Shown: positions 1-64,000 of the stretch, in pieces
Layout of the letters: every line of letters starts with the position of its first letter
Position numbering within the stretch: position 1 is the stretch's first letter
DNA from: Moraxella sp. K1664
Lineage (GTDB): Bacteria > Pseudomonadota > Gammaproteobacteria > Pseudomonadales > Moraxellaceae
Assembly: GCF_039693965.1 (NCBI RefSeq)
Contig: NZ_CP155576.1
Span: 1,612,001 to 1,676,000 of the forward strand
DNA length: 64,000 nucleotides
Direction: 5' to 3'
Notes under the pieces: model-generated
Seen by the model: the letters and a program-made list of their open reading frames with translations, nothing else
The model's database searches: none
Told to the model about the DNA's origin: nothing
Program-made: the position numbers and the translations under genes

Positions 1-55
1 CCAAAATTGAACCGCACCCCAAAAGTTAGACACACTAACCTTTGGGGTGCTTTTT

Positions 56-592
56 ATGGCAAAATACACAACCGACTTTAAACTGTCTGTGATTGGGTAT
101 TATCTTAATCATCATGGCTACAAACAAACCGCCAAACACTTTAATCTAAACCACACAACCGTAGAGCTATGGGTTAAACTCTATCAAGCACATGGCATTG
201 ATGGCATAAAAAGACGACACACAAAGGCTGTCTATGACACAGATTTTAAGCTTAATGCCGTTCAAGCCATACAACAGGGCAAATCGCTTACACAACTTGC
301 CATAGAGCTTAATCTGCCACAACCTTCTTTACTGTCAACTTGGTTAAAGTCCTACCAAGCCTTTGGTATAATGGGACTAATACCCAAACCCAAAGGCAAA
401 AAAGCAATGTCAAACAAACACAACGCTAATAAAACCAAATCAACTTGGAAAACCAAACAAGACCACGAAAAAAGTGTGGATGATTTGCTTGATGAACTTG
501 CCTATCTTAGAGCAGAGAATGACTATCTAAAAAAGCTAGATGCCTTAATTCGTCAAAAGGAACAATCAGTACAAACAAAGAACAAGTCCTGA
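56..592 (+). CDS. IS3-family transposase OrfA (helix-turn-helix protein)
   Basis: OrfA is the DNA-binding part of an IS3-family transposase and recognises the IS ends. About 178 residues from the ATG at 56; a GTG at 47 is a possible but less likely start. Two helix-turn-helix-like segments are visible, around residues 10-45 (HHGYKQTAKHFNLNHTTVELW) and 75-105, followed by a Lys-rich linker and a leucine-zipper-like end (LLDELAYLRAENDYLKKL). Two tandem HTH units with a C-terminal coiled coil are typical of the IS150 type. The slippery heptamer A AAA AAG at 529-535 lies in the correct phase near its end, so part of the translation should shift -1 into orfB. Confidence 0.93.
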   Translation: MAKYTTDFKLSVIGYYLNHHGYKQTAKHFNLNHTTVELWVKLYQAHGIDGIKRRHTKAVYDTDFKLNAVQAIQQGKSLTQLAIELNLPQPSLLSTWLKSYQAFGIMGLIPKPKGKKAMSNKHNANKTKSTWKTKQDHEKSVDDLLDELAYLRAENDYLKKLDALIRQKEQSVQTKNKS

Positions 593-633
593 TCATCCAA
601 GAATTAAGGCATAAGCACAAACTTGCTGACTTA

Positions 634-1515
634 TTGGCAGTGTCAAACTTGCCAAGAAGTGTGTTTTATTACCACATTCGTCAAAGTACAAAGCCTGACA
701 AAGACCTTGACTTAAAAGAACACATTAACCACATCTACCACCAACACAAGGGCAGGTATGGTTATCGTAGAATCACATCAGAGCTTAACAATCAGCTTGC
801 CCAAAAAGGCATGGTCATTAATCATAAACGAGTGCAACGACTGATGGCTAAACTTGGACTCAAAGCATTGGTTCGTCGTCAACGTAAGTTTAATACTTAC
901 AAAGGCACAATGGGCAAAGATACCATTCAGGACAATATACTCAAAAGAGACTTTAAAGCAGACAAACCCAATCAAAAGTGGGCAACAGACATCACAGAGT
1001 TTAAAGTACAAGACAAGGCAAATGATGGCAGTGTCATTCAAAGAAAACTCTACCTATCGCCCATCATCGACTTGTTTAATGGTGAGATTGTCAGTTATAC
1101 GATGAAGGACAGACCAACGTATGAGTTGGTCAAAGAGATGTTAAATGATGCCCTATCCAAGCTAAGCCAAGAAAAGATGGATGACAAACCCATCATTCAT
1201 TCAGACCAAGGCTGGCACTATCAAATGCACCAGTATCAACAAACCCTAAAAGAACAAGGCTTAACCCAAAGCATGTCAAGAAAAGGCAATTGTTTGGATA
1301 ATGCTGTGATAGAGAGCTTCTTTGGTACGCTAAAACAAGAGATATTTTATGAGACAACCACATTTACATCAACAGATGAACTTAAACAAGTGATTGATGA
1401 GTACATACACTACTACAATCATGATAGAATAAAGAGCAAATTAAAAGGACTAAGTCCTGTTAAGTACAGAAACTTAGTCCAATTAGGGTTAATACAACCA
1501 CTTGCAACAACCTAA
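634..1515 (+). CDS. IS3-family transposase OrfB (DDE integrase domain), expressed as OrfAB fusion
   Basis: Catalytic half of the transposase, with an rve-type integrase core. The DD(35)E triad is visible as D119 (WATDITEF), D191 (HSDQGWHY) and E227 (IESFFGTLK), numbered from the TTG at 634. The 634 codon is only the first possible start: the frame is open back to 535, directly after the slippery sequence A AAA AAG at 529-535, so the natural product is probably an OrfA-OrfB fusion made by -1 frameshifting. The residues just before 634 also read like OrfB sequence. All catalytic residues are present, so the copy looks active. The protein is identical to that of the copy at 37114-37995. Confidence 0.93.
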   Translation: MAVSNLPRSVFYYHIRQSTKPDKDLDLKEHINHIYHQHKGRYGYRRITSELNNQLAQKGMVINHKRVQRLMAKLGLKALVRRQRKFNTYKGTMGKDTIQDNILKRDFKADKPNQKWATDITEFKVQDKANDGSVIQRKLYLSPIIDLFNGEIVSYTMKDRPTYELVKEMLNDALSKLSQEKMDDKPIIHSDQGWHYQMHQYQQTLKEQGLTQSMSRKGNCLDNAVIESFFGTLKQEIFYETTTFTSTDELKQVIDEYIHYYNHDRIKSKLKGLSPVKYRNLVQLGLIQPLATT

Positions 1516-1577
1516 CCTTTAATCTTATGTCTAAGATTTGGGGGTCGGTTCAAATTTGCCCTTATCACAATGACTGT

Positions 1578-2030
1578 CTAACTGACCGAACCCAACTGCA
1601 CCACCAGCAAATCAGCGTCCACATCGGGCAAAATGCTGTCGGCAGTTGCCCCTGCCAGCCACGCCGATAGCCCTGTACGTTTGTGGCGACCGATGACGAC
1701 TAGGTCAATGGCGTGGGTGTTGCAGTAATCCACGATGCCTTTACGTCCTGAAATGGCGGTTTTGATTTTGGCGTTGTGGGCGTGTAGGTTGTTGCGTGCC
1801 AACACTTCGGCAAGACGAGTGCGAGCCACTTGGCAACGCTCATCGTCTATCTCTTCGTGCAGGGCGGACGCAGGGATTAGCTCGTAGCCAAAGCCGAGCA
1901 TGGTCTCTTCGACCACGTGTAGCACAGACAGCTGAGCAGATGGCGATGAATCCAAAATCCATTTGGCTTTACTGGCGACAATGTCGGTGTCGTCATTTAA
2001 GTCGGTAACAAGTAACACGTGCTGATACAT
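1578..2030 (-). CDS. Universal stress protein, UspA family
   Basis: A 150-residue single-domain UspA-like protein. The family is cytoplasmic, often ATP-binding, and induced by starvation and other stresses. The N-terminus MYQHVLLVTDL is the usual first beta strand and acidic loop. The C-terminal part has the DLVVIGRHKRTGL...GATADSIL segment corresponding to the G-x2-G-x9-G(S/T) nucleotide-binding loop, here in variant form, and ends with the hydrophobic strand DLLVVQLG. Length is normal for the family. It is monocistronic and faces the IS3 element downstream, whose insertion lies 26 bp past its stop. The specific paralogue cannot be assigned. Confidence 0.9.
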   Translation of the reverse strand: MYQHVLLVTDLNDDTDIVASKAKWILDSSPSAQLSVLHVVEETMLGFGYELIPASALHEEIDDERCQVARTRLAEVLARNNLHAHNAKIKTAISGRKGIVDYCNTHAIDLVVIGRHKRTGLSAWLAGATADSILPDVDADLLVVQLGSVS

Positions 2031-2206
2031 GGCAAACTCCTTAATAAAGGTGTGAAAAGGATACCGCTTAGTCTATAAATCTAGTAACAGTATAGCAAAA
2101 TTCCCCATGAATGCAAGGGATATTTTGGGAGAATTTCGGGAGAATTTTGCTAAAATGATGAAAAAATTTGATAAAATAGAAATAAGTCCTTTTTGATGTT
2201 CCTGCC

Positions 2207-2908
2207 ATGAAAAATCCAACCAGTCGCACTGCCAACAGAACGATAGATGTAATTTTTGTTCACCCCAAACACCGCAGTTATGTCATTTGGCATGATGGTG
2301 TGTTTTATCAGCTCACACGCATGAACCTAACCCAAAAAGCGTGGGACAGGCGAGTGGTGTATGATGGTTTGTTAGATGAGATTTTTGTGGCAAAAGAGTC
2401 GTGTGAGCAGGGCGAGACGGATGAGCGGACATGGCAAGAGCTGGGCTTGAACGTGGTAAAACTGCCCGATGAGTTACACAGCATTACCGCCAGTAAGTTT
2501 TTGGTGTGGTGGACGGTCAATCGCTACGGTTTTTGGCACGCCAAAGATGTCAAAGATGTTAGTGATAAGGGTGTGCAAAATCAGCCCGAGCCAATAGCAG
2601 AGCAAAAGCCACAGCAAAAAATACAGCAAGAGGCAGGGGCAGAGCCACAGGTAAGTGCTAGCACCGCCCAACAATCTGCTATGGATAAAAAGACTGGTAA
2701 AAATAGCGACATGATAGACAATGCCGTGCAAAGTAACCAAAGTAATCAAGCCAGTCAAGCCAACCAAACATTGACAGAGCAGACACAAACGCAAGCATCA
2801 CCAAAACCCGTTCATAAGCCACATAAGCCATTGGAACAGTTGTCAGGCGATGATATTTTTGATGCCCTGCTTGATGATTTGGTGGATGAAGTCAGCCATT
2901 TAAAGTAG
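2207..2908 (+). CDS. Hypothetical protein with Gln-rich linker
   Basis: I do not recognise a family. The 233-residue product has a compact N-terminal region (about 1-115) with alternating hydrophobic and charged strands (IDVIFVHPKHRSYVIWHDGVFYQ). A low-complexity Gln/Ala/Ser/Asn-rich linker follows (about 125-200), then a short acidic C-terminus (DDIFDALLDDLVDEVSHLK) that could be an interaction helix. No signal peptide or membrane span is seen. It is a lone gene between the divergent stress protein and the tRNA cluster, with an AT-rich upstream region. Codon use resembles its neighbours, so it is probably a real lineage-specific cytoplasmic protein. Confidence 0.7.
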   Translation: MKNPTSRTANRTIDVIFVHPKHRSYVIWHDGVFYQLTRMNLTQKAWDRRVVYDGLLDEIFVAKESCEQGETDERTWQELGLNVVKLPDELHSITASKFLVWWTVNRYGFWHAKDVKDVSDKGVQNQPEPIAEQKPQQKIQQEAGAEPQVSASTAQQSAMDKKTGKNSDMIDNAVQSNQSNQASQANQTLTEQTQTQASPKPVHKPHKPLEQLSGDDIFDALLDDLVDEVSHLK

Positions 2909-2966
2909 ACGGAAAAAGACAGGTGCGACCAAAGAGTTTTTAAAGTTGTCACAAATTTAACAATAA

Positions 2967-3085
2967 ACTTCCTGCAAAACTAGTTTTCCGTTCGCCCTGA
3001 GCCTGTCGAAGGGTAGCGGAAAACCGTTATGGTTCGACAAGCTCACCACGAACGGTTTTCTTTAATTCAGGGTTTTGCAGGAAGT
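2967..3085. repeat. 119-bp inverted-repeat element carrying REP-like palindromes (intact, unoccupied IS110 target)
   Basis: The ends are perfect 14-bp inverted repeats, ACTTCCTGCAAAAC and GTTTTGCAGGAAGT. Inside are REP-like segments, including CGTTCGCCCTGAGCCTGTCG (2990-3009) and GGTTCGACAAGCTCACCACG. A second copy at 32981-34343 is split by an IS110-family element exactly within the CGTTCGCCCT/GAGC motif. The structure suggests a small non-autonomous (MITE-like) element or a composite intergenic repeat. It contains no gene. Confidence 0.8.
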
Positions 3086-3165
3086 CTAATATGCAAACGT
3101 AGGGACGTGCTGAGCACTTCCTTTTCGTTGGATGGATATGAATGACAAACAAAAAAGCCGAAACA

Positions 3166-3192
3166 CAAAAAACCACCCAATAGGGTGGTTTT
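3166..3192 (-). terminator. Rho-independent terminator after tRNA-His
   Basis: The stem AACCACCC/GGGTGGTT (3171-3178 with 3183-3190) has a 4-nt loop and is followed on the minus strand by a T-rich tract. It lies just downstream of the minus-strand tRNA-His. Confidence 0.8.
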
Positions 3193-3197
3193 GAATA

Positions 3198-3274
3198 TGG
3201 GGTGAGTAATGGGACTTGAACCCACGACAACCGGAATCACAATCCGGGGCTCTACCAACTGAGCTATACCCACC
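3198..3274 (-). tRNA. tRNA-His (anticodon GTG)
   Basis: Cloverleaf read on the minus strand. The acceptor stem is GTGGGTA/TACTCAC, with the extra 5' G (G-1) and C73 discriminator that mark tRNA-His. The anticodon loop TTGTGAT gives GTG, the T loop is TTCAAGT, and the 3' CCA is encoded. Confidence 0.96.
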
Positions 3275-3306
3275 ATAATGAAATGTGCCATTCATAATCA
3301 GGCAAA

Positions 3307-3383
3307 TGGCGCGCCTGGCAGGATTCGAACCTGCGACCACCCGCTTAGAAGGCGGATGCTCTATCCAACTGAGCTACAGGCGC
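3307..3383 (-). tRNA. tRNA-Arg (anticodon TCT)
   Basis: Minus-strand cloverleaf with acceptor stem GCGCCTG/CAGGCGC, D arm AGCTCAGTTGGATAGAGC, anticodon loop CTTCTAA (TCT, reading AGA/AGG), T loop TTCGAAT and encoded CCA. It lies 33 bp upstream of tRNA-His on the same strand. Confidence 0.96.
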
Positions 3384-3401
3384 TCAACTTACATCACTAA
3401 C

Positions 3402-3423
3402 AAAAAAAGCCTATATAGGCTTT
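3402..3423 (-). terminator. Hairpin terminator between tRNA-Pro and tRNA-Arg
   Basis: The palindrome AAAGCCTATATAGGCTTT is followed on the minus strand by seven T, immediately 3' of tRNA-Pro. It suggests that tRNA-Pro can end independently of the tRNA-Arg/tRNA-His pair. Confidence 0.65.
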
Positions 3424-3426
3424 AAA

Positions 3427-3503
3427 TGGTCGGGGCGGAGGGATTTGAACCCCCGACCCTCTGCTCCCAAAGCAGATGCGCTACCAAGCTGCGCTACGCC
3501 CCG
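3427..3503 (-). tRNA. tRNA-Pro (anticodon TGG)
   Basis: Minus-strand cloverleaf with acceptor stem CGGGGCG/CGCCCCG, D arm AGCGCAGCTTGGTAGCGC, anticodon stem-loop CTGCTTTGGGAGCAG (TGG), T loop TTCAAAT and encoded CCA. Confidence 0.96.
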
Positions 3504-3635
3504 ATTTACCAATTTGCGACGTGTATCGCTGTTAGTGGTGCGTATTATAGCGTAATTTTGGGCGGTGTCAATCATTTATTTTTAAAAATTTTAAAAATTT
3601 TTATAAGATATTGATTTTTAATATTTTTTAATCAA

Positions 3636-3941
3636 TTAATTTTCGATAAGTGTCCAGCCCAACGCCTTTGCCCCACGAGTGCCACCCGTCAGATGGGTAT
3701 AGGTACGGCTTGGGTCAAGACTCTCTAACAGCGCACACGCACGCCCTGCCTTGGTGCCACCGCCACACAGCACATACACGTCGCCCACGCTTTGGGCAAG
3801 CATCTCGGCATTGATATGCTCAATTGGCACATTGATGGCATGGGCGATATGTCCTGATTTATAGCTGTCAGCATCTCGCACGTCCCAAATGACTAGGTTG
3901 TCATTAGGGGTAAAATCGGCAATGTTTTGGGTTTTTATCAT
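3636..3941 (-). CDS. Rhodanese-like domain protein (single-domain sulfurtransferase)
   Basis: A 101-residue single rhodanese domain. It shows the CH2A-like segment (VIWDVRDADSYKSGHI), the strand leading to the active-site loop VYVLCGGGTKAGRA with the presumed persulfide-bearing Cys near residue 59, and the CH2B-like end LTGGTRGAKALGW. Such proteins move sulfane sulfur in the cytoplasm; the acceptor cannot be told here. There is no signal peptide. The gene stands alone, between the tRNA cluster and a divergent membrane-protein gene. Confidence 0.88.
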   Translation of the reverse strand: MIKTQNIADFTPNDNLVIWDVRDADSYKSGHIAHAINVPIEHINAEMLAQSVGDVYVLCGGGTKAGRACALLESLDPSRTYTHLTGGTRGAKALGWTLIEN

Positions 3942-4095
3942 GACAATTTTCCAAATAAAATAAGTGCAAGTTTAGCAAATTTGGGGTATGATAGCAATAT
4001 CTAGAATATCTGGTTTTGTTATCATCCCAATAAATAATACCGCTCAATTTTACTATTTGCCACAGCCATTTTATAACAATCATTAAGGATAAATC

Positions 4096-5127
4096 ATGAC
4101 CAAGCTTTTTATGTTATATGCAATGATGATTATTTTATTGGCGATATGGACGTGTTTGGCATTGTGGGTGCATATGCCTTTGGGGAGAGTGACTTATGTT
4201 GTTATTGGTTTTATTTTATTATTATCCATCATTGCAGTTATACCCAATACTTATATTGAAAAATTTGAGGGTCCACTCATTATTGATAAATTAAGTTATT
4301 ATTCTATACGCATTTTTGGATTGGTTGTTGGTGTTGTGTTTGCTTGGTTTTTTAGTATGAAGCCCAGCAATGACAGAATATGGCAAGATGAATTTCGTCA
4401 TCAATTCACTTATACCCAAAATGGCAATATCATCACGATACATAACGTGCGTGATTTTGATTGGCATGGCGACAGTTATACCGAGCGTTGGGATACTCGC
4501 ACTTACAATCTCAATCATCTAACAAGCCTTGATATGATTAGCACAACGTGGGGCATGGACAGCATCGCTCACATCATGGTGTCGTTTGGGTTTGACGACG
4601 GGGCGGGCAATATTGACAGGCTTGTTTTTTCGGTGGAAACAAGAAAAGAGATTGGTGAAGAATTTTCAACGATTGGTGGATTTTTTAGAATGTATGATTT
4701 ATCCATCATTGCAGGGGATGAGCGGGATTTGATTTATACTCGCACCAATATCAGAGATGAATTGGTGTCTGTTTATCCTATTTTGTATGACAAAGACAAA
4801 ATGAGAAATCTATTTTTGACTTATTTGGATTATGGTCATCGTTTAAATGATATGCCCAAATTTTATCATTCGCTACTTAGTAATTGCACTACCGTTATTT
4901 ATAAAATGGCAAGTCAGATTGATGATGTGCCAATGGATTATCGTATTATCGTTTCGGGCAGATTGGCGGATTATTTGTATGACAAAGGGGCGATTGATAA
5001 TGAGCAAGATTTGATGATTTGGAAGTATAATGCTTTTGCCAATCCCAAAGTGTCCCATTTGGGCAATCATGGCAATATTTCATCACAAGAATACTCCGCT
5101 CTGATTAGAGAAGGTTTGTCATATTGA
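4096..5127 (+). CDS. DUF4105 (Lnb N-terminal-like) membrane protein
   Basis: A 343-residue inner-membrane protein. Three hydrophobic segments are visible near the N-terminus (about 5-25, 32-50 and 70-90), after which the remainder is likely periplasmic. The C-terminal half has SLLSNCTTVIYKMA, matching the conserved N-C-T-T signature of DUF4105 (Lnb N-terminal periplasmic) proteins, whose conserved Cys suggests a papain-like or acyl-transfer fold. The biochemical role of most members is unknown. The gene is monocistronic, with its own terminator at 5152-5182. Family assignment is fairly secure; function is open. Confidence 0.8.
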   Translation: MTKLFMLYAMMIILLAIWTCLALWVHMPLGRVTYVVIGFILLLSIIAVIPNTYIEKFEGPLIIDKLSYYSIRIFGLVVGVVFAWFFSMKPSNDRIWQDEFRHQFTYTQNGNIITIHNVRDFDWHGDSYTERWDTRTYNLNHLTSLDMISTTWGMDSIAHIMVSFGFDDGAGNIDRLVFSVETRKEIGEEFSTIGGFFRMYDLSIIAGDERDLIYTRTNIRDELVSVYPILYDKDKMRNLFLTYLDYGHRLNDMPKFYHSLLSNCTTVIYKMASQIDDVPMDYRIIVSGRLADYLYDKGAIDNEQDLMIWKYNAFANPKVSHLGNHGNISSQEYSALIREGLSY

Positions 5128-5151
5128 TGTCATTATTTTTAAGTCAAAAGC

Positions 5152-5182
5152 AAATGGGCAAGATTGACCTTGCCCATTTTTT
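5152..5182 (+). terminator. Rho-independent terminator of the DUF4105 gene
   Basis: The stem AAATGGGCAAG/CTTGCCCATTT (5152-5162 with 5169-5179) is followed by a T run. It lies between the two converging genes. Confidence 0.85.
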
Positions 5183-5186
5183 AACA

Positions 5187-6041
5187 TCACTCTTGCCAGC
5201 TAGGCTCGACACGTTCGCCTTTTTTGTTGATAAAATAAATGCTGTCATCTGTTATGACCATGGCAGAGCCATTGATGAAGCTGGTGGCGTAATCGTATTT
5301 TAAGGGCAGGGCGATTTTACCTTTGGGGGTGATATAGCCGTAGTGAATGATGGGTTCGCCATCACTGTCGGTTTTACCGGTATCTTTGGCAACCAATGCC
5401 AACTGTTCGCTAAAATCTTCGACGTGGTCGTAGATGGGGGCGATTTTGATTTGACCGTTTTTGTCCATAAAGCCCCATTTGTCATTGATTTTGACTGAAA
5501 CCAAACCTTGTTCAAACCAGTTGCCCGTCTCATCAAAGCTCGGTTTGATGGCGATGTTGCCTTGTTTGTCAATAAAACCGTATTTGCTGTTTTGGGCGAT
5601 TTTGGCACGCCCTTCCCAAAAGCCCCACGCATCTTCAAAGGTGGGGTGGATGACAAAGTTGCCTTTGGGATTGATGTAGCCGTATTTGCCTTGTTGTTTG
5701 ACCAAAGCAAGCCCTTCATCAAAACGACTGGCTTCTTCAAAGGCGGGGTGGATGACGATGTTGCCGTTCGTGTCTGCAAAACCAAATGATGTGCCATCGG
5801 TGATGACGGTCATGTTTTCGTTGTACTGACAGTCGCTGGTGTACTCAGTATAAGTAAAGCCCGTCGGTAGATTGGCATCATCTTCGCAGGCGTCGATGTC
5901 TTCTGACAGCTCGAAGAGTGCGTAATCGTCCGAATCGACGTTGTCTTCTGCGTTGACGCCTGTCGTGGCAAAAACGGATAGGGCAAGGCATAGGGCGAGC
6001 TTTGGGCGAGATGTGAATGGGGTAAAAAAAGAAATGTTCAT
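5187..6041 (-). CDS. WG-repeat protein, exported
   Basis: About 284 residues from the ATG at 6041, chosen because it starts a good signal peptide (MNISFFTPFTSRPKLALCLALSVFATTGVNA) and avoids the overlap with glnD that an upstream start would give. The body has at least four WG-type beta repeats of about 45 residues (GFADTNGNIVIHPAFEEA; GYINPKGNFVIHPTFEDA; GFIDKQGNIAIKPSFDE; GFMDKNGQIKIAPIYDH). These repeats are linked to protein or wall contacts, but no precise role is known. The N-terminus after cleavage is acidic and carries Cys pairs that could form a disulfide. It follows glnD on the same strand. Confidence 0.85.
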   Translation of the reverse strand: MNISFFTPFTSRPKLALCLALSVFATTGVNAEDNVDSDDYALFELSEDIDACEDDANLPTGFTYTEYTSDCQYNENMTVITDGTSFGFADTNGNIVIHPAFEEASRFDEGLALVKQQGKYGYINPKGNFVIHPTFEDAWGFWEGRAKIAQNSKYGFIDKQGNIAIKPSFDETGNWFEQGLVSVKINDKWGFMDKNGQIKIAPIYDHVEDFSEQLALVAKDTGKTDSDGEPIIHYGYITPKGKIALPLKYDYATSFINGSAMVITDDSIYFINKKGERVEPSWQE

Positions 6042-6099
6042 GGATGATTCCAGATGAGAAAAAGCAATGAATGAGAAAAACGGATTTATTGTACTTGAC

Positions 6100-8886
6100 T
6101 TATTGTAAAATTTCAATCAAAGCCACTTTGAGCGACTCAATTTTATCATCATCAAGCAAACTGCCGTCTTTGTCAGACAGATAAAAGATGTCTTCGGCAC
6201 GCTCGCCTAGGGTGGTGATTCTCGCCCCATGCACTGCCACACCGAGCTTTGAGAAGATTTGCCCGATTTTGGCAAGTAGGGCAGAGCGGTCTTTGGTGAT
6301 GAGTGATAGGGCGTGATGACCCCGATGGACAAGGGGGGTGGCACGCTCGATGTGTACCTGCGTGGGGACGTTAAAGTGCTTTAAGGTCAAGTTAAAACCA
6401 AAACTGGCACTGACTATCTGACACTCGGGGGCGTCTCCTGTGAGTGCTTGGCTAAGCTTGCTCACCAGTTCGTCTCGCCTGTCACTGGGGGTCAGAAAAT
6501 CACTCATGAGCGTGCCATGCTCATCTCGTTTGGCAAAGCGGTCAATGAGTACATAGCTGTCTAGGGCAGATGGCACGCCGTCAATGGTGGCACTGACGAT
6601 GGTTGCGTCCAGCACCGACAAGCCAAAGCGGTCAAGCACGCACACGCTGATGGCGAACAAATCATCACGGTCGGGGGTGCAGATAAATAGCTGAATGGCG
6701 TCTAATGCCAAATCGGTGTGGGGGCGAATGGCGATGATGGGGCGAGCGTCTTGGATGGCGGATTTTTGTTCTAAGATGACACGGCTTTGCCATGCGATGT
6801 CGAGTTTTTTGTGTTTTAAAAAATACTCATCGCCCAGCTCATCCCATAGGGCATGTAAAGTGGTGGGGTTGATGTCGGTCAGCAGGGCTTGGGCTTTGCT
6901 TTTGCGACCGGTGATGTAGACGTCTTTGTCCACGACGCCCATGCCAAGGTTTAGCACCTGTCTGGTGCTGATATAAAGCTGTTTTAACAGACTGGCTCGC
7001 CATGAGTTCCACAGCTCGCTGTTGGTGGCGTTCATGTCGGCAACGGTCAGCACATACAGGTGGTTTAGCCTGCTGACACTGCCAACAAAATGGGCAAAGC
7101 GAGCGATGACATCAGGGTCGGAGATGTCCTGCTTTTGGGCGGTGAGCGACATGGTCAGATGTTCACGCACCAGCCATGACGCAAACTGGCTGTCGCTCTC
7201 GGTCATGCCGTGCGATGTACAAAATTCATACACATCAACCGCCCCGAGTTCGCTGTGGTCGCCCCCACGCCCTTTGGCGATGTCATGAAACAAGGCGACA
7301 ATGACCAGTATGTCTTTGCGGTGGATTTGTTTATAAATCTGACTGACTAGGTCAAATTTTTGTTGATAAATCTCGTTATCCACATCCGTCAAGCGGTGCA
7401 AAATGCGAATGAGTAGCAAAGTATGAGCGTCCACGGTGTAGCGGTGAAACAGGTCATACTGCATAAGCCCCATGATTTGCCCAAAGGCAGGTAGGTATGA
7501 GCCTAGCACGCCAAAGCGTTTCATCAGGCGTAGGCGATGAAATAGGTAGTTGGGTTCTTGCAGGTTTGCCAAAAACAGAGCCTGATGGGTGGGGTGCTGG
7601 CGGTAGTCATCATCGATGCGTGGCGTGGCAAGGTAGATGGCACGCAGGGTGTTGGCACTGATTTTTTTAATGCCTTGTTGCCCCATGACCAGAAAAATGC
7701 GAAGCAGTAGGGCAGGATTCTTGTCAAAGGCGTGTGGGCCATGCACGGCAATCTTGGGGTCGTGGCTTGGTAGTTTGCCCTGCTTGACGAGTACGTCCTT
7801 TGCCAATCCGTCTTGGTGTAGCGATGAGTCAATGGGGCTTGCCTGTTCGGTGATGGCATAAAAATGCTCATCAATGGGCGTGGTGACAAACTCGGGGTTT
7901 AGATAGTTTTCATTAAAATACGCACACAAAAGCTCGGAGAGACTGGCGGTGGTCATCGCATGGCGATAGTAGGTTCGCATGAGTTGCTCTAAGGCGTGCG
8001 TGATTTGGCGGTTGTCATCATCGGTATGAGCCAGTCCCATGCTAACAGCGACGGCGCGCTGACGGTCAAAGAGCAGGCGGTCATCATGGCGTGCGACATG
8101 GGTGTGCAGATGATGACGTAGGCACCATAAAAAGCGTTTGGCGGACTCCAAGGTGGCGTATTTGTCAGGGCTTAAAAAGCCTACTTCAACCAAATCATGA
8201 AATTCCCGCACCCCGTCAAAATAAAACTTACCAAGCCACAAAATAATGTGCAAATCTCGCAGTGTGCCAGGGGCGGTCTTGATGTTCGGCTCTAAGTTGT
8301 ATTCGGTGGCGTTATGGGCAAGATAGCGGGCTTTGGATTCGCTCATCTTGGCACCAAAAAAGGCTTTGGCAGTCCACGCCCCTTTGACAGCAAGGGTTGG
8401 TACGTCGGTCAGTGTGTCATTACCAGCCAAAAAACGGGCTTCTAAGAGAGCGGTCGCCACGGTATGCTCGGTGACAGCGGTCATCGTATCGCTCACTGTC
8501 CGCACCGAGATGGCAGGCTCTATGCCGATGTCCCACAGGCTTGCCACGAACGCTTCTATCTGGGCTTGATGGCTGTCCGTGTCGTCGCCTAGTATCAAAA
8601 TGTCCACATCTGACGCTGGAAACAGCTCGCCCCGCCCATACCCACCAATGGCAAATAACCCAAGCTCGCTATCTGTCCCAAATAACGCTTCAAACATACT
8701 CACAAGCATGTTATCTACCGCCTGCGTTCGCCTAGCGATGTGGCTGTCTATCGTCTCTGTGGCGTGTATGCCCTGCTCACAAATCTGCTTATCAATATCG
8801 GCATTTAGCTCATTTAGGTAAGCCTTATAAGCGGTGGGGGTGTAGGGGGGCAAAGGTGGCAAGAGAGGTAAACTGGCTTGGGTCAT
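6100..8886 (-). CDS. glnD: Bifunctional PII uridylyltransferase/uridylyl-removing enzyme GlnD
   Basis: GlnD senses glutamine and adds or removes UMP on PII proteins, controlling nitrogen assimilation. The 928-residue product has the expected order: a nucleotidyltransferase domain with IGGYGRGELFPASDVDILIL (about 80-99, metal-binding D93 and D95), a GlnD-type middle region, an HD domain with ALFHDIAKGRGGDHSE (about 520-545), and two ACT domains at the C-terminus (about 740-928), where glutamine binds. Length is slightly above the E. coli enzyme. No frameshift is seen. The neighbouring WG-repeat gene is probably unrelated in function. Confidence 0.97.
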   Translation of the reverse strand: MTQASLPLLPPLPPYTPTAYKAYLNELNADIDKQICEQGIHATETIDSHIARRTQAVDNMLVSMFEALFGTDSELGLFAIGGYGRGELFPASDVDILILGDDTDSHQAQIEAFVASLWDIGIEPAISVRTVSDTMTAVTEHTVATALLEARFLAGNDTLTDVPTLAVKGAWTAKAFFGAKMSESKARYLAHNATEYNLEPNIKTAPGTLRDLHIILWLGKFYFDGVREFHDLVEVGFLSPDKYATLESAKRFLWCLRHHLHTHVARHDDRLLFDRQRAVAVSMGLAHTDDDNRQITHALEQLMRTYYRHAMTTASLSELLCAYFNENYLNPEFVTTPIDEHFYAITEQASPIDSSLHQDGLAKDVLVKQGKLPSHDPKIAVHGPHAFDKNPALLLRIFLVMGQQGIKKISANTLRAIYLATPRIDDDYRQHPTHQALFLANLQEPNYLFHRLRLMKRFGVLGSYLPAFGQIMGLMQYDLFHRYTVDAHTLLLIRILHRLTDVDNEIYQQKFDLVSQIYKQIHRKDILVIVALFHDIAKGRGGDHSELGAVDVYEFCTSHGMTESDSQFASWLVREHLTMSLTAQKQDISDPDVIARFAHFVGSVSRLNHLYVLTVADMNATNSELWNSWRASLLKQLYISTRQVLNLGMGVVDKDVYITGRKSKAQALLTDINPTTLHALWDELGDEYFLKHKKLDIAWQSRVILEQKSAIQDARPIIAIRPHTDLALDAIQLFICTPDRDDLFAISVCVLDRFGLSVLDATIVSATIDGVPSALDSYVLIDRFAKRDEHGTLMSDFLTPSDRRDELVSKLSQALTGDAPECQIVSASFGFNLTLKHFNVPTQVHIERATPLVHRGHHALSLITKDRSALLAKIGQIFSKLGVAVHGARITTLGERAEDIFYLSDKDGSLLDDDKIESLKVALIEILQ

Positions 8887-9011
8887 GGCGATCGGTGGCT
8901 AAGTGCTTGATGGTCAATTTATCATAAATTTATCTTTATTTTACGCATTTTTCGTCCAAAATGCACAAAATAAACAGATTTATTTTTGTAAGCAATTTTG
9001 TCAAAACAAGC

Positions 9012-9047
9012 AAAAACCCCTTGAAATATAAGCATTTCAAGGGGTTT
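9012..9047 (-). terminator. Terminator of tRNA-Val
   Basis: A perfect stem AAACCCCTTGAAAT/ATTTCAAGGGGTTT with a 6-nt loop is followed by T on the minus strand, five bases beyond the tRNA CCA end. Confidence 0.9.
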
Positions 9048-9052
9048 GGATA

Positions 9053-9129
9053 TGGTAGGCGTAAACGGACTCGAACCATCGACCCCCACCATGTCAAGGT
9101 GGTGCTCTAACCAACTGAGCTATACGCCT
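9053..9129 (-). tRNA. tRNA-Val (anticodon GAC)
   Basis: Minus-strand cloverleaf with acceptor stem AGGCGTA/TACGCCT, D arm GCTCAGTTGGTTAGAGC, anticodon stem-loop CCACCTTGACATGGTGG (GAC), T loop TTCGAGT and encoded CCA. Confidence 0.95.
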
Positions 9130-9177
9130 AAAAGTGGTGCTATTATAACAGATAAATTTTAAATGGCAAGCACTTTT

Positions 9178-10077
9178 TTAAATTTTATACATGCCTAAAT
9201 ACCAACCCATAACATCATGCCCCCATAATAGGGCAATGATACCTGCAATGGCAATATAAGGACCAAAGGCAAAGGCACGGCTTTCACCACGCAGTCTCAT
9301 CAAAACCACACCCACGATAGAGCCTAGTACAGCAGATACAAGAATCAAAAAGGGCAACATACCCACACCCAGCCACGCCCCAATCGCTCCTAGAAGTTTA
9401 AAATCGCCTGCTCCCATGCCATCTTTTTTGGTGATGAGTGCATAGAGTTTGGCAACTGACCAAAAGGATAAAAAACCAAGCAGTCCGCCCCACACCGCAG
9501 AGCTTAGTGAAGTAAAGATATTTTGGGTGTTTACCATTAAGCCTATCATACCCAGCGGGAAAACCAAGCGGTCGGGCAGTAGTTGTGTGTCAAAATCGAT
9601 GCCAGTTAGGGCAATGAGTATCCATAGGTAAATCAGCCCCAACACGCCTGCCACATTTGCCCCCAGCATATAGATGACCAAGACAGACAATGGGGCAGTG
9701 ATGAGTTCCACTAATGGATAACGCATACTAATGGGGTTGCCACAACTGGAGCATTTACCACGCAATAGAATAAGCCAGCTTAATACAGGAATGTTTTCAT
9801 AAGCACGGATTTGGTGGTTGCATTTGGGGCAACGAGACGGCGGAAAGGATAAGCTAATGGGTACGTCATTGGCAATCGTCTCTTGAATGGGCTTGACATG
9901 ATTGGGGTTAAGGTCGGACTGTGTACCCAAAAACCATGCTGTATCTTTACGCCACTCTCGGTTCATGATGAGTGGTGTGCGGTGAATGACCACATTTAAA
10001 AATGAACCAACACAAAGCCCCAGCAGTCCAGCTAGGGCTAGGGCAAAATAAAAGTTCTCTGATAAAAAATTCATCAT
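9178..10077 (-). CDS. pilD: Type IV prepilin peptidase/N-methyltransferase PilD
   Basis: Inner-membrane enzyme that cleaves type IV prepilins (and usually type II pseudopilins) after the leader Gly and methylates the new N-terminus. The 299-residue product has the cytoplasmic zinc-type motif with C83, C86, C109 and C112 (RCPKCN...KCSSCG) and multiple transmembrane helices. Both aspartyl-protease motifs are present: TGIDFDTQLLPD and GAGDFKLLGA. Its start overlaps the end of pilC in an ATGA junction, so the two are translationally coupled. All catalytic residues are present. Confidence 0.96.
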   Translation of the reverse strand: MMNFLSENFYFALALAGLLGLCVGSFLNVVIHRTPLIMNREWRKDTAWFLGTQSDLNPNHVKPIQETIANDVPISLSFPPSRCPKCNHQIRAYENIPVLSWLILLRGKCSSCGNPISMRYPLVELITAPLSVLVIYMLGANVAGVLGLIYLWILIALTGIDFDTQLLPDRLVFPLGMIGLMVNTQNIFTSLSSAVWGGLLGFLSFWSVAKLYALITKKDGMGAGDFKLLGAIGAWLGVGMLPFLILVSAVLGSIVGVVLMRLRGESRAFAFGPYIAIAGIIALLWGHDVMGWYLGMYKI

Positions 10078-11297
10078 CCGATAACATCACCCATCATGAA
10101 GATTGGCAGATACATGGCGATAACTAGACCACCGATTACCACGCCCAAAAATGCCATAATCATTGGTTCCATGAGACTGGTTAGACCATCAACGGCGTTA
10201 TCCACTTCGTTTTCATAAAAAGTGGCAGCTTTATCTAGCATTTCTTCTAAACTACCCGCTTCTTCACCGATGCCGACCATTTGAAGTACCATGCTAGGAA
10301 ATAGGTTGGTGTTACGCATGGCAAACTGCATTTGCTGACCGGTGGCGACATCTTCTTTGACACGCTGTGTGGCTTCATAAAATACGATATTATTGGTTGC
10401 CCCCGCGGTAGAGTCTAGGGCATCAATCAAAGGCACGCCAGCAGCAAAAGTGGTGGATAGCGTACGACAAAAACGAGCGATAATAGATTTATAGACAATA
10501 TCACCAAAAATGGGTAGTTTAAGAGCCAATCTATCTAGGAAGTTTCTAAATTTCTGGCTACGCAACTTAGCTTGGGTGAAAGACACAACAAGGATTGCTA
10601 GTACAATAAAAAATACCAAATAATACTTAACCATCCAATTGGACATATTAACCACCATTTGGGTAAAGGCAGGTAATTCTGCGCCAAATCCAGCAAACAT
10701 ATCAGCAAAAACTGGAACCACCTTAACCAGTAGAATGGCGGTAACAATAATAGCAACAATGATAACCGCAATCGGATATTTCATCGCCTTTTTGATTTTG
10801 GCTTTGAGCATTTCACTTTTTTCTTTATAAGTGGCGACACGCTCTAACATGGTCTCTAACGCACCCGATTGCTCACCGGATTCAACCAATGAACAAAATA
10901 AGTCATCAAAATATTTGGGGTGTTTACGTAAGGCGGTGGCAAAGTTACTCCCCGCTTCAATATCCGCCTTTACTTTTAATACAATCTCTTTCATGCTGGG
11001 ATTGTCAAGCGAGTCGGCGACAATCTCAAAGGCTTGGGTCAGTGGCACACCTGCTTTCATCATCGTGGCAAGCTGACGCACAAAAATAGCAATATCAATC
11101 GCTTTGATAGATTTTTTGATTTGAAAAAGGGGCTTGGATTTTTGTCTAACGTCTTGGACAATGATGCCTTGCTTTCTAAGCTGAGCACGAGCCAGTTCAA
11201 GGCTTTTGGCGGTTAGCTCGCCTTTGACGTTTTGTCCGCGTTTATTAGTGCCAGAGTATTTAAAATCAAGTAATTGTTCGGTTGCTACTTTTGCCAT
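10074..11297 (-). CDS. pilC: Type IV pilus inner-membrane platform protein PilC
   Basis: PilC is the polytopic platform that couples the PilB/PilT motors to pilin assembly. About 407 residues from the ATG at 11297, preferred over a TTG 24 bp upstream because an AGAGA ribosome-binding stretch lies just before the ATG. Two T2SSF domains are visible (about 70-190 and 270-395), each with the FVRQLATMMKAGVPL or FCRTLSTTFAAGVPL type motif, plus three long hydrophobic segments (about 165-190, 220-245 and 375-400). It forms an operon with pilD. The usual partner pilB is not upstream; recG diverges instead. Confidence 0.95.
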   Translation of the reverse strand: MAKVATEQLLDFKYSGTNKRGQNVKGELTAKSLELARAQLRKQGIIVQDVRQKSKPLFQIKKSIKAIDIAIFVRQLATMMKAGVPLTQAFEIVADSLDNPSMKEIVLKVKADIEAGSNFATALRKHPKYFDDLFCSLVESGEQSGALETMLERVATYKEKSEMLKAKIKKAMKYPIAVIIVAIIVTAILLVKVVPVFADMFAGFGAELPAFTQMVVNMSNWMVKYYLVFFIVLAILVVSFTQAKLRSQKFRNFLDRLALKLPIFGDIVYKSIIARFCRTLSTTFAAGVPLIDALDSTAGATNNIVFYEATQRVKEDVATGQQMQFAMRNTNLFPSMVLQMVGIGEEAGSLEEMLDKAATFYENEVDNAVDGLTSLMEPMIMAFLGVVIGGLVIAMYLPIFMMGDVIG

Positions 11298-11645
11298 GGG
11301 TATCTCTTCATGCTTTGCCAATGTTGGCGATGTTGCAAGTTATGTGCCGTATTGTATTTTTAAATGAACCCAACATAGGGTAATGCTGATGACATTTTAC
11401 ACCAAAAGTCATCAAATTGTAAATAATGTATCACAAAACTTGCACAACATTCGTGGTTTTTGGTAGGGTATATTCCGCCGTTTATGCCATTAAAAAATAA
11501 ACGGTTTATTTTTTTGGTTAAATGGCTTAAAAAATATGATTTGGTGAATGATTATTTTACTAAAATTTATCATTTCAAAAGATAAATTCTTGCCAATTTA
11601 CCTTATTACTCTTACAATGACCAAAAATAATTATCACCCAAATCC
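11298..11645. other. Divergent pilC/recG intergenic region
   Basis: About 350 bp, AT-rich, with no coding potential. It must hold the divergent promoters of pilC-pilD and recG. A short inverted repeat CGTTTA/TAAACG sits near 11480-11505. I could not fix convincing -35/-10 pairs for either gene. Confidence 0.5.
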
Positions 11646-13751
11646 ATGACTAACCTTGCCCCCACCCAATACCCCATTACCGCCCTTGCAGGCGTGGGTC
11701 AGCCGTTGGCAAAAAAACTTGCCGAGCTTGACATTCATCGCATTTTTGATTTGCTCATGCACCTGCCCCGAGATTATGAAGACCGTAGCCGTACCGTACC
11801 GATGAACACGGTAGAAAACGGGCAAGTGTGCATGATTGCAGGGGTCATCACGGACGTGGCGAGCAACAAAGGACGGTTATCGGTGTGCCTAGAAGACAAC
11901 AGTCATGGGGGCGGGGGCATGGTTGTTTTGCAGTTTTTTAAAACCTATCCGACTCTGTTACAAACCATGACCGTGGGGGCGAACATTACCGCATTTGGCG
12001 AGATAAAGGTCAGTCGCTATGGCGTGCAAATGGCTCATCCAGAGTATCATATCACAGGGACAAAGACGTTTGAAAGTGGGCTTTTACCCATTTATCCGAC
12101 CGTCAAAGGGCTTCATCAAAACAAACTGCGTCAGCTTGTCCGCATGGCGATTAACGCCGTCCGCCAGTCGCCTTTGACCTGTCTGTCCGATGATGATTTT
12201 AATAGCGTGGGCGTGCGTGTGCAGGGCGATTTGTTGTCCGCCTTGACCGCCATACACCTGCCTGACCCACAGGCGGATATTTTTAGCCAAACGGCACTTT
12301 TGACAGGGCTAAAAGACCGCACCCACCCTGCGTGCCAAAGGCTCATTATAGAAGAGCTTACCGCTCATCAGCTTGTGTTTTTGTACCGCAAACAAAACCT
12401 GCACACCCACAAAGCCCCTTTTTGCGAGCGTGTCAGTCCGCTTGCCGATAGGCTTGTGGCAAGTCTGCCCTTTCGTCCGACCAACGCCCAACAGCGTGTT
12501 GTTGGTGAGATAGTTGCCGACCTTGCCACCAGTACGCCCATGCTCCGCCTTGTGCAAGGGGACGTGGGGGCAGGCAAAACGCTTGTGGCAGGCTTGTCGG
12601 CGTGTCATGCCATTGATAGTGGTTGGCAAGTGGCAATTATGGCACCGACCGAGATTTTGGCAGAACAGCACCTGATTAATTTTAAAAAATGGTTTGAGCC
12701 TATGGGTATTGGCGTGGGCTGGCTTGCTGGCAAACAGACCGCCAAAGAACGCAACGCCAGTTTAGGTGCCATTATCAATAATGACGTGCAAATCGTGGTT
12801 GGTACGCACGCCTTATTTCAGGACGGTGTGGCGTTTGCCAAATTGGGGCTTGTCATCATTGACGAACAGCACCGTTTTGGCGTGGAGCAACGATTGAAAC
12901 TGGTCAGTAAAGGCGTGGCAAACAGCACGCCACATCAGCTTGCCATGACCGCCACCCCCATTCCACGCACGTTGGCGATGAGTATGTATGGCGACATGGA
13001 TGTGTCGGTGATAGATGAGCTACCGCCCAATCGCACGCCCATTACCACTGTTACCATTAACCGAGACCGCCGTGATGAAGTGATTGAGCGGATACGCATC
13101 AACTGCAAAAACGGCAAACAAGCCTACTGGGTGTGTCCGCTCGTTGAAGAGTCCACCGCCCTAGACGCACAGTCGGCAGAGCTGTTGTATCAAGACCTGT
13201 GCGAGCGGTTGGATATACGCATTGGACTGGTACACGGCAAAATGAAAGCGGGTGATAAGCAAGCGGTAATGAATGACTTTAAGCAGGGCGACATTGACTT
13301 GCTAGTCGCCACCACTGTGATAGAAGTGGGCGTGGACGTGCCAAATGCGTCCCTTATGGTGATAGAAAATGCCGAACGGCTCGGACTGTCTCAGCTTCAC
13401 CAACTGCGTGGGCGTGTGGGGCGTGGCTCGGAAAAATCCTTTTGTGTGCTACTGTATCAAATGCCCCTATCGCTCACAGGCATAGAACGGCTCAATATCC
13501 TGCGAGACAGTACGGACGGCTTTGTCATCGCCCAAAAGGACTTGGAACTGCGTGGGGCAGGCGAGCTACTGGGCAAACGCCAAACGGGGGATATGGGTTA
13601 CTATCTGGCGGACATCGTGCGAGATGAGAGCTTGCTACATATCGCCCAAAACCTTGCCAATCATCTCATCAAATCGCCCAACAAAACCGCCCTAACCCAA
13701 GCGATGATAGGGCTATGGCTTAGGGAAAGTGGGGAGTTTGTGGGGGCGTAA
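11646..13751 (+). CDS. recG: ATP-dependent DNA helicase RecG
   Basis: RecG remodels stalled forks and Holliday junctions. The 701-residue product has an N-terminal wedge/OB domain (about 60-160), then the SF2 helicase core. Walker A is VQGDVGAGKT (about 300), motif II is DEQHRFG (about 405, the DExH variant usual for RecG), motif III is MTATPIPRT, and motif VI is QLRGRVGRG, followed by the TRG region. Length is normal. It starts at the ATG at 11646 and is divergent from the pilus genes. The neighbouring DUF262 gene converges on its 3' end. Confidence 0.97.
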   Translation: MTNLAPTQYPITALAGVGQPLAKKLAELDIHRIFDLLMHLPRDYEDRSRTVPMNTVENGQVCMIAGVITDVASNKGRLSVCLEDNSHGGGGMVVLQFFKTYPTLLQTMTVGANITAFGEIKVSRYGVQMAHPEYHITGTKTFESGLLPIYPTVKGLHQNKLRQLVRMAINAVRQSPLTCLSDDDFNSVGVRVQGDLLSALTAIHLPDPQADIFSQTALLTGLKDRTHPACQRLIIEELTAHQLVFLYRKQNLHTHKAPFCERVSPLADRLVASLPFRPTNAQQRVVGEIVADLATSTPMLRLVQGDVGAGKTLVAGLSACHAIDSGWQVAIMAPTEILAEQHLINFKKWFEPMGIGVGWLAGKQTAKERNASLGAIINNDVQIVVGTHALFQDGVAFAKLGLVIIDEQHRFGVEQRLKLVSKGVANSTPHQLAMTATPIPRTLAMSMYGDMDVSVIDELPPNRTPITTVTINRDRRDEVIERIRINCKNGKQAYWVCPLVEESTALDAQSAELLYQDLCERLDIRIGLVHGKMKAGDKQAVMNDFKQGDIDLLVATTVIEVGVDVPNASLMVIENAERLGLSQLHQLRGRVGRGSEKSFCVLLYQMPLSLTGIERLNILRDSTDGFVIAQKDLELRGAGELLGKRQTGDMGYYLADIVRDESLLHIAQNLANHLIKSPNKTALTQAMIGLWLRESGEFVGA

Positions 13752-13781
13752 ACGTAAACTCTTTTGTGCTTGCTTTTGAAG

Positions 13782-15515
13782 TTAGCTTAATTGGTCTATT
13801 CGCCAAATACTTGTAGCAACCTTCGCCATTAACCGTTGGCGTTTTGTGATTGCATCTGGATTCCAGTCTGGATAATCAGCAATCGCCCTTGTGGTCTGAA
13901 AATGACTTTGAGTCAATACAGGTTTTTTTTGCTCAAATTCCAAATTTGCCATTTGGCTGTTTATGTTTTTCTCGCACAACGCCATGTTGCCCAGTCTGTA
14001 AGTCATGGATTCGCCGTCCTTGAAGTCAAAAATCTCCCAACCTTCATCAGGGTTCTCAGGGTAGATATGCTCAATATTAACGTCTGTATCATCTAAAGCA
14101 GGGTTGTTAACGCCGCTTTCTTTGCGTTCTATTTCTGTCAGAATATATCTTACTACTTTTTTATTTCTTGATGATGTGGTTTTTAATATTTTATCTGAAA
14201 AATAGGATTTGAAATGCTCATCTTTTACATAAACTTCTTTTAGTAATAAAATCATGTCTGAATAGCGGATATTCTCATTAATTTTTTCTGATGCTTTGTA
14301 ATAAACACGCTCTAACTCGCCTGTATGTAAACCGCCAATAACATTATAGCGAAACGAAATGATAACGCAAGTTTTCAATGTTTTTTCAAAGCCTTCTGCC
14401 TTGAAGTTGCGATAAGCAGACATTAACAAAGCGTAAGGCTGTTTAACATTAAACATTTTTAGTGTTTCAGCATATTTTCTAGCATTTAAAGACCAATTTG
14501 TTGCTGTGCTTGGATTATTCAAGGATAGATATAGGTCAATATTTTCATCAATTTCTCTAATTAATGAAAATACTTCTCTACGATTGGTTATTTTATCTCT
14601 AATTTTTTTAAATAATTCATTTTGACGAACAAAAGAGTATTTGCTATTCCAAAATACCCTTAAAAAATCAGGAAAGCTTTCTGAGCCAAGTCGCTCCACA
14701 ATTTTGTTCCAATGTCTTTCTAGACCATTTAATTCATGATTATTGTCCAAATGATTGGTTTCTTTGTGAATGATAGAAAATAAATAATTTTTTAGTAAGT
14801 CGGTTGATGATAATTTAATGCCACGAGCATTTAATGTTTCAAATACTTTGTAGGCATTTAGTTCATCATTTACAGTAATTACTGTAAAAAATAATAAATC
14901 ACTCATATTTCCAATAAAGGTTGCAATCTCTACTCCTTTATTTTCACTGTTTTTAATATACTTAGCAATCTTATCATCAAACCATTCAAATGCTTTTCGC
15001 AAAGAATGCTCCGATGATCTCATATTTCTTCTTGGTATGTTTTCTGATAAAGTAACCAAATAATTTTGATAAAAAAAGTCATTATTGTTATTTAGATTTA
15101 ACTTAGATTTAGGTTGTAATGTAATGGGGTCTAAATAACCAACATAAGTTTGTCGCAGTTGTTCTAAGCGTTGTTGATTTTGTTGGGCAAATTCAGGATG
15201 ATCATTAATGAGTTTTTGCAGATTTTTTAAGCCAGCCAAAACAACAATGCTTAGCGTGGTTAAGCGTTGCTGCCCATCAATGACATCGAAATTCTTGTCA
15301 TCGCTTGATTGCAATACCAAGTAACCCATATAATGCGAACTGTCTTTATTATTTGCCTTATCTTCAATAGCGATCAACAAGTCCTGCCATAAATCATCCC
15401 ATTCATCAACCGTCCAACTATAATCTCTCTGAAATCTCGGAATAGAGTAAGTCAAACCATTACCAATTAATTGGCGATAGGTTTGGTTTACCGTTTTGAA
15501 ATTAGTGGCAGTCAT
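13782..15515 (-). CDS. DUF262/DUF1524 protein (GmrSD-like, candidate type IV restriction or defence enzyme)
   Basis: 577 residues with two recognisable parts. The N-terminal DUF262 (ParB/Srx-like fold) has IPRFQRDYSWTVDEWDDL (about 24-41) and VIDGQQRLTTLS (about 77-88). The C-terminal DUF1524 has a His-Me finger-like NIEHIYPENP motif (about 480-490) and a following Asn-rich segment (LGNMALCEKNINSQM). This is the architecture of GmrSD-like enzymes, which cut modified phage DNA using NTP, though many members are untested. The gene stands alone and its middle part is more AT-rich than the flanking chromosome, suggesting acquisition. Family assignment is strong; antiphage function is inferred. 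Confidence 0.85.
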   Translation of the reverse strand: MTATNFKTVNQTYRQLIGNGLTYSIPRFQRDYSWTVDEWDDLWQDLLIAIEDKANNKDSSHYMGYLVLQSSDDKNFDVIDGQQRLTTLSIVVLAGLKNLQKLINDHPEFAQQNQQRLEQLRQTYVGYLDPITLQPKSKLNLNNNNDFFYQNYLVTLSENIPRRNMRSSEHSLRKAFEWFDDKIAKYIKNSENKGVEIATFIGNMSDLLFFTVITVNDELNAYKVFETLNARGIKLSSTDLLKNYLFSIIHKETNHLDNNHELNGLERHWNKIVERLGSESFPDFLRVFWNSKYSFVRQNELFKKIRDKITNRREVFSLIREIDENIDLYLSLNNPSTATNWSLNARKYAETLKMFNVKQPYALLMSAYRNFKAEGFEKTLKTCVIISFRYNVIGGLHTGELERVYYKASEKINENIRYSDMILLLKEVYVKDEHFKSYFSDKILKTTSSRNKKVVRYILTEIERKESGVNNPALDDTDVNIEHIYPENPDEGWEIFDFKDGESMTYRLGNMALCEKNINSQMANLEFEQKKPVLTQSHFQTTRAIADYPDWNPDAITKRQRLMAKVATSIWRIDQLS

Positions 15516-15568
15516 AAAATTATCTCGCTTAAATTTTTTTAAATTTTAACATCACTATAACAAAAAAT

Positions 15569-15733
15569 CTAGGGCGTGCCTGCCTTTTGTATTTGCAATG
15601 AGAAACAGGGGGAATCGCACGTTTTCAAGGAAAAAACGTAGGCTGATAATCATTTTCATGCAAAAATTGATTAAACCATCAACTTTTTATCAAATTTCCA
15701 ATAAAAATGTTATCAATGTTCAACATGCCCTAG
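15569..15733. repeat. 165-bp inverted-repeat (MITE-like) element
   Basis: It is bounded by CTAGGGCGTG and, at the other end, CATGCCCTAG, inverted repeats with one mismatch. There is no coding capacity. The CTAG at the tips could be a target sequence. It lies in the AT-rich gap between the DUF262 gene and the RND operon and looks like an IS-derived non-autonomous element or remnant; the parent IS is not in the window. Confidence 0.5.
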
Positions 15734-15776
15734 CATAAATCATATTTCATAAAATATTATAACTAAAAATGACAAA

Positions 15777-15974
15777 TTGCAACTCATCAAAACCCAATTA
15801 TCCCAAAAACTGGATAATCTGAAACTTATCATTGATGAGATTAAGGCAAGCCAAAGCTATCAAGTGGTGAGTAGCATTGATGATTGGCAAGATTATTTTG
15901 ATAATCAAAAAATAGAGCTGATAAGGGAGCGAGATAGGCTAAGAGAGCTGATAAAAAACACGGACGTGAAGTAG
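15777..15974 (+). CDS. Possible small coiled-coil protein
   Basis: A 65-codon frame that can only start at a TTG and lacks an obvious Shine-Dalgarno sequence. Composition is protein-like: heptad-type leucines and charges (LSQKLDNLKLIIDEIKA; LIRERDRLRELIKN) suggest two helices around a short aromatic stretch. I recognise no family. It sits between the MITE-like repeat and the efflux operon and might be the 3' end of a decayed gene. Confidence 0.3.
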   Translation: MQLIKTQLSQKLDNLKLIIDEIKASQSYQVVSSIDDWQDYFDNQKIELIRERDRLRELIKNTDVK

Positions 15975-16040
15975 TATAAATACCCTTGACAATCCCCCCG
16001 ACCTTGCTACAATGCTGTTTTTATCACTCATAAAATCACC

Positions 16041-17237
16041 ATGAACAAGCCAACTTTTAATCCCAAAAATCCCTTATTGTGGGCGATGTGTGCCATTGCC
16101 CTTGTGGTGTTTGGTGTGCTAATAGGGCGAATAACCGCCAAGCCGTCAGAGACTGCTCGCCCCACATCTGCCACGTCCGCCGATGCACCTGATAACACCA
16201 AAGTTGCCATGACCGTGCAGGCGACCACGCCAAGCCCCATGCTTGTATCAGACAGCTTGTCCGCCAGTGGCGTGATGAGTGCCAAAGAGACTGCCGAAGT
16301 CAGTGCCAAAATCACAGGGGCGACCATTGAGCAGGTACTCGTTGAAGTGGGCGACCATGTCAAGGCAGGGCAGGTGCTTGCCGTGCTAGATAAAGACACC
16401 ATGAGTGAGAATGCGGTGCAGGCACAGGCGGATTATGAGCAGGCAAGGGCGAGCCGTGAGCAGGCACAGGCGGATTTGGCACGAGTGGAGCCACTGCTTG
16501 CCATTGATGCGGTCAGTCGTCAGCAGGTGGACAGCTATCGCACCGCTCTAAAACAAGCCCAAGCAACCGAAAAGGCGAGTTTGGCACGCCTTAGCACCGC
16601 CAAAAGCAACCTAAATAATACCCAAATCATTGCCCCTGTGGCAGGGATTATCAGTGCCAAAAACGCACAGGTCGGTGTATTGGTTAGTGGCACGCCATTA
16701 TTTAGTATCATCAAAGGCGGACGGCTAGAATGGCAAGCGACACTCTCGCCTGCCGATGCTGAGCGTATCCATGTCGGACAGCAGGCACAGGTCGTGGTGG
16801 GCGATGAGAGCGTGGCAGGGCAGGTTACTCATCTGTCGCCAACCGCCAACGCAGGGCGTGAGATAGTCGTGCATGTCGCCATGCCCGCCCACTCTGCCCT
16901 AAGAGCAGGGACATATCAGCGTGGACAATTCGTGCTAGGCAGTCAAAGTCATCACGCCATACCCAGTTCGGCGGTCATGAGTACGGACGGCTATGATTAT
17001 GTGTGGCAACTTGCCAAAACCGACCAGATAGACATTTACCAAACCCAACGCCAAAAAATCACCGTCTTGGCTCGTGAGCAGGACAAAGTGGCGACCGATT
17101 TGCCGTCTGATACACTCATTGTGGCAAATGGGGTGAGTTTTTTAAATGAAAATGACTTGGTGAATATCGTCATGATACAAGACATGACCAAAGATACAAC
17201 CCAAGCCATGACAGAGAATAAGGCACAAAACCCATGA
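16041..17237 (+). CDS. RND efflux periplasmic adaptor (membrane fusion protein)
   Basis: Periplasmic adaptor that links an RND pump to an outer-membrane channel. 398 residues with an N-terminal membrane anchor (LLWAMCAIALVVFGVLIGRI, about 13-32). Then come a biotinyl/lipoyl-like half motif (VEVGDHVKAGQVLAVLD), an alpha-hairpin coiled coil rich in Ala/Gln/Arg (about 125-190), the second lipoyl half (IIAPVAGIISAKNAQVGVLV) and beta-barrel domains. It overlaps the pump gene by 4 bp (ATGA), so the two are coupled. Substrate cannot be told; HAE1-type partners usually expel hydrophobic drugs, detergents or dyes. Confidence 0.93.
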   Translation: MNKPTFNPKNPLLWAMCAIALVVFGVLIGRITAKPSETARPTSATSADAPDNTKVAMTVQATTPSPMLVSDSLSASGVMSAKETAEVSAKITGATIEQVLVEVGDHVKAGQVLAVLDKDTMSENAVQAQADYEQARASREQAQADLARVEPLLAIDAVSRQQVDSYRTALKQAQATEKASLARLSTAKSNLNNTQIIAPVAGIISAKNAQVGVLVSGTPLFSIIKGGRLEWQATLSPADAERIHVGQQAQVVVGDESVAGQVTHLSPTANAGREIVVHVAMPAHSALRAGTYQRGQFVLGSQSHHAIPSSAVMSTDGYDYVWQLAKTDQIDIYQTQRQKITVLAREQDKVATDLPSDTLIVANGVSFLNENDLVNIVMIQDMTKDTTQAMTENKAQNP

Positions 17238-20200
17238 ACTTTTCAGCCTATTCTATCAAAAACCCCTTAGTGGCGATTTTGTTGTTTACCCTATTTACGC
17301 TTGGTGGATTGCTTGCTTTTAATAACATGAAAATTCAGCAGTTCCCCGACATTGATGTGCCTGCCGTCATCGTTACGGTGGCTTATTCGGGGGCAAGCCC
17401 AGCCCAGCTAGAAACAGACGTCGCCAAAAAAATAGAAAACAAAATCACGTCCATATCAGGGGTCAAGCACATTCGCTCGACCTTGCAAACAGGCGTGGCG
17501 ACGGTACACACCGAATTTGTCTTAGAAAAAGACCTATCAGAGGCGGTTGATGACGTGCGTTCGGCACTAGATGAGATTAGCAGTGATTTGCCGGCTGCTG
17601 CCGAAGAGCCGATTATCACCAAAGTCTCTACCGCAGGCTTTCCTGTGGCAGGCTACTCGGTGGCGTCCGATAACATGAGCGAGGCGGAGCTGTCGTGGTT
17701 TGTTGATGACACATTAAACAAACGCCTATCCAATGTTGCAGGCGTGGGGACGATGAGCCGTGTGGGCGGTATTGAACGTCAAATCATCGTCGCTCCTGAT
17801 GTGGCAAAGCTAAATGGTTGGGGGCTACCCATTGGTAATTTGTCCAACCAAATCACCGCTTCACAGACAGATGCCACAGGTGGCACCGCCAAAATCGGTG
17901 GCGGTATGCAGACCATTCGAGTGCTAGGGGCGGCACGCAGTGTCGAGGAGTTGGCTCATATCCAAGTCGTTACTCCGGCAGGGGGCGTGCCATTGGGTCA
18001 GCTTGCCAGTATTCATGATGCTCATGCCGACCGAAGTAGCGTGGCAAAGTTAGACGGGCAGACGGTGGTGGCGGTCAATTTTACTCGCTCACGTGGGGCG
18101 AGTGAAGTGGACATGGTCAAAGGCATTGATGATGAGCTTGCCAAACTCGCCCAAGAGATACCGCATATCCGTGTCCAAAAAATCTATGACAACGCCCAGC
18201 CGGTGTTTGAAGATTATAATGCCAGCATGAAAATGCTCATCGAAGGCTGTATCTTGGCGGTGGTCGTGGTGTGGCTGTTTTTGCGAAACTGGCGAGCGAC
18301 TTTGGTGGCGGCAGCGGCATTACCTTTGTCTATCATACCGACCTTTTTGGCGATGTATGTGTTTGATTTTAGTTTAAATATCATCTCACTGCTTGCCTTG
18401 TCGCTCGTCATCGGTGTGTTGGTTGATGATGCCATTGTCGAGGTGGAGAACATCATGCGACACCTACACATGGGTAAGACCCCGTATGAGGCGGCGATGG
18501 AGGCGGCAGATGAGATTGGACTTGCGGTGGTGGCGACCACGTTTACGCTCATTGCCGTGTTTTTGCCGACTGCCTTTATGAGTGGGGTGGTGGGGCAGTT
18601 TTTTAAGCAGTTTGGGTGGACGGCGGCGATTTCGGTGTTTATCTCGCTACTGGTGGCACGTCTGGTTACGCCCATGATGGCGGCATATATCCTAAAACCT
18701 GAACAGCCCAAAACCGAAACGACAAGCAAAACCATGACTGCCTATCTCAAACTGGTGTCATGGACATTAAAGCACCGCTTTATCACGCTTGGGGCGACCA
18801 TTGTGCTGTTTATCGGTTCGTTGGCGATGGCAGGGCTACTCTCGGGTGAGTTCGTGCCGGCAGATGACAGCGACCAGACCCAGCTTACCTTAGAGCTAAC
18901 CCCTGATGCGGTGCTAAACGACACGACCGTCATCGCAGACATGACCGCCGAGCGTATCCGCCACATCGATGGCGTGCAGTCGGTGTTCGTGTCGGTGGGG
19001 ACGGCAGGCGGTGGGGCAGACAGTCGCAATGCGTCCGCAGGGGCGGAAAATAACGCCACACTCAATGTCGTGCTTGCCCCACGTGGCGAACGCCCCCCTA
19101 AGACAGAGATAGAGCACGCCATATCGGACGTCATCAAGGGTGTGCCGTCTGCTCGCTTTACGGTGGGTATGTCGGCAGGGGGCGATACGGGCTATGGATT
19201 TTCGCTACGTTCGGATAATCCCAGACTGCTAGAAGAGGCGGTGGATAAGGTCATGGCGGAGATTCGTGGACTGCCAAGCGTCTCATCGGTGAGCAGTAAC
19301 AAACCGTTGCCTAAGCCTGAGCTTGCCGTTATCCCTGACCCCATGCGTATGGCGGATAAGGGCGTTACCACGCAGTCGCTTGCCGATACCTTGCGTATCG
19401 CCACGCAGGGCGATTATGAGCAGGCACTCTCTAAGCTAAGCCTTGACACACGCCAAATCCCCATTGTCGTGCGACTGCCTGACAGCGTGCGTGCCGACCC
19501 TGTGGCGTTGTCTGGTCTATATGTGCCAAGCAGTACGAACAATGCGGTCAAGCTCTCGGAAGTGGCGGATATTGACTTTACCACAGGCGAGGCGGAGATT
19601 CGCCGTCTCAATCGTGAACGCAGTATCAAAATCACGGTGCAGTCCGAGCAGGAGTTAGGCGAGGTGGTCAGTGCCGTTAAAGGCTTGCCAAGCCTGACCA
19701 ATCTGCCTGATGGTGTAAGTGCGATGGACGAGGGGCAAGCCGATAGTATGGCAGAGCTATTTACAGGCTTTGTCATTGCGATGGGTGTGGGGATATTTTG
19801 TATCTTTGGCGTGCTGGTGCTACTGTTTCATAAGGTGTTACAGCCCTTTACTATTCTTATGGCGTTGCCGTTGTCTATCGGTGGGGCGTTGATTGGTTTG
19901 GTGGTAACAGGGTCTAGCCTGTCCATTTCGTCCATGATTGGCTTTATTATGCTGATGGGTATCGCCACCAAGAACTCTATCTTGCTCGTGGATTATGCCA
20001 TCATCGCCGAGCAACAGGGTAAATCTCGCCTAGATGCGATACTGGACGCGTGCCGTAAGCGGGCTCGCCCTATCATCATGACGACCATTGCAATGGGGGC
20101 AGGTATGTTGCCACTGGTGTTCGGCTGGGGTGGGGTGGATTCAACTTTTCGCCGTCCGATGGCAGTGGCGGTGTTAGGCGGTCTTATCACGTCCACGTTT

Positions 20201-20281
20201 TTAAGCCTTGTGGTGATACCAGTGGTCTACACACTGATGGACGATGTGGGGCGGTGGTTTAAAAAGTCCAAAATCGCTTAA
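17234..20281 (+). CDS. RND efflux pump permease (HAE1/AcrB-like)
   Basis: Proton-driven inner-membrane pump of 1015 residues. The first TM helix follows NFSAYSIKNPLVAILLF, a large periplasmic loop follows, and TM2-TM6 are at about 330-480. TM4 has the proton-relay motif VIGVLVDDAIVEVEN with paired Asp. A second periplasmic loop and TM8-TM12 follow (about 840-1005, including GFIMLMGIATKNSILLVDYA). Length and duplicated topology are typical. No outer-membrane factor gene follows; a strong terminator does (20303-20333), so the pump probably borrows a TolC-like channel encoded elsewhere. Confidence 0.95.
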   Translation: MNFSAYSIKNPLVAILLFTLFTLGGLLAFNNMKIQQFPDIDVPAVIVTVAYSGASPAQLETDVAKKIENKITSISGVKHIRSTLQTGVATVHTEFVLEKDLSEAVDDVRSALDEISSDLPAAAEEPIITKVSTAGFPVAGYSVASDNMSEAELSWFVDDTLNKRLSNVAGVGTMSRVGGIERQIIVAPDVAKLNGWGLPIGNLSNQITASQTDATGGTAKIGGGMQTIRVLGAARSVEELAHIQVVTPAGGVPLGQLASIHDAHADRSSVAKLDGQTVVAVNFTRSRGASEVDMVKGIDDELAKLAQEIPHIRVQKIYDNAQPVFEDYNASMKMLIEGCILAVVVVWLFLRNWRATLVAAAALPLSIIPTFLAMYVFDFSLNIISLLALSLVIGVLVDDAIVEVENIMRHLHMGKTPYEAAMEAADEIGLAVVATTFTLIAVFLPTAFMSGVVGQFFKQFGWTAAISVFISLLVARLVTPMMAAYILKPEQPKTETTSKTMTAYLKLVSWTLKHRFITLGATIVLFIGSLAMAGLLSGEFVPADDSDQTQLTLELTPDAVLNDTTVIADMTAERIRHIDGVQSVFVSVGTAGGGADSRNASAGAENNATLNVVLAPRGERPPKTEIEHAISDVIKGVPSARFTVGMSAGGDTGYGFSLRSDNPRLLEEAVDKVMAEIRGLPSVSSVSSNKPLPKPELAVIPDPMRMADKGVTTQSLADTLRIATQGDYEQALSKLSLDTRQIPIVVRLPDSVRADPVALSGLYVPSSTNNAVKLSEVADIDFTTGEAEIRRLNRERSIKITVQSEQELGEVVSAVKGLPSLTNLPDGVSAMDEGQADSMAELFTGFVIAMGVGIFCIFGVLVLLFHKVLQPFTILMALPLSIGGALIGLVVTGSSLSISSMIGFIMLMGIATKNSILLVDYAIIAEQQGKSRLDAILDACRKRARPIIMTTIAMGAGMLPLVFGWGGVDSTFRRPMAVAVLGGLITSTFLSLVVIPVVYTLMDDVGRWFKKSKIA

Positions 20282-20302
20282 TCTAAGACGGCTTAATGGG
20301 GC

Positions 20303-20333
20303 AAAACCACGTCAAAGGGCGTGGTTTTGTTTT
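20303..20333 (+). terminator. Terminator of the RND operon
   Basis: The stem AAAACCACG/CGTGGTTTT (20303-20311 with 20320-20328) is followed by a T-rich tract, 22 bp after the pump stop codon. Confidence 0.85.
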
Positions 20334-20398
20334 AGGGTGCATCACACGCACCTACCGCCAATAGGCGTATTTTGAAGTTAAACGATTGTGATTTTCGC

Positions 20399-21382
20399 CT
20401 AATCCTCCACCATCATGCCCTTATCCAACAGTATCCGCCCCTTTGGGGTGCGTTGGATATAACCCTGCTGAATCAGATACGGCTCTATCACGTCCTCTAA
20501 TGTCCCTCTGTCCTCCGCCATCGCCGCTGCAATCGCTTCCACGCCCGCAGGTCGCCCATCAAAACGCTCTTTTAGCATGGACAGATAACGCCTATCTAAG
20601 TGGTCAAGCCCTTGTTTGTCCACCGAGAGCATATCTAGGGCAAGGCTTGCCATTTGCCCTGTAACCACGCCATCGCCCTTAACCTCGGCATAATCACGCA
20701 CACGGCGTAACAGACGGTTGGCGATACGGGGCGTACCACGAGAACGTCTGGCAACCTCTACCGCCCCCATCTCCTCCATGTCAATGCCTAACAGGCGTGC
20801 CGAACGTCTCACAATGGTGGTCAAGTCCGCCACATCATAAAATTCAAGGCGTTGGACAATGCCAAATCTATCACGCAAGGGCGATGTCAAAAGTCCTGCC
20901 CGAGTGGTTGCCGCCACGAGCGTAAAGGGGGGTAGGTCAAGTTTGATAGAGCGAGCAGCAGGGCCTTCGCCTATCATGATGTCAAGCTGAAAATCCTCCA
21001 TCGCAGGGTAGAGTATCTCCTCAATGACAGGCGATAAGCGATGAATTTCATCAATAAATAACACGTCCCCTTCTTCTAGGTTAGTCAGCATGGCAGCCAA
21101 ATCGCCCGCCCGCTCTAACACAGGGCCACTGGTGGAGCGTAGATTTCCGCCCATCTCACGGGCGATGATGTTGGCAAGGGTGGTTTTACCCAGACCAGGG
21201 GGGCCAAAAATGAGCGTATGGTCTAACGCCTCGCCTCGTTGTCTGGCGGCAGTGATAAACACCTCCATCTGCTCACGCACTTTGGGTTGTCCGATGTAGT
21301 CAGATAGGGCGGTGGGGCGAATGGCACGGTCAAGATTGTCGTCTTTTTTGGTGTTGGGGTCAATTAGGCGGTTATGATTCAT
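20399..21382 (-). CDS. ruvB: Holliday junction branch-migration ATPase RuvB
   Basis: RuvB forms the hexameric motor that, with RuvA, drives branch migration. 327 residues with the RuvB N-terminal signature ([23 protein letters not shown]), Walker [10 protein letters not shown] (about 60-68), Walker B/DEIHR (about 109-113), sensor 1 VAATTRAG, the sensor-2 [13 protein letters not shown] segment and a C-terminal winged helix ([21 protein letters not shown]). Length is normal. ruvA and ruvC are not adjacent in this window. Confidence 0.97.
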
Positions 21383-21894
21383 GATGATGTTATTAAAATT
21401 AAAAAGGATACTTTGCTCTCAACTTAAAATGGCAAATTATTGATTATTCAATAATTATTTTTGAGTTGTGGGGGCAAATTGTCATTTGCCCTTGATAAAT
21501 CAATCGCTTATATCAAAGTTGAGCATGGGGTAAAGGGTATTATAAAGAAAAATATCCAAAATGTGATGATTTTATGAATTAATTTTTTAAAAAAGCAAAA
21601 ACAGAATGTTGTATAAATCAACGCATTAAGGCAAGTTATTCATAAATTGGACACAACTGTTACTGCATCGTTACTAAACCTGATTTTTAAACACAATTAT
21701 TCTACATTTTTGGGCAAATTTGAGACATTGTTTTAAAGATTTATGGGTATGATAGTGCCGTTCATTTAGTCAATAAGTCGGTCATTGCCATGCTTATGTC
21801 AGTATCTCTCATCCGTCTTGCCAAACCTAGCATCGCCATCACTTGTCATGGATTGACGTGTTTTGATGGTTTTTTTACAAAAAGCACTGCCAAG
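21383..21894. other. Intergenic region between ruvB and a secreted-protein gene
   Basis: About 500 bp, AT-rich. It holds a 20-bp palindrome-like repeat GGGCAAATTGTCATTTGCCC at 21472-21491, related to those at 34397 and 55012. Nothing else is recognised. Confidence 0.5.
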
Positions 21895-22326
21895 ATGACA
21901 TCCTTGCGAGTGTTCGTGATTGTGTTTTGTGCTTGTGTCATGACTGCCATGACCGCTTTGCCTGCCAATGCCCAACACAAAAACATCAAGCTGCTCAAAC
22001 CTGCCAAGGCATATACTGTCAGCACCAATGACTTAACCGATGTTCGGGTGACCAAATACGAACTGGCGTTGGTACAAGTCATGGCAGAGATGTGCCCAAA
22101 CATGCTACACGGACGTCAAAGAGACAGGTTTTATGAAGCCTATGATAGTCAGCTTCGGGCATTCATCCCTAACGCTGACGACCCCGAAGAAGTGCTTGTT
22201 TATCTGTCCACACAGCAAGATTACCGAGCGGTACTACAAAATGTACGTTCATGGACAAAGAGCTTCCCCCCAAATGAGAACAGAGAGCTTTGTGTGGACT
22301 TTGCCAATGTGAGCCGAGCATTTTAA
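21895..22326 (+). CDS. Hypothetical secreted protein
   Basis: About 143 residues from the ATG at 21895. That start places a clean signal peptide at the N-terminus (TSLRVFVIVFCACVMTAM, then TALPANA before Q); an upstream ATG at 21790 would add 35 residues of unlikely leader. The mature part is about 115 residues and contains two Cys (AEMCPNML and RELCVDFAN) that may form a disulfide in the periplasm. I do not recognise the family. It precedes the D,D-carboxypeptidase gene on the same strand, but a 129-bp AT-rich gap suggests a separate promoter. Confidence 0.7.
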   Translation: MTSLRVFVIVFCACVMTAMTALPANAQHKNIKLLKPAKAYTVSTNDLTDVRVTKYELALVQVMAEMCPNMLHGRQRDRFYEAYDSQLRAFIPNADDPEEVLVYLSTQQDYRAVLQNVRSWTKSFPPNENRELCVDFANVSRAF

Positions 22327-22455
22327 AGCAGTGTGGATTGGGCGACCAAAAGGAATTTTGTCAAAACGACAAAAACAGTAAAAACAATTTTATATTTTTA
22401 GTAAAGTTTGGTATAGTTAGCACTTTTTATGCATAAATTTGAGTGAATTTGCGGT

Positions 22456-23613
22456 ATGATGACTTTTTTTAAGAAAACTTCCCTAGCCTTGGCGTTTTTG
22501 ACAGTCTCTGTCACCGCCTTTGCCAATAACGGCATCAATCCCCCCACCCAAGACAACGCCGCCTATGTGCTGATGGATTATGACACAGGTACGGTGCTTG
22601 CTCAGAGCAATGCTGACACGCCATTGCCCCCTGCGTCATTGACCAAGATGATGACGAGTTATATCTTGGAGCAAAAACTGCTCTCAGGCGAGTTATCTGA
22701 GACCACACCCATCAAGGTTAGCGAGACGGCATGGTGTCGGGGGTCAAGCAGTCAGTCGTGCATGTATGTACCGCTGGGCGAGAGTGCCACCGCCATTGAC
22801 ATGCTACGGGGCATCATCGTACAGTCTGGCAATGATGCATCGATTGCCGTGGCGGAGCATATCTCGGGGTCAGAATCCGCCTTTGCGGTGATTATGAATG
22901 ATGAAGCTGCCAAACTGGGCATGACCAACACCCATTTTGCCAATGCCACAGGCATGCCTGCCGAAGGACATCGCTCATCGGCTCATGATTTGGCGGTGCT
23001 GGCACGCACGGTCATCAAGAACTCAGCACAGTATTACCCCATTTATAGCGAAAAAGAGTTTACCTATAACAACATCAAACAAGGCAATCGCAATGCCTTA
23101 TTGTTCACGGATGCCACCGTTGATGGTCTAAAAACAGGACATACCAGCGAGTCTGGGTATTCATTGGCGGCGTCAAGCCATAAAGACAACATGCGTCTGA
23201 TTGCCATCGTGCTTGGGGCAAAGAGCATGCAAGCCCGTGCCGACCAAGCTCGTGAGCTACTAGACTTCGGTTTTGGGCATTTTACCAATGTGGTTGTCGC
23301 CACCAGCGGAACAAATGCAGGCAATATCCCCGTCAAATTTAGCAAAAACAAAACCGTTACTGCCAGTACGCTCAGTGACCTAAAAGTGCTCACCACCAAA
23401 AACCAAACGGGCAATTTCACCACCGCCATCAAGCTTAATGATAACATCACCGCTCCCATCAAAAAAGGACAAGAGCTTGGTCAGATGATGGCAGTATTAG
23501 ATGGCAGAACGGTTGCCAGCACGCCCATCATCGCCGATGAAGATGCAGAGCAGGCGGGGTTTGTCAGTCGCATGTGGGAGAGTTTGGTGGATTGGATAAA
23601 GGGGTTGTTTTAA
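22456..23613 (+). CDS. D-alanyl-D-alanine carboxypeptidase (PBP5/6-like)
   Basis: Periplasmic low-molecular-weight penicillin-binding protein that trims the terminal D-Ala of peptidoglycan stems. 385 residues: signal peptide to about residue 24, then the three active-site motifs S61-L-T-K64, S124-G-N126 and K226-T-G228. The C-terminal PBP5 beta domain follows, and the last 15 residues (MWESLVDWIKGLF) form the amphipathic helix that tethers such enzymes to the membrane. All catalytic residues are present. It corresponds to the dacA/dacC group; which one cannot be told. Confidence 0.95.
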   Translation: MMTFFKKTSLALAFLTVSVTAFANNGINPPTQDNAAYVLMDYDTGTVLAQSNADTPLPPASLTKMMTSYILEQKLLSGELSETTPIKVSETAWCRGSSSQSCMYVPLGESATAIDMLRGIIVQSGNDASIAVAEHISGSESAFAVIMNDEAAKLGMTNTHFANATGMPAEGHRSSAHDLAVLARTVIKNSAQYYPIYSEKEFTYNNIKQGNRNALLFTDATVDGLKTGHTSESGYSLAASSHKDNMRLIAIVLGAKSMQARADQARELLDFGFGHFTNVVVATSGTNAGNIPVKFSKNKTVTASTLSDLKVLTTKNQTGNFTTAIKLNDNITAPIKKGQELGQMMAVLDGRTVASTPIIADEDAEQAGFVSRMWESLVDWIKGLF

Positions 23614-23628
23614 AATATCCATCATCAT

Positions 23629-23655
23629 AAATCGGGGCATGTCCCCGATTTTTTG
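23629..23655 (+). terminator. Terminator of the D,D-carboxypeptidase gene
   Basis: The stem AAATCGGGG/CCCCGATTT has a short loop and is followed by a T run. Confidence 0.85.
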
Positions 23656-23679
23656 TGTTAATTTTATTGACAAATTTTT

Positions 23680-23720
23680 AAATCATTTTAAATCATTTTA
23701 AATCATTTTAAATCATTTTT
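23680..23720. repeat. 10-bp tandem repeat, four copies
   Basis: The unit AATCATTTTA is repeated four times, the last ending in extra T. The array overlaps the last codons and stop of nadR on the opposite strand, so copy-number change could alter the NadR C-terminus. Confidence 0.85.
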
Positions 23721-24735
23721 TAAAAATAACAGCATCAATAAATTTGACCGCCGATAAATATCTGTCGTGATAGTCTTTATCGTTAATAATATGTGGGGTA
23801 ATTTGATGTTTGTTAAATAATCTCATGAGCGTCTTTGAAAAAGCACTGCGTTCATCGTCTGAGCCTAATGACCGCATTCCGTCTGCAACCCATTTGACAT
23901 TATTGTCAAGCATAATGGTATAATCCATTTTGACATTTTCACAAAATGCGGTTAATAAAGGGTGGGTGCGATTTTCATACGTTTCACAAAAGGCTTGGGT
24001 GGTAATAAAATCGGTATCAATAATGGTAATGGGGCTAATGGCGTTTTTTAGGGCGTTTTGAATTGCCAAATAATGTTGATTGGCAATAATAGGGTAATCG
24101 CTGTATTGCAATCCAATCTCCGTACCGCCCAAATCGCTGTGGGTATAAAGTCGCCCCATTTCTAAGACAAAATTTGCCCCATAATGATTGGCAAGTTTGT
24201 GTACGAGCGTGGTTTTGCCTGAGCTTTCACCACCCACGATACAGACAGTTTTGGTGTAGTTTTGTTTGGCGGACGGGGCAATGGCGTGAAAATGGGCAAT
24301 GGGATTTTGATAAATGGCGGTGCCATTATAAGAATTATCGGGCAATAGGGCGGTTTGGCAGGTTTGGTTATTTAAAAGATTATTTTCGGCAAATGATTTG
24401 ATAAATAGGGTGGGCGTGTCATTGATTTGTAGGGCGTTAATAATCACATCAATCAGCGATGTATCAGAGCTTGGCTCATCATAAGCCCAAGTTTGTCCAT
24501 TTAAACCAGTCAAATTTAAGCTATCAGCCGTATGCACTTTTATAAATCCAAAAAACTCACACGCCACTTGCACGGCTCGGGCTTTGTCTTGCAAAGTTGG
24601 CTTAAATGGGCTATCACCGTCTTTGGGCAATACCACGATGTGCAAGGTATCCACTTGCCCTGAGGCGTGATTGATGTCCGCCAAATGCCCCAAATGCAAA
24701 GGCTCAAAATGTCCGATAAGAATGCCTGTGTTCAT
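23713..24735 (-). CDS. nadR: NadR-type NMN adenylyltransferase/ribosylnicotinamide kinase
   Basis: Bifunctional NAD salvage enzyme: the kinase phosphorylates nicotinamide riboside to NMN and the adenylyltransferase makes NAD. 340 residues. The NMNAT domain is at the N-terminus with ILIGHFEPLHLGHL (H-x-G-H nucleotidyl-transfer motif, about 14-17). The kinase domain begins with the P-loop GGESSGKT (168-175). Unlike E. coli NadR there is no N-terminal helix-turn-helix, so it is an enzyme rather than a repressor. It fits with pncB at 35854 as a second NAD salvage entry. The stop codon lies in the tandem repeat at 23680-23720. Confidence 0.92.
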   Translation of the reverse strand: MNTGILIGHFEPLHLGHLADINHASGQVDTLHIVVLPKDGDSPFKPTLQDKARAVQVACEFFGFIKVHTADSLNLTGLNGQTWAYDEPSSDTSLIDVIINALQINDTPTLFIKSFAENNLLNNQTCQTALLPDNSYNGTAIYQNPIAHFHAIAPSAKQNYTKTVCIVGGESSGKTTLVHKLANHYGANFVLEMGRLYTHSDLGGTEIGLQYSDYPIIANQHYLAIQNALKNAISPITIIDTDFITTQAFCETYENRTHPLLTAFCENVKMDYTIMLDNNVKWVADGMRSLGSDDERSAFSKTLMRLFNKHQITPHIINDKDYHDRYLSAVKFIDAVIFKK

Positions 24736-24904
24736 TATGTCATCTTTTTGTAATGTTAAGTGAAAATCGTAAGATTGGGTAAAATTACTTGAAAATCATG
24801 GTTTTAGCTGTTATCTTAGTCATTCTTTTTCAACCAATTTTATTTATATTATACGCAAATTTTTGGGAGTAATAGTAAATAAAAGTAACAAGTAAGGTCT
24901 TATC

Positions 24905-25150
24905 ATGGCACAAGCAAAATTATACAAATTACATCGTTCACGTCATCATCGCATGATAGCAGGCGTGATGGGCGGTATCGCAGAATATCTGGGCTGGTCG
25001 CCCACGATAGTGCGACTTCTGTTTGTCATCATCTCAACCGCCAGTGCTGCTGTGCCGGGGGTGCTTATCTACTTTATCCTATGGATAGTCATGCCAAAGG
25101 CGACGGCAAATTCGTATGTGCCAGAAGCTGATTATCAGCAGGTGCGATAA
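24905..25150 (+). CDS. PspC-domain membrane protein
   Basis: 81 residues covering a single PspC domain: a basic N-terminus (KLYKLHRSRHHRMIAGVMGGIAEYLG) followed by a conserved hydrophobic hairpin (VRLLFVIISTASAAVPGVLIYFILWIVMP). In enterobacteria PspC is an inner-membrane sensor of envelope stress; short stand-alone PspC proteins are widespread and less understood. No other psp genes are adjacent. htpG follows 75 bp downstream on the same strand. Confidence 0.88.
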   Translation: MAQAKLYKLHRSRHHRMIAGVMGGIAEYLGWSPTIVRLLFVIISTASAAVPGVLIYFILWIVMPKATANSYVPEADYQQVR

Positions 25151-25225
25151 ATCCCCTTGAAAAATCCGCCCCTATCCCTATTTTTATCCTGTTGATTTTT
25201 ACCTTGAATTTGACAGGATATTTTT

Positions 25226-27172
25226 ATGACCATCAAAAACCACACCTTTGAAACCGAAGTCAATCAACTTCTGCACCTTGTAACGCATTCACTTTACTCA
25301 AACCCTGATATTTTTATCCGTGAATTGGTGTCTAATGCGTCCGATGCGTGCGACAAATTACGCTTTTTGGCGACAAGTGATGACAGTCTTTATGAAAATG
25401 ACGGCGAACTTGCCATTCGTATTGAAATCGACAAAGATGCCAAAACCTTAACCATCAGCGATAACGGCATTGGCATGAACGAAGCGGACGTGATTGACAA
25501 CTTAGGCACGATTGCCAAATCAGGCACCAAAGCCTTTTTGGACAAATTATCAGACGCCGATAAAAAAGACGGCAACCTTATCGGACAGTTTGGCGTGGGC
25601 TTTTATTCTGGCTTTATCGTGGCGGACAAAATCACGGTAGAGACCCGTAAAGCTGGCGAACCAAGTAGCGGGGGCGTACGTTGGGTGTCGGACGGCACAG
25701 GCTCATTCACGACCGAGTCTATTGACAAGCCTACCCGTGGTACTTCCATTATCTTACACCTAAAAGATGAATTTGTAGAGCGTGAAGACGGCGAATACAG
25801 CTACCTTGACCGCTATAAAATCAAGTCGCTCGTATCAAAATACTCCGACCACATCAGTCTGCCCATTCAAATGCGTAAAGAAGTGTGGCAAGAAGACGTT
25901 TCAGAAAATGGGGAGCAAGACGAAAACGCCCCTGTGCCAAATGGCGAGATGATTTTGACGGACGAATGGGAGACGATTAACAAAGCGTCCGCCCTATGGA
26001 CACGCACGCCAAGCGAGATTGGCGATGATGAGTACAGCGAGTTTTATAAGACGGTAAGCTACGATTTTGATGAGCCACTGACGTGGACGCACAACCGAGT
26101 CGAAGGGCGTGTGCAATATACTCAGCTTTTGTATATCCCCAAAAAAGCCCCGTTTGACCTGTACGCCCGTGAACAGCAACGTGGGCTAAAACTCTACGTC
26201 AAGCGTGTGTTTATCATGGACGATGCCGAACAGCTTCTTCCCATGTACCTGCGTTTTGTCAAGGGTGTGATTGACAGTGCTGATTTACCGCTTAATGTGA
26301 GCCGTGAGATTTTGCAAGAGTCTCGTGATGTCAAATCTATTCGTGAAGGCAACGCCCGCCGTGTGCTGACCCTGTTGGCAAGCCTAGCAAATAGCGAAGA
26401 TGAAACCAAACAAGCCAAATTTGCCGACTTTTACAAAGAGTTTGGCGATGTCATCAAAGAAGGCTTGGGCGAAGACAAAGCTAACCAAGAGCGTATCGCC
26501 AAACTGCTCCGCTATGCCACCAGCACAAATGACAGCGTTGAGACCAGTTTTGCCGACTACAAGGCACGCATGAAAGACGGTCAAAAGGCGATTTATTACC
26601 TGACTGCCGAAAACTTAGTTTCTGCCAAAAACAGCCCGCAGTTAGAGCTATTTAATAAAAAAGGCATTGAAGTTATCCTCATGACGTCAAAAGTGGACGA
26701 ATGGGCGATGAACTTCTTGACCGAATTTGACGGCACGCCATTACAAAATATCGCCAAAGGGGCGGTGGATTTGGGTGATTTGACCGATGACGCCGAAAAA
26801 GAAGAAGTCAAAAAACAAGAAGAAGCCTTCAAGCCTGTGGTAGAACGCCTAAAAGGCGTGCTTGGCGGACGAGCCAAAGACGTGCGAGTAACGAGCCGTC
26901 TGGTGGATTCTCCTGCCTGTCTTGTTGTGGGCGATGGCGAGCTGACTCCGCAAATGGCTCAAATGCTAAAAGCGATGGGACAGCCTGTGCCTGATGTCAA
27001 GCCCACGCTTGAAATTAACCCCACGCACCCACTGATTGCACGGCTTGAAAACAGTGGCGATTTTGATGACCTAGCCGAAGTTATCTTTGACCAAGCCTTG
27101 ATAGCAGATGGCGGACAGCCTGATGACCCTGCGGGGTATTTAAAGCGGATTAACAAGTTGCTTTTGAAATAA
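25226..27172 (+). CDS. htpG: Chaperone HtpG (bacterial Hsp90)
   Basis: ATP-dependent cytosolic chaperone. 648 residues with the Hsp90 signature [23 protein letters not shown] (in part, about 25-47), the GHKL ATP-binding motifs DNGIGM (about 81-86) and [11 protein letters not shown] (about 120-130), a middle domain with the catalytic-loop region ([15 protein letters not shown]) and a C-terminal dimerisation domain. Length is normal. The ATG at 25226 follows an AGGAT stretch, and a terminator lies at 27194-27224. Confidence 0.97.
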
Positions 27173-27193
27173 TCGCTTTAATGGTTGTTTGTA

Positions 27194-27224
27194 AAATACC
27201 CTGTTTTTGACGGGGTATTTTTGT
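27194..27224 (+). terminator. Terminator of htpG
   Basis: A stem of AAATACCC with GGGTATTT and a short loop is followed by T, 20 bp after the htpG stop. Confidence 0.8.
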
Positions 27225-27351
27225 GGGTACAAAGTAAATACCTTTATATGGTAAAATTATGGTATAATGACTGTTCATTTTTTTAAGCAAGTTGTTGCTT
27301 AACATATTAATAACATTGTGAAATGTTAAACTCCCCATACAGGAACACATC

Positions 27352-28353
27352 ATGAACATCCCCCACACCACCGAATTACCCGTAGACACTCACACAGATA
27401 CCGCCAAACCCCAAGGCGAAAAACTGCAAAAGCTCCTAGCACGCATGGGCTTGGGTTCACGTCGCCAGTTAGAAGAAATCATCAAAACAGGACGAATCTC
27501 CATCAACGGTAAGACCGCAACGCTGGGCGATAGAGCCAGCGTGAGTGATGAGATTCGTATCGATGGGCGACTGGTACGTCTTAAAGCCGAACGTGAGAAA
27601 CGTCGCCGTGTCATCGCCTACTATAAGCCCGAAGGCGAGATTTGCTCCATGTCTGACCCCGAAGGTCGCCCCACGGTGTTTGACCGCCTGCCTAAGCTGA
27701 CAGGCGACAGATGGGTGATGGTCGGCAGACTGGACATTAACTCATCGGGTCTTCTACTGTTCACCAACGATGGCGAGCTGGCTCATCGTCTCATGCACCC
27801 ATCTAGCGAAGTGGTGCGTGAATATGCCGTGCGAGTGCTTGGCGAAGTCACCCCAGAGATTGCCCAGAATCTGACCCGTGGCGTTGAGTTAGAAGACGGC
27901 ATGGCACGCTTTGATGACATCAAAGAAGGTGGCGGTACAGGGGTTAATAAATGGTATCACGTCACCATCAAAGAAGGTCGCAAGCGTGAAGTTCGCCGTA
28001 TGTTTGAGTCCCAAGAACTTAAAGTTTCACGCCTGATTCGTACCCGATACAGTACCATGATATTGCCCAAAGAGCTAAAAACAGGGCGATTTATTGAGCT
28101 TGATGCCAAAGCCATTGATGCCCTTGTCTCATCGGTAGGTCTGCGTTCTCGCCAAGGCACAGGACTAAATACGTCCGCCAAAGAAAAACAAGCCCGTATC
28201 CACAAAAAGCCCCTGCCCGCTCGTGAAGTTCGCCAAAAACGCACTCAAAAAGGCAAAAATGAGCGAAAAAGAGCCGATGACAGACAAGGCAAAAGCGAAC
28301 GTAAAGGACAGCAAACCCCTGCGTTTGGCAAGGCGAAGTTTTATAAAGTATAA
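27352..28353 (+). CDS. rluB: 23S rRNA pseudouridine synthase, RluB-like
   Basis: 333 residues. An S4 RNA-binding domain (about 24-80, EKLQKLLARMGLGSRRQLEE) is followed by an RsuA/RluB/E/F-type catalytic domain with the conserved GRLDINSSGLLLFTNDG, catalytic Asp 128. A basic, low-complexity tail (about 275-333, rich in K/R/Q) is usual for RluB, which modifies the large-subunit rRNA near the peptidyl-transferase centre. RluE and RluF are less likely because of the S4 domain and the tail. The gene is monocistronic and ends at a bidirectional terminator. Confidence 0.9.
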   Translation: MNIPHTTELPVDTHTDTAKPQGEKLQKLLARMGLGSRRQLEEIIKTGRISINGKTATLGDRASVSDEIRIDGRLVRLKAEREKRRRVIAYYKPEGEICSMSDPEGRPTVFDRLPKLTGDRWVMVGRLDINSSGLLLFTNDGELAHRLMHPSSEVVREYAVRVLGEVTPEIAQNLTRGVELEDGMARFDDIKEGGGTGVNKWYHVTIKEGRKREVRRMFESQELKVSRLIRTRYSTMILPKELKTGRFIELDAKAIDALVSSVGLRSRQGTGLNTSAKEKQARIHKKPLPAREVRQKRTQKGKNERKRADDRQGKSERKGQQTPAFGKAKFYKV

Positions 28354-28385
28354 ATCAACAAAGAGTAAATTATACTCATGTTGAC

Positions 28386-28425
28386 AAAACCGCCCGAATA
28401 CCGTTTATGGCATTCGGGCGGTTTT
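28386..28425. terminator. Bidirectional terminator between rluB and ppa
   Basis: The stem AAAACCGCCCGAAT/ATTCGGGCGGTTTT (28386-28399 with 28412-28425) has T or A tracts on both sides and is shared by the two converging genes. Confidence 0.9.
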
Positions 28426-28466
28426 ATGATTGATGACTTATAAGATTGTCATCTGCAAGTCGCCAA

Positions 28467-29000
28467 TCACGCTTCTTCTACCCAGCGTTTTTGGCTCTCT
28501 TTAATCACTTCTTTGGCGGTGGCAACGTCAAAAAAGCCTTCTACTTTGGTGGTGCCAGCTTTTTTTAGGTCTTTGTAGTGGTTAAAGTGAAATTCTAGCT
28601 GTTTGATAAGCTGTGGTGGTAGGTCATCAAGGCTGTTGTAGGCGTTGCCGTTGTTGCGGTCATCGGCAGGTACCACGATGATTTTGTCGTCCACCTCGCC
28701 GTCATCAACAAACTTCATCACGCCAATGACTTTGGCTTTTAGAAAAATACCCGTGGTCAATGGCTGTTCGGTTAGGATAAGTGCGTCTAGCTCATCGCCG
28801 TCTTCGTCTAGGGTTTGAGGGATAAAGCCATAGTTGCAAGGCTTGGCAAAAGCAATCGGCTCAACACGGTCAAGCTCAAAGCAAGCGAGTTTGCGGTTCC
28901 ATTCGATTTTGTGGTTTGAGCCAGTAGGGATTTCTACGACCACGTTAATCTCGCCTGCGTCCACGTCGCCTGCGTCTAGGATTTTGTTAAAATCTACCAT
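28467..29000 (-). CDS. ppa: Inorganic pyrophosphatase (family I)
   Basis: Cytosolic enzyme that hydrolyses pyrophosphate and pulls biosynthetic reactions forward. 177 residues, the usual size of the hexameric bacterial enzyme. The signature DEDGDELDALIL (metal-binding Asp cluster, about 65-76) is present, with the substrate-site segments NHKIEWNRK and PCNYGFIPQTL. The ATG at 29000 follows a GAGAAT-type ribosome-binding stretch. It stands alone. Confidence 0.96.
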   Translation of the reverse strand: MVDFNKILDAGDVDAGEINVVVEIPTGSNHKIEWNRKLACFELDRVEPIAFAKPCNYGFIPQTLDEDGDELDALILTEQPLTTGIFLKAKVIGVMKFVDDGEVDDKIIVVPADDRNNGNAYNSLDDLPPQLIKQLEFHFNHYKDLKKAGTTKVEGFFDVATAKEVIKESQKRWVEEA

Positions 29001-29113
29001 AAAATTCTCCGATTGGGATTAAAAAAGTTGTGCCATTGTAATATTAAATCAATCTAAGTGCAATCATCAATTTATGATGTTTTTGCATATCGCTTATGGA
29101 TAATGGCATATTA

Positions 29114-30268
29114 TCAAGGCTCATCTGATGTATCGGGCAAGCAAATGGGGGTGCTGATACAGCTTGGGGTGTCCACTTTTGTTTTGTCTAAGGCGGTCAT
29201 GAGTTGTAAGGTTGCCCGCTCCCAATCTTCAATTTGACTTGGGTCATCAAGGTGGCGTTCATCAAGATTGGCAGGATTTATGGGGTATTTGTCGTCTCGC
29301 TCATCTGTTGGTGTGGCGATAAATGCTAGAAAGGCTTGGGCTTTTTTGCCAAGTTCGCTGTTATGTTTGGCAAGTTTGACAAAGCTCGCTTCATCTGTGA
29401 ATGTCTCATCATTTTCATTGATGTAGGTGATAAATGCGGTTTTATCATCATTTAGCCAACGTGTATTATCTGAATCAAAAAATAACAAATATTCATAAAA
29501 TAATGACAACCGTTTGGCATCATCAATAAAGACACTCTGCGGATACGTCTTTTGATAATCTTGCCAAAATAACGCCCGCTCGATAAGCTCATCTAATGAA
29601 ATGCTAAGACCTGCATCACACCACAGTGGCTCTTGGTTGTCGCTGGCAAGTCGCTCAATCATGACCGCTTGGCCTTTTGGTAAATGGGGCGTAAACAGCT
29701 TGGCAAATGCTTGATAATCATTGACGAAGTCAAATTCCCCTTCGCAGTAGTCTGCTATTTTTAGCTTGTTTTGTTTGACCTGCTTGATGAGATGTTGGGC
29801 TTTTGGGGGTAATTTTACGATGTTGGACTCATTGTACTTTTTGTTATAATGAATGTCGTACATGACCTGATTTAACTGGTCAAATTCTGCCTCATCTAGC
29901 AAAAATTTATCGCCTTGCCAAAATGACAAAAAACGCTGATAAGCAAGCTGATATTGTGTCGCCCACTTGATTTGGGTGGTGTTGTCGGCAGTCGGCAGGC
30001 AATGATTGAGTAGTTTATCCGCCTTATCAAAGTCATCTATTTGGCTATTGATGTCAATGGCGGTTAGTGTGCTGGTAACGGCTTGGCAATCAATCGCTTG
30101 GGCGTTGGCACTTTGAGCGACAGGTGTGGGCGATGTGGGGGCAACGTCCACAAAAGTCTGCTCTGCTTGGCGTGGTGTGGCATCAGTAGCAAGTGAGCTG
30201 TTGGGCTTGTTGTCGCAAGCGGTCAAGGATGACAGAGCGATTGCGATGATTATTAATGGGTATTTCAT
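29114..30268 (-). CDS. Hypothetical lipoprotein
   Basis: 384 residues with a lipoprotein signal peptide (YPLIIIAIALSSLTACDN; lipobox LTAC, Cys 18). The residue after the Cys is Asp, which in enteric bacteria favours inner-membrane retention; that rule may not hold here. The mature part is mainly helical and acidic, with an initial Ser/Thr/Pro-rich stretch. I do not recognise a family. It begins 3 bp downstream of the lipB stop codon on the same strand, so the two are probably co-transcribed, although no functional link to lipoylation is evident. Confidence 0.7.
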   Translation of the reverse strand: MKYPLIIIAIALSSLTACDNKPNSSLATDATPRQAEQTFVDVAPTSPTPVAQSANAQAIDCQAVTSTLTAIDINSQIDDFDKADKLLNHCLPTADNTTQIKWATQYQLAYQRFLSFWQGDKFLLDEAEFDQLNQVMYDIHYNKKYNESNIVKLPPKAQHLIKQVKQNKLKIADYCEGEFDFVNDYQAFAKLFTPHLPKGQAVMIERLASDNQEPLWCDAGLSISLDELIERALFWQDYQKTYPQSVFIDDAKRLSLFYEYLLFFDSDNTRWLNDDKTAFITYINENDETFTDEASFVKLAKHNSELGKKAQAFLAFIATPTDERDDKYPINPANLDERHLDDPSQIEDWERATLQLMTALDKTKVDTPSCISTPICLPDTSDEP

Positions 30269-30271
30269 GGC

Positions 30272-31018
30272 TTATTCGCTGGGTATCGGGTTATTTATGG
30301 GTCTTAGGGCGAGTTGTCCACTGTGTCTTTTTTGAATATTACTGATAAATTTATGAATAAATTCGTGCGTTTGGCTATCATCAAATTTGCCAAATTGCGA
30401 TAGTTTTACCATTGCCATGCCCGCATAGCCACAAGGGTTAATGGCATTAAAGGCGGTCAAATCATTGACAAGGTTAATGGCAATGCCGTGATAGCTATGC
30501 CCTTGCTTGATTTTAAAGCCCAAAGACGCAATTTTGCCAAGCATATCGCCATTGGTATTATAAATATACACCCCAGGGGCATCACGGCGAGCCTTAGCGG
30601 TCAAATCGGGCGGTAGGTACTCGCCCACCACGTCTTCTATGGCTTGCTCGGCGTGGCTCACTAGGTCTCGCACGCCCATGCCAAGGCGGTGCAAATCCCA
30701 CAGCCAGTACACCACAAGTTGCCCCACGCCATGCCATGTTACCTGTCCGCCACGGTCGGTTTTGATGATTGGGGTGTCGGTCTTGTAGAGAATATGCTCT
30801 TCTTTGCCCGCTTGCCCTAGCGTATAAACGTCTTGATGCTCCACAATCCACAGCTCATCAGGGCAGGCTTGCCCGTTTTTTTTATCATCAATGCGACTCA
30901 AAATCCGAGCAAGCATATCATCATGCGTGGCGTTGTATTCGGCGTGGGGGTGGGTGCTTGTGTGCAAGTCGTCCCATTGCAAGGGGGTAAGGTTTAGGTG
31001 GGGTAGGTTTAGGGTCAT
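30272..31018 (-). CDS. lipB: Octanoyl-[ACP]:protein N-octanoyltransferase LipB
   Basis: LipB moves octanoate from acyl carrier protein to the lipoyl domains of 2-oxoacid dehydrogenases and GcvH; LipA then adds sulfur. 248 residues with the family motifs RGGQVTWHGVGQLVVYWL (about 89-106), KIASLGFKI (catalytic-type Lys 162) and NPCGYAGM with the acyl-accepting Cys 196. It is slightly long at the C-terminus. lipA is not adjacent. The divergent gene across about 110 bp is the TPP-regulated thiamine cluster. Confidence 0.95.
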   Translation of the reverse strand: MTLNLPHLNLTPLQWDDLHTSTHPHAEYNATHDDMLARILSRIDDKKNGQACPDELWIVEHQDVYTLGQAGKEEHILYKTDTPIIKTDRGGQVTWHGVGQLVVYWLWDLHRLGMGVRDLVSHAEQAIEDVVGEYLPPDLTAKARRDAPGVYIYNTNGDMLGKIASLGFKIKQGHSYHGIAINLVNDLTAFNAINPCGYAGMAMVKLSQFGKFDDSQTHEFIHKFISNIQKRHSGQLALRPINNPIPSE

Positions 31019-31096
31019 GGCTTTTAAATGGTTAAATAAGAGCTATTTTACGTCATTTTGTTAAAAATAAAAACCATTTTAACCATTTTTAACCGC

Positions 31097-31125
31097 TTGC
31101 ACACCCCTTACCCTTTTGTTATAAT
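31097..31125 (+). promoter_or_regulatory. Sigma-70 promoter of the thiamine operon
   Basis: TTGCAC (31097-31102), exactly 17 bp, then TATAAT (31120-31125). Transcription would begin near 31132, at the first base pair of the TPP riboswitch. Confidence 0.85.
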
Positions 31126-31131
31126 CCAACC

Positions 31132-31209
31132 TATCAATCGGGGTGCTATTTATGGCTGAGATGATACCCGTGAACCTGATACAGTTAAAACTGGCGTAGG
31201 AAATTGATA
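31132..31209 (+). promoter_or_regulatory. TPP riboswitch (THI element)
   Basis: The conserved THI-box core is visible: GGGGTGC, GCTGAGATGATACCC, GTGAACCTGATACAG and CTGGCGTAGGAA. P1 is formed by TATCAAT (31132-31138) and ATTGATA (31203-31209). It binds thiamine pyrophosphate. The expression platform downstream (31210-31276) has GGGTTTT able to pair with AAAACCC directly after the AAGGA ribosome-binding site of thiM, which suggests control of translation initiation. Confidence 0.95.
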
Positions 31210-31276
31210 AAAATTGACGAGCAACACACTTTTTGGTGTGGGTTTTGACTGTGCTTTTCTTAAAAAGGAAAAACCC

Positions 31277-32119
31277 ATGACCACAGTTACCAAAAACCCA
31301 TTCTCCCCAGACCAAATCCCCCTAGACTTAATCAACGAAGTCCGCAAGCAAAACCCCCTAATTCACAACATTACAAATCTGGTCTCCGCCAATTTTACCG
31401 CCAATGGACTGCTTGCTGTTGGTGCGTCCCCCATGATGGCAGAGTCGCCTTTGGAGATGGCAGAGCTTGCCAAAATCAGTAGTGCGGTTGTGCTAAATAT
31501 CGGCACGCCGTCCGACCCCAAAACGTCCGCCATGATTATCGCAGGGCAAACCGCCAACGCCCACGGCATTCCTGTGGTGCTAGACCCTGTGGCGGTGTCG
31601 GCAAGCACTTTACGCCAATCTACCATTCATCAGATTAGCCAAGTCGTGCAGTTTGATGCCATTCGTGGCAATGCAGGCGAGCTTGCGTTTTTGGCAGGGG
31701 CGAACTGGCAAGCCAAAGGCGTGGATGCTGGGCGTGGCGATGCGGATTTGGCGAGCATTTGCCAAGCGGTCGCCCAAAAGTACCGCACCATTGCCATTTT
31801 GACAGGCGAGATTGACTATATCTCAGACGGCACGCAGGTGGTTGCCCTTGCCAACGGTACGCCACTTCTGCCCAAGGTTACCGCCACAGGGTGCTTGCTA
31901 AGTGCCGTGGTTGGGGCATTTTTGGCGGTGGCAGGGCGTGAGCGGTATTTGGTGGGGGCGGTCAATGCCTGTGCCACATTTGCCATTGCAGGCGAGCTTG
32001 CTTGTGAAGGATTATTGCCAAGCCAAAGCGGTACGTTTATGTATCAATTTTTGGATAAATTGGGCGGTATTAGCCCTGATGAGATTGCCAATCGTGTCAA
32101 GTTTGTGGGGGGAGCATGA
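31277..32119 (+). CDS. thiM: Hydroxyethylthiazole kinase ThiM
   Basis: Salvage kinase that phosphorylates the thiazole moiety of thiamine. 280 residues from the ATG at 31277, preferred because AAGGA lies just upstream and within reach of the riboswitch platform. Visible family features are NPLIHNITNLVSANFTANGLLA near the N-terminus, GASPMM, NIGTPSD, DPVAVSAS and the anion-hole/catalytic segment VTATGCLLSAVVGAFLA with the conserved Cys. It overlaps thiD by 4 bp (ATGA). It is the first gene of the riboswitch-led cluster. Confidence 0.95.
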   Translation: MTTVTKNPFSPDQIPLDLINEVRKQNPLIHNITNLVSANFTANGLLAVGASPMMAESPLEMAELAKISSAVVLNIGTPSDPKTSAMIIAGQTANAHGIPVVLDPVAVSASTLRQSTIHQISQVVQFDAIRGNAGELAFLAGANWQAKGVDAGRGDADLASICQAVAQKYRTIAILTGEIDYISDGTQVVALANGTPLLPKVTATGCLLSAVVGAFLAVAGRERYLVGAVNACATFAIAGELACEGLLPSQSGTFMYQFLDKLGGISPDEIANRVKFVGGA

Positions 32120-32961
32120 ACCACGTCCACACGCACCCACGCACTCATCGCCCCGCCCAAGCCTTGACTATTGCAGGGTCGGACTCTGGCGGTGGGGCAG
32201 GCATTCAGGCGGATTTAAAGACCTTTACCATGCGACAAGTATTTGGTACAAGTGTACTGACCGCCACAACCGCCCAAAACACCCAAGGCGTATGGGGCAT
32301 TCATCATCTGCCGACCGACCACATTAGAGCCCAGCTTGTCGCCATTGGGGACGATTTTGCGATTGGGGCGTGCAAAATCGGTATGCTTGGCACGTCCGAC
32401 ATCATTGAGACGGTGGGGCAGTTTCTACAAAATCGTCCGTTTGGGCAAGTGGTGCTTGACCCTGTGATGATTGCCAAAGGCGGACAATCCTTGCTTGATG
32501 ACAACGCAAAAGACAGCCTAAAACGGCTCATTCCCCTAACCGACATCATCACGCCCAACCTACCAGAAGCCGAAGTGCTGACAGGCATGACGATAGTTTG
32601 TGATGATGATATAAGGAAAGCCCTACACGCCTTACAAGACATGGGGGCAAAGACGGTCATCATCAAAGGCGGACATAGCCAAAATTCCCAAAGTGCCATG
32701 TGCATAGATTATGTGCTTGATGAAACGGGCGATATTTGGCAAGTACAAAGCGAACGCACTAACAGCAAAAACACACACGGCACAGGGTGTACGTTCTCGG
32801 CGTGTATCACGGCAGAGCTTGCCAAAGGGGCGAGCGTGGCAGATGCCATTCATACCGCCAAACGCTTAATTGCTCAGGCGATTAGCACCGCCCCCAATAT
32901 CGGACACGGACATGGGGCGGTCAATCATTGGGCGTTTTGGGAAGGTGGGGTGGGTAATTAG
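32116..32961 (+). CDS. thiD: Hydroxymethylpyrimidine/phosphomethylpyrimidine kinase ThiD
   Basis: Phosphorylates HMP and HMP-P to the pyrophosphate used by ThiE. 281 residues, ribokinase-like fold: LTIAGSDSGGGAGIQADLKTF (in part, about 15-33), substrate-site Gln and Met residues, DPVMIAKGG, and the ATP/anion-hole motif NTHGTGCTFSACITAELA near 220. The first 12 residues, rich in His/Thr, are an unusual extension, and an internal start is possible. Translation is coupled to thiM. An IS110-family element lies 51 bp after the stop. Confidence 0.95.
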   Translation: MNHVHTHPRTHRPAQALTIAGSDSGGGAGIQADLKTFTMRQVFGTSVLTATTAQNTQGVWGIHHLPTDHIRAQLVAIGDDFAIGACKIGMLGTSDIIETVGQFLQNRPFGQVVLDPVMIAKGGQSLLDDNAKDSLKRLIPLTDIITPNLPEAEVLTGMTIVCDDDIRKALHALQDMGAKTVIIKGGHSQNSQSAMCIDYVLDETGDIWQVQSERTNSKNTHGTGCTFSACITAELAKGASVADAIHTAKRLIAQAISTAPNIGHGHGAVNHWAFWEGGVGN

Positions 32962-32980
32962 TTGGTAAATTTAATATTAA

Positions 32981-33012
32981 ACTTCCTATAAAACTGGTTT
33001 TCCGTTCGCCCT
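32981..33012. repeat. Left part of a REP-bearing repeat split by IS110 copy A
   Basis: ACTTCCTATAAAAC followed by CGTTCGCCCT matches the left 32 bp of the intact repeat at 2967-3085. The right part resumes at 34255. Confidence 0.85.
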
Positions 33013-33205
33013 TGTATCAACCCAACACCAAACCTAGATTATCTGCTAGAATGTTGTTGGGTTATACAAGCAAAGAGAACACGGGTTCGCCCTTAGTGTC
33101 TTAACACTGGTGCTCAGATGGTGTCCTTTGCTTGTCATCTTAACTCTGAATGGTATCTAAGTGCGTTTATTAAAACAGACACTGCATAAACAAGGCAAGA
33201 GACAG
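33013..33205 (+). ncRNA. Putative bridge RNA of IS110 copy A
   Basis: Noncoding left end, comparable in position and length with the IS621 bridge RNA. Three stem-loops can be drawn. The first is a leader hairpin (CAACCCAACA with TGTTGTTGGGTT). The second is a target loop closed by ACAAGCAAAG/CTTTGCTTGT, containing GTTCGCCCT (33085-33093, identical to the left target) and GCTCAG (33112-33117, complement of CTGAGC in the right target), with an AGTGT/ACACT apical stem. The third is a donor loop with ATGGTATCT (33150-33158, identical to the element's last nine bases) and a GTTTAT/ATAAAC stem followed by AAG; the resulting ACAAG is the complement of CTTGT at the left junction. Folding is by eye; transcript ends are unknown. 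Confidence 0.75.
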
Positions 33206-34189
33206 ATGATACACTATATTGGCATAGACATCAGCAAAGCAAAGTTTGATGTTGCATTTATAAACCCAAGCACAAATAAAGTAAAAACCAAGGTTTTTAA
33301 CAACAACAAAGCAGGCTTTGATTTACTGCTTGCTTGGTTAAAAACCAATGTCAGCAATCATCTTGATGAGCTACACATCATCCTAGAAGCAACAGGGGTT
33401 TATCATGAACACCTAAGTGAGTTTCTTGATGATAATAATATCAAGCAAAGCATTGTCAATCCTAACTATGTCCGCAAATTTGCAGACAGTTTGGGGGTAA
33501 TCCATAAAACTGATAAAAAAGACAGCATTATTTTATCAAGGTATGGTTATAGCCACAAGCCTGAGATTTGGATAGCACCTAGCATTGAAGCCAAACAGCT
33601 AAAAGCTCTATTGGCTCGCTTAGAAGCACTCAAAGAAGATTTGCAACGAGAGCAAAACCGACAAGAGTTGCTCTTATCACCCAATCTGCCCGATTTGGTT
33701 AAAGCATCCATGCAAACAGTCATCAGTGTCCTTCAAGAGGAAATTGCCAAACTCACCAAAGACATTGATGACTTTGTTGACAAACAACCAAGTTTAAAGC
33801 AAGACAAAACCTTACTTGAAACCATTGACGGTATTGGTTCTGTTATTGCCAAAGAAGTGGTATGCTTAATACATACCAAACAATTTAAAAAAGCCTCACA
33901 GATGGCTTCGTTTTTAGGCTTAATACCCAAACAAAGACAGTCAGGTGTCTTTAAGGGAGCAACCAAACTGTCCAAACAAGGGCAAGTCTCTTTGCGTGCT
34001 AAGCTGTATATGTCTGCAATGAGTGCCATTCGTTATAATAGCACCATTAAGGCATTTTATGAACGATTACAACAAAACGGTAAAACCAAAATGCAAGCCT
34101 TATGTGCTTGTATGCGTAAATTGGTACATATCTGTTTTGGTGTTATCAAAACCCAAACATCCTTTGAGCAACAAGTATCTTTAAGTTAG
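33206..34189 (+). CDS. IS110-family (Piv-like) DEDD recombinase
   Basis: 327 residues from the ATG at 33206. This start is preferred over an upstream GTG at 33161 because the family begins just before YIGIDISK and because the upstream DNA looks like structured RNA. The RuvC-like N-terminal domain has a DEDD set: D8 (IGID), E61 (ILEATG), D103 and D106 (KTDKKDS). The C-terminal Transposase_20 domain has FLGLIPKQRQSGVFKG with the presumed catalytic Ser 246. A coiled-coil linker (about 125-185) joins them. The family includes the Moraxella pilin invertase Piv, but no pilin gene is adjacent here. It differs from copy B at least at I121V and I123V. Confidence 0.93.
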   Translation: MIHYIGIDISKAKFDVAFINPSTNKVKTKVFNNNKAGFDLLLAWLKTNVSNHLDELHIILEATGVYHEHLSEFLDDNNIKQSIVNPNYVRKFADSLGVIHKTDKKDSIILSRYGYSHKPEIWIAPSIEAKQLKALLARLEALKEDLQREQNRQELLLSPNLPDLVKASMQTVISVLQEEIAKLTKDIDDFVDKQPSLKQDKTLLETIDGIGSVIAKEVVCLIHTKQFKKASQMASFLGLIPKQRQSGVFKGATKLSKQGQVSLRAKLYMSAMSAIRYNSTIKAFYERLQQNGKTKMQALCACMRKLVHICFGVIKTQTSFEQQVSLS

Positions 34190-34226
34190 TTTGTAAGATA
34201 CTAGATACCAGATACTTAAAAAACCA

Positions 34227-34254
34227 TTGACTTAGGTGGGGTATCATGGTATCT
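34227..34254 (+). promoter_or_regulatory. Outward half-promoter at the right end of IS110 copy A
   Basis: TTGACT (34227-34232), 17 bp, then TATCT ending at the element border. If the ends join in a circle, the first base of the left end completes TATCTT, giving a promoter pointing into the putative bridge RNA. In the inserted state the sixth base is G. Confidence 0.55.
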
Positions 34255-34343
34255 GAGCTTGTCGAAGGGTATAAGGAAAACCGTTATGGTTCGACTTAGC
34301 TCACCACGAACGGTTTTCTTTAATTCAGAGTTTTGCAGGAAGT
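34255..34343. repeat. Right part of the REP-bearing repeat split by IS110 copy A
   Basis: It begins GAGCTTGTCGAAGGG and ends GTTTTGCAGGAAGT, matching the right 87 bp or so of the repeat at 2967-3085. Confidence 0.85.
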
Positions 34344-34396
34344 CCATTGCTGAATTAAAATGCCTTTTAAAATATTTTTAAAATTTGGACGTGTAG

Positions 34397-34416
34397 GGGC
34401 GAATTGCAATTCACCC
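34397..34416. repeat. 20-bp intergenic palindrome
   Basis: GGGCGAATTGCAATTCACCC, one base from the perfect palindrome at 55012-55031. It is part of the approximately 190-bp gene-free stretch before thiE. Confidence 0.7.
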
Positions 34417-34533
34417 AAAAATCAACACTTTATCAAAGGGCGAAGGTGATTTGTCCCTACATTTTTTACCTTGATTGTCATTTGTATTTTAAAAATTTTT
34501 AAGTTTTTATTAAAAATCCCAAAAGGAACCCCC

Positions 34534-35193
34534 ATGTTTGATAAATCAACCCTATCCGTCTATTTTGTCGCAGGCACACAAGACTGCACGCACCGAGACG
34601 AACCCACGCCAGAGCAGAGACTGCTTGCGGTGTTGGAGAATGCCTTGCAAGCAGGGATTACTTGCTATCAATTTCGTGAAAAAGGCGACAACGCCCTAAC
34701 TTGCCCTGACAAGATTAAAAAGCTCGCCCTAGATTGCCAAGCGTTATGCCGTCAATATGGCGTGCCGTTTGTGATTAACAATGATGTTCATTTGTGCCTT
34801 GACATTGGGGCGGACGGCGTTCATGTGGGGCAGGCGGACATGGATATTTTTGACGTGGCAAGGCTGTGTCGTGGGCGTGCATTTGTGGGTTTGTCGCACA
34901 GCTCGCTTGATGAGATAAGGGTTAGTGTGGGGCATGATTTGGCGGATTATTTGGCGATTGGGGCGGTGTTTGACACACGCTCAAAGGCGGACGCTGGGTG
35001 TGCGGTGGGCGTGGATATGGTGGGGCAGGTGCGAGCGATGATTGGCAAGCGTCCGCTTGTTGCCATTGGTGGGATTGACACCACAAACGCAAGCCTTGTG
35101 CGTGCCAATGGGGCGGACGGTGTGGCGTGCGTGTCGGTGATTGCCCGTGCGGACGATATGGGGGCAGTGGTGGGGGCGTTAAAGGGGGCGTAA
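34534..35193 (+). CDS. thiE: Thiamine-phosphate synthase ThiE
   Basis: Couples HMP-PP with thiazole phosphate to give thiamine monophosphate. 219 residues from the ATG at 34534, which has AAAGGA nine bases upstream. TIM-barrel motifs: GITCYQFREKG (about 41-51), VPFVINNDVHLCLDIGADGVHVGQ (in part, about 75-98), GLSHSSLDEI, DYLAIGAVFDTRSK and VAIGGIDTTNA. It completes the salvage set thiM-thiD-thiE, but the IS110 element and repeats separate it by 1.57 kb from thiD, so it may have lost transcription from the riboswitch-controlled promoter. Confidence 0.95.
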   Translation: MFDKSTLSVYFVAGTQDCTHRDEPTPEQRLLAVLENALQAGITCYQFREKGDNALTCPDKIKKLALDCQALCRQYGVPFVINNDVHLCLDIGADGVHVGQADMDIFDVARLCRGRAFVGLSHSSLDEIRVSVGHDLADYLAIGAVFDTRSKADAGCAVGVDMVGQVRAMIGKRPLVAIGGIDTTNASLVRANGADGVACVSVIARADDMGAVVGALKGA

Positions 35194-35269
35194 TAAATCG
35201 TATGGCGTTTGTCATTGCAAATTGGGGCGTATTGCTTTACAATAAAACAAATAACCATAAGGGGGCTAT

Positions 35270-35545
35270 ATGACCACAACCAATTTAAATATCCGCATTG
35301 ATGACGAACTCAAAGTTCAAGCCACAAAAGTGCTGGCAAGTTATGGCTTGTCGCCCACACAAGCGATTAAACTGTTTTTTCATCAGGTGGTTAGCACCAA
35401 TCAAGTGCCTGTGTCTTTTGATTATCAAGCCAGAACGCCCAACGCCAAAACCTTGCAAGCGATTGATGAGCTAGAAAATGGCGGTGGTACGCTTTATGAT
35501 GATTTGGACAGTTTGCTTGCAGAGCTAGATAATGTTAAGCGTTAA
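35270..35545 (+). CDS. RelB/DinJ-family antitoxin
   Basis: 91 residues. The N-terminal ribbon-helix-helix TNLNIRIDDELKVQATKVLASYGLSPTQAI (in part, about 3-32) is typical of RelB/DinJ antitoxins, and the acidic C-terminal half (DELENGGGTLYDDLDSLLAEL) would wrap the toxin. Its last codons overlap the start of a YafQ-like toxin gene, the classic type II arrangement. The toxin reading frame is broken (35532-35786), so the antitoxin is probably an orphan that may still repress its own promoter. Confidence 0.9.
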   Translation: MTTTNLNIRIDDELKVQATKVLASYGLSPTQAIKLFFHQVVSTNQVPVSFDYQARTPNAKTLQAIDELENGGGTLYDDLDSLLAELDNVKR

Positions 35546-35786
35546 AACCAGTAAGGATTTTGATAGATTTAAGAAAACAAAAACTCACCGCCGAGCTTTT
35601 GGAAGTGTTAAGCTGTCTATATCGTGGCGAGTCGTTGCCCGCCAAATATAAAGACCTGCGTTACATGGCGACAAAAAGGGTTGGCGTGATTGTCATGTAC
35701 AAAATGATTTGGTGCTGATTTACAAAATTGAAGATGATATTTTGTATTTGGCAAGGTTAAATACCCATAGCGAAGTCTTTGGCTAG
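35532..35786 (+). pseudogene. YafQ/RelE-family mRNA interferase toxin, two frameshifts
   Basis: The start ATG overlaps the antitoxin end. Frame 1 reads MLSVKTSKDFDRFKKTK. From about 35584 the homologous reading continues in frame +1 (LTAELLEVLSCLYRGESLP, AKYKDLRY). From about 35667 it returns to frame 1 ([39 protein letters not shown]) to the TAG at 35784-35786. Joined, these resemble a complete YafQ toxin of about 85 residues. As written, frame 1 stops after 39 codons, so no active RNase is expected. The changes could also be sequencing errors, but two in one short gene make real decay more likely. Confidence 0.85.
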
Positions 35787-35853
35787 CCACATAATTTTCC
35801 CCCATTTCCCCAAAAATTTGCTATCATACCCCAAACTTCTTTTTGGAAAAATC

Positions 35854-37065
35854 ATGACCCACACGCCAATCATCACATCATTATTGGATAATGACTTATA
35901 CAAATTTACCATGCTCCAAGCCATGCTTCACCAATTCCCCCAAACGCATGGCGTGTACCGCTTTCGTTGTCGCAACAACGACAAATTGGCGTTCCCCTTA
36001 GGCGAGATTAAGGACGATTTGGAGCATCAGCTTGACCTGCTTTGCACTTTAAAATTTAAGCAAGATGAACTGGATTATTTGAGAAATTTGCGGTTTATTA
36101 AGCCTGATTTTGTGGATTATTTAGAATTATTTGCCTTAAAACGCCGATTTATCAAGGTGTGGACGGACGATGAAAACCGCCTAAACATTGAGATTGAAGG
36201 GGCGATGATTCAGGCAATGTTTTTTGAAATTTTTGTGTTATCCATTGTCAATCAGCTCTATTACGAACGCCTAAATGACCCCAACGCCTTGACAGACGGG
36301 CAAAAACGCCTTGATGAAAAGGTGCAAATTTTAAAACATTATGAAATGCTAGAACGCTCAGACGTACACAATCCTGCCTTTGCCGTGGCGGATTTTGGTA
36401 CACGTCGCCGTTATAGCCGAGACTGGCATTATCATGTGGTGGACACGCTCTCTCAGGCATCGCCCAGTATTTTTCGGGGGACATCTAACGTCTATCTTGC
36501 CAAAGAGCTGGGTTTGACTCCGATTGGCACCATGGCTCATGAGTTTATGCAAGCCTTTCAAGCCTTAGACGTGCGTTTGCGTGATAGCCAAAAGGCGGCG
36601 TTGGAGGCGTGGGTGCGTGAATATCGGGGCGATTTGGGCATTGCCTTGACGGACGTTGTGGGTATGGACGCATTTTTAAGAGATTTTGATTTGTATTTTG
36701 CCAAGCTCTTTGACGGACTTCGCCACGACTCAGGCGACCCGTACGAGTGGGGCGACAAGGCGATTGCTCATTATGAGAAGCTACGCATTGACCCCAAAAC
36801 CAAAAGCCTGACGTTTAGCGACGGCTTGACGCTCCAAAAGGCGTGGGATTTGCATGAATATTTTAAAACCCGTATCAAAACAGGCTTTGGTATCGGCACC
36901 AATCTCACCAACGACATGGGGTTAACCCAGCTTAATATCGTGCTAAAACTTGTGGAATGTAACGGGCAACCTGTCGCCAAACTCTCCGACAGCCCTGGTA
37001 AGACGATGATTGATGATGATACGTATTTGGCGTATTTAAAGCAGGTGTTTGAGGTAAAAGAGTGA
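35854..37065 (+). CDS. pncB: Nicotinate phosphoribosyltransferase PncB
   Basis: Makes nicotinate mononucleotide from nicotinate and PRPP in the Preiss-Handler NAD salvage route. 403 residues from the ATG at 35854; an upstream alternative start would run into the toxin pseudogene. Family features include [21 protein letters not shown] near the N-terminus, [16 protein letters not shown] with the site of the autophosphorylated His, [22 protein letters not shown] (in part) and [13 protein letters not shown] in the phosphoribosyl-binding region. Length fits the bacterial enzyme. The IS3 copy B begins 12 bp after the stop, so the gene is intact. Confidence 0.95.
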
Positions 37066-37113
37066 TAAAAGGGGTGTGAACCGACCCCCAAATCTTAGAC
37101 ATAAGATTAAAGG

Positions 37114-37995
37114 TTAGGTTGTTGCAAGTGGTTGTATTAACCCTAATTGGACTAAGTTTCTGTACTTAACAGGACTTAGTCCTTTTAATTTGCTCTTTAT
37201 TCTATCATGATTGTAGTAGTGTATGTACTCATCAATCACTTGTTTAAGTTCATCTGTTGATGTAAATGTGGTTGTCTCATAAAATATCTCTTGTTTTAGC
37301 GTACCAAAGAAGCTCTCTATCACAGCATTATCCAAACAATTGCCTTTTCTTGACATGCTTTGGGTTAAGCCTTGTTCTTTTAGGGTTTGTTGATACTGGT
37401 GCATTTGATAGTGCCAGCCTTGGTCTGAATGAATGATGGGTTTGTCATCCATCTTTTCTTGGCTTAGCTTGGATAGGGCATCATTTAACATCTCTTTGAC
37501 CAACTCATACGTTGGTCTGTCCTTCATCGTATAACTGACAATCTCACCATTAAACAAGTCGATGATGGGCGATAGGTAGAGTTTTCTTTGAATGACACTG
37601 CCATCATTTGCCTTGTCTTGTACTTTAAACTCTGTGATGTCTGTTGCCCACTTTTGATTGGGTTTGTCTGCTTTAAAGTCTCTTTTGAGTATATTGTCCT
37701 GAATGGTATCTTTGCCCATTGTGCCTTTGTAAGTATTAAACTTACGTTGACGACGAACCAATGCTTTGAGTCCAAGTTTAGCCATCAGTCGTTGCACTCG
37801 TTTATGATTAATGACCATGCCTTTTTGGGCAAGCTGATTGTTAAGCTCTGATGTGATTCTACGATAACCATACCTGCCCTTGTGTTGGTGGTAGATGTGG
37901 TTAATGTGTTCTTTTAAGTCAAGGTCTTTGTCAGGCTTTGTACTTTGACGAATGTGGTAATAAAACACACTTCTTGGCAAGTTTGACACTGCCAA
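37114..37995 (-). CDS. IS3-family transposase OrfB (copy B)
   Basis: The 293-residue protein is identical to the OrfB of copy A, with the same DD(35)E triad (D119, D191, E227). The open frame extends upstream to the slippery sequence, so an OrfAB fusion is the likely active product. Confidence 0.93.
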   Translation of the reverse strand: MAVSNLPRSVFYYHIRQSTKPDKDLDLKEHINHIYHQHKGRYGYRRITSELNNQLAQKGMVINHKRVQRLMAKLGLKALVRRQRKFNTYKGTMGKDTIQDNILKRDFKADKPNQKWATDITEFKVQDKANDGSVIQRKLYLSPIIDLFNGEIVSYTMKDRPTYELVKEMLNDALSKLSQEKMDDKPIIHSDQGWHYQMHQYQQTLKEQGLTQSMSRKGNCLDNAVIESFFGTLKQEIFYETTTFTSTDELKQVIDEYIHYYNHDRIKSKLKGLSPVKYRNLVQLGLIQPLATT

Positions 37996-38036
37996 TAAGT
38001 CAGCAAGTTTGTGCTTATGCCTTAATTCTTGGATGA

Positions 38037-38573
38037 TCAGGACTTGTTCTTTGTTTGTACTGATTGTTCCTTTTGACGAATTAAGGCATCTAGCTTTTTT
38101 AGATAGTCATTCTCTGCTCTAAGATAGGCAAGTTCATCAAGCAAATCATCCACACTTTTTTCGTGGTCTTGTTTGGTTTTCCAAGTTGATTTGGTTTTAT
38201 TAGCGTTGTGTTTGTTTGACATTGCTTTTTTGCCTTTGGGTTTGGGTATTAGTCCCATTATACCAAAGGCTTGGTAGGACTTTAACCAAGTTGACAGTAA
38301 AGAAGGTTGTGGCAGATTAAGCTCTATGGCAAGTTGTGTAAGCGATTTGCCCTGTTGTATGGCTTGAACGGCATTAAGCTTAAAATCTGTGTCATAGACA
38401 GCCTTTGTGTGTCGTCTTTTTATGCCATCAATGCCATGTGCTTGATAGAGTTTAACCCATAGCTCTACGGTTGTGTGGTTTAGATTAAAGTGTTTGGCGG
38501 TTTGTTTGTAGCCATGATGATTAAGATAATACCCAATCACAGACAGTTTAAAGTCGGTTGTGTATTTTGCCAT
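38037..38573 (-). CDS. IS3-family transposase OrfA (copy B)
   Basis: Identical to the OrfA of copy A: two helix-turn-helix units and a C-terminal leucine-zipper-like helix, with the A AAA AAG shift site near the end of the gene. Confidence 0.93.
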   Translation of the reverse strand: MAKYTTDFKLSVIGYYLNHHGYKQTAKHFNLNHTTVELWVKLYQAHGIDGIKRRHTKAVYDTDFKLNAVQAIQQGKSLTQLAIELNLPQPSLLSTWLKSYQAFGIMGLIPKPKGKKAMSNKHNANKTKSTWKTKQDHEKSVDDLLDELAYLRAENDYLKKLDALIRQKEQSVQTKNKS

Positions 38574-38683
38574 AAAAAGCACCCCAAAGGTTAGTGTGTC
38601 TAACTTTTGGGGTGCGGTTCAGTGTTATGCCCCTTTTTATTTATAAAATTTTCTAAATGGCATTAAATAAAGAGAGGTTATAT

Positions 38684-39376
38684 ATGAATATATTTTATGA
38701 TGATTTATTCTGTAAAGAAAATACAGAAGACATTGCCTTTTTGCAAGAAAAAGGATATACCATTCAGCAGAATAATCAAATAAAAATAATGAGTTTAGAT
38801 GAAATTTATGCTAATTTATTTTCATATTTAGATGATTATAAAAATGCAGGATTTAAATTCATCAATTTTCCCGATGAATTGATTTCTATATCAAATGACA
38901 ATCATCAATTTCAATGTTTTGGCAAAAGCAATTCTGGGTACTTTGTTATTGATAGTGATGAAAATATCTATTTTATAAATAATAAATATTATAGTAATAA
39001 TTTGGTTTATGAGTATTGTTTTCCAGATATTAATAGCAGTCAATACGATAAAAAAACCATTAATAAATACAGTTCAGAATTCAATTCTGGGTTGGTTATA
39101 CAGTTTGTTAATAAAAATTTATTAGATTTTTTAAATAGTTATAGCTATTTTTTATCGGCTATTTATGAAATTAAAGGAAATTTTAAATCCTACAATCAAT
39201 CTTTATCCGATATTTCAAAATCAACGGCTAAGAATCTGCGAAAAAAATTATCCAAAATTGACACGCAAGCAGTTCTTGAATACTCCTATTGGTTTGAGAT
39301 GATTTATACCATAGAAAGTGTCAATGTATCGTTCAATTTTCAATTAGCACCTTATCAATTAACAGGCAGGATTTAG
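38684..39376 (+). CDS. AT-rich hypothetical protein
   Basis: 230 residues from the ATG at 38684, which has AGAGAGG upstream; an earlier in-frame ATG at 38657 lacks one. The sequence is far richer in A/T and in Asn, Ile, Lys, Ser and Tyr than its neighbours, which suggests horizontal acquisition. It has no signal peptide or membrane span. Segments such as INFPDELISISND and FGKSNSGYFVIDSDENIYFIN recall small SMI1/KNR4 (SUKH)-like immunity proteins, but I cannot show this. It lies directly beside the IS3 copy B. Confidence 0.65.
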   Translation: MNIFYDDLFCKENTEDIAFLQEKGYTIQQNNQIKIMSLDEIYANLFSYLDDYKNAGFKFINFPDELISISNDNHQFQCFGKSNSGYFVIDSDENIYFINNKYYSNNLVYEYCFPDINSSQYDKKTINKYSSEFNSGLVIQFVNKNLLDFLNSYSYFLSAIYEIKGNFKSYNQSLSDISKSTAKNLRKKLSKIDTQAVLEYSYWFEMIYTIESVNVSFNFQLAPYQLTGRI

Positions 39377-39516
39377 CTTTTGGAGTATATGCCACACTCC
39401 TTGCCCCATAAAATTATCAAGAGCGGTTTTTATAGGATTATGCTATACTAACGCACTATCATAAATGGGTGCGTACGGCACGCCAATCATTTAGCATTAA
39501 AATCAATAGGAAAATC

Positions 39517-40764
39517 ATGACCACCCTAGACCCCAACTGGCAATCCGATGCCCTAGACCCGACTTTGGGATTTTTTGAAGAGACTTTGGCAATCCGTGGC
39601 GGTTATCATCGCACGGACGAGGGCGAGCATGGCGAGGCGATTTTTACGACCAGTAGCTATGTTTATAAGTCTGCCAAAGACGCCGCCGACCATTTTGACG
39701 GCACAAAAAAAGGCAATGTCTATTCACGCCACACCAACCCCACCGTGCGAGCCTTTGAAAGACGGCTTGCCCTGCTAGAAGGGGGTGAACGCTGTGTCGC
39801 TACCGCCAGTGGCATGGGGGCGATTTTGACCATGTGTTTGGCGTATCTAAAAGCAGGCGACCACCTGCTTTGTGCCAAGCAGTTGTTCGGCTCATCGGTT
39901 GCGTTGTTTGATACTTACTTTCGCTCGTTTGGCGTGGACGTGAGCTATGTGGACTGTTTTGACAATGACGCATGGCAAAACGCCATTCAGCCAAACACCA
40001 AAATTTTGTACTGCGAAAGCCCGTCCAATCCGCTCGCTCAAATTGCCGATTTGCGATTTTTGGCAAACCTTGCCCATGATAATGGGGCACTGCTTATCGT
40101 GGATAACTGCTTTGCCACCCCTGTCATTCAAAAGCCGTTGGAGCTTGGGGCGGACGTGGTGATTCATTCAGCGTCCAAGTACATTGACGGACAAGGGCGT
40201 GTGCTTGGCGGGGCATTGGTTGGCTCAAACGAGCTTATGGAAAAAGCCTTTACCGTCATTCGCACAGGGGGCATTAGCCTATCGCCCTTTAATGCGTGGG
40301 TGTTGTTAAAGGGGCTTGAAACCCTATCAATCCGCATGAAAACCCATTGCGATAACGCCAATCGGGTTGCCGAATTTTTATCAAACCACCCCAACGTCCA
40401 AAAAGTGCATTTTTCAGGGCTACCCACCCACCCAAGCCATGAGCTTGCCAAATCGCAACACACGCACTTAGACGTACAAGGCGGAGCGATAACAGGGGCG
40501 TTTGGGGCGATTATCGGCTTTGAAGTGGCGGACAAGGATAAGGCGTGGCACGTCATTGACAGCACGCAAGTCATTAGCATTACCAATAACTTAGGCGATG
40601 CCAAATCCACCATTACCCACCCTGCCAGCACCACCCATTTTCGCATGACGCCCGAGCAACGAGTGCAGGCGGGTGTGAGTGACGGTCTCATTCGCTTATC
40701 AGTCGGGCTTGAAAATGTCAATGATATTATCAATGATTTAAAGCGTGGGCTTGATGAGTTGTAA
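39517..40764 (+). CDS. metZ: O-succinylhomoserine sulfhydrylase MetZ
   Basis: PLP enzyme of the Cys/Met-metabolism family that makes homocysteine directly from an activated homoserine and sulfide. 415 residues from the ATG at 39517, which has AGGAA upstream. It has the PLP-binding lysine in HSASKYIDGQGRVLGG (about 205-220), SGMGAILTMCLAYLKAGDHLL, and the C-terminal substrate segment NNLGDAKSTITHPASTTH. The arrangement SRHTNPTVRAFERRLALLEG is typical of MetZ. MetB (cystathionine gamma-synthase) is the main alternative. It complements metY at 44354-45640. Confidence 0.88.
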   Translation: MTTLDPNWQSDALDPTLGFFEETLAIRGGYHRTDEGEHGEAIFTTSSYVYKSAKDAADHFDGTKKGNVYSRHTNPTVRAFERRLALLEGGERCVATASGMGAILTMCLAYLKAGDHLLCAKQLFGSSVALFDTYFRSFGVDVSYVDCFDNDAWQNAIQPNTKILYCESPSNPLAQIADLRFLANLAHDNGALLIVDNCFATPVIQKPLELGADVVIHSASKYIDGQGRVLGGALVGSNELMEKAFTVIRTGGISLSPFNAWVLLKGLETLSIRMKTHCDNANRVAEFLSNHPNVQKVHFSGLPTHPSHELAKSQHTHLDVQGGAITGAFGAIIGFEVADKDKAWHVIDSTQVISITNNLGDAKSTITHPASTTHFRMTPEQRVQAGVSDGLIRLSVGLENVNDIINDLKRGLDEL

Positions 40765-40879
40765 AAACATGAGTCAGCCACGACTTTTGCCAAAATTGCA
40801 ACAAAATATTACAAAGGAGCCATGTTTGCTTAGGGCGGGGCTGTTATCTTATGCTAAATTTATTTTTGAAAGTTAATTT

Positions 40880-41455
40880 ATGAAAAAAATTCTTAAAGTT
40901 GTTGCCGTCGGTGGGCTGATGATGACTCTATGGCACAAAAAAGGGCAGGGCAAATCGCAGAGTGATATCACCACGTCCATCAGTCATGCTCGCCGTAGCC
41001 GTGGATGGCTCCCTGTCATTGGCTCGGCACTGTTGGTGGGGACAGCGGTCATGACTGCCCCTGCGTATGCCATGAGCGAGTCAGCGGTTCAGAGTTTTGC
41101 CAGTAGCCTAAATACTGCCGCTAATGCCCAAAACATTGGCATGGTCTCACGGCTTATCGATGACAATGCTGTCATCAGCTTGACTCGTAAGGGCAATACC
41201 ACCACCCTTGATAAAAATGGCTATTTGCAACTATTACAAAAGTCATGGGCGGGAGCGAGCGACTATCGTTATAGCATCAATGTGACAGATGTGGTCGTCA
41301 CGGGCAATCAAGCCCGAGCCAATGTCGTTACTACAGAGAGCTGGACAAAAGATGGTCGTCGCATCACATTTAGAACACAATCCCGAGCGACCCTATCCTA
41401 TGCAGGGGGCAACGCCATGCTACTGCGTGCGGTGTCTCAGGTGACGGTTGAGTGA
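40880..41455 (+). CDS. Hypothetical exported protein with NTF2-like domain
   Basis: 191 residues. The N-terminus is unusual: a basic stretch of about 45 residues precedes the hydrophobic segment GWLPVIGSALLVGTAVMTAP with AYA before the mature part, so export or anchoring is likely. An internal start nearer the hydrophobic segment is not obvious. The C-terminal 125 residues (ESAVQSFASSLNTAANAQNI; WAGASDYRYSINVTDVVV; ARANVVTTESWTKDGRRITF) have the pattern of a SnoaL/NTF2-like cone fold. The specific function is unknown. It lies between metZ and mltD on the same strand. Confidence 0.7.
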   Translation: MKKILKVVAVGGLMMTLWHKKGQGKSQSDITTSISHARRSRGWLPVIGSALLVGTAVMTAPAYAMSESAVQSFASSLNTAANAQNIGMVSRLIDDNAVISLTRKGNTTTLDKNGYLQLLQKSWAGASDYRYSINVTDVVVTGNQARANVVTTESWTKDGRRITFRTQSRATLSYAGGNAMLLRAVSQVTVE

Positions 41456-41621
41456 TTGCTAAATACGTCCAAGCCTGATTGTCCAAGCTGGACGGTAGAT
41501 GGCGGATGGTTTGATGGACATGGCGAGCGTCATGCCTTTTGGCATTAACATATTTAGGTTTGATAGAATCGCCTTGATATATTATAATACAGATAAATTT
41601 TAATCATTGCTGAGTTTTCCC

Positions 41622-44252
41622 ATGTCATTTTTTCGTAAAGCAGGATTGGCAAGTCATGTTGGATTGTTAAAACCTTTGACCATTGCCGTATCATCCACCT
41701 TGTTATTTGCCTGTGCCAACAATCAAGTTGCCACCAACACGAACAACGCACCGATTGTAACCGCACCTACCACACCCAGTATCCCAAGCACACCGGATGA
41801 TGTCTATGCAGGCGTGCTTGACCAAGCAACCCTAGATGAGTTAGAAGATCTACTTCAAGCCACGGACATGACCATGGTAGAAGGCGATGCCTTGACTGTA
41901 CAGCGTTATGGCGATTTGTGGGATAGAGTGCGTCGTGGCTATCGCATGAGCGAGATAAATAATGGACGCATTGAAGCCCAAAAATCATGGTTTTATAGCC
42001 GTCAAGACTACATCAATCGTCTGACCGCCCGTACTTCCCGTTACCTACATCACACCGTAACCGAAGCAGAGCGTCGTGGCATTCCAACCGAGCTTGCTCT
42101 ACTGCCCATCATTGAAAGCTCCTACGATCCATCAGCGACATCCAACGCAGCGGCGGCAGGTTTGTGGCAGTTTATCCCCAGTACAGGGCGTATTTATGGT
42201 CTCAACCAAAGCACCACTTATGATGGTCGTCGTGACATCATCGAATCGACCCGAGCGGCGTATGACTTTTTGACCAGTCTGTATAACCAGTTCGGTTCTT
42301 GGGAGCTTGCTTTGGCGGCTTATAACGCAGGGCCGGGACGAGTTCAAAGAGCCATCGATGCCAACCGCAATGCAGGTCTGCCAACCGATTATTGGTCGCT
42401 ACGCCTGCCGACAGAGACCATGAACTATGTGCCACGCTTTATGGCGGTCGCTCAAATTGTCAAAAACCCCCAAAGCTATGGCGTGTATCTGCCCGCCATT
42501 GCTAACCACAGCCATTTTAGAGCCGTGCCTGCCAACTTTGGTGTCAGTCTATATGATGTGTCAAGTGTGACGGGTGTGCCGGTTGATGAGCTAAGACTGC
42601 TCAACCCATCGCTCATCAATTTTAGCGTGGATGCCAGTGGACCGGGGCGTGTGATTATTCCCAACAGCGTACCAAACAGTGCTGATGCAAGGCTTAGAGA
42701 CTTGCAGGGCATGGGCTATGGGGCTTCTACCTATGTGGCAAGCAATTATGTACAGCCAAACATGGGCGTACAAAACCCCAACTCAGGCAAAGAGCTGGCA
42801 TCTGCCAATACCCTACCAGCCACAGGGGCGGGCATCACGGCTAATAACAGTATCATCCAAGAGCCACCGCTTACCCAAGAAGAGCGTGACTTTATCGCCG
42901 CCCAAATCCAAGCAAACAGCACAGGAAACGTCCAACCGATTGCCCTTGATGGTAATATTGAGCTAAATGCGGTGCAAACTCAGCAGTCTGTGCTTGAAGC
43001 TCGTGGCGAGACAAAAAGCCTAAGCTATAACGCCCCAACAGGAGCGGGTACGCCTGCGGTCGCATCATCGCCAAACACAGCATACACTCCACCTGTTACT
43101 ACCCCCATTACCCCAGCTCCCACGCAGGCACAAGCCCCTGCCAGAGCAGAGCGTTACAAGGTCGTGGCGGGCGATACATTGACAGGCATTGCAGCAGCTC
43201 ACGGGCTAAGCGTCAGTCAGTTGGCAAGCTATAATGGCATTCCTGCAAACACCCAAGTCAAGACAGGACAACGCCTGTGGCTCATCCCTGGTAAAGTCAG
43301 TACGGTTGCCAAAGACACCGCCAAGCCAGCAGCCAAGACCAGTACGCATACTGTCCAGTCGGGCGAGAGCCTGACTTCGGTGGCAAGAAAATACAACATG
43401 AGTGTGCAGGATTTGGCGGCACTCAATGGTTTGTCGGTCACCGATGGCATTTTGATTAATCAAAAGCTAAAAGTATCAGGCACGCCAGTCAAGTCAAGCA
43501 GTAACACAAGCTCATCAAGCGGGTCATCGAGCAGTGCTAATACTGGCACCTACAAAGTCCAGTCGGGCGATACGCTGACTGCCATCGCCAGAAAACTGGG
43601 CGTGAGCAATGCTGACATCGCTGCATTAAATAGCTTTAATGCCAACTCGCCACTTATCGCAGGACAGACGATAAAAGTACCTGCCACCAACGCCCAAGTG
43701 GAACGTAAGCTAAACAACCAATCGGTAAAATACACCGTCCAATCAGGCGATAGCCTAACATCGGTGGCAAATAAATATGGCATTAGTGTGGATGAGCTTG
43801 CTGCTGCTAATAGCCTATCAAGAACAGCAGGACTGATTCGTGGCAAAACCATTACCATTCCTGCGGCAGGCACGGTAAATACCAGCAGTAGAAACACCGC
43901 TCAAAGTAATCGCAATGACAGCTCAAACACCGCTCGTGGCAATGTCATCAAATCCACCGAAAGCTACACAGTAAAAGCGGGTGATAACTTAACAGTACTT
44001 GCCAATAGATATGGCGTGTCAGTACGGGATTTGGCGGCGACCAACAAACTGTCTGCCAATGCTCAGCTACAACGGGGGCAGACACTCCAAGTGCCAAAAT
44101 TGACTGATACTTATAAAGTTAAGTCAGGCGACAGCCTTAACTCTGTGGCAAGAAAATTTGGCATTAGTGTGGCAGAGCTTGCCAAGATGAATAATCTAAG
44201 CACTAACGCACAGCTCAAAATCAACCAAACCTTGATTGTGCCACACAAATAA
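41622..44252 (+). CDS. mltD: Membrane-bound lytic murein transglycosylase D-like lipoprotein with six LysM repeats
   Basis: Cuts peptidoglycan glycan strands with formation of 1,6-anhydromuramic ends. 876 residues from the ATG at 41622. It has a signal peptide with lipobox-like LFAC (Cys about 31), then an SLT domain with PIIESSYDPSATSNAAAAGL (catalytic Glu in IESSYDP) and GLWQFIPSTGR. Six LysM modules occupy about 510-876, each starting like YKVQSGDTLTAIARKLGVS, separated by Ser/Thr/Asn-rich linkers. The number of LysM units is higher than in E. coli MltD. It ends at a strong terminator. Confidence 0.93.
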   Translation: MSFFRKAGLASHVGLLKPLTIAVSSTLLFACANNQVATNTNNAPIVTAPTTPSIPSTPDDVYAGVLDQATLDELEDLLQATDMTMVEGDALTVQRYGDLWDRVRRGYRMSEINNGRIEAQKSWFYSRQDYINRLTARTSRYLHHTVTEAERRGIPTELALLPIIESSYDPSATSNAAAAGLWQFIPSTGRIYGLNQSTTYDGRRDIIESTRAAYDFLTSLYNQFGSWELALAAYNAGPGRVQRAIDANRNAGLPTDYWSLRLPTETMNYVPRFMAVAQIVKNPQSYGVYLPAIANHSHFRAVPANFGVSLYDVSSVTGVPVDELRLLNPSLINFSVDASGPGRVIIPNSVPNSADARLRDLQGMGYGASTYVASNYVQPNMGVQNPNSGKELASANTLPATGAGITANNSIIQEPPLTQEERDFIAAQIQANSTGNVQPIALDGNIELNAVQTQQSVLEARGETKSLSYNAPTGAGTPAVASSPNTAYTPPVTTPITPAPTQAQAPARAERYKVVAGDTLTGIAAAHGLSVSQLASYNGIPANTQVKTGQRLWLIPGKVSTVAKDTAKPAAKTSTHTVQSGESLTSVARKYNMSVQDLAALNGLSVTDGILINQKLKVSGTPVKSSSNTSSSSGSSSSANTGTYKVQSGDTLTAIARKLGVSNADIAALNSFNANSPLIAGQTIKVPATNAQVERKLNNQSVKYTVQSGDSLTSVANKYGISVDELAAANSLSRTAGLIRGKTITIPAAGTVNTSSRNTAQSNRNDSSNTARGNVIKSTESYTVKAGDNLTVLANRYGVSVRDLAATNKLSANAQLQRGQTLQVPKLTDTYKVKSGDSLNSVARKFGISVAELAKMNNLSTNAQLKINQTLIVPHK

Positions 44253-44263
44253 TCAGCCCAAAC

Positions 44264-44297
44264 AAAACCCCATCTTGAAATTAAGATGGGGTTTTAT
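44264..44297 (+). terminator. Terminator of mltD
   Basis: A perfect stem AAAACCCCATCTT/AAGATGGGGTTTT, 12 bp after the stop, with a T-rich end. Confidence 0.9.
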
Positions 44298-44318
44298 GTT
44301 GTCAAAGGGGTTTAGAAT

Positions 44319-44348
44319 AAAACCGCCATCGTTTTTAATGGCGGTTTT
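44319..44348 (-). terminator. Terminator of metY
   Basis: The stem AAAACCGCCAT/ATGGCGGTTTT (44319-44329 with 44338-44348) lies 6 bp downstream of the metY stop codon on the minus strand. Confidence 0.8.
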
Positions 44349-44353
44349 GCATT

Positions 44354-45640
44354 TTAGTTGGCTTTTGCCAATGCTTGATTTAAATCCGCTTTGATGTCAT
44401 CGATATGTTCAATGCCGATAGACAGGCGAATCATGTCTTCGCTCACGCCTGCTTTGGCAAGTTCTTCTTCATTGAGTTGGCGGTGCGTGGTCGTGGCAGG
44501 GTGGCAGGCGAGCGACTTGGCATCGCCGATATTGACAAGACGAGTGATAAGCTCTAAGGCATCGATGAATTTCGCCCCTGCTTCTCGCCCGCCTTTTACT
44601 CCAAAGGTCAAAATCGCTGACGGCTTGCCCTTATAGTACTTTTGTGCCAAGTCATGCTCAGGGTGCGTGTCTAGCCCTGCATATTTGACCCAAGCGACTT
44701 GCTCATGGCTTTCTAAAAATTTAGCCACCGCCAAGGCATTGTCGCAATGTCGCTCCATGCGTAGGGCAAGCGTTTCAAGTCCGAGCATGATTTGCCATGC
44801 GTTCATGGGCGACAAGCACGCCCCTGTGTTGCGAAGTGGGGCGACACGAGCTCGGGCGATGAACGCCATATTCCCCATGGCTTCGGCGAAGTTTACGCCA
44901 TGATAGCTGATATCGGGAGTGTTTAGTAGCGGAAAACGCTCTTTTTGGCTTGCCCAGTCAAAGCGACCACCGTCAATGATGATACCGCCCACGCTCGTGC
45001 CAGAACCACTGGCGTATTTGGTCAAAGAATGCACCACGATGTCCGCCCCATGCTCAAAGGGCTTACATAGGATTGGTGTGGCGACCGTGTTGTCAATGAC
45101 CACAGGCACGCCCTTACTGTGGGCAAGCTCGCTGATTTTGGCGATGTCTAGGATATTGCCCAGTGGGTTGCCAATACTCTCACCAAAGACTAGCTTGGTC
45201 TTATCATCAATCAAATCAAGTAAGCTCTCAGGGTTATTATAATCAAAAAAACGCACTTCAATGCCTTGACGGGGTAAGGTGTGGGCAAAGAGATTGTAAG
45301 TACCGCCATACAAGGTAGGGACCGACACGATGTTATCGCCTGCTTCACAGAGTGCCTGAATGGTGTAGGTAATGGCGGACATGCCAGACGCCACACACAG
45401 CCCTGCCACACCGCCTTCTAAGGCACTCATGCGAGCTTCTAGCACGGCATTGGTTGGGTTCATGATACGGGTGTAGATGTTGCCCGCCACTTTTAAATCA
45501 AACAAATCCGCCCCGTGTTGAGTGTTGTCAAAGGCATAAGAGCTGGTCTGATAAATCGGTACAGCAACGGCTTTGGTCGTGGGGTCAATCTCATACCCTG
45601 CATGAATGGCAAGGGTTTCGGGGTGATGAGTGTGGGTCAT
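44354..45640 (-). CDS. metY: O-acetylhomoserine sulfhydrylase MetY
   Basis: PLP enzyme forming homocysteine (or methionine) from O-acetylhomoserine and sulfide (or methanethiol). 428 residues from the ATG at 45640, with AAAGGA upstream, preferred over a start six codons earlier. Motifs are HPETLAIHAGYEIDPTTKAV, YTRIMNPTNAVLEARMSALE, the PLP lysine in VVHSLTKYASGSGTSVGG, and NIGDAKSLACHPATTTH near the C-terminus. The longer length and VVIDNTVATPILCKPFEHGA are typical of MetY rather than MetZ/MetB. A metZ paralogue is 4.8 kb away. Confidence 0.93.
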   Translation of the reverse strand: MTHTHHPETLAIHAGYEIDPTTKAVAVPIYQTSSYAFDNTQHGADLFDLKVAGNIYTRIMNPTNAVLEARMSALEGGVAGLCVASGMSAITYTIQALCEAGDNIVSVPTLYGGTYNLFAHTLPRQGIEVRFFDYNNPESLLDLIDDKTKLVFGESIGNPLGNILDIAKISELAHSKGVPVVIDNTVATPILCKPFEHGADIVVHSLTKYASGSGTSVGGIIIDGGRFDWASQKERFPLLNTPDISYHGVNFAEAMGNMAFIARARVAPLRNTGACLSPMNAWQIMLGLETLALRMERHCDNALAVAKFLESHEQVAWVKYAGLDTHPEHDLAQKYYKGKPSAILTFGVKGGREAGAKFIDALELITRLVNIGDAKSLACHPATTTHRQLNEEELAKAGVSEDMIRLSIGIEHIDDIKADLNQALAKAN

Positions 45641-45702
45641 GGCGTTGTCCTTTTGCAATAAAATAGCCGTTAGATTGTAACAAATTGGGCGGATTATGGC
45701 AA

Positions 45703-46350
45703 TTAAGATTTGGCTTTTTTAATGGCAGGTTTTGGGTCAGTCAAACCCAACGCTCCACCTGCAATCGCCCACAGATACAGACTTGCCACCGAGTTGTAGG
45801 GGGCGAACCGTCTTTGATATTTGGCAAAAAGTTTTGGCGTGATTTCACGATGACGATACAACATTCTAAGCCCACGCACAATCGCCAAATCATGCTGACT
45901 TAGCACGTCCATGCGATTTAGGCTAAAAATCATCAGCATTTGTGCCGTCCATTCACCCACGCCTTTAAAGGCAACAAGCACCTGTTTTATCTCATCATCG
46001 CTCATCGTGTGCAGGCTATCCAAATCAAGCTGATTGTCCAAAATATCGCACGCAATGCCTTGAATATAGCCCACCTTGCGATACGATATGCCAATGCCTT
46101 GTAAGTCATCAGCCGATAAGCTAGCAAGGGCGGGCGGGGTGATGTCAGTCAAATTTGTCAAGCGTTGCCACACGGTTTGGGCGGCGGAACTAGAAATCTG
46201 CTGACCGATGATTGCCCGTATCAGCTCGCTAAAAATATCGGGATTTATCGGGCGGTCAATGTGTCCGATTGTTTCAATCGCCATTGCCATTTTAGGGCAA
46301 CGACTGGCTAAATAATCGGTATGAGAGTTGTTGTATTGGAAAGTTTGCAT
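45703..46350 (-). CDS. DNA-3-methyladenine glycosylase II-like (AlkA/HhH-GPD)
   Basis: Base-excision glycosylase removing alkylated purines. 215 residues with IIGQQISSSAAQTVWQRL, the helix-hairpin-helix segment LVAFKGVGEWTAQMLMIFSL (about 130-150) and the catalytic Asp in VLSQHDLAIVRGLRMLY (about 160). It lacks the N-terminal Ada-like region of long AlkA proteins, so it belongs to the shorter group. The C-terminal part is basic. It is probably co-oriented with, but not coupled to, the SLOG-like gene upstream. Confidence 0.9.
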   Translation of the reverse strand: MQTFQYNNSHTDYLASRCPKMAMAIETIGHIDRPINPDIFSELIRAIIGQQISSSAAQTVWQRLTNLTDITPPALASLSADDLQGIGISYRKVGYIQGIACDILDNQLDLDSLHTMSDDEIKQVLVAFKGVGEWTAQMLMIFSLNRMDVLSQHDLAIVRGLRMLYRHREITPKLFAKYQRRFAPYNSVASLYLWAIAGGALGLTDPKPAIKKAKS

Positions 46351-46379
46351 GGGGTTTCTTTTTAAATTTAAACGCTATA

Positions 46380-46874
46380 TTAGCACAAATCTTTATTTTT
46401 CAGATATTTATCAATGGCAAGTTCAACGGTCTTTTTGGTAAAGGCTTGAATGGTTGGCACAACCGAACCACGAGAACCACCAAAATTTAGCGTTTTGATG
46501 TCATATTTTTTAATAAAATCAATGAGATAATCAGACGCTACTTCTACCGAAAACACGTTCATATCAATAAGCAAATATGGTTTATGTTGGCTAATACACG
46601 TTTTTAGGGTCAATTCTGTGCCACTTTTTGGGGTGATTTGGGCGTGGTAAATAATCACGGTGGCATCACTGTCTATCACGTTTTGGCGAGTGCGTTTGCG
46701 ATAGCCTGCACCCATTAGGGGCGTGAGTGGATAGTTGTCATCAATGATACCGTCTTCGGCTCGCCTGTCTTCGGGGCAATACCCACCGCACGGCATACCG
46801 CGAGATAACGCACCGTCCAACGCACCCCTATCCACGCCTGTTTGTCCGCCTGAGATGATTTTTGGGAAAGTCAT
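46380..46874 (-). CDS. Putative molybdenum-carrier/SLOG-fold protein
   Basis: 164 residues with KIISGGQTGVDRGALDGALSRG (in part; GGQTGVDR at about 8-15), the nucleotide-binding glycine-rich loop of this family, then GYCPEDRRAEDGIID and SGTELTLKTC. Related proteins are annotated as putative molybdenum carriers; the fold is also used by nucleotide- or lysine-monophosphate-processing enzymes and by some SLOG signalling proteins. No molybdenum genes are adjacent. It lies downstream of carB with a 67-bp gap. Confidence 0.8.
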   Translation of the reverse strand: MTFPKIISGGQTGVDRGALDGALSRGMPCGGYCPEDRRAEDGIIDDNYPLTPLMGAGYRKRTRQNVIDSDATVIIYHAQITPKSGTELTLKTCISQHKPYLLIDMNVFSVEVASDYLIDFIKKYDIKTLNFGGSRGSVVPTIQAFTKKTVELAIDKYLKNKDLC

Positions 46875-46941
46875 GGTGTGCCTTAAAAATTAACCGCCAT
46901 TATCTCTAATAGCGGTTAATTTTGATGTTTTTATGAGCAAA

Positions 46942-49900
46942 TTACAACTCTTGCAATTTATACACATTAAACGGCAAGGTTGTCTCATAAGCTTCACACA
47001 CCGCACGCCCTGCGTTCAGCGTGGTTGCGATAAGCACTTTGTTTTGCAAGGCTTCACGGCGGATTGGGAAGGAATCTTCTAACGCCTGTTTACCTTCGGT
47101 TGTGTTAATGGCAAGATGAATTTGACCGTTTTTCATCATATCCACGATGTGCGGACGACCTTCGCTCACCTTATTGACACGCTCGCACGCCACGCCAGCG
47201 TCCGTAAGTACGTCATGCGTACCGCCTGTGGCAACGATGTTAAAGCCAAAGCCTGCCAGACGTTTTGCCACGTCCACCACGCCTGCTTTATCGCTATCAC
47301 GCACCGAGATAAAGACGGTTTTGGTTTCACCGTCCTGTGGTAAGCCTGTCAAGCGGTCGCCACTGCCCAGCGTTGCCTTATAATACGCCTCGCCAAAGGT
47401 CTGACCCACGCCCATGACCTCGCCTGTGGATTTCATTTCAGGGCCCAAAATGGGGTCTACGCCTTGGAATTTGGCAAAGGGGAATACCGCTTCTTTGACC
47501 GAGAAATGCTTTGGCACAATCTCGCTGACAAAGTTCTGCTCCGCCAACGTCTGCCCTGCCATACAGCGAGCGGCGACTTTTGCCAAAGACGTGCCGATAC
47601 ATTTTGAGACAAATGGCACGGTTCGGCTTGCTCTCGGGTTCACTTCTAGGATATAAATCTCATCGCCTTTTACGGCAAATTGCACGTTCATGAGCCCTAC
47701 CACGCCAAGCTCTTTTGCCATGGCAATGGTTTGTCGTCTCATCTCGTCTTGAATGTCTTGCCCTAGCGAATAAGGCGGAATGGAACACGCTGAGTCGCCT
47801 GAGTGAACACCTGCTTGCTCAATGTGTTGCATGATACCGCCAATTACCACGTCTTTGCCGTCCGACACGCAGTCCACGTCCACCTCAATGGCATCGTCCA
47901 AGAAACGGTCAAGCAGGACAGGGGCTTCATTAGACGCTTGCACCGCCTCACGCAGGTAGCGTTTTAGTTCGTCTTCATTATAGACAATCTCCATGGCACG
48001 ACCACCAAGCACATAGGACGGACGCACAACCAAAGGATAGCCGACTTTTACCGCCTCACGAATGCCTTCTTCTGATGATTTGACAATGCTGTTATTGGGC
48101 TGTCTTAGGTTTAGCTTGTTAATCATCTGCTGGAAACGCTCACGGTCTTCGGCACGGTCAATCGCATCAGGGCTTGTGCCGATGATAGGCACACCAGCTT
48201 CTTCTAGGCTACGGGCAAGTTTAAGTGGCGTTTGACCACCATATTGCACAATCACGCCCTTAGGATTTTCGGTGCGGACGATTTCTAGCACATCTTCTAG
48301 GGTAATCGGCTCAAAATACAAGCGGTCTGACGTGTCATAGTCGGTTGAGACGGTTTCTGGGTTACAGTTTACCATAATGGTCTCGTAGCCGTCTTCACGC
48401 ATGGCAAGGGCGGCATGAACACAGCAGTAATCAAACTCAATGCCTTGTCCGATACGGTTTGGACCTCCGCCGATGACCATGATTTTGTCTTTGTCGGTTG
48501 GGCATGCCTCGCACTCGTCATCATAGCTTGAATACATATAGGCGGTATTGGACGCAAATTCGCCTGCACAGGTGTCCACTCGTTTATAAATCGGATATAC
48601 GCCCAAATTCCAACGCTGTTTGCGGAACTGCTTTTGGCTAATGCCCATAAGATTGGCAATGCGTAAATCGCTCATGCCCTTACGCTTAAAGGTGCGGATA
48701 TTCTCGGCAGTCAAATCGCCAAAGCCTAAGGTTTTGATTTCATTTTCGGTTTTGATGATGTCTTCAATTTGCACCAAGAACCAACGGTCAATCTTCGTCA
48801 ATTCAAACACTTCATCAAGGCTAAATCCATGACGAAACGCTTCGGCAAGATAAAAAATGCGTTCAGGCGTGGGAATGCTTAGGCGGTTTTTAATCTCAGA
48901 AACAATGGCATTTGCCGATTTGTTTTCCAAATTCATCACTTCATCAAAGCCTGTCGCCCCTGTTTCAAGCCCACGCAGTGCCTTTTGCATGGATTCTTGA
49001 AAATTGCGACCGATTGCCATAACTTCACCGACTGACTTCATTTGTGTGGTTAGCACAGGTTCAGCTTGGGGGAATTTTTCAAAGTTAAAGCGTGGAATTT
49101 TGGTAACGACATAATCAATGGACGGCTCAAAAGACGCAGGGGTAACACCGCCTGTAATGTCATTTTTTAGCTCGTCAAGCGTGTAACCGACCGCCAATTT
49201 GGCAGCGATTTTGGCAATCGGAAAACCTGTCGCCTTGGACGCTAACGCTGATGAACGGCTCACACGGGGGTTCATTTCAATGACGACCATGCGACCGTCT
49301 TTGGGGTTGATACCAAACTGTACGTTGGAGCCACCCGTCTCTACGCCAATCTCACGCAAGACAGCGATAGAGGCGTTACGCATGAGCTGATATTCTTTAT
49401 CGGTCAAAGTCTGAGCAGGGGCAACGGTGATTGAGTCGCCTGTATGCACGCCCATGGGGTCAAAGTTTTCAATGGAGCAGACGATGATACAGTTGTCGTT
49501 TTTGTCTCGCACGACTTCCATTTCATACTCTTTCCAGCCGATAAGGCTCTCATCAATCAATAGCTGATGCGTGGGCGATAAGTCAAAACCACGCTGACAA
49601 ATCTCCAAAAACTCTTCTTTATTATAGGCAATACCGCCCCCACTTCCGCCCATGGTAAAAGACGGGCGGATAATGACAGGAAAACCAAAACGAGATTGGA
49701 TTTCTAAGGCTTGCTCCATGGTCTCGGCAATGTCGGCTTTGGGGCATTCAAGACCGATTTTTTTCATCGCCTTGTCAAATAGGTTGCGGTCTTCGGCTTT
49801 TTCAATGGCTTCTTTGGTCGCCCCAATCAGCTCACAACCGTACTGTTTTAGCACGCCGTTTGCATCTAGTGCCAACGCACAGTTCAATGCCGTCTGTCCG

Positions 49901-50172
49901 CCCATGGTCGGTAGCACCGCATCAGGGCGTTCTTTTTCAATGATTTTGGCAACCGTCTGCCAAGTAATCGGCTCAATGTAAGTGGCGTCCGCCATAGACG
50001 GGTCGGTCATGATTGTGGCGGGGTTTGAGTTCACCAAAATCACTCGGTAGCCTTCTTCTTTTAAGGCTTTACACGCCTGAGCCCCTGAATAGTCAAATTC
50101 ACAGGCTTGTCCGATGACAATGGGGCCTGCCCCGATGATAAGAATGGATTTAATGTCGGTACGCTTTGGCAT
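46942..50172 (-). CDS. carB: Carbamoyl-phosphate synthase large subunit CarB
   Basis: Makes carbamoyl phosphate for arginine and pyrimidine synthesis from bicarbonate, ATP and ammonia delivered by CarA. 1076 residues from the ATG at 50172 ([21 protein letters not shown], in part); an upstream start would add 40 unrelated residues. The two ATP-grasp halves are visible ([15 protein letters not shown] and [16 protein letters not shown]), with an oligomerisation region between them and a C-terminal MGS-like allosteric domain (about 940-1076). carA is on the same strand but 3.4 kb upstream, separated by an IS and a defence-type gene. Confidence 0.97.
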
Positions 50173-50215
50173 GGTGTCTCTCTTTGTTGATAAATTTTTT
50201 GATTGATAAAATGGG

Positions 50216-50725
50216 TTAAAAAAGTGTTGCCATCGCTTGCTCTTCTTGGCGGATACGCTTAAATAAGACCAGCAAATAAATGGGCAAGCCAATCAATAAC
50301 ACATACCACGCTTGACATAATAAGGCGATGCCAATCAGTTCGGGTATGATGTTTAAAAAATAATTGGGGTGGCGAAATGTTTTAAATAACCACGAACGAT
50401 TAATTTGATGTTCTGGCAAAATATAGATTTTAACCGTCCAAATCTCCCCTAACTGCTTGATAATCAACGCCAATATCACAAATGAAGCCGTCACCATCAG
50501 CGTACCAATCAAGGATATGCCATTAAAAGCAGTGTCAGAAAACCATACCGAGATAAAACATGCCAAATAATAAAGGGTATGAACCAGCGCAAGCACCGTG
50601 GAATTGGTTTTTCCGTATTGTGTCGCCCCTTTGGCAATCAAGGCTTTTTCATGTTTAATGGAGACGGCTAAAAATAACAGTCTGATGATAAAAAATAGGA
50701 TTAAGATGCTTAAAATCATTGTCAT
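50216..50725 (-). CDS. Isoprenylcysteine methyltransferase-like (ICMT family) membrane protein
   Basis: 169 residues, four to five transmembrane segments. It has the family's C-terminal signature [18 protein letters not shown] (about 113-130, R-H-P-N-Y) and the closing basic helix [11 protein letters not shown]. Bacterial members are probably SAM-dependent methyltransferases of membrane substrates, mostly uncharacterised. It lies 43 bp upstream of the carB start on the same strand and is likely co-transcribed with carB. Confidence 0.82.
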
Positions 50726-50960
50726 TGATGTTTTTCCATTGAAATTGAAATGAATATAAATTGGGTTTATGAGGTTTTTAATTAATGATGTTTTAGACCA
50801 TCATGTTACACTCTACAAAACGAAAAAGTGCTACGGTTTCCGTTCGTGGTGAGCTAAGTCAAACCATCATGGAAAACCACCCGCAGGCATAGCTCAGATA
50901 CCATGATACCCCACCTAAGTCAATGGTTTTTTAAGTATCTGGTATCTAGTATCTTACAAA

Positions 50961-51944
50961 CTAACTTAAAGATACTTGTTGCTCAAAGGATGTTTGGGTT
51001 TTGATAACACCAAAACAGATATGTACCAATTTACGCATACAAGCACATAAGGCTTGCATTTTGGTTTTACCGTTTTGTTGTAATCGTTCATAAAATGCCT
51101 TAATGGTGCTATTATAACGAATGGCACTCATTGCAGACATATACAGCTTAGCACGCAAAGAGACTTGCCCTTGTTTGGACAGTTTGGTTGCTCCCTTAAA
51201 GACACCTGACTGTCTTTGTTTGGGTATTAAGCCTAAAAACGAAGCCATCTGTGAGGCTTTTTTAAATTGTTTGGTATGTATTAAGCATACCACTTCTTTG
51301 GCAATAACAGAACCAATGCCGTCAATGGTTTCAAGTAAGGTTTTGTCTTGCTTTAAACTTGGTTGTTTGTCAACAAAGTCATCAATGTCTTTGGTGAGTT
51401 TGGCAATTTCCTCTTGAAGGACACTGATGACTGTTTGCATGGATGCTTTAACCAAATCGGGCAGATTGGGTGATAAGAGCAACTCTTGTCGGTTTTGCTC
51501 TCGTTGCAAATCTTCTTTGAGTGCTTCTAAGCGAGCCAATAGAGCTTTTAGCTGTTTGGCTTCAATGCTAGGTGCTACCCAAACCTCAGGCTTGTGGCTA
51601 TAACCATACCTTGATAAAATAATGCTGTCTTTTTTATCAGTTTTATGGATTACCCCCAAACTGTCTGCAAATTTGCGGACATAGTTAGGATTGACAATGC
51701 TTTGCTTGATATTATTATCATCAAGAAACTCACTTAGGTGTTCATGATAAACCCCTGTTGCTTCTAGGATGATGTGTAGCTCATCAAGATGATTGCTGAC
51801 ATTGGTTTTTAACCAAGCAAGCAGTAAATCAAAGCCTGCTTTGTTGTTGTTAAAAACCTTGGTTTTTACTTTATTTGTGCTTGGGTTTATAAATGCAACA
51901 TCAAACTTTGCTTTGCTGATGTCTATGCCAATATAGTGTATCAT
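50961..51944 (-). CDS. IS110-family (Piv-like) DEDD recombinase, copy B
   Basis: 327 residues, nearly identical to the protein at 33206-34189; the visible differences are V121 and V123 in place of Ile. D8, E61, D103, D106 and Ser 246 are all present, so both copies look competent. Confidence 0.93.
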   Translation of the reverse strand: MIHYIGIDISKAKFDVAFINPSTNKVKTKVFNNNKAGFDLLLAWLKTNVSNHLDELHIILEATGVYHEHLSEFLDDNNIKQSIVNPNYVRKFADSLGVIHKTDKKDSIILSRYGYSHKPEVWVAPSIEAKQLKALLARLEALKEDLQREQNRQELLLSPNLPDLVKASMQTVISVLQEEIAKLTKDIDDFVDKQPSLKQDKTLLETIDGIGSVIAKEVVCLIHTKQFKKASQMASFLGLIPKQRQSGVFKGATKLSKQGQVSLRAKLYMSAMSAIRYNSTIKAFYERLQQNGKTKMQALCACMRKLVHICFGVIKTQTSFEQQVSLS

Positions 51945-52137
51945 CTGTCTCTTGCCTTGTTTATGCAGTGTCTGTTTTAATAAACGCACTTAGATACCAT
52001 TCAGAGTTAAGATGACAAGCAAAGGACACCATCTGAGCACCAGTGTTAAGACACTAAGGGCGAACCCGTGTTCTCTTTGCTTGTATAACCCAACAACATT
52101 CTAGCAGATAATCTAGGTTTGGTGTTGGGTTGATACA
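51945..52137 (-). ncRNA. Putative bridge RNA of IS110 copy B
   Basis: As far as I can read, the sequence is the same as in copy A, including the guide segments GTTCGCCCT, GCTCAG and ATGGTATCT. The flanks of this insertion fit the same guides, giving an independent second match. Confidence 0.72.
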
Positions 52138-52272
52138 AGGGCGAACGGCTTCCGTGGTAAAATTCAATTTTGTTAGCTGTATATAAACAATTCTCATAAG
52201 TCCACGCCACAATCTTGTTATCATCATTGCTTTTATAAAATGCTGATAATAATGTGTGCCATACGTAACCAT

Positions 52273-52544
52273 TTACTTACACACGAGTACCAACTTAAAA
52301 TCACTGTTTGATGATAAAATAAATTGCCATGCATTTTTTAGATTTAACAGCACTTGCATGTCATGGGTTGAAATGCCACTCACACTCATGCCATCAATAA
52401 TGGTTTTGGTCTGGGGAAAGTGGTATTGACATTTTCCAAGCGTGACATGCTGTGAATGACTTCCACGATATTTTTACGAGCCAAAAAACGATTTTGTTCA
52501 AGGGTTAGGTTGAATTTGTCAGTAAATATGATGGGCATATTCAT
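52273..52544 (-). pseudogene. N-terminal remnant of a Fic-family protein, frameshifted
   Basis: The ATG at 52544 overlaps the mrr stop codon (ATGA). It reads MPIIFTDKFNLTLEQN, RFLARKNIVEVIHSMSRLEN and VNTTFP. One base appears lost in a CCCC run near 52410, and the reading resumes as QTKTIIDGMSVSGIST then HDMQVLLNLKNAWQFIL, stopping at 52273. The ALEN/RLEN-V-TFPQT pattern is that of the N-terminal helical part of Fic/DOC proteins. The catalytic Fic motif (HPFxxGNG) is absent; what follows is 135 bp of unclear sequence and then IS110 copy B. Assignment is by eye. Confidence 0.65.
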
Positions 52545-53470
52545 TCAAAAAAATCTTCATCAATTTCACAAATTTCAAGTACTTCTTTAACTTGAATGCC
52601 CACTTTATATTTAATCATCAAACCAACCAGCTCTTGCCCATCAATCAGGACAATCTTGCCCAATAATTTTTGAGAAAATCCTTGGGCGGATTTGGTAAAT
52701 GATGATGTGGTGATAAACACACCCCGTTCCACACCATTGCCCTGTAATGCTCCTGAAAAGGATTGTAATTCTTTTGAACCAATCATGTTATCACTGGCAT
52801 ATCTTTTGGCTTGAATGTAGATATTTTGAATGCCTAATGGGTCTTGTTTGATGACCCCATCAATGCCACCATCGTATGATTTGCCAGTATGTTCAAACAA
52901 GTTTTCTTTACCACCATATCCCATGGCAAGCAATAACTTTAATACTGATTTTTCAAAAAATAAAGGCGTGCCTTGTTGCAATTTATTTAACAGTTCAACC
53001 GAAATTTCTGTTTCAAGATTTTTAATGGCATTTTTAGCTTGGGCTTCAAAATCCATGTCATCATTATCATCAATTTTAATGGCGGATTTGTCTGATGATT
53101 TTTCTTTATGTTTAATTTCTGCTCTACTTTTTAAATAACTTTTCCAATCAGGTAAATCAGCTTCATCATATAGTTTCTCACTAATTTCTGTTTTATCTTG
53201 CCAAAGCTGTGCCATTTTTAAACCAATGGGTGTGATTTGATAAGTGGCTTTACTGATGCGATTTAAAATGCCTGCTTTGGTTAAAGAGGTGATTGACCAA
53301 GCGATGGCATTTTCCACTTTTGGCTGACCATGATTAAAGCGTAGGGTCAAAATTTCATCAGAAAATTCCCCCAATTGAATGACGCCTTGATAAATCTCTT
53401 GGCGTTTACGAACTTTATTATCGCTCATTAACTTTAAGGTTAAAAGCACGGCATTTATCACGGTATTCAC
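52541..53470 (-). CDS. mrr: Mrr-family type IV restriction endonuclease
   Basis: Cuts methylated foreign DNA. 309 residues. The N-terminal winged-helix Mrr_N domain (about 1-90: VKNAIAWSITSLTKAGILNR-like segment and ISKATYQITPIGLKMAQLW) is followed by a charged linker and a C-terminal Mrr_cat domain. That domain has LLLAMGYGGKENLFEHTGKS, the PD-(D/E)xK core GGIDGVI...IYIQAKRY (D, Q-x-K) and GVFITTSSFTKSAQ. It is translationally coupled to a broken Fic gene and sits between carA and carB, so it looks like an inserted defence cassette. Confidence 0.92.
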   Translation of the reverse strand: MNTVINAVLLTLKLMSDNKVRKRQEIYQGVIQLGEFSDEILTLRFNHGQPKVENAIAWSITSLTKAGILNRISKATYQITPIGLKMAQLWQDKTEISEKLYDEADLPDWKSYLKSRAEIKHKEKSSDKSAIKIDDNDDMDFEAQAKNAIKNLETEISVELLNKLQQGTPLFFEKSVLKLLLAMGYGGKENLFEHTGKSYDGGIDGVIKQDPLGIQNIYIQAKRYASDNMIGSKELQSFSGALQGNGVERGVFITTSSFTKSAQGFSQKLLGKIVLIDGQELVGLMIKYKVGIQVKEVLEICEIDEDFFE

Positions 53471-53549
53471 GATTATTAAAATTCATAACAGCTTTCCAGA
53501 AGAGCAAGTTATTTTAGATGGTGCGTTTCACAAACCAAATGCACCCAAT

Positions 53550-54683
53550 TTATGCCTTCGCCTTTTGCATCTCCATAATAAATCTATCAAACAGCACCGA
53601 ACAATCATGTGGGCCGGGGCTGGCTTCTGGGTGTCCTTGAAAACTAAATGCAGGGCGGTCGGTACGCTCAATGCCTTGATTGGTGCCGTCAAACAGCGAA
53701 CGGTGCGTGGCTCGTAGCGTGGCAGGTAGGGTGCTTTCGTCCACACAAAAGCCGTGGTTTTGGGAGGTAATCATCACCGTGCCATTGTCCAAATCCTGCA
53801 CAGGGTGGTTCGCCCCATGATGACCATGCCCCATTTTCATGGTTTTAGCACCGCTAGCGAGTGCCAACAGCTGATGACCCAAACAAATGCCAAACACAGG
53901 GATTTTACTGGTTTCAATAATGGTGCGAATGCTGTCAATGGCATAATCACACGCAGACGGGTCGCCCGGGCCATTGGATAGGAAAATGCCGTCTGGGTTC
54001 ATGTCCAGCACGTCTTTGGCAAGGGTTTGGGCAGGGACGACCGTTAGGCGACAGCCCCTATCGGCAAGCATACGCAAAATGTTGGTTTTTACGCCATAAT
54101 CATAGGCGACAACGTGGTATTTTAGTTCAGGCTCGGTAAAGCCCACGCCCAGCTCCCACGAGCCTTGCGTCCATGTAAAGCCGTCTTTATCACAGTATTC
54201 TTTTGCCAAATCAAGTCCGTTCATGTCAGGGGCGTTTTTGGCAAGTTCTAAGGCTCTCTCCACATCATCGCCCACAACGATTGCCCCATTTTGAGCCCCT
54301 TTTTCACGCAAGATACGGGTCAGTTTACGAGTGTCAATATCGCCAATTGCCACGACATTGTGTTTGATAAGGTATTCAGACAGCGACATCTCGCTTCTAA
54401 AATTACTGTGAAGCAATGGCAAATCACGGATAATCAGACCGCTCGCCCACACCTTGTGAATGCGTCCAGACTCGGTGTCTTCTTCATTACAGCCTGTGTT
54501 GCCGATGTGCGGATAGGTCAGCGTAACCATTTGTTTGGCGTAGCTTGGGTCGGTCAAAATCTCTTGGTAGCCTGTCATGGCGGTGTTAAAGACGACTTCG
54601 CCGACCGTCTCACCGTCCGCCCCAATGCTAATACCATGAAAAATTGTACCGTCTTGTAGGGCTAAAATGGCTTTTTTGGTCAT
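53550..54683 (-). CDS. carA: Carbamoyl-phosphate synthase small (glutaminase) subunit CarA
   Basis: Hydrolyses glutamine and channels ammonia to CarB. 377 residues from the ATG at 54683 ([16 protein letters not shown]), chosen over a start 40 codons upstream that has no homologous sequence. The N-terminal CPSase small-chain domain ([15 protein letters not shown]) is followed by a class I glutamine amidotransferase domain with the nucleophile in VFGICLGHQ (Cys about 270) and the His-Glu pair in [11 protein letters not shown]. Its promoter region holds a long terminator-like hairpin (54802-54883). Confidence 0.97.
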
Positions 54684-54801
54684 GACACGCTCCAATTGGA
54701 AAAAATAAATTATAGAGTTATAAAGATATAAAAATTTTGGTTTTTGGCAAATTTTAGACAAAATTTTTTGGCAAAACTGCCACAAGCTAAAATTTAGACA
54801 C

Positions 54802-54883
54802 AAAAAAGCGAATGATTAAAAATAAACTCAACTTTGCTCAAATAAGGGGCAAAAGTAAAGTTGTATTTTCATAATCACTCGCT
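54802..54883 (-). terminator. Long hairpin with T tract upstream of carA (possible attenuator)
   Basis: On the minus strand AGCGAGTGATTA pairs with TAATCATTCGCT (one G-T pair), and the stem continues inward (AAAAT-ACAACTTT with CAAAGTTGAG-TTTATTTT), followed by six T. It lies about 120 bp before the carA start in transcription direction. It could attenuate carA or end a transcript entering from tatD. Confidence 0.6.
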
Positions 54884-55011
54884 TGTCGTAGATTTTGTTT
54901 ATTATATACAAAAAAACAACTTTTTTCTACTACTTTTTATAAATTTTTATGTGTTGGGCGGTTGTGGTTTTTGGGGTAAATGGCGTTTTATTTTGTACAA
55001 ACCCCAATCTT

Positions 55012-55031
55012 GGGCGAATTGCAATTCGCCC
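55012..55031. repeat. Perfect 20-bp palindrome
   Basis: GGGCGAATTGCAATTCGCCC. Related copies are at 34397-34416 and, more diverged, at 21472-21491. All are intergenic. Confidence 0.75.
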
Positions 55032-55071
55032 CTACCATGCCAATTTTAACATGATTTTTGCCATGCCACAT

Positions 55072-55848
55072 TTAACCATATTGATTTAACAACTCATCAA
55101 AATTTTGGCTCGTGATACGTCCTATCTCATCAGGCGTTTTACCAAAAATATCTGCCAGAGCCTTTGCCACATACGGCACAAAAGACGGCTCATTATCACG
55201 CCCACGCTTTGGCACAGGGGCGAGATAGGGGCTGTCGGTTTCTATCAAAAGGCGGTCAAGGGGCAATTTTTTGGCAACGTCTTGTAATTCCACCGATTTT
55301 TTAAAACTGACAATCCCTGAAAATGAGATGTATAACCCCATGTCAAGGGCGGTTTTGGCAAAGGCATAATCTTCGGTAAAGCAGTGGATAATGCCGTGTT
55401 CGCACTTTTCGGCTTTTAATAGGTCAAGCGTGTCGTGATAGGCGTTACGGGTGTGGACGATGATTGGTTTTTTTAGGGTTTGGCTTGCGTGAATGTGCGT
55501 GGCAAAGCTGTATTTTTGCTCGCTCTTTTTGGTGTCGTCCCAATGATAATCTAGCCCCGTCTCGCCAAACGCCCATACCTTGTCATCATTTAACCGCACA
55601 AAGTCGTCCACACTCACCGCCTTTAAAATCGCCTTGTCTTGGCAAGGGTGCAAGCCAATACTCATGCCGATGTTGATGTTGTCATTGGATAAATCTACCC
55701 ACTGCCTGATGTCGTCAATCTCGCCAAATTCACAGCAAATTGCCATGATACGGCTGACGTTCATCTCTTTTAGGTTGGCAAGTAGGGCGGGTTTGTCGTG
55801 TTGGTAAGTGTCTAAATAGGTCAAATGGGCGTGGGTGTCGGTGTACAT
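55072..55848 (-). CDS. TatD-family metal-dependent hydrolase (DNase)
   Basis: 258 residues, TIM-barrel metallohydrolase. Metal ligands are visible in YTDTHAHLTYLD (H-x-H), IGLHPC, FGETGLDYHWD (Glu), PIIVHTRNAYHDTL (His), GIIHCFTEDYAFA (His) and LIETDSPYLAP (Asp). TatD-type enzymes have 3'-5' exonuclease or AP-endonuclease activity; YcfH/YjjV paralogues are alternatives. It is transcribed on its own upstream of the carA leader. Confidence 0.9.
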   Translation of the reverse strand: MYTDTHAHLTYLDTYQHDKPALLANLKEMNVSRIMAICCEFGEIDDIRQWVDLSNDNINIGMSIGLHPCQDKAILKAVSVDDFVRLNDDKVWAFGETGLDYHWDDTKKSEQKYSFATHIHASQTLKKPIIVHTRNAYHDTLDLLKAEKCEHGIIHCFTEDYAFAKTALDMGLYISFSGIVSFKKSVELQDVAKKLPLDRLLIETDSPYLAPVPKRGRDNEPSFVPYVAKALADIFGKTPDEIGRITSQNFDELLNQYG

Positions 55849-56563
55849 ATTACTGTTCTTTTTGGTGTTGTTAAGTTATGTTGAATCGTGAGCGGTTAAA
55901 TTAACATTGATTTGTGATGATAGGGTGGTTGTATGAATATGAATTTGTGTTGGGTGTGGCAATAAGTTATTTTGCCAAAATTGGCTGTTTTGATGAGTTA
56001 TGCAAATTTGTCATGGTGTGTATTTTATCATTACCACCCCCAAAAAAGCAATTTTTGCCATCAACTTGTGCCAAATGATGCCCATCTGCTATAGATTTTT
56101 CTCAATAACCTTTTAAATTTTTATAAAAAGATGAAAAATTAATCAAGTTAGCATGGTTTTTGCAACATATTATGATTAATTTTTAATTAATTTGAACAAT
56201 AGTTAAACAAATTTTAATCATTACCATCTGTTACACAGCGTTTACAAAAAGAGTGACGATTGTATCCTTTTTGGCGACCAATAAAACTTAACAGAGTTTT
56301 TTTGTATTAGACTTCTTTCCAAACCCTGATTTTTATGGATTTTTAAAACTTCAACCCCAATACTTATAAGGGTTTATTTTTAGTTTGGAAAGAGATTTAT
56401 TAAAATATTGTTTGATTTAAAATATCATTTAATTTTTTTAAACATTGATACATTGTAACGAACCATGCCGATGATGCTAAGCGACATGCTGGGTCATCGG
56501 TACTTTTGTTATTGGTTGTTACTGGTGTGATGTCTCAACAAAAACGCTCAAATAGGAGGCGTG
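55849..56563. other. 715-bp AT-rich leader of the OmpA-adhesin operon
   Basis: No coding potential was found. It contains a nested inverted repeat at 56314-56393 (TCTTTCCAAAC with GTTTGGAAAGA, and inside it AAACCCT with AGGGTTT), possibly an IS remnant or regulatory fold, and GTAACGAACC near 56456. A good ribosome-binding site GGAGG (56553-56557) precedes the OmpA-like gene. The length suggests complex regulation. Confidence 0.55.
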
Positions 56564-57523
56564 ATGAAAATTACCCTAAACCCCATTAAGATTGCCATCT
56601 GTGCATTGGCAGTAGGCATGACACTGTCTGCTCATGCTGTTCGTATCGTGGATAATGAAAACACCAAGGCAGTCGGGCATGTCAAATGGCACAAAGAAAA
56701 AAGCGTGAATACAAACGATGTCATGAACGCACATGTGCCTGATAATGCGGTGAACGTGGTATTTATTCGTCAAGCCGACCAAGACCCCTTGCAGACCAGT
56801 GCCAATATTGCCATTAATGACCGCTTTCAGGTGAGCATCCAGCCGGGGAATTTTAGTCAAGTATATTCTTGCTCAGGCATTAACCAGCTTAGCTCTGCGG
56901 TTACGGGTGCTAAGCATAATGACCTATTGGCAAACCTACAAACACATTATCTATCAGTAGGTCAAACATACTATTTTTATGTAGAAGTAGATGATAATGC
57001 CCGCTCTACCATCAAGCAGATTGATGACACCAGTGCTAAGAGCCTGCTAGAACACACCAGATTGCAAACCCACCAAATCAGCCGTGTGGTTCCTAACTGC
57101 CCAGCACCTGCCCCTGCTCCCATACCCGCTCCTGCGGTTGTCAAACCTGCCCCTGTATCTGTGGCAACTACCGCCAAACAAACTCGCTCCATCGAGCTTG
57201 CGGTGCTGTTTGACACTGATAAGTCAGTTGTAAAATCCCAATATCATGACAAAATCAAAGAAGCAGCTGACTTTTTGGCAAGCCATCCAAATGCCACCGT
57301 GGTCATCGAAGGTCATACTGACAGCCGAGCCAGCGAGCCTTACAACCAAGCTCTATCAGAGCGTCGTGCCAATGCTGTAAGAAACGTACTTATCAAAAAT
57401 TATGGCGTAAACCCTGACATCATCACTGCCGAAGGGCATGGTGAGCTACGTCCCATCGCATCTAATAACACCGCTGAGGGTCGCCAACAGAACCGTCGTG
57501 TGGTCGCTGTCTTTACTTACTAA
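56564..57523 (+). CDS. OmpA-family outer-membrane/peptidoglycan-associated protein
   Basis: 319 residues from the ATG at 56564, 6 bp after GGAGG. A signal peptide (MKITLNPIKIAICALAVGMT then LSAHA) is followed by an N-terminal domain of about 150 residues that I do not recognise. A Pro/Ala-rich linker (PAPAPIPAPAVVKPAP) leads to a C-terminal OmpA domain with LAVLFDTDKSVVK, VVIEGHTDSRASEPYNQALS and ERRANAVRNVL, which binds peptidoglycan. It ends 18 bp before the giant adhesin gene and is probably co-transcribed; OmpA-like partners accompany Bap-type adhesins in related genera. Confidence 0.92.
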   Translation: MKITLNPIKIAICALAVGMTLSAHAVRIVDNENTKAVGHVKWHKEKSVNTNDVMNAHVPDNAVNVVFIRQADQDPLQTSANIAINDRFQVSIQPGNFSQVYSCSGINQLSSAVTGAKHNDLLANLQTHYLSVGQTYYFYVEVDDNARSTIKQIDDTSAKSLLEHTRLQTHQISRVVPNCPAPAPAPIPAPAVVKPAPVSVATTAKQTRSIELAVLFDTDKSVVKSQYHDKIKEAADFLASHPNATVVIEGHTDSRASEPYNQALSERRANAVRNVLIKNYGVNPDIITAEGHGELRPIASNNTAEGRQQNRRVVAVFTY

Positions 57524-57541
57524 TCTAAACAGGAAATATCT

Positions 57542-60500
57542 ATGAAAACCGTGATTGTAAAAACCTATAATACCAATGAAGCCATTAATGAAGTGCGTGT
57601 GGTGACCAAAGACGGTCAGCCTACGGTCATCAAAGCAGGCAAGCATGTCAATTATGACTTTTTTGATGAATCTATCGGACGTGCCCCTAACCACATCATC
57701 ACCAAGCGTCAAGGCAAAGACCTGCACGTCTCTTTTGAGCGAGAGGGTGTTGAGAGCGACCTTATCATCGAAGACTTTTATGAAAATGATGAGCAGGGCT
57801 TGGTGGGTATCGCCGAAAACGGTCGTTACTACTATTATATTCCTGATACCGGTGAAGTGGCAGACTACGTCACTCAACTTCAAGCGGGCGATGTCGAAGG
57901 TCAGGCACTGGGCGGCGAGGAAATGCTGGTGCCATTTTGGATTATGATGGTCAATGGCTTGCCATGGTGGCCACTACTGGGCGTGGTGCCTTTTCTTATC
58001 AGAGATAAAGATGATGACCCAGCACCGCTAGCTGAGGCAAGACCTAACACCACGCCTGACATTGTCTTGGCACAGGTTAGCGAAGATGAAAAAGTAAATG
58101 GGGTGACGATTAATGTGTTAGATAATGACAGCTCATCAAATATCAATAAAGCTGGCATTAAGCTCATCAGCCCACAAACCAACCAAATCAGCACCGAAGA
58201 AGACGGTAAAAAAGTCACCGTAAAAGGGCAGGGTACATGGACAGTAGATGACGAGGGTAATGTCACTTTTGTCCGAGAAGAGGGTTTTACAGGCAACCCA
58301 ACCCCCATCAACTACATCGTGCCAAACAACCAAGGGGAATATTCAGTTAGCACTGCGGTGGCGGTGGACTACGGTCATGCCCTAACCGCTGATAACGCAT
58401 CGGGCAAAGCAGGCACGCCAGTCACTCAGGATGTATTGGCTAACGATAACAAGGACGGACTGGTAACTGAGACCCTACAACTTGTCAATCCTGCCACAGG
58501 CGAGACGGGCTTGGCTTTGGTTGTGGCAGGTGAGGGCAAGTGGGAGCTTGTGCTTGGTGGTGATAATAAGCCAACAGGTGAGGTGACCTTTACGCCCGAA
58601 GATGGCTTTACAGACAACCCAACTCCCATCAAATACCGAGTCACTACCACGACAGGAGGGGATTATGAGACAACGGTCGGTGTTAGTTATGACAGCGTAA
58701 GTTATGGCAATGGTCACACCAGACCTGACGTGCAGGTGGGTAATCTAGGCGAGCCCGTTACCATTGATGTCACAACCAATGATAATGCGGTGGATGCATC
58801 TTCGGTCAGACTGATTGACCCTGCCAACCCTGGTACTCCCGAAACCCCAATATTGGTCGATACTGTAAAAGTAAAAGACGAGGGTACTTGGACGGTAAGT
58901 GACGGCAAAGTGACCTTCACCCCTGATACTGGCTTTGCAGGCAGTCCTAAGCCCATTAACTATGTCGTCAAAGACACTGATGGCAATCAGTTGCTACCAA
59001 CACCGATTAACGTCACTTATCCATCAATGACCACCGCTGATGTCAAAACAGGTTCTTATGGCAAACCTGTTGATGTAGACGTATTGGCAAATGATAAGAA
59101 CATTGTCAAAGACAGCGTTAAAATCATCAATCCATCTACTGGCGAACCTACCAATGAAGTTGTCATTAAAGGTCAAGGTACTTGGAGTGTTGATGATAAA
59201 GGCATTGTTACCTTCAAGCCAGAGGATAACTATACGGGCAACCCAACACCGATTAACTACATCGGCACGGATTCTAACGGTCATACTACGTTGCCAACGC
59301 CAGTTACCGTCATCTATCCAAATCCTACCACCCCCGACACCAAAATCGGCACACCGGGCAAACCTGTTACTCAAAAAGTTACAGACAATGATGGTAATGT
59401 AGACCCAAGCACCGTCAAACTGGTAGACCCTAACAATCCAAATAACCCACCATCTGATAAAGTTACCATCCCTAACGAAGGCACTTGGACAGTAACCCCA
59501 GATGGCGAAGTTACCTTTACCCCTGATCCTAACTTCACAGGCAATCCAACACCGATCAGCTATGTTGTTGAAGGTGACAATGGTAATATGTTGCCACCGA
59601 CACCTGTGGCTGTGACTTATCCAAATCCTACCACCCCCGACACCAAAATCGGCACACCGGGCAAACCTGTTACTCAAAAAGTTACAGACAATGATGGTAA
59701 TGTAGACCCAAGCACCGTCAAACTGGTAGACCCTAACAATCCAAATAACCCACCATCTGATAAAGTTACCATCCCTGACGAAGGCACTTGGACAGTAACC
59801 CCAGATGGCGAAGTTACCTTTACCCCTGATCCTAACTTCACAGGCAATCCAACACCGATCAGCTATGTTGTTGAAGATGACAATGGTAATATGTTGCCAC
59901 CGACACCTGTGGTGGTTAGTTATCCACAGCCGGTGGATGGCGATGACACGCCTATTGCCACCAATCCCGATACAAAACCAGGGTTTAAGGATTATCCTGT
60001 CACGCAAAACGTTGTTGATAATGATAACAATGTCGATCCTACAACTGTTAAACTTATCAATCCCATCACCAAACAGCCTGTGGATGAGATTGTTGTGCCT
60101 AACGAGGGTACTTGGACAGTTGGTCCTAACCCAGGGGAGGTTACATTCACACCTGTGCCAGAGCTGGGCGATAAAGATCCATCACCGATTAACTATGTGG
60201 TCAAAGACATTGACTCCGATGATTTCTCAGAGCCAACACCGGTTAATGTTACTTATCCAGTAGAAGCACCAAAACCCATCGTCTCCATCAAAGCCACAGA
60301 CCCTGTCGCCATTGAAGGCGGTGAGGGCAGTGACCCTGCCAAAGACAACAAACTTGTCTTTGAAGTGTCTCAAAGTGATGCTATTGATGAAGCCAACACC
60401 ATTAAGGTAAAAGGCAACCTACCAGCAGGTACGGTGAGTGCAGATGACATCGAGTCCATCAGCTACACAGATGGTGCAAATACAAAAGTAACCATTAAAG

Positions 60501-63500
60501 ACCCAGCTGACATTGCCAAATTCTTTACAGATGGCATTGAGGTGGTTATCCCTGCCAATGGCACCACAGCACCTGTCATTACCATCACTGCCAAAGATGA
60601 TGGCATCCCTGAAGGCACAGAGACCATCAGTGTTCAAGTGGCAGACGTTAGCAAAGGTTCAATCAGTCCTAATGCCAAGGAAAATACTGCCACAGGTAGT
60701 ATCAAAGATGAGCCTTATGATGGCACCCCAAAAAATCCAAATGAGACAACTGATCCGAACAATCCGGTAACACCAAGCACCCCAGAAGTGCCGTCTAATG
60801 ACAGCCCAAGGGTGCCAAAAGACCCAACCAAGCCACATGACCCAAATAATCCTGATGAAAACCCATTGGTGCCTGTTGATGAAAACAACACCTTAGGCGA
60901 TAAGCCAATCGTTGCCATCAGTGGTCCAGAGCTTGTCAATGAAGCGGTAGGTACGGTTACTTATACCGTTGCCCTAGACCGTCCTGCCACCGAAGACATT
61001 GTCATCAGTTATGTCATCAACCACAAAGCAGATGGTTCAAACGATAACCCAACCGAAAATGATGACTTTACCACCGCCAACATCGGCACGGTACAAACTG
61101 TCACCATCAAAAAAGGCGACACCAAAGCAACCATCAATGTTGGTATTAAAAACGACGAAGAGCACGAAGGTAACGAAGATTACAGCGTGAGCATTGTCCA
61201 TGCCGACAACAAAGCTGTGGTTAATGACAAAGCCAACACCGTCATCACCACCATCAATGACGAAGGTCAAGGCACCACCGATGGACGTGATCCAAACGAC
61301 CCATCTAACTACCCTGACCCGAACAATCCTGATGGACCAATGAAGGATCCTAACAATCCTGACGAACCTGTCACCCCTGATGACCTGCCAAAAGCAGATG
61401 ATGACAGAAAAACACCAGTGGTCTCTATCAAAGCCACCAAGCCAGTGGCAGTTGAAAAAGCCACCGCAGATGACTTTGTGGAGTTTACTGTGGCTCGCAG
61501 TGCCATCGTTGAGGGTAATAGCTTCAAAGGTGATGTTAAGATCACTTTGCAAATCCAAGCTGGTGGCACCGAGATTGATGCTAAGGATGTGGCTCGTGTT
61601 GAGATTGTCGATGAGACTGGCAAGCAATTGGCGGATGCAACTTATGCCGACCTAGTTGCAGGCAAAGTGGTTACCATGCCACAAGATGCGACCGACACCA
61701 AAGGTCACATCAAAGTGCGTATCTATGCCAAAGATGATGATGTCTATGAAATCTCAGAGAAAGTCACACTTGCCATCACTGATGTGGATGATACAGGCAC
61801 AACTGATTCACGTATTGAGCCAAAAATCGATTCCAACAATGGCAATGCAACAGGCTATATCGTGGATGATGGTAAAGATGGGGACAAGCCATTTGACCCA
61901 ACCAAACCTGTCGACCCAACAGATAACCCTGCACCAACAGGGGATAAACCTGTGGTTATCATCAAGGGTGACGATGAAGTCCTTGAAAGTGCAGGCTCGG
62001 CTAATTACACCATTGAGATTGAAAATGGCAAAACTTCTGATAAGCCAATCAAGGTAAAATATAAAGTAACCTTACCCGAAGCAAGTGACACCATCAATCC
62101 TGCCGAACAAGCAGACTTTGGTGACTCTGTTGTGATCGATAGAGTGGTCGAAGTTGAAATCCCAGCGGGTCAAACCAAGTTTGAGATTAATCTTCCGATT
62201 GTTGATGATGACATTTATGAGGGTAAAGAGACCTATCGTGTTGAGCTCATTGAGGCCAAACTTGACGATGCTGATGTTCGCACCACAGACTCTAATAAGC
62301 AGTCAGTAACCACGGTGATTGATGACTTTGAAGGTGAGACTGATGCCAACAAGGATAAGCCCGCCATTGAGCTTGATCCACCAGCTCACGTCTCAGAAGA
62401 GGGCTTGCCAGGAGGTAATAAAGATAATGACTCTGCTAAGCACGCCAACAACACCACAGTAAATGCAAGTACACCAAATAATAATGACTACGACATCACT
62501 AATGAGACAAGAACATCAGGCAAGATATGCATCACCAATGTCGATACCACTGATACAAACTTGCTTGATAGACTGTCGTTAGACTTGTCAAATGCCACCC
62601 CAATTCGCTTGAGTCAAAATGGTGCGAATCTGACATGGGAAAAAGATGAAAGCGTCGCAGGCAAGATTACTTGGTATGCCTATGAGACTGATGTCGAAGA
62701 CCCCGCATTGACCGTTACGATAGATAACAACTCTCGTAAAGTTGCAACTGTTGATGGCAAAGAAGTGGTTGAGTTTACCTATGATGTTGAGCTTCATAAA
62801 GCCATTTATCATGAGGGTAACTCTATCATTACCGCTGATTCGTCAGCAGGAGAAGGTCAAGACAACTTGCCTGTAAACTTTACCATCATTGCCAAAGATG
62901 GTGATTCAAACATTGCAACCAATGAGACTGTGGTGGTAGTGATTGAAGATGATGCACCAATCGCAGAACGAGTGGTGCATAATATCCAAGTGGCTCATGA
63001 CGAAGTGACTCTTAGCGGTCTAATCGGTGGCTTTAAGCAGAATGTCACTTTAAAAGGCGTTGAAAATTTAAACGATAATGTATTTAATGATTTAAGAGAT
63101 AATTACCCTGCTCGTTGGAGAATTTTAGATGATGACCCATTGTATGACGGAATTGCATGGGGTGTGCCATTTCCATGGGAAAACCAAGGGTATAATCAAG
63201 CTGCCTATGAAGCTAGAGAAAACAGCGAGTTCTCTGGCACTAACGTTAAGGAGCTAATCACAGGTCTTGGTGAATCGTTCAATATCGGTACATTTACTCA
63301 CCAAAACTACTCTATTTATACAGCCAGTCAGCAGATTCGCTCGGGTACGTTGACCTACAGCTTTAATACAGCTATCAATGGCAAAGATGTTACCATCTCA
63401 GACATTGACTACAACTTTGTGCATCTAGAGACTCAAAACGTCGGTGTTCTTGATGGCGTAGCAGGCGATTTGGTGGCATTTAAGCAGTCAGACAAGACCT

Positions 63501-64000
63501 TTATCATTGGCGATACAGCTTATCGCTTGAGTGTTGAAGGATTTGTTCCTGTTGCCAATAATGTCCCACAAGGTATGCCAGAAAATGTCAGTTATGCCGA
63601 TTATCTGCAAGCCCAATATTTGTACTTCCTGCAAGAATCCTTGAAGGTTAAGACAGGTGGAACAACTGGCTATCTTTATGATCAGGTAGCTATGGAAATG
63701 CTAAAAGAGACATTTGGTACAGGCTTGATTACTGAGGCGGAGAATCTTGGTTTGGTTGCCAACGGTTTCCATGATAACCACCCAAGCAACCCGATACTTA
63801 GTAAAGAAGATGTGGATAAGGCGTTAGCGTTCTTAGATAAAGCTCAGATGGTGCTTGTGCATTCAGATGAAAACCAGACCAATAACTATAACGTCCAAGC
63901 TCGTATCGAGCCTATCACAAACCCCCTTGACCTTGAAACCAACGTTGATATTCAAGGTAAGATTCATATGGGTGGTGACTTGTTGCTAGACAGTCAAGGC
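57542..64000 (+). CDS. Giant Bap-like surface adhesin, 3' end beyond the window
   Basis: At least 2153 codons, open to the window edge. The ATG at 57542 follows AGGAAA. The N-terminus (MKTVIVKTYNTNEAINEVRV) and the region to about residue 160, with the hydrophobic stretch LVPFWIMMVNGLPWWPLLGVV, resemble the BapA prefix region of type I-secreted adhesins. About seven Ig-like units of about 100 residues follow (58.0-60.2 kb), each with a GTWTV...VTFTP...GNPTPINY pattern. Then come four or more Calx-beta-like domains (about 60.3-62.3 kb, with Asp/Glu-rich turns such as NDEEHEGNEDYSV). The last 1.5 kb is less repetitive. Secretion genes would lie downstream. Confidence 0.9.
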   Translation, partial: MKTVIVKTYNTNEAINEVRVVTKDGQPTVIKAGKHVNYDFFDESIGRAPNHIITKRQGKDLHVSFEREGVESDLIIEDFYENDEQGLVGIAENGRYYYYIPDTGEVADYVTQLQAGDVEGQALGGEEMLVPFWIMMVNGLPWWPLLGVVPFLIRDKDDDPAPLAEARPNTTPDIVLAQVSEDEKVNGVTINVLDNDSSSNINKAGIKLISPQTNQISTEEDGKKVTVKGQGTWTVDDEGNVTFVREEGFTGNPTPINYIVPNNQGEYSVSTAVAVDYGHALTADNASGKAGTPVTQDVLANDNKDGLVTETLQLVNPATGETGLALVVAGEGKWELVLGGDNKPTGEVTFTPEDGFTDNPTPIKYRVTTTTGGDYETTVGVSYDSVSYGNGHTRPDVQVGNLGEPVTIDVTTNDNAVDASSVRLIDPANPGTPETPILVDTVKVKDEGTWTVSDGKVTFTPDTGFAGSPKPINYVVKDTDGNQLLPTPINVTYPSMTTADVKTGSYGKPVDVDVLANDKNIVKDSVKIINPSTGEPTNEVVIKGQGTWSVDDKGIVTFKPEDNYTGNPTPINYIGTDSNGHTTLPTPVTVIYPNPTTPDTKIGTPGKPVTQKVTDNDGNVDPSTVKLVDPNNPNNPPSDKVTIPNEGTWTVTPDGEVTFTPDPNFTGNPTPISYVVEGDNGNMLPPTPVAVTYPNPTTPDTKIGTPGKPVTQKVTDNDGNVDPSTVKLVDPNNPNNPPSDKVTIPDEGTWTVTPDGEVTFTPDPNFTGNPTPISYVVEDDNGNMLPPTPVVVSYPQPVDGDDTPIATNPDTKPGFKDYPVTQNVVDNDNNVDPTTVKLINPITKQPVDEIVVPNEGTWTVGPNPGEVTFTPVPELGDKDPSPINYVVKDIDSDDFSEPTPVNVTYPVEAPKPIVSIKATDPVAIEGGEGSDPAKDNKLVFEVSQSDAIDEANTIKVKGNLPAGTVSADDIESISYTDGANTKVTIKDPADIAKFFTDGIEVVIPANGTTAPVITITAKDDGIPEGTETISVQVADVSKGSISPNAKENTATGSIKDEPYDGTPKNPNETTDPNNPVTPSTPEVPSNDSPRVPKDPTKPHDPNNPDENPLVPVDENNTLGDKPIVAISGPELVNEAVGTVTYTVALDRPATEDIVISYVINHKADGSNDNPTENDDFTTANIGTVQTVTIKKGDTKATINVGIKNDEEHEGNEDYSVSIVHADNKAVVNDKANTVITTINDEGQGTTDGRDPNDPSNYPDPNNPDGPMKDPNNPDEPVTPDDLPKADDDRKTPVVSIKATKPVAVEKATADDFVEFTVARSAIVEGNSFKGDVKITLQIQAGGTEIDAKDVARVEIVDETGKQLADATYADLVAGKVVTMPQDATDTKGHIKVRIYAKDDDVYEISEKVTLAITDVDDTGTTDSRIEPKIDSNNGNATGYIVDDGKDGDKPFDPTKPVDPTDNPAPTGDKPVVIIKGDDEVLESAGSANYTIEIENGKTSDKPIKVKYKVTLPEASDTINPAEQADFGDSVVIDRVVEVEIPAGQTKFEINLPIVDDDIYEGKETYRVELIEAKLDDADVRTTDSNKQSVTTVIDDFEGETDANKDKPAIELDPPAHVSEEGLPGGNKDNDSAKHANNTTVNASTPNNNDYDITNETRTSGKICITNVDTTDTNLLDRLSLDLSNATPIRLSQNGANLTWEKDESVAGKITWYAYETDVEDPALTVTIDNNSRKVATVDGKEVVEFTYDVELHKAIYHEGNSIITADSSAGEGQDNLPVNFTIIAKDGDSNIATNETVVVVIEDDAPIAERVVHNIQVAHDEVTLSGLIGGFKQNVTLKGVENLNDNVFNDLRDNYPARWRILDDDPLYDGIAWGVPFPWENQGYNQAAYEARENSEFSGTNVKELITGLGESFNIGTFTHQNYSIYTASQQIRSGTLTYSFNTAINGKDVTISDIDYNFVHLETQNVGVLDGVAGDLVAFKQSDKTFIIGDTAYRLSVEGFVPVANNVPQGMPENVSYADYLQAQYLYFLQESLKVKTGGTTGYLYDQVAMEMLKETFGTGLITEAENLGLVANGFHDNHPSNPILSKEDVDKALAFLDKAQMVLVHSDENQTNNYNVQARIEPITNPLDLETNVDIQGKIHMGGDLLLDSQG
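59315..59920 (+). repeat. Two near-identical 303-bp tandem units in the adhesin gene
   Basis: Unit 1 is 59315-59617 and unit 2 begins at 59618. They encode 101-residue Ig-like repeats that differ at only a few bases (for example CCTAACGAAG against CCTGACGAAG) until about 59914. The unit length is a multiple of three, so copy-number changes keep the frame. Confidence 0.95.

What the first reader, a model, noticed from the sequence alone, without database searches (positions are those of the whole stretch)
33013..33205. IS110 element with a readable bridge RNA whose guides match its insertion site
The noncoding left end can be folded into a leader hairpin and two guide loops. In the first loop, GTTCGCCCT (33085-33093) equals the nine bases of the left target ending in the CT core (33004-33012), and GCTCAG (33112-33117) is the reverse complement of CTGAGC, the core plus right target. 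This is the polarity described for IS621 bridge RNAs, where the left guide pairs with the bottom strand and the right guide with the top strand, overlapping on CT. The guides lie inside the element, so the match to outside DNA is a real prediction rather than an effect of how I set the ends. To my knowledge a bridge RNA for this Moraxella element has not been described.
Basis: partly seen in the sequence, partly recalled or inferred. Interest (0 to 1): 0.93.

Follow-up and report, generated by a model that had tools for sequence, protein, structure and literature searches.

The report
RNA-guided jumping gene homing on repeats
This bacterial jumping gene carries, just ahead of its recombinase gene, the sequence of a predicted two-loop guide RNA of the known "bridge RNA" kind; all 34 near-identical copies in this genome sit at one motif that matches the guide (two of them with a one-letter difference), inside a dispersed repeat, so the RNA likely steers the element to those repeats.

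Summary
The element is 33013-34254 plus a CT core (1,244 bp). All four guides fit: left target 9/9, right target 6/6, left donor 9/9, right donor 7/7 with the two-base bulge reported for IS621. The genome holds 34 copies with an identical 193-nt left end; all 34 lie at CCGTTC[G/A]CCCT|GAGC (32 G, 2 A), with 34 distinct left flanks. Of 61 perfect sites 32 are filled; 26 sites matching only the left guide are empty. Across relatives guide and target differ together (54 distinct guides, the window's included: 8.0 of 9 letters versus 5.5 re-dealt, 0 of 5,000). Stems covary (23 of 28 pairs change on both sides), and a model built without this element finds it (108 bits). The recombinase is an IS621 relative. 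So: a new member of a known kind; no RNA was measured. The target is a paired palindromic (REP-like) repeat; IS621 too targets REPs. One extra: a second IS110 in this genome seems to have recombined at its own donor-guide DNA.

The parts
33004..33012 (+). left target GTTCGCC plus core CT (33011-33012)
   Evidence: sequence; same in 32 of 34 copies, GTTCACC in 2
33013..34254 (+). IS110-type element (right core CT 34253-34254)
   Evidence: 34 copies of equal length, ends found by matching this copy's ends
33019..33201 (+). predicted bridge RNA (start approximate, inferred from the junction promoter; end from the model)
   Evidence: models R1/R2 match 33063-33201; 5' leader hairpin
33085..33093 (+). 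left target guide
   Evidence: 9/9 equal to left target plus core
33095..33108 (+). hairpin between the two target guides (AGTGT/ACACT)
   Evidence: helix 3: 3 of 4 pairs change on both sides, 100% of cells paired
33112..33117 (+). right target guide
   Evidence: 6/6 reverse complement of CT+GAGC
33068..33133 (+). target-binding loop closed by 33068-33074/33127-33133 and 33079-33082/33121-33124
   Evidence: helices 1 and 2: 11 of 11 pairs have changes on both sides (89% of cells paired)
33150..33158 (+). left donor guide ATGGTATCT
   Evidence: 9/9 equal to the right end of the element 34246-34254
33186..33194 (+). right donor guide ATAAACAAG, two bases bulged
   Evidence: 7/7 pairs with CTTGTAT 33011-33017 in the register described for IS621
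33206..34189 (+). recombinase gene (DEDD plus serine), 327 aa from the ATG; the frame is also open from a GTG at 33161
   Evidence: PF01548 and PF02371; IS621 8wt6 E=2e-54
34227..34232 (+). -35-like TTGACT; 17 bases before TATCTT formed only when the two ends are joined
34255..34258 (+). right target GAGC
   Evidence: 34 of 34 copies
34255..34319 (+). remainder of the interrupted paired palindromic repeat (left part ends at 33012)
   Evidence: alignment of 10 unfilled repeats; an unfilled copy at about window 2967-3086
50896..52137 (-). second copy of the same element in the window

Best explanation
This is an IS110-group insertion sequence of the IS621 type whose left end encodes a predicted bridge RNA, and that RNA likely steers the element's recombinase to one arm of a dispersed palindromic repeat. 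Likely cycle: the element leaves as a circle; the joined ends form a promoter (inferred); the RNA is made; its first loop pairs with GTTCGCC-CT-GAGC in an empty repeat, its second loop with the element's own joined ends; the recombinase exchanges strands at the CT core (by analogy with IS621). Shown here: sequence matches, fixed target in 34 copies, guide-target co-change across relatives, stem covariation, homology of the recombinase. Not shown: transcription, binding, recombination.
For: 34 of 34 copies at the guide-matching site (2 with one mismatch) with 34 distinct 60-base left flanks. Filled versus all sites: perfect site 32 of 61; A for G 2 of 13; T for G 0 of 3; left match without GAGC 0 of 26, a number got by subtraction (p = 4e-7; G versus A p = 0.029). 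The partner arm GTTCGTGGTGAGC (45 of the 100 rows printed of 130 matches) holds none of the 34. Guide-target agreement in 54 distinct guides; right donor guide 7/7 in 48 of 57. Covariation; a model built without this element finds it; R1 finds all 34 copies. IS621 homology. The exact 13-base site occurs in 12 of the 21 other genomes of the genus, while only 2 of those 21 hold a relative of the recombinase at E <= 1e-60, at 54-56% identity: the repeats do not depend on this element.
Against: No RNA or recombination data. The target is a repeat, so part of the agreement is shared ancestry of the repeats: CC just left of the guide-matched bases is also fixed in 34 of 34, though the guide has GG there, and only 22 of the 34 right 60-base flanks are distinct. 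G versus A is weak (p = 0.029). The partner arm differs in the core as well as the guide, so it does not test the guide alone. No orthologous empty site was found: the one other genome with a long match to this thi region shows no such repeat there. Five of 54 guides match their target at 5 letters or fewer. Single-sequence fold only z -2.08. No Rfam family matches. Half of 52 junctions lack a good -35 box at the spacing tested.
Confidence: 0.93

Rival explanations
1. The recombinase protein itself reads the repeat or its hairpin; the guide-like letters in the left end are a relic or coincidence.
For: The target is palindromic and REP-like, and Tobes and Pareja (PMC1525189, passages) suggest that some transposases could recognise palindromic REPs as regulators recognise palindromic sites.
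Against: Guide and target change together across relatives; the stem-loops covary; IS621 needs the RNA in vitro (PMC11208160, section 7); near-identical sites lacking the full guide match are less filled or unfilled.
Confidence: 0.04
2. The 34 copies spread by duplication or recombination between repeats, so the shared site is one insertion copied many times.
For: Copies are nearly identical (13 distinct sequences, one left end) and only 22 of 34 right flanks of 60 bases are distinct; repeats could recombine.
Against: 34 distinct left flanks of 60 bases and both strands used; ten types of immediate flank; unfilled repeats remain.
Confidence: 0.03
3. The left end is a regulatory leader or antisense RNA for the recombinase, as small RNAs regulate ISPpu9, and guiding is secondary.
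For: [quoted passage not shown]
Against: Does not explain four guide matches in the IS621 register.
Confidence: 0.03

Closest known systems
IS621 bridge RNA and recombinase (PMC11208160; PMC11208158)
   Same: Left-end RNA, 5' stem-loop plus target and donor loops, CT core, polarity, two-base bulge in the right donor guide, junction promoter, REP-like targets; recombinase E=2e-54
   Different: Own guide sequences; right target guide matches core plus four bases (IS621's is called 4-bp; the counting may differ); target is a different repeat; the left donor guide ends in CT where 45 of 57 distinct left ends tabulated have CC (the IS621 letters were not looked up)
seekRNA of IS1111/IS110 elements (PMC11187229)
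   Same: Same kind of noncoding guide under another name; IS110 order of matches
   Different: The 12 of 42 passages that I saw name ISEc11, ISXne4 and ISEc21 and mention Moraxella only for the Piv invertase
REP-targeting IS110 elements ISPa11, ISPpu9, ISPpu10 (PMC1525189)
   Same: All copies of each associated with REPs (6/6, 7/7, 7/7)
   Different: 2006 study, no RNA guide in the passages seen; copy number here is 34

Membership tests
IS110 group with bridge RNA | Recombinase with PF01548 and PF02371, DEDD acids and conserved serine | tested here: met
   (D8, E61, D103, D106, S246 invariant in 7 sequences)
IS110 group with bridge RNA | Long left noncoding end, short right end | tested here: met
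   193 bases before the ATG, 65 after the stop; 148 if the GTG at 33161 were the start
IS110 group with bridge RNA | RNA with 5' stem-loop and two internal-loop hairpins | tested here: met
   predicted structure with covariation for both loop hairpins; the 5' stem-loop rests on the single-sequence fold
IS110 group with bridge RNA | Target guides pair with bottom-left and top-right strands across a CT core | tested here: met
IS110 group with bridge RNA | Donor guides pair with the element's own ends, right guide with a two-base bulge | tested here: met
IS110 group with bridge RNA | Promoter formed at the joined ends | tested here: inconclusive
   TTGACT-17-TATCTT here; 26 of 52 distinct junctions reach 4/6 at -35 versus 20% of shuffles; no transcript data
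IS110 group with bridge RNA | RNA expressed, bound by recombinase, needed for recombination | not testable with these tools
   bench work needed
IS1111 group | Guide RNA in the right end | tested here: not met
   guides lie in the left end; right noncoding end is 65 bases
IS1111 group | Subterminal inverted repeats of 7-17 bp | not tested
   no repeat search of the ends was run

The most novel reading that the evidence does not exclude
Guide-coding DNA is itself a recombination site: the DNA of a left donor guide is a copy of the donor end, and a bridge recombinase can use it as a donor. In this genome a second IS110 (L040) is split and inverted exactly at the CT of its own left donor guide, joined to a second guide-matching target. 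In most left ends tabulated that guide ends in CC, not the CT core (45 of 57), which would guard the element against attacking itself; elements with CT, including the one in this window, would lack that guard.
Probability: 0.22. Interest if true: 0.62.

Novelty: new member of a known kind. Interest (0 to 1): 0.42.

Why it matters
It is a natural specificity experiment: one guide, 34 insertions and 69 unfilled full or partial sites counted (43 with GAGC, 26 without) in one chromosome, which bears on which guide positions matter in nature; about half of the perfect sites are filled. It adds another dispersed repeat to those that a bridge RNA is predicted to home on, and a covariance model was made where Rfam 15 gave no match. 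If the self-recombination reading is right, it bears on how guide-carrying elements avoid cutting their own guide, which would matter for designing safe bridge editors.

Tried and rejected
Rfam: three matches in 30000-37500, a TPP riboswitch and two below threshold; none in this element. Single-protein scan of genome contigs found no relative; the alignment scan did. Plasmid DNA search of the element: no match. RAYT partner of the repeats: three PF01797 hits of 145 aa, two of them within about 2 kb of IS110 loci; I took them for IS200-type transposases, not RAYTs (inference). Orthologous empty site at thiD-thiE: the 92% identical stretch of G086 shows no such repeat in the 400 bases printed. 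Scars of self-recombination by the window's own element: none (0 of 43 matches to GAATGGTATCTNNGC have GAGC; 0 matches for the reciprocal junction with up to one mismatch). Scars in 348 family genomes, pattern with T at the core only: 10 genomes hit, one each; only L218 (= L040) has a bridge RNA before the hit; L213 gave a 6-bit match (E 3.5), the other eight none, and by the look of the flanks those nine are chance hits. The idea that the partner arm tests the guide alone was rejected because its core differs too. IS1111 membership rejected (see table).

Rows dropped: one search used 54 of the 80 loci (26 left out: repeated Pseudomonas BN417 copies, contig ends, no clear left end or donor-guide motif), 17 of the 20 relatives' loci (L076, L079, L087 left out), and the window; one of these 72 (L157) failed, leaving 71. 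One search used 69 of 71, collapsed to 54 guides. Left ends and donor guides were found by conserved motifs, so donor conservation there is partly by selection; the guide slot used was set; shuffles do not correct for relatedness. The genome-wide RNA model search scored 150 of 491 candidates.

Full report
Anatomy. The element runs 33013-34254 with a CT core on each side (33011-33012 and 34253-34254), 1,244 bp counted with the left core. Its recombinase, 327 aa from the ATG at 33206 (the frame is open from a GTG at 33161), has the two IS110 domains and matches the IS621 recombinase 8wt6 at E=2e-54 and ISCro4 9t56 at 3.7e-49. D8, E61, D103, D106 and S246 are invariant in seven aligned relatives; that these are the DEDD acids and the serine is my reading of the alignment and recall of IS621.

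Four guides. GTTCGCCCT (33085-33093) equals left target plus core; GCTCAG (33112-33117) is the reverse complement of core plus right target; ATGGTATCT (33150-33158) equals the element's right end; ATAAACAAG (33186-33194), with its third and fourth bases bulged, is complementary to core plus left end CTTGTAT. The IS621 structure paper describes two flipped-out bases (U159, U160) next to G161, which faces donor base 12 (passages of PMC11208158); by my count that is the same place. The first paper describes nine RNA bases pairing with seven donor bases (PMC11208160, section 7). In 48 of 57 distinct left ends the same seven letters result; 6 differ and 3 could not be read.

One genome, 34 insertions. 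The own genome holds 34 copies at 98-100% protein identity and eight other, lower-scoring matches to IS110 genes or gene pieces. All 34 have the same 193-nt left end, and all lie at CCGTTC[G/A]CCCT|GAGC: 32 with G, 2 with A. Their 60-base left flanks are all different; 22 of the right ones are. To the right, fixed letters end with GAGC, where the guide match ends (next comes T or C, then varied letters). To the left, two more bases (CC) are fixed although the guide has GG there, so repeat ancestry also contributes. Unfilled sites: 43 matches to TTCNCCCTGAGC (29 G, 11 A, 3 T), 29 of them the full GTTCGCCCTGAGC. So 32 of 61 perfect sites are filled, 2 of 13 with A, 0 of 3 with T. GTTCGCCCT occurs 121 times: 34 in the guides, 32 at filled sites, 29 at unfilled sites, leaving by subtraction 26 without GAGC, none filled (p = 4e-7; G versus A p = 0.029, G versus A or T p = 0.0045).

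The target. Ten unfilled copies align as a repeat whose core is two inverted palindromic units, CCCTGAGCTTGTCGAAGGG and TGGTGAGCTTGTCGAACCA, whose stems differ in compensating fashion (window copy at about 2967-3086). The 34 copies lie only in the CCCT unit, by eye at the stem-loop border. The exact site occurs in 13 of 22 genomes of the genus searched, the own one included, often only once or twice. This is a REP/BIME-like target; IS621 and ISPa11, ISPpu9 and ISPpu10 are reported in REPs (PMC11208160; PMC1525189, passages).

Relatives. Of 71 left ends tabulated, the window's included, 54 distinct guides match their own left target at 8.0 of 9 letters on average (sorted: 4 twice, 5 three times, 6 once, 7 four times, 8 twenty-one times, 9 twenty-three times), against 5.5 for re-dealt targets (maximum 6.04, 0 of 5,000); the best match lies in the same slot in 49 of 54. 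The two core letters are counted in both. Right guides: 46 rows, 4.57 of 6 against 3.82 (0 of 5,000). Of 13 rows whose right target is not CTAC, five fit 6/6 (CTTCGA, CTGCGT, CTGACC, CTCTTA and CTGAGC here), two 5, three 4, and L112, L171 and L172 fit poorly (3, 3 and 2). Of 50 rows with a right target, 36 begin CTAC, the reverse complement of GTAG, which I recall as a hallmark of REPs. An inverted copy of the left target lies nearby in 24 of 55 sites against 2.5 expected (maximum 9 in 1,000 shuffles), so many relatives also sit in palindromes; the window's own site was not scored as one by that test.

RNA structure. On 19 aligned left ends, 23 of 28 pairs show changes on both sides; 95.2% of cells pair, against 68.8% shuffled and 33-48% when slid. 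A model made from the 18 others finds this element at 108.3 bits, E=1.9e-24, and only its second copy besides. The model with it finds 34 copies plus one other IS110 in the genome (150 of 491 candidates scored), and 41 of 45 further loci given, seven of them under 50 bits. Rfam 15 has no family that matches here.

Expression. Joined ends give TTGACT-17-TATCTT; the integrated left end gives GCCCTT instead. This agrees with the promoter reported for the IS621 circle (section 5 of PMC11208160). Across 52 distinct junctions 26 have at least four of six -35 letters, against 20% of shuffles. No transcript data were available to me.

Self-recombination. The second IS110 type exists as an ordered copy (L039) and a split one (L040). 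L039 1165-1335 matches L040 844-1014 on the plus strand (98.8%), and L039 1334-2490 matches L040 2312-1156 on the minus strand (100% over 1,157 bp); the two pieces overlap by exactly the two letters CT of the left donor guide. One break joins the guide to CTACGTCC, the other joins a target AATTCGCCCCT to the bases after the guide; the last nine letters of that target equal the element's own left target guide. The simplest reading is a reciprocal, RNA-guided inversion that used the guide's DNA as donor. It is a single event; the recombinase gene is broken in both copies (255- and 93-aa frames); no second scar was found in 348 genomes with a pattern that asks for T at the core, and the window's element, whose guide also ends in CT, shows none, which speaks against a strong hazard. 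Left donor guides end CC in 45 of 57 distinct left ends, CT in 7, CA in 3 and TC in 2, while left target guides end CT in 41 of the 45 that could be placed. Whether that difference protects the element is a guess.

What is known. IS110 bridge RNAs and IS621 are published (PMC11208160: abstract, sections 5, 6, 7, 12, part 1 of 43, and passages; PMC11208158 and PMC11187229: passages; PMC1525189: abstract and passages). The first predicts bridge RNAs in 85.7% of IS110s. In the held library my searches listed, by title and abstract start, no paper on a bridge RNA of this element or on self-recombination at a donor guide; supplementary tables were not open to me, so the element may be among the thousands predicted there.

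Verdict. Real, well supported, known kind; scored 0.42 for the unusually clean natural experiment and the lead on guide self-recombination.

Noticed in passing
L040 (own genome C1:1283343-1284811) versus L039: A second IS110 is split and inverted exactly at the CT of its own left donor guide, joined to a second site that matches its target guide.
   Followed up: partly
57 distinct left ends: Left donor guides end CC in 45 of 57 although the donor core is CT; left target guides end CT in 41 of 45. The window element is one of 7 with CT.
   Followed up: partly
window 31129-31219 (+): TPP riboswitch, 69.2 bits, just before what look to me like thiM-thiD-thiE genes (by recall); the IS110 sits between the thiD-like and thiE-like genes.
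   Followed up: no
window 37701-37715 (+) and 914-928 (-): GAATGGTATCTTTGC occurs 43 times in the genome; one lies inside a frame at 37114-37995 (-) that looks IS3-like to me, which suggests a very abundant second insertion sequence.
   Followed up: no
L152 (MAG filed as Deltaproteobacteria): A distant relative with another guide has entered the same class of repeat (CCCTTCGACAGGCTCAGGG) at another point, right guide 6/6.
   Followed up: no
L081 and eight other copies in G052; L074/L082 in G067; L039: Each of these IS110 types has its own guide and sits in its own sequence (AACCCAACCTAC in most of nine, GCACCCTACGC or near it, AATTCGCCCCTAC), several of them palindromic.
   Followed up: partly
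L083 (G135): The left target fits the guide only with an extra base (TATAAC-T-CT against TATAACCT), a possible bulge-tolerant insertion.
   Followed up: no
L035 and L036-L038 (own genome): Two further IS110 types (38% and 30% identical recombinases) not matched by the RNA model.
   Followed up: no
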